Below, piece by piece: positions 1 to 22,393 of a stretch of DNA of 22,393 nt. Below the pieces are notes generated by a model, which saw only the letters and a list, made by a program, of their open reading frames with translations, searched no databases and was not told the origin of the DNA. The stretch covers positions 1-22,393 of IMG/VR virus record IMGVR_UViG_3300021964_000593. The stretch is one strand, 5' to 3'. The DNA is from a virus. Made by a program: the position numbers and the translations under genes. Every line of letters starts with the position of its first letter. Position 1 is the first letter of the stretch.

Positions 1-522
1 ACAATACCCCTCTCTATTGTTGTAAGGGCTTTGCTCGTTGAGGTAAATACTTTTTTTAGTACCCTCTATCCTTTGCATATCAATCGTGGAAGTAGACGGC
101 TTTAAAATGTTTCCATCATGGTCAAACAATATTCTGCAATTATGGTCTTGAAGATATGCATCACTCCAATTAGTTTGAATGTTTTCTGTAAGTGGCCTGA
201 GTACACCATCTTTATATAAAGATATTCTTACCCAATTAACATAATCTATTGGCAGCACATATCTTAATGTGTCACACACATCTAGTTCTAAAATCTTTAG
301 CTCTTTAAATGCATCATAGTTGAGTTCCTGTATGGCCCTTTTTGCGTGAAACAAAACTCTATATCTTTCCTCATTATTGACTAAGCTATGATTACCTGCA
401 TACATTAACATAAAATTGTTGACTATGTCATACAAACTTACATATTGATATGACCCCCAGTTAGCATCTTCAGGAGCGTTTCCATTGTTTTCGTAATATT
501 GATATTCTGTTAAGTACGCCAT
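1..522 (-). CDS. Virion structural protein, 3' end outside window
   Basis: This gene starts at an ATG (522-520) that overlaps the stop of the preceding gene as TAATG, so the two are translationally coupled. The frame stays open for 174 codons to the left edge, so the C-terminus is missing. The protein begins MAYLTEYQYYENNG and has no signal peptide or membrane segment. I do not recognise a motif that fixes its function. Its place, directly after the 344-aa virion gene and downstream of capsid, scaffold and portal, suggests a head-tail connector, tail tube or other virion part. That role is inferred from gene order only. The coding call is secure because a long open frame joins exactly to its neighbour. 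Confidence 0.8.
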   Translation of the reverse strand, partial: MAYLTEYQYYENNGNAPEDANWGSYQYVSLYDIVNNFMLMYAGNHSLVNNEERYRVLFHAKRAIQELNYDAFKELKILELDVCDTLRYVLPIDYVNWVRISLYKDGVLRPLTENIQTNWSDAYLQDHNCRILFDHDGNILKPSTSTIDMQRIEGTKKSIYLNEQSPYNNREGYC

Positions 523-1556
523 TATTTCTGATTTTGTTCTTCTCTCATATCCATTGATTGCCCAAACTGGATTGCTTGAACTTCTCTAATCGACATTCCA
601 GCATATTGTAATATTTTATTTACTAATGTTGGTTCATCTTCTAAGGGTAATTCAAAATCCTGGTATAAAGCATCTGATTGATTAAAAGATGGTTCACCTC
701 CAACTAGCTGAGCATAAGTCCACTTAGGGTCTTTAGGATATCGTATATACTGACACAAGATTCTGCCAGCTGATGTCTCTCCAGAATTTATTACATTTAC
801 ACCCCATTGAAAGTTCTCAGGATATACCTGTATTACTGTTCCATTCTGTGAATATGCTGGAAACAATTCTGTAGGTTTTGTTAAGTTAGACATATTTAGT
901 TGTGTAATCTTTTTGTTTGTTACTTTTTCACATTCATTTACACCTTGTCTAGTGCTTAAAATTGTATAAGAATCTCCTGAGCTTATAAATATATCATCTT
1001 CTAATATTAGTGTGTCAGTAGCTATTGTGTTTAAATATCTAACATTAGTTGTTTTACCAGTAGTTAAGTTAACAACAACATCACCTGGCTGTACGCCAAG
1101 GCCCAAAAAGTTTTTGGTGTTGTCAACCAATTCGTTTGTGCTGGCTAAAGTATTAGTGCTGTTAGCTACTAAATATCTTGTAAGTAATAAAACTTTATTT
1201 ATCAAATAATAATTCGAGCCTGTTGTAGCTGTAGTCGGCACACTGTACGTAGAAGTGGCAGAGGGTGAAATGATTACCTCATTAGCTCCGTTAAGATATA
1301 CTGGCGCAAGAGGTTTTTGCTCTGAAAATATTTCTATAGCATCCTCATAAGTTTGTTTTATATCTGCCAATCCAACCCCTGATTGCCTAGCATTCTCTTT
1401 AGTTATTTGATAATTATATTGATAGAAATAATCCTCAAAAATATCTAGCTGTGCTTGCTTGGCATATAAATTAAAATCACTAGGAGTTATATATCCATAG
1501 TTGTTTTTATTAAGAACCGACAGTACAGTTTCTCGTACTGAATTTATTATGCTCAT
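522..1556 (-). CDS. Virion structural protein with beta-rich insert
   Basis: This 344-aa protein lies in the head-tail gene block. Residues 1-80 look alpha-helical (NYGYITPSDFNLYAKQAQLD). Residues about 140-202 read as a small beta domain with the pattern VDNTKNF..LGVQPGDVVVN..TG and DDIFISSGDSYTIL. I recall similar inserts in other phage virion proteins, but I cannot name the family firmly. The gene has its own -7-type promoter 19 nt upstream, directly behind a terminator, so it begins a new transcript that also covers the next gene (TAATG overlap). A connector or tail-completion role fits its position after the capsid gene. It could also be a tail tubular protein. No catalytic motif is visible. 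Confidence 0.8.
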   Translation of the reverse strand: MSIINSVRETVLSVLNKNNYGYITPSDFNLYAKQAQLDIFEDYFYQYNYQITKENARQSGVGLADIKQTYEDAIEIFSEQKPLAPVYLNGANEVIISPSATSTYSVPTTATTGSNYYLINKVLLLTRYLVANSTNTLASTNELVDNTKNFLGLGVQPGDVVVNLTTGKTTNVRYLNTIATDTLILEDDIFISSGDSYTILSTRQGVNECEKVTNKKITQLNMSNLTKPTELFPAYSQNGTVIQVYPENFQWGVNVINSGETSAGRILCQYIRYPKDPKWTYAQLVGGEPSFNQSDALYQDFELPLEDEPTLVNKILQYAGMSIREVQAIQFGQSMDMREEQNQK

Positions 1557-1574
1557 CTGTTAATTTATTTACTA

Positions 1575-1582
1575 CAAAGATA
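1575..1582 (-). promoter_or_regulatory. Bacteroidota -7 box upstream of the 344-aa virion gene
   Basis: The minus strand reads TATCTTTG, an exact match to the Bacteroidota TAnnTTTG -7 element, 19 nt before the ATG at 1556. It sits just past the T-tract of the terminator at 1586-1617, so transcription stops and restarts here. I see no clear -33 TTTG at the expected distance. Confidence 0.6.
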
Positions 1583-1585
1583 AGC

Positions 1586-1617
1586 AAAAAAAAAGAGGTT
1601 GCATTTCTGCAGCCTCT
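1586..1617 (-). terminator. Intrinsic terminator after the 250-aa gene
   Basis: On the minus strand a hairpin with arms AGAGGCTGCA and TGCAACCTCT (one C/A mismatch) closes a GAAA tetraloop and is followed by nine T residues. It lies 64 nt downstream of the stop codon at 1681. Confidence 0.85.
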
Positions 1618-1680
1618 TCTTGGTCAATTGGAGTAATCAGCTCCATTTATTATTATGAATGTTCTTTGCAAAAATATAAA

Positions 1681-2433
1681 TTATTTTTTATAATCCAAGT
1701 TTTTTTCAAGAAACTTTAACACTTCAATACCCTCATCAGATTGTAGATAGCTTGCAATTACATAGTAAGGGTCTTCTCCAAAGGGAAGATTAAGCATTCT
1801 CTTTTTGTTTTTTTCAGTATTGAAGTATACATCTTTTTTATTATTCTTAAATACCAGTACATTATTATTAAAGAACTCTTTTATTTTAGAGTTAAGCTTT
1901 AATGCAGGGTCTTTAACAGATTTTAAAAACATATCTGGCTCTTGCTCAGCAAATATAAGAATGTCTCTTCTCAGTTCTGCTGATGTAGTTCGAGATGTGT
2001 CTGTATTAAACAACACTCTAGCTAAAGCTTCTACCTGGTCTATATCAAGTTGTCTAGCTTCTATAAGAGCATCTACTCTGTTGTTTAAAACTTCCATTTC
2101 TGTCTGAGCGTCTTTCTCAGTATTAACCTCAACAAACTTACTTCCGTTCATTGGGTGATAGTGTAAAAACTCTTGAAGAGTTGGATTTGTTCTTGGAACA
2201 GATAAAAAGCCATCTTCAAAAACAATTGGCTCTACAATAGCGTTACCATCCTGCTCATCTTCAAATGGGCTTTTTTGGTTTCTTGCATAGCGTAAAGCTC
2301 TATTAGTCCCTGTACTTTCATCAAAGTACATTAATGGATATCTTCTTGAGTTTCTAGTTGGCAGCATAAAAGAAAGTGGTGCTGCATCTTTGGTAAGTTT
2401 ATAGGTCTTGTTGACCAATACATTTTTTTTCAT
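1681..2433 (-). CDS. Conserved phage virion-region protein, 250 aa
   Basis: This 250-aa soluble protein is of unknown function. It is rich in lysine, asparagine and acidic residues. The middle (about 83-95, NPTLQEFLHYHPMNG) resembles a motif I recall from hypothetical proteins of marine phages near capsid genes. Residues about 105-200 look helical and charged. It has no membrane segment and no recognisable enzyme motif. It lies between two strong intrinsic terminators, one 20 nt upstream after the capsid gene and one 64 nt downstream. It is therefore probably expressed by read-through from the capsid transcript, at a lower level than the capsid protein. A head-completion or internal virion role is possible but rests on position only. 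Confidence 0.8.
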   Translation of the reverse strand: MKKNVLVNKTYKLTKDAAPLSFMLPTRNSRRYPLMYFDESTGTNRALRYARNQKSPFEDEQDGNAIVEPIVFEDGFLSVPRTNPTLQEFLHYHPMNGSKFVEVNTEKDAQTEMEVLNNRVDALIEARQLDIDQVEALARVLFNTDTSRTTSAELRRDILIFAEQEPDMFLKSVKDPALKLNSKIKEFFNNNVLVFKNNKKDVYFNTEKNKKRMLNLPFGEDPYYVIASYLQSDEGIEVLKFLEKNLDYKK

Positions 2434-2453
2434 TTGATTATAATTTAATTATT

Positions 2454-2490
2454 AAAAAAGGTTGAGGTCGCAAGTTGCGACCCCTACCTT
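2454..2490 (-). terminator. Strong intrinsic terminator after the capsid gene
   Basis: On the minus strand a 7-bp GC-rich stem, GGTCGCA/TGCGACC with a 3-nt loop (2466-2482), is extended by an outer AAGGT/ACCTT stem (2458-2490) across a small internal loop. Six T residues follow (2454-2459). It begins 11 nt after the stop of the capsid gene and fits a terminator that ends or attenuates the abundant capsid transcript. Confidence 0.88.
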
Positions 2491-2500
2491 ATTATTTAGT

Positions 2501-3985
2501 TTATGATTGGAAAATCACAAAGTTGTTTGCACCCATAGTACACACACATCTTTCAGATAGGAAGTTTACTTCCATCGCATCTAAATCAGATGTCATTGCA
2601 CCACCAGCTGAACCAGTAATCCAAGTCTTGTACTTTCTGTCTTCAGTTTCTGAAGCTCTGTATCGTACATGTAAGAAAGGACGCTTAGCATTCTTTCCAA
2701 GGATTTGGTCGTAAACAGTAGTTGAACCAGCTGGTACTAACAAACCATTTACAGCACCTGTTCCAGTTAAACCACCACGCATAGTTGGGTCGTTTAGGTA
2801 TTTCCAGTCAGACTTGTAGAAGTCATATCCTCTACGGAATCCAGTGAATCCAAGATTCAATGCCATTTCCATGTCATTGTCAAATAGACCATAAGAAGTA
2901 CCATTAACACCACCAGCTTGAGCAGAACCATTAAGCTCAGCTAACATGTCATCAATGTCAAATCCAAATTGTCTGTTCAAGAAAAGTACGTTTTCTTCAA
3001 TAGCACCTTGCTTGTCTAAACGAGAAATGATAGTATCGAAATCTGCTAGTGCAGTTGGGTTACCACCTGCCCATACATTTCCTCTGTTTTCTACTGCGTG
3101 GAATACACCCTCAGAACCTTTGTTTCCTACATCTCCACCTGCAGCAATTGCTCCAGAACCTGCTTCTGCTGGTACTGCTTCAATCATAGCTGTTTCTAGG
3201 TAGTCATCAAAACGTAAACGAGTTTCGTGCTCAGACTTCAAGTACCATAAGTATCCTGAAGCTCCGTTTTCAGTAGTCACTTCAATCCATCCGATTTGAG
3301 CCATATCAGAACCTGATACTGCATACTTATCTTTGATGATGATTGGAGAGTTGTCGAAGATTTCATCTTCAGCCTCTAGAGAACCTTGCATTCCTGCTGT
3401 TCCTTTTTTGAATTCAGAACCATAGATAAAGATAGTTGCATCAGCATTACCTGCTCCTGTACCACCTGTATAACCAGCTGCTGCATAAAATGCTACAGTG
3501 ATTTGGTTAGCGTTTAATCCACCTGCAACACCTACTGCAGTTACGATTCCTTTGAATTCTCCTGAACCATCGTTGTTAGAAACAACAACAGTTTGACCTA
3601 CACGAATAGCGATAGTTCCAGCTGTTAAGCCTGTTGCAGCTCTATCTGGCACTAATGCATCGTTAATATCAAATGTTACATTGTCTCCTGCAACTACTGC
3701 TCCTGTACCACACTGTGTATATTTAGTGTGTAGTCTTCCTTGCTCTGCCCACTTTACTAGGTCTGAGTTACTTGGTAGCTCAGCTCCTACTAAACGTAAG
3801 AAAGAAGAAATAGTTCTATTACCATAACGCTCAAATTCTTTTTCATAAGTGTCTGGTAAATACTGATTCAAAAAGTTGAAATCAGTAATGTAATTTGTAG
3901 CCAACGGCACTTGCTGTGGTGCTGGCTGTAGCGCAAATCCTGGTCCTACTGGTACAGTATTTGGCCCTAATAATTGTCCTGCCAT
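2501..3985 (-). CDS. Major capsid protein
   Basis: This 494-aa protein would form the phage head shell. It is called from its place in the order terminase, portal, scaffold, capsid, and from its composition and size. The N-terminal arm (1-40) is rich in Pro, Gln and Gly. A helical segment follows (YLPDTYEKEFERYGNRTISSF), then a likely E-loop. Residues about 95-190 are a glycine-, alanine- and threonine-rich beta segment that looks like an inserted surface domain. The rest (DEIFDNSPIIIKDKYAVSGSD, then TRLRFDDYLETAMIEAV) is typical of HK97-fold capsid proteins of marine phages. A strong terminator follows at once, as expected for the most expressed gene. GC content is locally higher than in neighbours, also common for highly expressed capsid genes. 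The alternative, another abundant virion protein, is less likely. Confidence 0.85.
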   Translation of the reverse strand: MAGQLLGPNTVPVGPGFALQPAPQQVPLATNYITDFNFLNQYLPDTYEKEFERYGNRTISSFLRLVGAELPSNSDLVKWAEQGRLHTKYTQCGTGAVVAGDNVTFDINDALVPDRAATGLTAGTIAIRVGQTVVVSNNDGSGEFKGIVTAVGVAGGLNANQITVAFYAAAGYTGGTGAGNADATIFIYGSEFKKGTAGMQGSLEAEDEIFDNSPIIIKDKYAVSGSDMAQIGWIEVTTENGASGYLWYLKSEHETRLRFDDYLETAMIEAVPAEAGSGAIAAGGDVGNKGSEGVFHAVENRGNVWAGGNPTALADFDTIISRLDKQGAIEENVLFLNRQFGFDIDDMLAELNGSAQAGGVNGTSYGLFDNDMEMALNLGFTGFRRGYDFYKSDWKYLNDPTMRGGLTGTGAVNGLLVPAGSTTVYDQILGKNAKRPFLHVRYRASETEDRKYKTWITGSAGGAMTSDLDAMEVNFLSERCVCTMGANNFVIFQS

Positions 3986-4006
3986 TTTTTAATTTTTAAA
4001 ATGTTG

Positions 4007-5107
4007 TTAATTTTTTCTTTTAATACTCTTAATTTTTAAACCTCTCCCCTCGCTTGGATTAATTGCACGAAACTGAGTTCCTCCTTTAGAAACAACTTCT
4101 GGAGCGGAACGTGTAGACATGTTAATGTTTTTCATTTTTCTAGTTACATCTTCCGTTGCCGCTGCCTTGCCTTGTTCGTAAAAAAACCTTGCGAACTTGT
4201 CAGGGTTCATTGCTGCTGCTAATGCTTTATGATACTCAGCCGCATCTTTTACTAATCCATCTTCATTCAAATGATTATTAATAAAATTAATAACGCTTGA
4301 TTGAGATTTCTTAATCTCTTCTACAGAGCCACCTGGATTGTATAACAAATTAGCGTCATCAATACTGACCTTAAAACCTTTAAAGTCTTGATTAAGCACC
4401 TTGTCAGTTTCTTTGTTAAAGAAATCTACTTTCCTAGCTTGCTCTTCTGACTGAGTCTTTGCATTTTCAACGTATTGCTTGTAAGCTTTATAGTCTTCAT
4501 TGTCCTCAGAAATACCAGTTACACTTGACTCAAGTGGCTGGCGATACATTTCTTTTTGTTCATTGAAAAACTTTCTAGCTTTTACAATTGCTTTTTTCTT
4601 TTTTAACTTAGCTCTTTTAACATCAGATTCATCATCAAGTTCCTCATCATAGGAATACTCTTCCATTAATAATTCAACATCATCTTTATCAATACCCTCT
4701 TCGGTAGCTAAAAGATACTCAGTTAAAATTTGGTCTTCATCTAAGGAATCAAAGTCTCTGTTTAATTTAACATAATCTTCAATGCCACGACCAGTTTTCT
4801 TTTTATATTCAAAATAAGCCGACACATCTTCTGGCAGTTCATCATTGCTTTCTTTTTCTGCAAACAATTGGTCTACCGATGATATGTCCTTATCATATCT
4901 ATTCTTAATAAAACTAAGAACGTCTTCTTCTTTTAGTTCAGCACCTTGTGTTTCCTCAGGAACTGCGGTTTGCTCTACAACTTCAGTTTCTACTTGTTGT
5001 TGTGTTTGCTCTTCTTGTTGCTGTTCAGCTTTCTCAATTAGAGTTTGTTCTACTTCAGCTGCTGACTTTTCTTCAACAACACCTACTTCTTTTACTTTTA
5101 TTTCCAT
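4007..5107 (-). CDS. Putative capsid scaffolding protein
   Basis: This 366-aa, very hydrophilic protein lies between portal and major capsid genes, the usual place of a scaffold. Residues 1-60 are almost only Glu, Gln, Val and Thr. Residues about 65-165 are strongly acidic (DELPEDVSAYFEYKK, YSYDEELDDESD). A lysine-rich patch follows (about 165-180), and the rest is predicted helix. Scaffolds are usually acidic, helical and poorly conserved, with a basic C-terminus that binds the capsid protein. The C-terminus here (about 340-366) is indeed basic and ends KSIKRKN. No serine protease motif is visible, so a separate prohead protease is not evident in this window. The gene has its own promoter box 18 nt upstream and is probably co-transcribed with the capsid gene. 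Confidence 0.65.
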   Translation of the reverse strand: MEIKVKEVGVVEEKSAAEVEQTLIEKAEQQQEEQTQQQVETEVVEQTAVPEETQGAELKEEDVLSFIKNRYDKDISSVDQLFAEKESNDELPEDVSAYFEYKKKTGRGIEDYVKLNRDFDSLDEDQILTEYLLATEEGIDKDDVELLMEEYSYDEELDDESDVKRAKLKKKKAIVKARKFFNEQKEMYRQPLESSVTGISEDNEDYKAYKQYVENAKTQSEEQARKVDFFNKETDKVLNQDFKGFKVSIDDANLLYNPGGSVEEIKKSQSSVINFINNHLNEDGLVKDAAEYHKALAAAMNPDKFARFFYEQGKAAATEDVTRKMKNINMSTRSAPEVVSKGGTQFRAINPSEGRGLKIKSIKRKN

Positions 5108-5124
5108 TAGATTAAATTTTAGTA

Positions 5125-5132
5125 CAAATATA
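5125..5132 (-). promoter_or_regulatory. Bacteroidota -7 box for the scaffold-capsid transcript
   Basis: The minus strand reads TATATTTG (TAnnTTTG) 18 nt before the ATG at 5107, inside the only larger gap (54 nt) between portal and scaffold. It would give scaffold and capsid a separate transcript from terminase and portal. No -33 element is obvious. Confidence 0.55.
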
Positions 5133-5161
5133 GTACATTAAACAATTATAATTTATTTAGT

Positions 5162-7597
5162 TTATCTTGGGTCAAATTCTGCTAAATCAAACCCATCCAA
5201 ACTATCTTCATTAGACTCAAAGTTTTGAGGAGGAAGATTGTTTTTTCTTTGATTAATTAGCTTAGACTGCTCTGTGTTCTGCTGGCTAATACGTCCTGCC
5301 TTAGCCGTTTCTCTCTGAACCTCTCTTTTAGCTAAAGCCTCTTCTGACATTTCTCTTAACTGTAGGTTATAATTAAACTCTTCAGCCATCAATTGACTTT
5401 TTAGCATAGCTTCGTTTTTCATTTTTTCAATTTCAAAAGCTATCTCTGCTTGTTTAATCTGCATCTTAGCATTCATCTCTGCTTGAGATTGTTGCATGGC
5501 TGCTTGTGCGGCCATTTGCTGAGACTTTAATTGCTGAGCAGCTTGCATCTGTTGCTTTAACATAGCATTCTTCTCGTCACGCTCTTGCTTTTGTTTTCTT
5601 TTTACCTTAAGTAATTGATTAGCAAGTTTAATATTTTTTATTTCTCTTATATCAATAGCATCTTCCAGATTTATATCTTGTTTAGATAAAGCCATTTGGA
5701 TGTTAGCCTCAAGCTGAGCTTTCTCTTCTTCATCAGGTGAAACCTCAATAAAGATACCGAAGTCATAAATATATAAATCAGATATGTCGTTAAGTATACT
5801 TACGTTATACTTTCCTATTTTATTTTTGAAGTCTTCCTTGAAGTCAGAGTACTCTAATATATCCGCTACTCTATAAGTTATAGCTTCTGCTAGTGTTCTG
5901 TAAATATACAAGCCTCCTTGAAGTATATGTCTAGTTGCTGTGTTAGAGTTTAACGCTGCAAGCTTCTGTAATCCAACTAACGAGTTAGGGTCAGGAGTTG
6001 AGCCATCTCTAGCTTCATTTAATCCTGTTACAGTTCTAATCATGTTTAGATAATGATTATAGTTTGTAATAAGCATCTGAGTTTTACTAGCACCACTATT
6101 AGATGTAAGCTGCTGTATAGGAACTCTAGCCTGATTAAAGTCTCCGTCTTGAGTATAGCTTCTGCCAATTACAGAACCTGTTTGGAAATATAATCTTAAT
6201 GCGTCTTCAGGATTATACGCAGCTCCTGTTCCTAGGTCAACCTCATTTAATCCATCTGCATCTATAAATACTCCATCAGGTACAGTCCTAGCTATAACTT
6301 GTTGTAATTTCAAATGTGTAATCTGTATTAAATCAGCAAAAGGAATCATTCTTCTTACTAATGATTCTATAACTCCTTTATACATTCTTGGTGCTACAGC
6401 TACATAATTTGGTAATGCATGTTGTGAAGAAGACTGAGGGCGAACCATGTTACTAGCGAGCTCCCACTTCAAAAGAATATCAGTACCCATCACCATTATT
6501 CCATCATACCAAACGTCAATAGTTTTTGAAACTTTCTCAAACCTACCCTCTTCCATCATTTCTGGTGGAGGGTTGAACTGGTCATCTTTTTCAATCATCT
6601 TCATAGCTCCACTCTCCGTAACTTTTTTCTTATAAACCATCTTCTTAGTGGTTTTATAATTGAAGTACATTAAAGTTACTGTGTCTCTATAAAAAATATC
6701 GTTCTGATAATATTGTGCTACGTTGTAGTAATCGTACCAGCTTTGACTGTATTTAGATATTTTATCTAAATCTTCATTAGTTAATTTTGGGTCAATTTTT
6801 AAAAGCTCCGTAATAGGAACAACTTTAATTTCACCCCAATAAAAACAATCTTTAAAATGTGGGTCTTCAGTATAACTATACACAACATTAGCAGGGTCAA
6901 CGTACTTAACCTCTACACCAGAGCCTGGTAAAAACTCATGTTTAGCTACACCAATACCTAATACTGTTAAATCATAATCAATACGCTTACGTGTGTCTGC
7001 ATAATGATTTTCTTGAAACATAGTATCAATAGCTTCCTCTTCAGCTATTTCTATAGCTGGCTTATAATTAAGCTGCATGTACAGTGTAAGTTCTTCGTCA
7101 TTTTCAGGAAGAGAATCAGGGTCCATTGTAAATGGGTCTGCTCCTGTCATGTCTTTAATATCTAAGAGTATGTCTTTGGCAGCCATCTGAGCCTCAATCA
7201 TATCTTGATACTTACTTCTTTTACCTTGGGACAGCGCATCTTGCGCAAAAGCTTTTACTTTAAAAAGCCTGTCTGACATTCCATTAACTACAATGTCAAC
7301 AAACTTTGGGAGTATGGGAACAGGAGTCCAGTCTAAATTAAGATAAGATAAATCTCCGTCTACCGCTAGTTCATTTTTGTATTTTCCTACAGATTGTTCT
7401 CCTCTTGCGTATAAACGTAATCTGTGAAAATCTCGCCACTGGTTATAATAACGACAACCATTGCCGTCTTTTCTAAACCACTCATACTGTATTGCTTGCC
7501 CTATCTGTAAGCCAAACTCATCAGTGGCTTTTTCTGCATCTGACACAAATTGACTAGGGAATCCTACAGATGAAATATCTATTTTAACTTCTTTCAT
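5162..7597 (-). CDS. Portal protein
   Basis: This 811-aa protein would form the ring at the capsid vertex through which TerL pumps DNA. It follows TerL directly (TAG then ATG with no gap) and precedes the scaffold, the standard portal position. The N-terminal 500 residues have features expected of portals: helical wing segments, a Tyr/Trp-rich region, and a conserved-looking stretch near TVTGLNEARDGSTPDPNS (roughly 530-550) that I recall from long portals of marine and crAss-like phages. Residues about 655-765 form a Gln/Ala/Lys/Met-rich coiled coil (KQQMQAAQQLKSQQMAAQAA), probably the barrel that extends into the head. The length is well above the 450-550 aa of many portals, so it belongs to a long-portal group. 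The function is secure in outline; the exact family is not. Confidence 0.85.
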   Translation of the reverse strand: MKEVKIDISSVGFPSQFVSDAEKATDEFGLQIGQAIQYEWFRKDGNGCRYYNQWRDFHRLRLYARGEQSVGKYKNELAVDGDLSYLNLDWTPVPILPKFVDIVVNGMSDRLFKVKAFAQDALSQGKRSKYQDMIEAQMAAKDILLDIKDMTGADPFTMDPDSLPENDEELTLYMQLNYKPAIEIAEEEAIDTMFQENHYADTRKRIDYDLTVLGIGVAKHEFLPGSGVEVKYVDPANVVYSYTEDPHFKDCFYWGEIKVVPITELLKIDPKLTNEDLDKISKYSQSWYDYYNVAQYYQNDIFYRDTVTLMYFNYKTTKKMVYKKKVTESGAMKMIEKDDQFNPPPEMMEEGRFEKVSKTIDVWYDGIMVMGTDILLKWELASNMVRPQSSSQHALPNYVAVAPRMYKGVIESLVRRMIPFADLIQITHLKLQQVIARTVPDGVFIDADGLNEVDLGTGAAYNPEDALRLYFQTGSVIGRSYTQDGDFNQARVPIQQLTSNSGASKTQMLITNYNHYLNMIRTVTGLNEARDGSTPDPNSLVGLQKLAALNSNTATRHILQGGLYIYRTLAEAITYRVADILEYSDFKEDFKNKIGKYNVSILNDISDLYIYDFGIFIEVSPDEEEKAQLEANIQMALSKQDINLEDAIDIREIKNIKLANQLLKVKRKQKQERDEKNAMLKQQMQAAQQLKSQQMAAQAAMQQSQAEMNAKMQIKQAEIAFEIEKMKNEAMLKSQLMAEEFNYNLQLREMSEEALAKREVQRETAKAGRISQQNTEQSKLINQRKNNLPPQNFESNEDSLDGFDLAEFDPR

Positions 7598-9820
7598 CTA
7601 TCTAATTAAATCGCTTATTAATCCCTTATTGGTATACCTTGCAAAGTTAATGGAAATTTTTGAGCTTTTCTTTTCAGGTGTATAAAGATGCTTTTGACAA
7701 GCCATAATAGCTAAACCACTGCTAATAGACGCATCAAATCTAGTTCTGTTGCTTATATCAAACTTAGCCCAGTCTTCTAGAGTTCTGGTGAATGGCATAG
7801 AACCCATCAAGTCAGGGTCTCTAAATGTACCCTCCATGTCTAAACCAATGTGTTTTTCTATATATGATTCTATTGCAGCCGCATGAGCTTGTTTTATATC
7901 CTCACTGGAGTTTGGTATACCTCCTAATTCTTTTTCTGTTCTTGATAATTTATTAAAAACTTTATCAGGTCTGTTCATGCTAAAAGCCCTATACCCTCTG
8001 TTTTTAAAATGATACAAGAGTCTAGGTTTATTATTCTCGACAAGTATTGGCATTCCATAAAAGACACAAGCCATTAACACTTCTTCAAAAAATATTTCTG
8101 CGGTTTGAGGTCTTGCTACATATTCTAAGAAAAACTCATTGCTTGGAGCTTCGTCCATGTTAAACTTTGTCAAACCATGTAATGCACCATTAGAGCCTCT
8201 TCCACCTACTGTTCCAGATATATCATAACTATCACAACCAAATGCACCAAGATGTTCATTCCCTGGCATTTTTTTACCACTCCTAGTTATGACTCTATTT
8301 TGTAAATTTTTGTTAGGTGTCCATGACACCAGGAATCTTCCACGATTGTTAGGTGTCCATATAACTTTAGAATCTTTTATTCCGTCTTTCCATGAAAACG
8401 AACCCCTTGTTAAATAATGTTCTTTTATAACAGAATCGTTATAATCAATCTGCTGATATATTTTTGTTAAATTAAATAGAGATTGTTTACTTTCATCCCT
8501 GAAAGCATGTGACTCAGTTCTAGGAAACTGTCTATAGAATTCGTTCAAAGCATCAGGGTCATTCTTTAAACTTTCAACTTCAGCTTCCCAGTAATCTATT
8601 GCACCATTTTCTATAACCTCACCATCAACACCAATAGTTTTTTCTATAGGTTTTCTAAAAACAGGTAATCCATATCTATCTATAAATCCCTCCATGTTCC
8701 ATTCCATTGGGATAAACAAGTTATATAAACCACTTTTAGTTTGCCCATTTGAATTACGTTTAGTCAAAGAAGAGTCTTCATATAATTTTTTAAAGTTATC
8801 CCCACCCTTACTAAGTGCATTAGAGGTAGAACCCATCATGCATTTACCTATAATCTTACTACCTAAACGCAAACAAGTTTTTGTTACACGCCAGTTATTT
8901 AAAATATTATTTGGTTTTATCCATTTACCACTTTCATCATGTACCAACAATAATAACTTCTCACCATCATAAGAGTTGTCATCTGTGTTCTTCCAATCTA
9001 TAGTTGTATCCAATCCTAACAATTCTTCTTGGTTAGAATCATACATATTTTTTTTTGTTATTTTAGATGCTGGTATCCTAAACGCTAACTCCGTTTTAGG
9101 TTTATCCATGCCATCTTGTATAGGCTTGAAGAAGAACGGCAATCTGTTTGCTATAGGAACAACTTTATCAGTAAACATTTTCTTAGCGTCTGCTCCTGTT
9201 TTAGATAGTATTCCAACTCTAGAATCTTTTGCAAGTGTTCCTGTATTGACACTTTCTGAAGAGCCCATATAAGAAAATCCTGAACGTCTTATTTTTAAAT
9301 AAGTCATTCCAAAACTTCTGTTGTCAGCTTTACACGCTTCCCAAAATAAATAAAATATTCTATTAGCTTCTCTATAATCTGGGTAACCCACGTCAATAGA
9401 TGTCCATTGCAAGTACATGTAGTGAGCTCCTGATATGTATGTGGGAACTCCGTTATTCATAAACCAATAGCCTAACTCTCTATTGTCAAATTCATTCTCT
9501 ATATAATCAACCCAACTGTTTTTAAACTCACCAGGCATTTCATTCCATTGAAATATAGATTGAATTTTACTAAGAGGTTTTGGAATATCTATTCTTTCCC
9601 AGTATTGTTCAGATTTTTTGTTTGAACGTGAATGTATTTTTCTCGGTTGTTTTGGTAGACCAATAATCAGACCTTGTATGTTTATAATGTCTCCAAGCTC
9701 ACCACTTCTAGATATACAGACAAAGTCATATTTCTTGTTGTATCCATACTCCCAACTCTTATTTTTGTTCTTGTTGGTAAGTACAGATTTAGGTACGTAA
9801 TCTTGTACCACTTTATACAT
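7598..9820 (-). CDS. Terminase large subunit (TerL)
   Basis: This is the ATPase-nuclease that packages and cuts DNA. I place the start at ATG 9820, four nt after the upstream stop, giving 740 aa. The open frame extends to a TTG at 9847, which I consider less likely. In 749-aa numbering from that TTG, a deviant Walker A lies at 185-192 (K-I-R-R-S-G-F-S). The canonical GK[ST] lysine is replaced by Phe, but a lysine stands at the N-terminal side, as in lambda gpA (KSARVGYS). Next come VGILSKTGADA, Walker B LLLLVHDES (acidic pair D304-E305) and the coupling motif GST near 339-341. The C-terminal nuclease has candidate metal ligands D539 (FGCDSYD), E604 (ILVENN) and D705 (RFDAS). The length exceeds typical TerL proteins because of a long N-terminal region. 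Confidence 0.92.
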   Translation of the reverse strand: MYKVVQDYVPKSVLTNKNKNKSWEYGYNKKYDFVCISRSGELGDIINIQGLIIGLPKQPRKIHSRSNKKSEQYWERIDIPKPLSKIQSIFQWNEMPGEFKNSWVDYIENEFDNRELGYWFMNNGVPTYISGAHYMYLQWTSIDVGYPDYREANRIFYLFWEACKADNRSFGMTYLKIRRSGFSYMGSSESVNTGTLAKDSRVGILSKTGADAKKMFTDKVVPIANRLPFFFKPIQDGMDKPKTELAFRIPASKITKKNMYDSNQEELLGLDTTIDWKNTDDNSYDGEKLLLLVHDESGKWIKPNNILNNWRVTKTCLRLGSKIIGKCMMGSTSNALSKGGDNFKKLYEDSSLTKRNSNGQTKSGLYNLFIPMEWNMEGFIDRYGLPVFRKPIEKTIGVDGEVIENGAIDYWEAEVESLKNDPDALNEFYRQFPRTESHAFRDESKQSLFNLTKIYQQIDYNDSVIKEHYLTRGSFSWKDGIKDSKVIWTPNNRGRFLVSWTPNKNLQNRVITRSGKKMPGNEHLGAFGCDSYDISGTVGGRGSNGALHGLTKFNMDEAPSNEFFLEYVARPQTAEIFFEEVLMACVFYGMPILVENNKPRLLYHFKNRGYRAFSMNRPDKVFNKLSRTEKELGGIPNSSEDIKQAHAAAIESYIEKHIGLDMEGTFRDPDLMGSMPFTRTLEDWAKFDISNRTRFDASISSGLAIMACQKHLYTPEKKSSKISINFARYTNKGLISDLIR

Positions 9821-9824
9821 ATTG

Positions 9825-10106
9825 TTATTTTGACCTACGTTCTGCAAACCCTTGTTTTGTATCTACTTTGTTATTACTTTCTGCCATAGACAAAGCTTCT
9901 TTCTCTGCCTCTATTCTACTTAGTATTTCAAATGCATCAAATATCGCAAGCTTCTTGGTGGCTGCTGCATTCTTAAGTCTATCTGCAGCCAAATCATCTT
10001 GAGGGTCTGGTTTTATAATATCCTCTTTAGCAACTTTAATTAACTGGTGAACAGCTCTTCTGGCTGCATCAATAATTTCTAATTTAATTTCCTTGTTTGA
10101 TTTCAT
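9825..10106 (-). CDS. Small helical protein before TerL, possible TerS
   Basis: This 93-aa protein is almost entirely helical and charged (EIIDAARRAVHQLIKVAKED, then AAATKKLAIFDAFEILSRIE). It ends four nt before the preferred TerL start and overlaps the 187-aa gene upstream as ATGA. Position and size would suit a small terminase subunit that recognises the packaging site, but I see no clear helix-turn-helix, and terminase small subunits are often longer. A short accessory packaging protein is the alternative. The coding call is firm; the function is a position-based guess. Confidence 0.78.
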   Translation of the reverse strand: MKSNKEIKLEIIDAARRAVHQLIKVAKEDIIKPDPQDDLAADRLKNAAATKKLAIFDAFEILSRIEAEKEALSMAESNNKVDTKQGFAERRSK

Positions 10107-10666
10107 AATATCATTGTTATTTGATGGTCAAACATTCTATATAATTTTTCTCCATCTACCTCAAACTCATATTCACTATCAGGCTTAAAAGATATTAAGT
10201 CTCCCTTATTAACGCCTTGCTTAATTAAGTTTTCATTAGGGTATTTAATTATCCCAACCAATGGCTCTTCCTTAGTGTTCTTAAATATAATAGATTCTTT
10301 TGTTTTTATTGGTTTAACATAACAATATCTGTCATGCGCACACCAATCTGTACCATTATGGTACATAAAGAACTGTTCGTTATCGACTAAAAACAAGTTG
10401 TCTTTCAGAAAACTTTTTCCGCTTTTTCTTCGCCCTTTAATATCATTGTAGAATTTAAAAACATTGTGATGAACAAGAAGAGTGTCACCTACCTTTATAG
10501 GTCCACAATAGTTTATAGGCAGTGCTTTTACTTCAGCATACCTGTTTGAGTATCTAGCATCTTCTTCAGATGAGCTAACAAGAAAATCTATCCCACCAAT
10601 ATTTTTTGTGTTGGAATATCTTTTGTTTTCTCTAGGTGTTACTATAAAGTCAGTTGGTGATTTCAA
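10103..10666 (-). CDS. GroES-like double-barrel protein, putative phage co-chaperonin
   Basis: This 187-aa protein looks like two GroES-type beta-barrels in tandem. In the second (about 125-187), VNKGDLISF and the closing strands YEFEVDGEKLYRMFDHQITM match the last strands of GroES. Its final 36 residues align without gaps to the end of this phage's own GroES (19957-20214), with 9 identities (N, K, G, D, I, Y, E, K and the final L) and many conservative changes. In the first (about 6-119), FIVTP, then NIGGIDFLVSSSEED and AEVKALP, then IKVGDTLLVHHNVF follow the GroES order of first strand, mobile loop with GG-I-x-L, and VGDIVIF. Residues 76-90 (GRRKSGKS) form an inserted basic loop. It overlaps both neighbours as ATGA and lies two genes before TerL. 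I infer a co-chaperonin or assembly factor; a shared fold without chaperonin binding is the main alternative. Confidence 0.6.
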   Translation of the reverse strand: MKSPTDFIVTPRENKRYSNTKNIGGIDFLVSSSEEDARYSNRYAEVKALPINYCGPIKVGDTLLVHHNVFKFYNDIKGRRKSGKSFLKDNLFLVDNEQFFMYHNGTDWCAHDRYCYVKPIKTKESIIFKNTKEEPLVGIIKYPNENLIKQGVNKGDLISFKPDSEYEFEVDGEKLYRMFDHQITMIL

Positions 10667-10887
10667 AAGTTTATATTGTATTCAATGGATACAGGCATAG
10701 TCGAACTAAACTCTTTCCAAAGAATAACAACATCATCTTCTTCTATGTATATTTTGTAGGATTGCAATTGAGAATCATATTTAATTAAATGAATCCTGTG
10801 TGTTCCGTTTAGAACTTCTTGACCTACTAAGTAATGCATAGCTCCAGACTTATAATCTGGACCGACAGATATTTTTCTTATATCCAT
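10663..10887 (-). CDS. Conserved small protein of the terminase block, 74 aa
   Basis: This 74-aa protein starts MDIRKISVGPDYKSGAMHYL and seems to be one small beta-rich domain ending in FSSTMPVSIEYNINF. I recall closely similar short proteins beside the terminase of other Bacteroidota phages, but know no function. It overlaps the double-barrel gene by four nt (ATGA), so the two are probably made together and may act together. No membrane segment, cysteine cluster or enzyme motif is seen. Confidence 0.78.
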   Translation of the reverse strand: MDIRKISVGPDYKSGAMHYLVGQEVLNGTHRIHLIKYDSQLQSYKIYIEEDDVVILWKEFSSTMPVSIEYNINF

Positions 10888-10912
10888 TATATTAAATTTT
10901 ATTATTTATTAT

Positions 10913-11263
10913 TTACCCTACTGGGTCAACAGGTGGCTGCCATGGCAATCCGCTGTTTGTGCCTATATCTTCTATTTGTTGCTTCTTAATAGCTGAATAT
11001 GTTGTAACGTAAGCTTCTCCATCAGCAACTACAGTTGGCCCTAAATCAGCCTGCACAAGAGCTATTACTTGAGCTTCTGTTAATTGGCTATATGGCGTAA
11101 GAGGAGGTGGTCCTACAACTCCAGACAATTTAGATTGATATACTTTTCTAGCATATCCAATGCCATCATTTGCTTGTATCGCAGATGTAACTATTAATTG
11201 ACCTGGAGACGTTGATGTATCATACTCCATTGTTAAAATTGTCCATGTTATTATTGCTGCCAT
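10913..11263 (-). CDS. Small fibre-neighbour protein
   Basis: This 116-aa protein starts ITWTILTMEYD and contains the segment PYSQLTEAQVIALVQADLG (about 82-100). This arrangement resembles a small family I remember as common near tail fibre genes of marine phages. The end is Pro/Gly-rich (LPWQPPVDPVG). It lies 9 nt after the 1072-aa fibre gene. It could be a fibre chaperone, a tip protein or a small tail component. None of these is proven by motifs visible here. Confidence 0.75.
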   Translation of the reverse strand: MAAIITWTILTMEYDTSTSPGQLIVTSAIQANDGIGYARKVYQSKLSGVVGPPPLTPYSQLTEAQVIALVQADLGPTVVADGEAYVTTYSAIKKQQIEDIGTNSGLPWQPPVDPVG

Positions 11264-11272
11264 ATTATTTTT

Positions 11273-14200
11273 TTATTGATAAACTCTAATTTCTAATGAG
11301 CCATCGGTTAACTTATCGTCACTATTATGTGTTAGTATTTTTATTTCGTTATCATTTACTCTTCTCCACGCTATATCGTGATTGTTTTCTGCGCTACCAC
11401 CATTTACAAAAACAATTGTTTTACCTGAAGTAAATGGAGTTGAAGTTGATGTTAATGAATAATCTCCACCTGCGTTTCTACTCCACGTCAATACTCCTGC
11501 ATTTACTAATGAATTAGCTAAAACACTTGCTGTAGGAGCTGAAGTTCCTGTCTGAGATATCAAGGCTGTATAAGTATAAAAACTTGATGCTGTATCTTCA
11601 AAAACTCTTCCTGTTGCATCAACCTTTAAATTATAAGAAGTTGGGTCTGCTGGTAAAACAGTTCCGTTACCATACGCTCCAAGAGAAATGTGGCTTGTAT
11701 ATGCTTCAATTGCATTTAATCCTGTAACAGCACCTCCTGCACCTATTACTACCTTAGCAAGAGATGGTGCGTTGTACTGTCCTATTACAACCTGACCTTG
11801 TACGGAAGTTGTATCAGATAGCTGCCATCCAAAAGCAAATGTAGGACTCGAATCATTTAATGTAATATCTTTTCCTATTCCAATCCCATTAGCATTACTA
11901 ACAGTAATTCCTGTCCCTATTGCAATTGATGCGGCAGAATTAATATTATTGCCTGCTCCTAAAGCAATTCCTGTTGTTCCAATAATTTGATTAAGGCCTC
12001 CTGCAGTAAATCCTTGATTTCCTGAAACAGTATGATTTTGCCCAAAAGCAGATGCATTATTTCCGCTAACTGTGTTGTTATTCCCTGTAGCGAATGATTG
12101 CAATCCACTTGCGGTATTGCTTTGTCCGAATGATGCCGAATTAGCTGCAGTAGAGGAACTGCTAACCCCTATGGAGAATGCATTTGGTCCTGAACTTGTA
12201 GTTTGATTTCCAAGTGCTACAGCTCTTTCTGCGCTTGCGTTTGTAAGTTTTCCTCCTGCAAATGAATTTATTCCAGAGGCTATAGAGTTTTCTCCAAAAG
12301 TAAATGAGTTGTTTCCTCTAGCTTCAGTTGAAAATCCAAAGGCAGCTGATTGAGCCGCTGTGGAAATATTTGAAGAGCCTGCTGCAAATGCATTCTCGGC
12401 TAAAACCTCATGGTTTGCGCCTGTAGCAAAAGTGTTTTTATCTAGAACTTGGTTGCCTATTCCTGTAGCAAAAGCTCTTTCTCCTCCTGTTGCAATATTG
12501 TTTTCACCAAACAAAGCAGAATGGTCTGCTCCTGCGTTTACTGCGTTATTTTCACCTGCAACAAAAGATGTAGTAGCATTTATCTGGTTGGAAGTTCCAA
12601 AAATTGCAGAGTTTAATCCTGTGTAAATAGTGTTACCCCCTCCTCCAACTATTGAAGAATTTCCAGTTACAGTATTGTTATTACCAAAAGCTAATGAATT
12701 TGTTCTGTCAATAGTATTATTATTACCAAATACTGCGCTATGAACACCTGAAATAGTATTGGTTTTACCTGAAGCAAATGAGTAATCTCCTCCTGGAGAT
12801 ATTGTGTTTTGATATCCTGCTGCCACCGAACCATCTGCTCCTGCTGTAGATTGAAATCCTAAAGCTACAGAGTTTGGTGCGCTTGCTGTTCCATCGAATC
12901 CAAATTTTACAGCGTTGTTTGCGGTTGCTGTTCCACCAAATCCAGATACAAATGTATTCTTTCCTGAGGCCTCTCCTTTTTCACCAATAGCCACAGATGA
13001 TTGTCCTGATGCTATTGAGTCTTGACCGCTTGATATTGAGTAAGCTCCAGAAGCTAATGTCTTATTTCCAAAAGCAGCTGATGCTAAAGCCGAAGCTTCA
13101 GTTGAAAGTCCAAAGGCTGATGCACCTCCTCCACTCGCCAAGGTTAAGAAGTTTGCTGCCAAAGAGCCATTTCCAAATGCTGTTGTTGCAGCACCCATAG
13201 CAACGGCATTTGTTCCGTTAGCGTATGCCACTCCACCTAAATTAAAAGATGGGCCTCTGTTTCCTTGAGCGGTATCTCCTCCGTCTTGGGTAATAGAAAA
13301 TTTGTGATTCGCATATCCCTCGGTAAGCTGAAACAGTTTTGCATAAGTTCCACCTGTATTGGTTGCAGTTAAAGGGTCAATTCTAGCGTCAAAATTAAAT
13401 ATGCCATTTGGCATGTCTTGAATTAATTTTCTGCCTGTTAAACTATCAACAGTAGTTGTATCCCCTTTCCAAGTAGATAAAAAGTACCCTGCTGCTAAAC
13501 TATTATTTTGTCCGTTTAATGTAATTTGACTAGCTGTAGTTTCACCTGCTGCAGGCTCAAAGTTATCATTAGACTTTATGCTTGTTAAAGATAGTTGATT
13601 GCTTCCAATTATAATGTTTCCATTAACAGTAACCAAAGGATTGGTTATTGGGTCAGCATCTTGAGTAACTAAAGAGTCTCCCAATATCTGAGTTCCTACC
13701 CAAAGAGGTAAGGTGTTTATTGTTCCTGAACCTGTAATAACAGGGCTGTTATCTATCTTAGCCCAAAATACATTTCCTGCATCATCTTCTGAAATAATTG
13801 CCCAATCTTGAGGCTCCCAGTCAGTAATCCCACTTAAATCTGTTGTTCCTGCAACAGATACAACCCAATACTTTCCTGTATTTCCAGGAATAAGAGATAT
13901 GGCTTGTAGGTCAGGAGTGTTTGTATCTGCATCCCATGTTCCTTGAAACTCAAGTCCTGAGCCTTGGTAATTTTGCCAAGTAACATTTCCTGATGCATCT
14001 GAAACTAAAACTTGTTCATTATTTCCTACTTGGTTGTTAGCATCATATACAGGCCCTAAAAGTTTTATATCTCCTCCTAAAGTTGTAATTCCTGTAACTG
14101 TTAAGTTTCCTAGTAAACTACTATCTAAACCTACTGTTAGGTTTTGAGCTATACTTAAGCTACCAACACCGCTTCCGTTATCTAAATAAACTATTGTACC

Positions 14201-14491
14201 GCTTGGAGCTTGACATGCATCTTTTGCATTAGTGGTAGCAACATCTTGGTAAAACAAAGAATTAACCAGCTTAAAAGATTCCTGGCCAGCAGAACTGGCG
14301 GTAAATATAGGGATTCTGTAAGAACAGCCATCAAAAGCTTCATCTATAATAAAATTAGCAATATCCCCTAACGTAAAAGTTTTTGTCTGCTTTTCAATTG
14401 GTGTTGAATTTGCAGCAGTTCCAATTAAATAATCCCCAGACTCAATTGGTAACTGATTAGGGTATGATAAAGTATTACTAATTTTAGCCAT
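11273..14491 (-). CDS. Long tail fibre with YadA-head-like repeats
   Basis: This 1072-aa protein is the likely receptor-binding fibre. The first 50 residues (SGDYLIGTAANSTPIEKQTK, then FTLGDIANFI) look like a virion anchor. A beta-rich linker domain follows. From about residue 418 to 875 the chain is built of dozens of roughly 14-residue repeats with S/A at one site and G at the next (NSxAxGxxxxASG), for example SGQDSIASGQSSVAIG. This is the pattern of the left-handed beta-roll in YadA and trimeric autotransporter adhesin heads (Hep_Hag motifs), so a trimeric stalk is expected. The last 140 residues form a different globular tip (TYTALISQTGTSAP to LEIRVYQ). It has no signal peptide or membrane anchor, as expected for a virion protein rather than a true autotransporter. 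A coiled-coil protein precedes it and a small fibre-neighbour protein follows. Confidence 0.88.
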   Translation of the reverse strand: MAKISNTLSYPNQLPIESGDYLIGTAANSTPIEKQTKTFTLGDIANFIIDEAFDGCSYRIPIFTASSAGQESFKLVNSLFYQDVATTNAKDACQAPSGTIVYLDNGSGVGSLSIAQNLTVGLDSSLLGNLTVTGITTLGGDIKLLGPVYDANNQVGNNEQVLVSDASGNVTWQNYQGSGLEFQGTWDADTNTPDLQAISLIPGNTGKYWVVSVAGTTDLSGITDWEPQDWAIISEDDAGNVFWAKIDNSPVITGSGTINTLPLWVGTQILGDSLVTQDADPITNPLVTVNGNIIIGSNQLSLTSIKSNDNFEPAAGETTASQITLNGQNNSLAAGYFLSTWKGDTTTVDSLTGRKLIQDMPNGIFNFDARIDPLTATNTGGTYAKLFQLTEGYANHKFSITQDGGDTAQGNRGPSFNLGGVAYANGTNAVAMGAATTAFGNGSLAANFLTLASGGGASAFGLSTEASALASAAFGNKTLASGAYSISSGQDSIASGQSSVAIGEKGEASGKNTFVSGFGGTATANNAVKFGFDGTASAPNSVALGFQSTAGADGSVAAGYQNTISPGGDYSFASGKTNTISGVHSAVFGNNNTIDRTNSLAFGNNNTVTGNSSIVGGGGNTIYTGLNSAIFGTSNQINATTSFVAGENNAVNAGADHSALFGENNIATGGERAFATGIGNQVLDKNTFATGANHEVLAENAFAAGSSNISTAAQSAAFGFSTEARGNNSFTFGENSIASGINSFAGGKLTNASAERAVALGNQTTSSGPNAFSIGVSSSSTAANSASFGQSNTASGLQSFATGNNNTVSGNNASAFGQNHTVSGNQGFTAGGLNQIIGTTGIALGAGNNINSAASIAIGTGITVSNANGIGIGKDITLNDSSPTFAFGWQLSDTTSVQGQVVIGQYNAPSLAKVVIGAGGAVTGLNAIEAYTSHISLGAYGNGTVLPADPTSYNLKVDATGRVFEDTASSFYTYTALISQTGTSAPTASVLANSLVNAGVLTWSRNAGGDYSLTSTSTPFTSGKTIVFVNGGSAENNHDIAWRRVNDNEIKILTHNSDDKLTDGSLEIRVYQ
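11880..13240 (-). repeat. Degenerate repeat tract coding for the beta-roll of the fibre
   Basis: Within the fibre gene about 1.35 kb codes for repeated 14-15-residue units (about 42-45 nt each) with recurring words such as GNNNTVSGN, GxNSFA and ASGxxS. The copies have diverged at DNA level, so this is an old expansion rather than a fresh tandem duplication. Such tracts can gain or lose units by recombination and so change fibre length. Confidence 0.7.
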
Positions 14492-14494
14492 GTT

Positions 14495-14728
14495 CTATTC
14501 TTTTTTCTCGGTGACCTCTCCAGTTTGTAAATTAATTACTGATTCTTCACCATAAGTTTTTATTAGTTCTTTTTCTAGTTCGACAAACTTACTTTTAATT
14601 TGTTTTATGTTGCCGATAATGTTTTCTTTTTGAAGCTCTAAGTCTCCTAGTGAAATTTTAGCTTGCGTAAAAGAATTATTTAAATCTTGTAATTTACTTA
14701 ATTCTTCTGATGTTAATTGTTTTGACAT
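14495..14728 (-). CDS. Coiled-coil protein before the fibre gene, 77 aa
   Basis: This 77-aa protein is predicted to be one long coiled coil: LTSEELSKLQDLNNSFTQAK and then heptads through ENIIGNIKQIKSKFVELEKE. A short acidic tail follows. Similar short proteins occur in Bacteroidota phages. It is the first gene after a clear -7 box and ends three nt before the fibre start, so it is probably expressed with the fibre. It may act in fibre trimerisation or attachment, or inside the capsid. This is inference from position and structure. Confidence 0.8.
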   Translation of the reverse strand: MSKQLTSEELSKLQDLNNSFTQAKISLGDLELQKENIIGNIKQIKSKFVELEKELIKTYGEESVINLQTGEVTEKKE

Positions 14729-14751
14729 AATTTTAAATTTAATTTATTCTA

Positions 14752-14759
14752 CAAAGATA
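14752..14759 (-). promoter_or_regulatory. Bacteroidota -7 box for the fibre-packaging transcript
   Basis: The minus strand reads TATCTTTG, a perfect TAnnTTTG, 24 nt before the ATG at 14728 in a 37-nt intergenic gap after the holin gene. It could drive the long run from the coiled-coil gene through fibre, TerL and portal, in which no other such box lies between genes. No clear -33 element is seen. Confidence 0.6.
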
Positions 14760-14765
14760 TGAATT

Positions 14766-15161
14766 TTATTCTTGATTGTTTTTTCTGCTCTTCTCCCAGC
14801 TGCGACCCACAAAATATGCGCCATATACAGTTACTAACAGGGTTTGAAAAATTGGAATATAGGCTTCAGTTATTTTAAATTCACCAATATTACCATCAGT
14901 AAAACATAATGCTGTAAATATAATTGTAAGATATATCAGAACCATAGGTCTTATATTTTTAGATAGCCAACTATCTGATTGCATGTCGTACTTCCAACGC
15001 TCAGTTACTTGTTGTTGTGCTTCTTTGTCAGCTTGTTCTAATATTTCTTGAATCTTTTGTTTGGCAGCTAGTCTTTCTTCATCTGTTGTTACTAAGTCAT
15101 CAATAACACTTCCGACTTGTTTTATAACGCCACCTGTTAACCATTGTATAATTTTCTTCAT
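14766..15161 (-). CDS. Holin of the two/three-TM GTA-holin type
   Basis: This 131-aa membrane protein probably forms the inner-membrane lesion that starts lysis. The N-terminal half is an amphipathic, charged helix (DEERLAAKQKIQEILEQADK). Two hydrophobic segments follow at about 72-88 (PMVLIYLTIIFTALCF) and 101-119 (YIPIFQTLLVTVYGAYFVG), then a basic tail. The order DSWLSKNIRP, TM, linker, PIFQTLLVTVYGAYFVGRSWEK matches the family I know as the GTA holin with three TMs (PF11351). The first 20 residues (IIQWLTGGVIKQVGSVI) could be the third, weaker segment. It overlaps the amidase gene by four nt (ATGA), a normal lysis-cassette arrangement. Confidence 0.8.
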   Translation of the reverse strand: MKKIIQWLTGGVIKQVGSVIDDLVTTDEERLAAKQKIQEILEQADKEAQQQVTERWKYDMQSDSWLSKNIRPMVLIYLTIIFTALCFTDGNIGEFKITEAYIPIFQTLLVTVYGAYFVGRSWEKSRKNNQE

Positions 15162-15568
15162 AATCCTTTATATTCATTAGACGCATCAAAGCTTGGACAA
15201 GCTTTGGTTGAAAAATCCCTATGCCCATGTATAGAGGCTTCAGGGAATATGTTTTTTAGTAATCTTAATAATAAAAGAAAGCTTGCTATTTGAGCACTTG
15301 TTCTATTGTCCTCTGGACACATATCTTTGTCAACCCCACCAGCATAACAAATGCCAATTGAATTTTTATTGTATCCTTTAGTATGAGCTCCTGATTGTTC
15401 TAATGGTCTTCCAATTTGTATTTGACCATCTCTCTTTATAAAAAAATGGTAGCCAATACCTGACCACCCTCTTTGTTTATGCCATTCATCTACTTTATCA
15501 GCATCCACATCCATGTCTGGAGGCGTGGCTGAGCAATGAATAATAATCTTATTTATTTTTCTTTTCAT
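15158..15568 (-). CDS. T7-lysozyme-type N-acetylmuramoyl-L-alanine amidase (endolysin)
   Basis: This 136-aa enzyme cuts the amide bond between N-acetylmuramic acid and L-alanine in peptidoglycan during lysis. The Amidase_2 fold is clear from IIIHCSAT, GIGYHFFIKRDG, HGHRDF and KACPSFD. Zinc ligands are H11, H116 and C124. The catalytic Tyr and Lys are Y40 and K122. All five sit exactly six residues before their T7 lysozyme counterparts (H17, Y46, H122, K128, C130), so the core has no gaps. There is no signal peptide and no cell-wall-binding domain, which fits release by the holin encoded immediately downstream. In T7 this enzyme also inhibits RNA polymerase. No single-subunit RNA polymerase is visible here, so that second role cannot be judged. 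Confidence 0.93.
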   Translation of the reverse strand: MKRKINKIIIHCSATPPDMDVDADKVDEWHKQRGWSGIGYHFFIKRDGQIQIGRPLEQSGAHTKGYNKNSIGICYAGGVDKDMCPEDNRTSAQIASFLLLLRLLKNIFPEASIHGHRDFSTKACPSFDASNEYKGL

Positions 15569-15710
15569 TATAATTAATCCATATTCGTTGCGCTGTATAA
15601 ACTATAGAAGCCACTAATAGAATTAATTTTAATACCATCTCTACATGAGTCATTGAAATAGCTAAGCTAACAAAATTAAATGCGTATATTTTCAAATCTT
15701 GCAAATTCAT
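15549..15710 (-). CDS. Small membrane protein of the lysis block, 53 aa
   Basis: Translation of the gap gives a 53-aa protein starting MNLQDLKIYAFNFVSLAISM. It has a hydrophobic stretch from about 8 to 20 and a stronger one at about 24-40 (MVLKLILLVASIVYTA), then a basic tail ending YNEKKNK. Its ATG overlaps the stop of the 23-codon ORF upstream as TAATG, and its end overlaps the amidase start by 20 nt, so it is locked into the lysis block. It could be a second holin, an antiholin or a pinholin-like regulator. The sequence alone does not decide. Confidence 0.65.
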   Translation of the reverse strand: MNLQDLKIYAFNFVSLAISMTHVEMVLKLILLVASIVYTAQRIWINYNEKKNK

Positions 15711-15781
15711 TACTCTTTGACAATTGTATACTCTACTTCTAATTCTAAAAGTGCGCTATTGTTTTGAACATATCCTACCAT
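15710..15781 (-). CDS. 23-aa micro-ORF coupling virion and lysis genes
   Basis: A 23-codon ORF (MVGYVQNNSALLELEVEYTI plus VKE) starts inside the last codons of the 87-aa virion gene and ends in a TAATG overlap with the 53-aa membrane protein. It fills the gap exactly, which favours real translation, perhaps mainly for coupling. The peptide is too short for a functional call. Confidence 0.4.
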   Translation of the reverse strand: MVGYVQNNSALLELEVEYTIVKE

Positions 15782-16038
15782 AGGGCTACTATTTCTCCTG
15801 CAGTTGTTCCTGTATTATAAACTTGAACTACGTTTACAGGGAAAAACTGTCCTGCATAACATCCAACAAATATTACATCGTCACCGCCTGCGGTTTGAAC
15901 TCTTACGTTTCCTGGTAAACCTATGTATAAAGCACAACCATTATTTATCCCATCAGGATTCGATACGTTTGGTATCAAATCTGTATCGCTGGGAGTTACT
16001 ACTGCCGCTCTATTAGCTGTTAATTTTGTATATGCCAT
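15775..16038 (-). CDS. Small virion-type beta protein, 87 aa
   Basis: This 87-aa protein has alternating beta strands and ends VQVYNTGTTAGEIVALW. The order SDTDLIPN, GCALYIG, GNVRVQTAGGDDVIFVGC, FFPVNVVQVY and TGTTAGEIVALW matches a small protein family I recall from many marine phages, where it is usually considered a virion component such as decoration or tail-surface protein. There is no signal peptide. It lies three nt after the 51-aa gene and before the lysis block. The exact site in the virion is unknown. Confidence 0.75.
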   Translation of the reverse strand: MAYTKLTANRAAVVTPSDTDLIPNVSNPDGINNGCALYIGLPGNVRVQTAGGDDVIFVGCYAGQFFPVNVVQVYNTGTTAGEIVALW

Positions 16039-16041
16039 TTT

Positions 16042-16197
16042 CTATTTGGTATAAGGGAATTTTCTATTCAAACTGTCTCTGCGCTCTTTGCAGCCACAAG
16101 GTTTCCCTGTTACCTTGCTTACAGTATCAACCACTTTTTTTATTCCAGTGACTGTTGTTACTTTTTCTATTGTATCTCCTAAGCCTCTTGATTTCAT
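16042..16197 (-). CDS. Small conserved phage protein with CGCxxRR motif, 51 aa
   Basis: This 51-aa gene starts at an ATG overlapping the upstream stop as ATGA (16194-16197). The product begins MKSRGLGDTIEKVTTVTGIK and has the motif KPCGCKERRDSLNRKFPY near the end. I recall this ending (CGCxxRxxxLNxxFPY) in small hypothetical proteins of Bacteroidota phages. The two cysteines could bind metal with a partner. Function is unknown. Confidence 0.7.
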   Translation of the reverse strand: MKSRGLGDTIEKVTTVTGIKKVVDTVSKVTGKPCGCKERRDSLNRKFPYTK

Positions 16198-16337
16198 TTC
16201 TTACAAGTACATAATTTATTTGGACACTTTTCAATATCTTTAAAACTAATTGCTTGCATCCATGAATTCCATGTGCACTGAAACTTACACCAAACGGATT
16301 GAATCCACAATCCTAGTTTTACAAAAGCTTTTCCCAT
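16194..16337 (-). CDS. Small Trp/Cys-rich protein, 47 aa
   Basis: Translation of the gap after the 71-aa gene gives 47 residues: MGKAFVKLGLWIQSVWCKFQ, then CTWNSWMQAISFKDIEKC, ending KLCTCKK. It has five cysteines and four tryptophans in 47 residues. The final CPNKLCTC could bind zinc. It starts two nt after the stop of the gene before and overlaps the next as ATGA, so it fits the coupled chain. Function is unknown. Confidence 0.6.
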   Translation of the reverse strand: MGKAFVKLGLWIQSVWCKFQCTWNSWMQAISFKDIEKCPNKLCTCKK

Positions 16338-16339
16338 AA

Positions 16340-16555
16340 TTATTTTTTAATTGTAGCTGCTAAATGAGCGTGAACCTTTCCGTCCTTAATACACTTGTGC
16401 TCGTAGCTCATACTATGGTCACCACCATAAGCGTGGCCATAATCTTTTTTAGACATTGCCTTTGATTCGTCACGTCTGCTTTTTAAAGACTGAGGCTTCT
16501 TACCATGCTTTGCTCCTAATGACTCATCGAGTCTTGAATTATATCCTTGTTTCAT
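16340..16555 (-). CDS. Small basic His/Lys-rich protein, 71 aa
   Basis: This 71-aa protein is basic and rich in Lys, His and Ser (LGAKHGKKPQSLKSRRDESK, then YGHAYGGDHSMSYEHKC). It has no hydrophobic segment. It is the first gene after its own -7 box at 16578-16585 and begins a chain of coupled small genes leading to the lysis block. It is one of a cluster of lysine-rich small proteins here and could be a DNA- or virion-binding accessory protein. No known family is recognised with certainty. Confidence 0.7.
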   Translation of the reverse strand: MKQGYNSRLDESLGAKHGKKPQSLKSRRDESKAMSKKDYGHAYGGDHSMSYEHKCIKDGKVHAHLAATIKK

Positions 16556-16577
16556 TTTTATGTTTTTGTGTCTGGTA

Positions 16578-16585
16578 CAAAGATA
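16578..16585 (-). promoter_or_regulatory. Bacteroidota -7 box within the small-protein cluster
   Basis: The minus strand reads TATCTTTG, a perfect TAnnTTTG, 23 nt before the ATG at 16555 in the 30-nt gap between two small basic genes. It would give the lysis-side genes their own transcript. No -33 element is evident. Confidence 0.6.
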
Positions 16586-16876
16586 CTAATATTTTCCTTT
16601 ACGAGTTTTTGGGGAAGACTTTGTTGAACCGCCTTTCCCAGCCCATAAATTTTTACATGCCCAATAGCGTGCAGTTAGCTTTGATGTAGCTGTACTGCAC
16701 TTGTGGCGTGCTTTAAAACTTTTCCTAGCGGCTGCCGAATAATTGTGTCCATAACCTTTTGCGCCAAAGTGAATTAGCTTTTCTTTTCCACCCTCACATG
16801 CTTTTACCATACGCTTTTTCCCTGCCCTATCTGATGGACGAGGTTTGTTACAAGCCATTTTACTTTTATCTGCCAT
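16586..16876 (-). CDS. Cys/Lys-rich basic phage protein, 96 aa
   Basis: This 96-aa protein is strongly basic: 26 Lys/Arg against 4 Asp/Glu. It has four spaced cysteines (C9, C27, C60, C73). The middle, LIHFGAKGYGHNYSAAARKS, then FKARHKCSTATSKLTARYWA, belongs to a type I recall from marine phages, including cyanophages, and perhaps large viruses, always as a protein of unknown function. The four cysteines and the histidines could hold zinc. The charge suggests nucleic-acid binding, possibly packaging with virion DNA, but this is not shown. It lies one nt after the 110-aa membrane protein. Confidence 0.8.
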   Translation of the reverse strand: MADKSKMACNKPRPSDRAGKKRMVKACEGGKEKLIHFGAKGYGHNYSAAARKSFKARHKCSTATSKLTARYWACKNLWAGKGGSTKSSPKTRKGKY

Positions 16877-16877
16877 A

Positions 16878-17210
16878 TTATTCGTTTACACAAGCCTCTA
16901 GCTCTTTTACTTTTAATTTAAGCGCATCAACATCGCTGACAACTTTTTCTTGATATTTCTCTAAATATATTAATCTCATGTTTTGCTCCGCATCATCAGG
17001 TAAAGAGCCTAGTTCACCTCTTGGCCACTTTACTCTAAACTCAGAGTTCATTTCAAGCTCAGATTCCATTCTCATCAGATTTATATTCATCTGTTGAATT
17101 TCAGCAATCAACGTAAAATAAACCGCTGCTATCGACAATAATCCTGTGCAAATAGCAATTATGGTTTTAACATTTACGTTAAACTTTGTATCTTCACTAA
17201 GTTCTGCCAT
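16878..17210 (-). CDS. Membrane-anchored coiled-coil protein, possible spanin-like
   Basis: This 110-aa protein has one N-terminal TM segment (about 16-36, TIIAICTGLLSIAAVYFTLI) after a short acidic cytoplasmic tail. A helical outer part follows, and the C-terminal 35 residues form a coiled coil (YLEKYQEKVVSDVDALKLKV). The segment FRVKWPRGELGSLPDDAEQN is one I recall from similar proteins of marine phages. One TM followed by a periplasmic coiled coil is the layout of an inner-membrane spanin (Rz type), and the lysis genes lie about 1.2 kb downstream. I see no matching outer-membrane lipoprotein with a lipobox, so the spanin role stays a suggestion. A membrane tether for virion assembly is an alternative. 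Confidence 0.75.
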   Translation of the reverse strand: MAELSEDTKFNVNVKTIIAICTGLLSIAAVYFTLIAEIQQMNINLMRMESELEMNSEFRVKWPRGELGSLPDDAEQNMRLIYLEKYQEKVVSDVDALKLKVKELEACVNE

Positions 17211-17211
17211 G

Positions 17212-17454
17212 CTATGCGTTTCTTACTCTTGCCGCTGATGTATTAGCAACAAATTGTTTTCCTTTCTTCCCAGCCTGCTTTTTCTTTCTAGCTGTTGCGG
17301 CTAATTGTCTTTTTGATAAACTACGAGCTTTAGCCAATGGCAAACATCGGTCTGGATTCTTTTTATCCTTAGAAGTTCCGCATGGTCCTTTTATCTTACC
17401 ATCAGTTCCTATTCTAACCCATTTCTCGTCTCGCCATTTTTTAAGTTCGCCCAT
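17212..17454 (-). CDS. Lysine/arginine-rich basic phage protein, 80 aa
   Basis: This 80-aa protein has 24 Lys/Arg and 6 Asp/Glu. The N-terminal half carries the pattern KWVRIGTDGKIKGPCGTSK, then NPDRCLPLAKA. The C-terminal half is a basic tail (ARSLSKRQLAATARKKKQAG, then KKGKQ). I recall this arrangement, a short W-I-G...PCG...C.PLAKA domain followed by an A/K-rich tail, from phage and large-virus proteins of unknown function. Two cysteines might pair or bind metal. It ends one nt before the 110-aa gene. DNA binding is suggested by charge only. Confidence 0.78.
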   Translation of the reverse strand: MGELKKWRDEKWVRIGTDGKIKGPCGTSKDKKNPDRCLPLAKARSLSKRQLAATARKKKQAGKKGKQFVANTSAARVRNA

Positions 17455-17460
17455 TATTTT

Positions 17461-17673
17461 TTACATTTGAGTGTCACCTGTAGAAGAAACGCCTGTATAC
17501 AATCCATCTTTTATGCCAACAGTTGGTATTTTTGTGGTACTTTTGCGTTTTTGTTTTGGCAAAATGTATCTTTTATATTCGTCACTTCTTTTGTCTAGTT
17601 TGTATTTTTTTCCATCCGAAGCCGTAACAACAACGTACCCCTTTCCATTTCTATCTTTTCCTAGCTTACTCAT
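17461..17673 (-). CDS. Small basic protein, 70 aa
   Basis: This 70-aa protein starts MSKLGKDRNGKGYVVVTASD and continues GKKYKLDKRSDEYKRYILPK, so it has a short beta hairpin followed by a basic region. The tail (TVGIKDGLYTGVSSTGDTQM) is uncharged. It overlaps the 23-aa lysine peptide upstream as ATGA. Function is unknown. It is part of the coupled series of basic small proteins. Confidence 0.7.
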   Translation of the reverse strand: MSKLGKDRNGKGYVVVTASDGKKYKLDKRSDEYKRYILPKQKRKSTTKIPTVGIKDGLYTGVSSTGDTQM

Positions 17674-17741
17674 TTCTTTTTCTTTTTATAGCTTGTCTTT
17701 GACTTAGGCTTAGCTTTTGCTTTAGTTTTTTTTCCGTACAT
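17670..17741 (-). CDS. 23-aa poly-basic peptide
   Basis: A 23-codon ORF encodes MYGKKTKAKAKPKSKTSYKK plus KKK, a peptide with 13 lysines and no acidic residue. It starts two nt after the stop of the 53-aa gene and ends in an ATGA overlap with the 70-aa gene. The exact fit in the chain supports translation. The composition resembles a histone-tail or protamine-like peptide, but function is unknown. Confidence 0.5.
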   Translation of the reverse strand: MYGKKTKAKAKPKSKTSYKKKKK

Positions 17742-17743
17742 AA

Positions 17744-17905
17744 TTATTTCTTTTTAGCACCCTTAGCGTAATTAGGGTCTTTACAATATTTACTTGCAGC
17801 CATATTCGCATACGCAGACGGATATTTATCAAAGGTTCTTTTTGCCCAAGCTATTCCTGCTGCGCAAATCTTATTACCTTTTCTTTTAGTTGCTTTTTTT
17901 GCCAT
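17744..17905 (-). CDS. Conserved small phage protein (CAAGIAWAKR type), 53 aa
   Basis: This 53-aa protein starts MAKKATKRKGNKICAAGIAW and continues AKRTFDKYPSAYANMAASKY, then CKDPNYAKG. I recall this sequence type as a short, widely spread protein of marine phages. It has two cysteines (C14, C41) and is basic. It overlaps the end of the 81-aa gene upstream by 20 nt and is followed closely by the 23-aa lysine peptide. No function is known to me. Confidence 0.75.
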   Translation of the reverse strand: MAKKATKRKGNKICAAGIAWAKRTFDKYPSAYANMAASKYCKDPNYAKGAKKK

Positions 17906-18131
17906 CAGTAATAGTTATTTTCTTTTCTCCTGTAGCAACCTCTTTAACTGTTTTAGCGGCATCACCAACATCACTGGCAACTTTTTTTACTTTGCCTTTA
18001 ATTTTATCTCTAAGGTCTCTAATGCGTTGTTGCTTACAAGCTTTCAACCTTTCTTTTTCCATTGAGCCTAGCTCACTTCTCTTTTTCCCTGGGTATAGTT
18101 CTTCTATACAAGATTTTTTCATTTCTGCCAT
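17886..18131 (-). CDS. Basic helical small protein, 81 aa
   Basis: This 81-aa protein is mainly charged helix: EELYPGKKRSELGSMEKERL, then KACKQQRIRDLRDKIKGKVK, then an amphipathic stretch (SDVGDAAKTVKEVATGEKK). There are two cysteines and no TM segment. It starts in a TAATG overlap with the 194-aa fibre-like gene. The repeated K/A/V pattern in residues 45-70 is similar to LEA-like or internal head proteins, but this is weak. Function is unknown. Confidence 0.7.
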   Translation of the reverse strand: MAEMKKSCIEELYPGKKRSELGSMEKERLKACKQQRIRDLRDKIKGKVKKVASDVGDAAKTVKEVATGEKKITITDGKKSN

Positions 18132-18715
18132 TATATTGTTTGTATTGCGATTGACATTTCAACTTCAGCGTCACTAGATAATATTGAACCTATTTCAACT
18201 CCAGATACATTTATAATGTCACCTGCAGACAAAGTAAATTCAGTTGTGCTTGTTTTAAAAGGATAACCCCCATTATCTGAACCATCAAATACTAATCCTG
18301 TAAAATCTCCAACAAAATCATAATTAGCTGAATCAGTTGTCTTCCCTGAATTATTATTCATCTTGTAGAGTTTTACCTGCCAACTATTTCCAGCTGATAT
18401 AACAGCCGAGTCTGCAGAAATCCACTTTATAGATGCACCTACAATCTTACAATTAAAAGGAATTGCAAGTACTGATGAATGGTCGCTTAATGGAAGAGCT
18501 TGAATCCCAAATTCTAAAGTGTCCCCAAAAATTCCAGGGTCACCACCAAATACATTATGAAATGTTCCTGTTACAATAGACTTTGGAGGAACTATTTCTG
18601 GAAGTAAATCGTCTGGAGATATTTGTATATTCTCTAGACCTGTGTACCCCACTAGGTAATCAACTTGACTAGGGTCTGTTTTTATTTCAAATTGTGAAAA
18701 TTTTTTATTTGCCAT
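18131..18715 (-). CDS. Fibre-like virion protein, 194 aa
   Basis: This 194-aa beta-rich protein is probably a small receptor-binding or tail-surface protein. Its first 40 residues (KFSQFEIKTDPSQVDYLVGY, then ISPDDLL) resemble the start of the 1072-aa fibre (GDYLIG, then FTLGDIANFI), so both may use the same kind of virion anchor. The rest (about 45-194) alternates strands with Asn, Ser and Gly loops, as in a jelly-roll tip domain (SWQVKLYKMNNNSGKTTDSA, then LSAGDIINVSGVEIGSIL). There is no catalytic motif. It lies 17 nt after the 54-aa gene. A decoration protein is the main alternative. Confidence 0.75.
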   Translation of the reverse strand: MANKKFSQFEIKTDPSQVDYLVGYTGLENIQISPDDLLPEIVPPKSIVTGTFHNVFGGDPGIFGDTLEFGIQALPLSDHSSVLAIPFNCKIVGASIKWISADSAVISAGNSWQVKLYKMNNNSGKTTDSANYDFVGDFTGLVFDGSDNGGYPFKTSTTEFTLSAGDIINVSGVEIGSILSSDAEVEMSIAIQTI

Positions 18716-18732
18716 TTTAAATTATTTTATTT

Positions 18733-18897
18733 TTAAGGTGCTACGCACAATTCAGGAAACATTCTGCTGTCTCCAATAACTAACTCTTGTTCGCAGAACT
18801 CATCGAGCTCTGTAATTATAAAACATATATCTGGTATGTCTTCGTTTCTTTTGTCTTGAAATGGTATGCCATTTCCATTACCTATAGCTGTTCCCAT
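18733..18897 (-). CDS. Small acidic protein, 54 aa
   Basis: This gene was found by translating the gap between two listed genes. The product starts MGTAIGNGNGIPFQDKRNED, then reads IPDICFIITELDEFCEQELV and ends MFPELCVAP. It is acidic, unlike its basic neighbours, and has three cysteines. Its ATG overlaps the upstream stop as TAATG, which supports it as a real gene. Function is unknown. Confidence 0.6.
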   Translation of the reverse strand: MGTAIGNGNGIPFQDKRNEDIPDICFIITELDEFCEQELVIGDSRMFPELCVAP

Positions 18898-19124
18898 TAT
18901 GCGTTTTTACTTGCTCTTCTATGTTCACCAAAACTCCTCATGCCTCTAAGCTTAGTAGCAGCAACAGTTGTTCCGCTTGAATTAGAAGATTTTGATTTCT
19001 TCTTTTCTTTATCAAGGGATGCTTGTAAGCTCTTAATTTTTTGTATTGCTGCATTTCTAAAGTTGATGTTGTTATTATCATCTTTAGATTTGTCTTCTTC
19101 TTTAGGTTTAGTTTTGTCTGACAT
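18897..19124 (-). CDS. Low-complexity charged small protein, 75 aa
   Basis: This 75-aa protein is hydrophilic and of low complexity: an acidic/lysine stretch (TKPKEEDKSKDDNNN), a short helix (FRNAAIQKIKSLQASLDKEK), Ser-rich linkers and a basic end (LRGMRSFGEHRRASKNA). It is the first minus-strand gene after the divergent promoter region at 19125-19163 and so heads the small-protein transcript. It may be disordered and bind nucleic acid or a virion part. Nothing proves this. Confidence 0.7.
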   Translation of the reverse strand: MSDKTKPKEEDKSKDDNNNINFRNAAIQKIKSLQASLDKEKKKSKSSNSSGTTVAATKLRGMRSFGEHRRASKNA

Positions 19125-19131
19125 AATTTAT

Positions 19132-19139
19132 TATCTTTG
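19132..19139 (+). promoter_or_regulatory. -7 box for the winged-helix/SET transcript
   Basis: The plus strand reads TATCTTTG (TAnnTTTG) 25 nt before the ATG at 19164. A TTTG at 19113-19116 is a possible -33 element, but the spacing (15 nt) is shorter than the usual 17-23. The box shares the CTTTG-TTG-CAAAG palindrome with the opposing promoter. Confidence 0.6.
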
Positions 19140-19147
19140 TTGCAAAG
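19135..19147. promoter_or_regulatory. Palindromic candidate operator CTTTG-TTG-CAAAG
   Basis: An inverted repeat of 5 bp arms with a 3-nt spacer is formed by the ends of the two opposed -7 boxes. It sits in the 39-nt gap between divergent genes, one of which probably encodes a winged-helix protein. Symmetry could come only from the two boxes, so an operator role is a hypothesis. Confidence 0.35.
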
Positions 19148-19150
19148 TTA
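19143..19150 (-). promoter_or_regulatory. -7 box for the minus-strand small-protein transcript
   Basis: The minus strand reads TAACTTTG (TAnnTTTG) 19 nt before the ATG at 19124. It lies 3 nt from the plus-strand box, so the predicted start sites cross and the two promoters cannot both be occupied. No -33 element is seen. Confidence 0.6.
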
Positions 19151-19163
19151 CAAAATTTAATTT

Positions 19164-19601
19164 ATGTCTATTCGAGGGTCTGACTACCTGAAATATTGGA
19201 GGGTTATTAGATATTTTATAAAAGCTAAGTACGGATTATCACAAGCCGATTTAGACATGCTGCTCTTTCTTTATTCTGAAGATTACTTCTCTAAAGATAA
19301 GTTCAGTGAGTTTGATGAACTACTATCGTGGGACGTTAATAGATTTGATAGACTACTTAGAGATGGATGGATTGAAGTATTTAGAAAAGGGACTAGAAAT
19401 AGAAAAGGAATATATCAGTTATCATACAAAACTGAAAGAGTTATAAGTGGAATATATAAAAAACTAGAGGGTAAAGAGATTCCTACCAGTACATCATTTA
19501 ACCCCATGTTCGCCAAGAACGTGTCATACACCGACAAGGTGTATCGAAATTTTATAATTCAAATTAACAAAGAGATTCGTGATGCAAAAAAAGAACTTTG
19601 A
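19164..19601 (+). CDS. Putative winged-helix DNA-binding protein, 145 aa
   Basis: This 145-aa plus-strand protein looks like a winged-helix regulator. After a basic helix (LKYWRVIRYFIKAKYGLSQA), residues about 25-60 (DLDMLLFLYSEDYFSKDKFS) and 53-66 (DVNRFDRLLRDGWI) fit the three helices, and EVFRKGTRNRKGIYQLSYKT (about 67-86) fits the beta-hairpin wing, in the order seen in MarR-like proteins. The C-terminus is basic and helical. It is divergent from the minus-strand small-protein genes over a shared promoter region with a palindrome, a typical setting for a regulator of that site. It overlaps the SET gene by 20 nt, so the two are made together. A virion role cannot be excluded. Confidence 0.75.
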   Translation: MSIRGSDYLKYWRVIRYFIKAKYGLSQADLDMLLFLYSEDYFSKDKFSEFDELLSWDVNRFDRLLRDGWIEVFRKGTRNRKGIYQLSYKTERVISGIYKKLEGKEIPTSTSFNPMFAKNVSYTDKVYRNFIIQINKEIRDAKKEL

Positions 19602-19962
19602 TATTCAATATGTTCTTGACAAACTAAATCTAACTCTAGAAGAATTAGATGCGCTATCAGACACTGGACCTGTCATAGATGTTAAATCATATCTTGCGGA
19701 GCGTAGAAAATCAAACATACATGGCTATGGAATGTTTGCTAAACGTAAAATTTTAAAAAATGCTTTTATTGGAATGGCCTCGATTGATAATACCTACAAA
19801 ACGTATCTAGGTAGATACACTAATCATTCAGCCAATCCGAATATAGCTTTTCTATATAATCAATCAAATGATTTATTAGTAAAGGCCCTACAAGACATAG
19901 AAGCAGGAGAAGAATTATTTTTAGACTATACATCACATTTTCTTAATCCACAGTATTTATAA
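19582..19962 (+). CDS. Minimal SET-domain protein, putative lysine methyltransferase
   Basis: This 126-aa protein has the SET-domain marks in order: IHGYGMFA (46-53), the cofactor-site motif NHSANPN (81-87), and GEELFLDY (109-116) with the final Tyr in place. SET enzymes move a methyl group from S-adenosylmethionine to protein lysine. The SET part is only about 85 residues. The stretch between the first strands and NHS is near 14 residues, so the usual I-SET insert is missing, and there is no pre-SET or post-SET zinc domain. It is close in total size to viral vSET (119 aa). I prefer ATG 19582 over GTG 19579. It overlaps the winged-helix gene by 20 nt and meets groES tail to tail with a 6-nt overlap. 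The substrate is unknown; host or phage chaperonin, polymerase and DNA-binding proteins are candidates. Loss of enzyme activity is possible. Confidence 0.75.
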   Translation: MQKKNFDIQYVLDKLNLTLEELDALSDTGPVIDVKSYLAERRKSNIHGYGMFAKRKILKNAFIGMASIDNTYKTYLGRYTNHSANPNIAFLYNQSNDLLVKALQDIEAGEELFLDYTSHFLNPQYL

Positions 19963-20214
19963 TACTACAACTACATCTCTTTCCTGAATTACAGTAAACT
20001 TTTCGTTTTCTATAAGCATTGTGTATCCTTGACGCTTGTCATAGTAGATAACATCGCCTTTGTTTATGACCTCAACATTAGTTCCTGGCTCAATCACCTT
20101 ACCTTTGCTGTATCTGAACTGAGACGTGTCTTCAGAAGATAACAATAATCCTGATGAGGTTTTAACCTCTTCATTAATTACTTCAATTAAAATATTTTTT
20201 CCTATTAACTTCAT
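19957..20214 (-). CDS. groES: Phage GroES co-chaperonin lacking the roof hairpin
   Basis: This 85-aa protein is the lid of the GroEL cage. The order fits GroES: first strand KLIGKNILIEVI, mobile loop (about 15-34) with the hydrophobic tripeptide L23-L24-L25 where E. coli has IVL, then SKGKVIEPG, NKGDVIYYD and a closing strand to DVVVVL. E. coli GroES has 97 residues. The missing part is mainly the roof hairpin between VLAVG and VKVGD, replaced here by a few residues. T4 gp31 also lacks this roof, which enlarges the cage for the capsid protein. The ATG overlaps the stop of the zinc-ribbon gene as ATGA, so it is translated with groEL. The order groEL then groES is the reverse of the normal bacterial operon. 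Confidence 0.88.
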   Translation of the reverse strand: MKLIGKNILIEVINEEVKTSSGLLLSSEDTSQFRYSKGKVIEPGTNVEVINKGDVIYYDKRQGYTMLIENEKFTVIQERDVVVVL

Positions 20215-20363
20215 AGTCTTGTATATATATAAACATCTTCTACATCACACTTATTGTTACTACAAGTGTAATTACCTACTATTCCATCTCCATCAACTCC
20301 ATAGTCTTCATAGCTATGGTCACCTCCCCAGATTAAATTTGAATTACAATTAGGACATTTCAT
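20211..20363 (-). CDS. 50-aa zinc-ribbon protein between groEL and groES
   Basis: This gene was found by translating the gap. It starts two nt after the groEL stop and overlaps groES as ATGA, so it is part of the operon. The product, MKCPNCNSNLIWGGDHSYED and on to NYTCSNNKCD, has four cysteines as C3-x2-C6 and C34-x4-C39, a zinc-ribbon layout with two knuckles about 27 residues apart. Between them lies an acidic, glycine-rich loop. Small zinc ribbons commonly bind nucleic acid or protein. A role as chaperonin adaptor or regulator is suggested only by position. The spacing and coupling make it very likely a real gene. Confidence 0.75.
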   Translation of the reverse strand: MKCPNCNSNLIWGGDHSYEDYGVDGDGIVGNYTCSNNKCDVEDVYIYTRL

Positions 20364-20365
20364 AT

Positions 20366-21967
20366 CTATTTAGTTTCGTATGAGCGTGCCATAGTTACAA
20401 TGGCATTAGTTGATAGTATCGTTGTTGCTACTGAAACAGCATTTTGTAAAGCTGTTCTTGTTACTTTAACTGGGTCAATAACCCCCATCTTTATTAAGTT
20501 ACCATATTGGGAATTTTTTAAATCATAACCCTCACCGACATGCGGAGGTCGTGGATAAATTTCGTCAAAGTCTTTTCCTGCATTATTTATAATCTGTCTT
20601 GCTGGTGCTTGTAATGCATACTTCATTATGTTAGCAGCAATCTTTTCATTGGCTGTGGGTGAGCAAGGCTCACATATTTCATAGGCCAACCCATACAGAG
20701 CCATGCCACCACCAGGAAGTATGCCCTCCTCTAGTGCGGAACGTACTGCACATACCGCATCGTCCACTCTGTCATATAGCTCTTTTTGTTCTAGGTCTGT
20801 GTTCCCACCTACATATATAACACCGATGCCACCAGTAAGCGAAGCTATCCTGGACATGATGAAATCTTTTTCCGTTTTTGTTTTTGCTAAATCATACGCA
20901 CCTTTTAATTCTGCCACTCTGCCGTCAACTGCGTCTTGGTTTACAGAATCATCTTTAAGGATGACTGTTGAGCCACGTCCAACTATCACCTTGGCTGCAT
21001 GGCCCAAGTCATCAGCACTTATAATGCTCAGGTCATCCCCAGTCTTTTCAGAAAAATAAGTAGCTCCTACTGTATATGCAATATCCTGCATCAACTCATG
21101 TTGCTTGTACCCAAAGTTCGGTGGTGCAATATTACATATCTTTAAATTGTTTTTCATCACATTGGCCGCCAATGTATTTATTACATTAACCGATGTAGGC
21201 GCAATGATAAGTAGTTTTTTGTTTTGTTGTATGATTGGCTTTAACACACCCTCAATCTGAAGTATGTTGCTTATCTCAGCATCAGACACCAGGATATGCA
21301 CATCTTCTAATATACACTCATCTTTCTTCTGGTCATTGATAAACAATGGAGATGAATATCCCCTGTCTACCTTTATACCCTTAGTGGTTTCATAATACGT
21401 CTCGCTGGTTTGTGATTTCTCTACAGTGACAACACCATCTTTACCAACCTCCTTATATACGTTAGCAATCGTAGTGCCCAACTCCTTGTCGTTGTTGGCT
21501 GAAATAATCGCAACATCTTTCATCTTTCGCAAAGATAATTTCTTGGAGTCTGATTTTAAATCCTCAATCACCTCTTTCGTAAGCTCATGCATGTGACGTA
21601 ATACATCTGTTCGATTAACATCTTCAGTAATCAACTCTGTACCTTTCTTTACTAACGCCTCTGTCAATACTATCGCAGTGGTCGTTCCGTCTCCAGCTGT
21701 AGTGGCCGTCTTGTCGGCAGCCTCTTTCATCATACGAACCGCAAGGTTCTCGACTGGGTCGATGAGGTTAATAGATTTAGCTACTGTAACTCCGTCTTTC
21801 GTAACAGTAATGCCTCCAATATGTTCCTGTGATTCTATAAGTACTGTGTTGCCCTGTGGGCCGAGTGTACTCTTAACTGCGTTTGATAATTTGGTGATTC
21901 CAGAGATTAACTTCTCTCTGCCGTCCTCACCGAAGCGTAGCTCCTTGGGAGAATATCCTTGATTCAT
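20366..21967 (-). CDS. groEL: Phage GroEL chaperonin
   Basis: This 533-aa protein is a full GroEL subunit. ATP-site marks are present: TLGPQGN (34-40), GDGTTT (92-97; D93 equals E. coli D87), GILPGGG (415-421) and D403 in RVDDAV, equal to the catalytic D398. Fourteen such subunits would fold proteins in a double ring. On the apical binding surface, several E. coli hydrophobic residues are changed: Y203 to L208, L234 to E239, and V263-V264 to A267-A268. The GGM-rich tail is absent and the chain ends MARSYETK. It is the first gene of an operon with a zinc-ribbon gene and groES, behind a -7 box 25 nt upstream. Codon use is AT-rich like its neighbours, though GC is somewhat higher. Gene residence in phage DNA is clear from the flanking virion genes on the same strand. 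Confidence 0.95.
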   Translation of the reverse strand: MNQGYSPKELRFGEDGREKLISGITKLSNAVKSTLGPQGNTVLIESQEHIGGITVTKDGVTVAKSINLIDPVENLAVRMMKEAADKTATTAGDGTTTAIVLTEALVKKGTELITEDVNRTDVLRHMHELTKEVIEDLKSDSKKLSLRKMKDVAIISANNDKELGTTIANVYKEVGKDGVVTVEKSQTSETYYETTKGIKVDRGYSSPLFINDQKKDECILEDVHILVSDAEISNILQIEGVLKPIIQQNKKLLIIAPTSVNVINTLAANVMKNNLKICNIAPPNFGYKQHELMQDIAYTVGATYFSEKTGDDLSIISADDLGHAAKVIVGRGSTVILKDDSVNQDAVDGRVAELKGAYDLAKTKTEKDFIMSRIASLTGGIGVIYVGGNTDLEQKELYDRVDDAVCAVRSALEEGILPGGGMALYGLAYEICEPCSPTANEKIAANIMKYALQAPARQIINNAGKDFDEIYPRPPHVGEGYDLKNSQYGNLIKMGVIDPVKVTRTALQNAVSVATTILSTNAIVTMARSYETK

Positions 21968-21991
21968 ATTTTAAGTGTATTTAATTTAATG

Positions 21992-21999
21992 CAAATATA
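21992..21999 (-). promoter_or_regulatory. Bacteroidota -7 box for the groEL operon
   Basis: The minus strand reads TATATTTG (TAnnTTTG) 25 nt before the groEL ATG at 21967. It lies downstream of the AT-rich and tandem-repeat region, so those repeats could regulate it. No -33 element at normal spacing is obvious, and no CIRCE-type inverted repeat is seen. Confidence 0.58.
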
Positions 22000-22152
22000 G
22001 TAAATAATTTCAATACATATATATGTTATATACGGCTGCTCCTATATATATATATATTTTATTATAATTAATCGTGTAAAAATTTTTGACGTTTTGGTTT
22101 TTTTTATAACATTTATAACATTAGTATTGATTATCAGTTAGTTAGCTATTTA

Positions 22153-22185
22153 AAGTCAACACTAAGTCAACACTAAGTCAACATT
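22153..22185. repeat. Three tandem 11-bp repeats AAGTCAACACT
   Basis: Copies lie at 22153-22163, 22164-22174 and 22175-22185; the third ends ATT rather than ACT. The 11-bp period places each copy on the same face of the helix, as in iterons or cooperative operators. Next to it is a long AT-rich stretch. Confidence 0.8.
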
Positions 22186-22201
22186 AGAATAACACATAAA
22201 C

Positions 22202-22226
22202 AAAAAAAAGAGGGCACTACCCCTCT
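22202..22226 (-). terminator. Intrinsic terminator of the gene at the right edge
   Basis: On the minus strand a 6-bp stem AGAGGG/CCCTCT with a 6-nt loop is followed by a run of T residues (A-run 22202-22209 on the plus strand). It lies about 40 nt after the stop at 22265 and isolates that gene from groEL. Confidence 0.82.
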
Positions 22227-22264
22227 TCTCTTTAGACAAAGTCTATTCATCAAACACTACGCAA

Positions 22265-22393
22265 TTATAGTTTCTTAAATAAGTTAATGTTAGATTCAGC
22301 TAACTCGTTGCCCTCTGCAATCATACGAACCTTTTCAGCTCGCTTCATTTGTTTACGCATACGTGCAGCTTTTGTAATACCCATCTCACACTC
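22265..22393 (-). CDS. C-terminal end of a small basic protein
   Basis: The minus strand is open from the right edge to a stop at 22265. The visible product reads GITKAARMRKQMKRAEKVRM, then IAEGNELAESNINLFKKL. An ATG at 22384 would give 39 aa, but the frame stays open upstream, so the start may lie outside the window. The piece is a basic amphipathic helix followed by a short polar tail. No family is recognised. A strong terminator follows, which supports it as a real gene end. Confidence 0.6.
   Translation of the reverse strand, partial: ECEMGITKAARMRKQMKRAEKVRMIAEGNELAESNINLFKKL

Follow-up and report, generated by a model that had tools for sequence, protein, structure and literature searches.

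A phage-encoded group I chaperonin with a switched apical groove, an altered GroES lid and an eroded ring interface

The apical groove of cellular GroEL is nearly invariant, since clients and lid have to be held by one and the same site, and charged substitutions at positions 234 and 237 of the E. coli protein block client and lid binding. Phages EL, OBP and AR9 also encode chaperonins, for which ring dissociation or single rings have been reported (PMC7185714; PMC5934643), but these are far more distant from GroEL than the protein that we describe here, and the EL chaperonin does not interact with E. coli GroES and has no known GroES of its own. GroEL homologs are already known in the genomes of marine Bacteroidetes phages (PMC5332604). 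Mitochondrial Hsp60 and Hsp10 likewise combine private lid specificity with single-ring forms (PMC3514286; PMC5575113), but Hsp60 has hydrophobic residues at two key groove positions, V at 234 and L at 264 (PMC3514286), where the phage GroEL has E and A.

We have analyzed a chaperonin locus of a marine phage, in a virus record 22,393 bases long (the whole of this stretch is referred to here as the window), the minus strand of which carries terminase, portal and a head module. At the end opposite the head module lies groEL (20366..21967, minus strand), encoding a group I chaperonin of 533 amino acids with a switched apical groove, no GGM tail and an eroded ring interface. Downstream come an ORF of 50 amino acids (20211..20363, minus strand) and then groES (19957..20214, minus strand; 85 amino acids; Pfam Cpn10, 43 bits). 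The adjoining groES would encode the putative lid partner, and its presence sets this locus apart from the EL/OBP type, a distant homolog without a GroES gene. The groEL product matches Pfam Cpn60_TCP1 (PF00118; 201 bits) and phrog_5725 'chaperonin groEL' (452 bits), and when its AlphaFold2 model (mean pLDDT 77) is submitted to Foldseek the top matches are E. coli GroEL crystals (E 1e-46, TM ~0.78). The three-domain fold and the full-length Cpn60 domain thus place it among the group I chaperonins, with 36% identity to E. coli GroEL and a mean of 38% to Bacteroidota GroELs; like these it has an adjoining GroES gene and a standard ATP site. The claim in the original prediction that the ATPase residues are kept holds, as alignment to E. 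coli GroEL shows T30, G32, P33, K51, D52, D87, T89-T91, S151, D398 and D495 all unchanged, and D52, D87, T89-T91, D398 and D495 are identical in all 74 of the phage relatives described below.

The closest annotated phage record is that of Podoviridae sp. ctfjg026 (MW202828.1), whose GroEL is 62% identical and which shares both the groEL-groES gene order and a tandem GroES near the terminase; it differs in that groEL and groES are only ~1 base apart, without the zinc-ribbon-like ORF. In the window that ORF (MKCPNC...CSNNKC in translation) has a stop codon that overlaps the groES start codon. Homologs lie between groEL and groES in the nearest relatives as well as in loci L007, L009 and L072, with a WGGDHSYEDYG motif in near relatives, and in other relatives there is an HNH-like ORF (L027, L030, L035), another small CxxC protein or no gap. 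The Flavobacterium phages elemo (Elemovirus), podoviruses of ~60 kb, also have a groEL-groES pair with a roofless lid and a second co-chaperonin gene adjoining the terminase, but their GroEL is 37% identical, retains L234 and carries Y263 and A264, and their lid loop is shorter. We note three further features of the window: a SET-domain protein of 127 amino acids (19579..19962, plus strand; Pfam SET, 49 bits) that is convergent with groES and overlaps its end by a few bases; a repeat-rich protein of 1072 amino acids (11273..14491, minus strand) with weak antifreeze beta-roll and YadA head repeat matches, which is probably a tail fiber or spike; and a cluster of small basic lysine-rich ORFs of 71, 96 and 80 amino acids (16340..17454, minus strand).

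We compared the apical groove in a MAFFT alignment that sets the phage GroEL and that of E. coli beside 74 distinct relatives from phages and 70 GroELs of likely hosts, nearly all of them from across the Bacteroidota (one, L088, from MAG TMED88, may belong to another phylum). Residues are numbered as in E. coli GroEL with Met as 1, a numbering that was checked, and the relatives were fetched by peptide patterns of the window protein, with positions 203, 234, 263 and 264 outside all patterns. Four groove substitutions had been proposed from the sequence, Y203L, L234E, V263A and V264A, and the alignment bears out all of them. They fall in a stretch of groEL (21164..21346, minus strand) that was also read directly, at the codons for L208 (E. 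coli Y203; 21344-21346), E239 (E. coli L234; 21251-21253), A267 (E. coli V263; 21167-21169) and A268 (E. coli V264; 21164-21166), all on the minus strand. The concern that such substitutions might be usual in Bacteroidota GroELs can be set aside: all 70 of the comparison sequences have Y, L, V and V at these positions and none carries the phage states, which host-like substitutions consequently do not explain. Within the phage family the states are close to fixed, with L in 67 members and M in seven at 203, E in all 74 at 234, A in 73 and S in one at 263, and A in all 74 at 264. The canonical residues at these four positions, which the phage protein lacks, are a usual feature of cellular GroEL and not a condition of belonging to the fold family. 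A literature search found no mutant data for L234E, L237E or V263S and no publication dealing with the groove in this phage GroEL family.

The list of changes put forward earlier was right in these four but incomplete, since it omitted the altered ring interface considered below and a set of hydrophobic gains in the groove. R231L is present in 74 of 74 family members, A241I in 73 and A258V in 72, while at the remaining groove sites the window GroEL retains Y199, S201, F204 and L237 and has I for L259. In addition, E238 is replaced by K in 73 of the 74; this K238 lies one helical turn from E234 and could pair with it. Given the hydrophobic gains and this potential pair, the groove looks re-registered, or shifted, instead of stripped.

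Could these changes be ordinary drift in an old, fast-evolving lineage, with little effect on clients or lid? Differences between hosts and phage are by no means confined to the groove: 70 sites spread over the whole of GroEL are fixed differently in the two groups. Among host-invariant sites, switches are 2-3 times commoner in the groove than elsewhere, but the excess does not reach significance for the nine classical groove sites (p 0.08-0.22), and for a wider set of groove sites it is borderline at best (p 0.06-0.24); the columns used to fetch relatives were included in some of these tests and left out of others. The change in the groove is better seen as one facet of a deep split between lineages than as an isolated event. 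The spread of the fixed differences, the lack of a significant excess in the groove and the different residues present at these sites in other phage lineages would be compatible with drift. Against it, the sites in question never vary in hosts and hardly vary in the phage family, and the acid that all 74 members have at a lid-contact site is not a conservative change. Moreover, dN/dS in close pairs is 0.05-0.12 for groEL as a whole, which rules out a decaying pseudogene, and 0.02-0.06 for groove codons, a very low value, so that the altered groove is maintained by strong purifying selection. We thus consider neutral divergence a rather improbable account of the groove.

The lid has changed as well. 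When 72 GroES sequences of the family are aligned with 32 from hosts, the family mobile loop (KT.SGL[LI]LS..[ED]D; SSGLLLSSED in the window) is two residues longer than its host counterpart (SG[IL].IPDTAKEKP), and in all 72 of the aligned family members both loop and roof are changed, the roof hairpin being absent. To view groove and lid together we grouped phage GroEL/GroES loci into 15 clusters at 55% identity. Two large clusters (115 and 23 members) with a canonical or near-canonical groove have canonical 21-residue loops and a roof. Altered grooves occur together with roofless lids in the window cluster (88 members), the L094 cluster (95 members; L234Q, V263A, V264M), L335 and elemo, and in a Cellulophaga pair groove and loop are altered while the roof region is nearly full. 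Across phage clusters, then, a canonical groove goes with a canonical lid and a switched groove with a changed mobile loop, usually on a roofless lid. In the tree, a branch with 97/92 support separates the phage-specific lineages (window, L094/L335, elemo and Cellulophaga), which have long stems, from host-like GroELs. Since they share one side of this branch, on long stems, the lid and groove changes may have few origins. Recent capture of the gene from a Bacteroidota host is unsupported, as the window lineage falls outside the host-like group. We note separately that the MAG Aliivibrio sp. Ust_30 (L083, L086, L091, L094-L097) contains many phage-type groEL genes, from at least two phage lineages and on separate contigs, which are probably viral contigs binned with the MAG.

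A private partnership between the phage GroEL and the phage GroES, as suggested in the original prediction, gains indirect support from the matching of groove and lid states across lineages, but groove-lid covariation inside the window family is at background level. A narrow substrate range, also suggested there, would mean a groove specialized for a single phage protein or a small number of them (capsid or tail proteins, for example), with lid compatibility secondary; this reading draws on the fact that Y203 and V264 directly contact non-native Rubisco (PMC10723157), on the fixation of the groove residues under selection, and on the GroEL paralogs of Myxococcus, in which apical and C-terminal differences, including those in the GGM tail, decide client choice (PMC3578752). 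GGM-type tails are also important for the function of E. coli GroEL (PMC11978752). The phage GroEL ends in MARSYETK, a few residues beyond E. coli position 524; a GGM tail is present in 64 of the 70 Bacteroidota GroELs and in none of the 74 distinct phage relatives. The absence of the tail is thus as had been claimed, but it is not special to this clade and fails as its distinguishing mark, since most other sampled phage GroELs lack one too. Specialization for few clients must further be reconciled with the hydrophobic bulk that is kept or gained in the groove at 199, 204, 231, 237, 241, 258 and 259, which could still allow general client binding, and with the alteration of lid-contact sites as well as client sites; IVL residues of GroES contact L234, L237 and V264 of GroEL (PMC3514286). 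A narrow client range therefore seems to us unlikely as the main explanation, and we favor a private lid over it.

A second surface of the phage GroEL has diverged in a different manner. The ring-interface sites that we considered (105, 109, 434, 452, 461, 463 and 464) include the four mutated to obtain single-ring GroEL (PMC5575113). Their entropy percentiles are 85-98 in the phage family and 34-68 in hosts, with one host site at 98 (p = 0.0004), and their mean charge is -2.2 in the phage family compared with +0.5 in hosts. dN/dS over the broader ring face is raised in most pairs. Because the alignment has gaps around 430-470, single sites there are less secure than 105 and 109, and R452 and D461 could still pair in the window GroEL. 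Judged from sequence, then, ring stacking in the phage GroEL is probably weak or absent, and from an interface that is eroded and often acidic we infer a particle that probably consists of one ring or of an easily separated pair. Phage GroELs with canonical grooves also show an eroded ring interface, so that this erosion appears to be a wider phage trend. We also note that the cluster of L183 (115 loci), with canonical lids and a near-canonical groove, has lost the conserved ring-interface residues and has a GGM tail in 26 of 75 distinct GroELs. Single-ring E. coli GroEL fails through over-tight GroES binding and works once that binding is weakened (PMC5575113). As a tight lid hampers a single ring, a weaker lid grip would suit one, and an altered lid grip and loose rings would thus form a coherent set.

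The window may encode a second lid. A gene in the head module, close to terminase and portal (10103..10666, minus strand), encodes a 'double-barrel' protein of 187 amino acids, a predicted tandem GroES with a full-length match to phrog_13932 ('co-chaperonin GroES'; 88 bits). Its model (mean pLDDT 75) is predicted to hold two GroES barrels in one chain and best fits 7ekq chain R (Foldseek E 2e-5; VIA Z 10.1 over 158 residues, next match 7.3). The 7ekq structure is that of the Chlamydomonas Clp protease bound to Cpn11/20/23 co-chaperonins, with chain R as one of the tandem GroES subunits. Such chloroplast (Cpn20-like) proteins likewise have two GroES barrels per chain, but their identity to the phage protein is 15-17%, with no match at the sequence level. 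In profile comparisons the second barrel resembles host GroES with 75% probability, compared with 2-4% for the first, and the first barrel also shows no significant similarity to phage GroES (3.8% probability). Proof of the first barrel as a GroES by sequence profile thus failed, leaving the predicted fold to speak for it, and it is plausible only that the protein partners the phage GroEL. If this protein were the main lid, or an adapter for head assembly, it might be what chiefly shaped the switched groove. Besides the fold match, one could cite the homologs that adjoin the terminase region, both in relatives and in Elemovirus (in the latter under the annotation co-chaperonin GroES), and the likeness, judged by eye, of LVSSSEED in the first barrel to the GroES loop LLLSSED. 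The profile result for the first barrel argues otherwise, as does the position of the gene among head genes ~10 kb from groEL, outside the chaperonin cluster, and we regard a dominant role for this protein as very unlikely. More speculatively, and with low confidence, the phage could encode a self-contained set in which a GroEL of one ring, its groove re-registered, has two lids, the small roofless GroES and the tandem GroES among the head genes; if so, one chamber would serve phage head proteins and exclude host GroES.

The reading that we prefer, to which we give a probability of roughly 0.55, is that this GroEL is an old phage-specific group I chaperonin with its own lid, a re-registered groove and probably weak or no ring stacking. 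The sequences themselves establish the residues, their conservation, the altered lid and the variable interface; lid binding, ring state and clients are inferred. In such a system groEL would encode an active chaperonin that folds phage proteins in a chamber powered by ATP, with the product of the neighboring downstream groES as its cap. The groove would still bind a hydrophobic lid loop in a shifted register, having lost bulk at 203, 263 and 264, exchanged L234 for an E able to pair with K238, and gained bulk at 231, 241 and 258, and the lid would have changed alongside it to the longer SGL[LI]LS loop without a roof hairpin. The particle would probably be a single ring or a readily separating pair, to which a weaker grip on the lid would be suited.

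Many natural phage sequences have replaced the groove, even to the point of placing an acid where the lid makes contact, and they keep the ATPase and have a different lid. They would provide a natural series in which to ask which groove residues serve client promiscuity and which serve lid specificity, and whether the loss of ring stacking accompanies weaker lid binding, questions approached so far mainly with engineered mutants.
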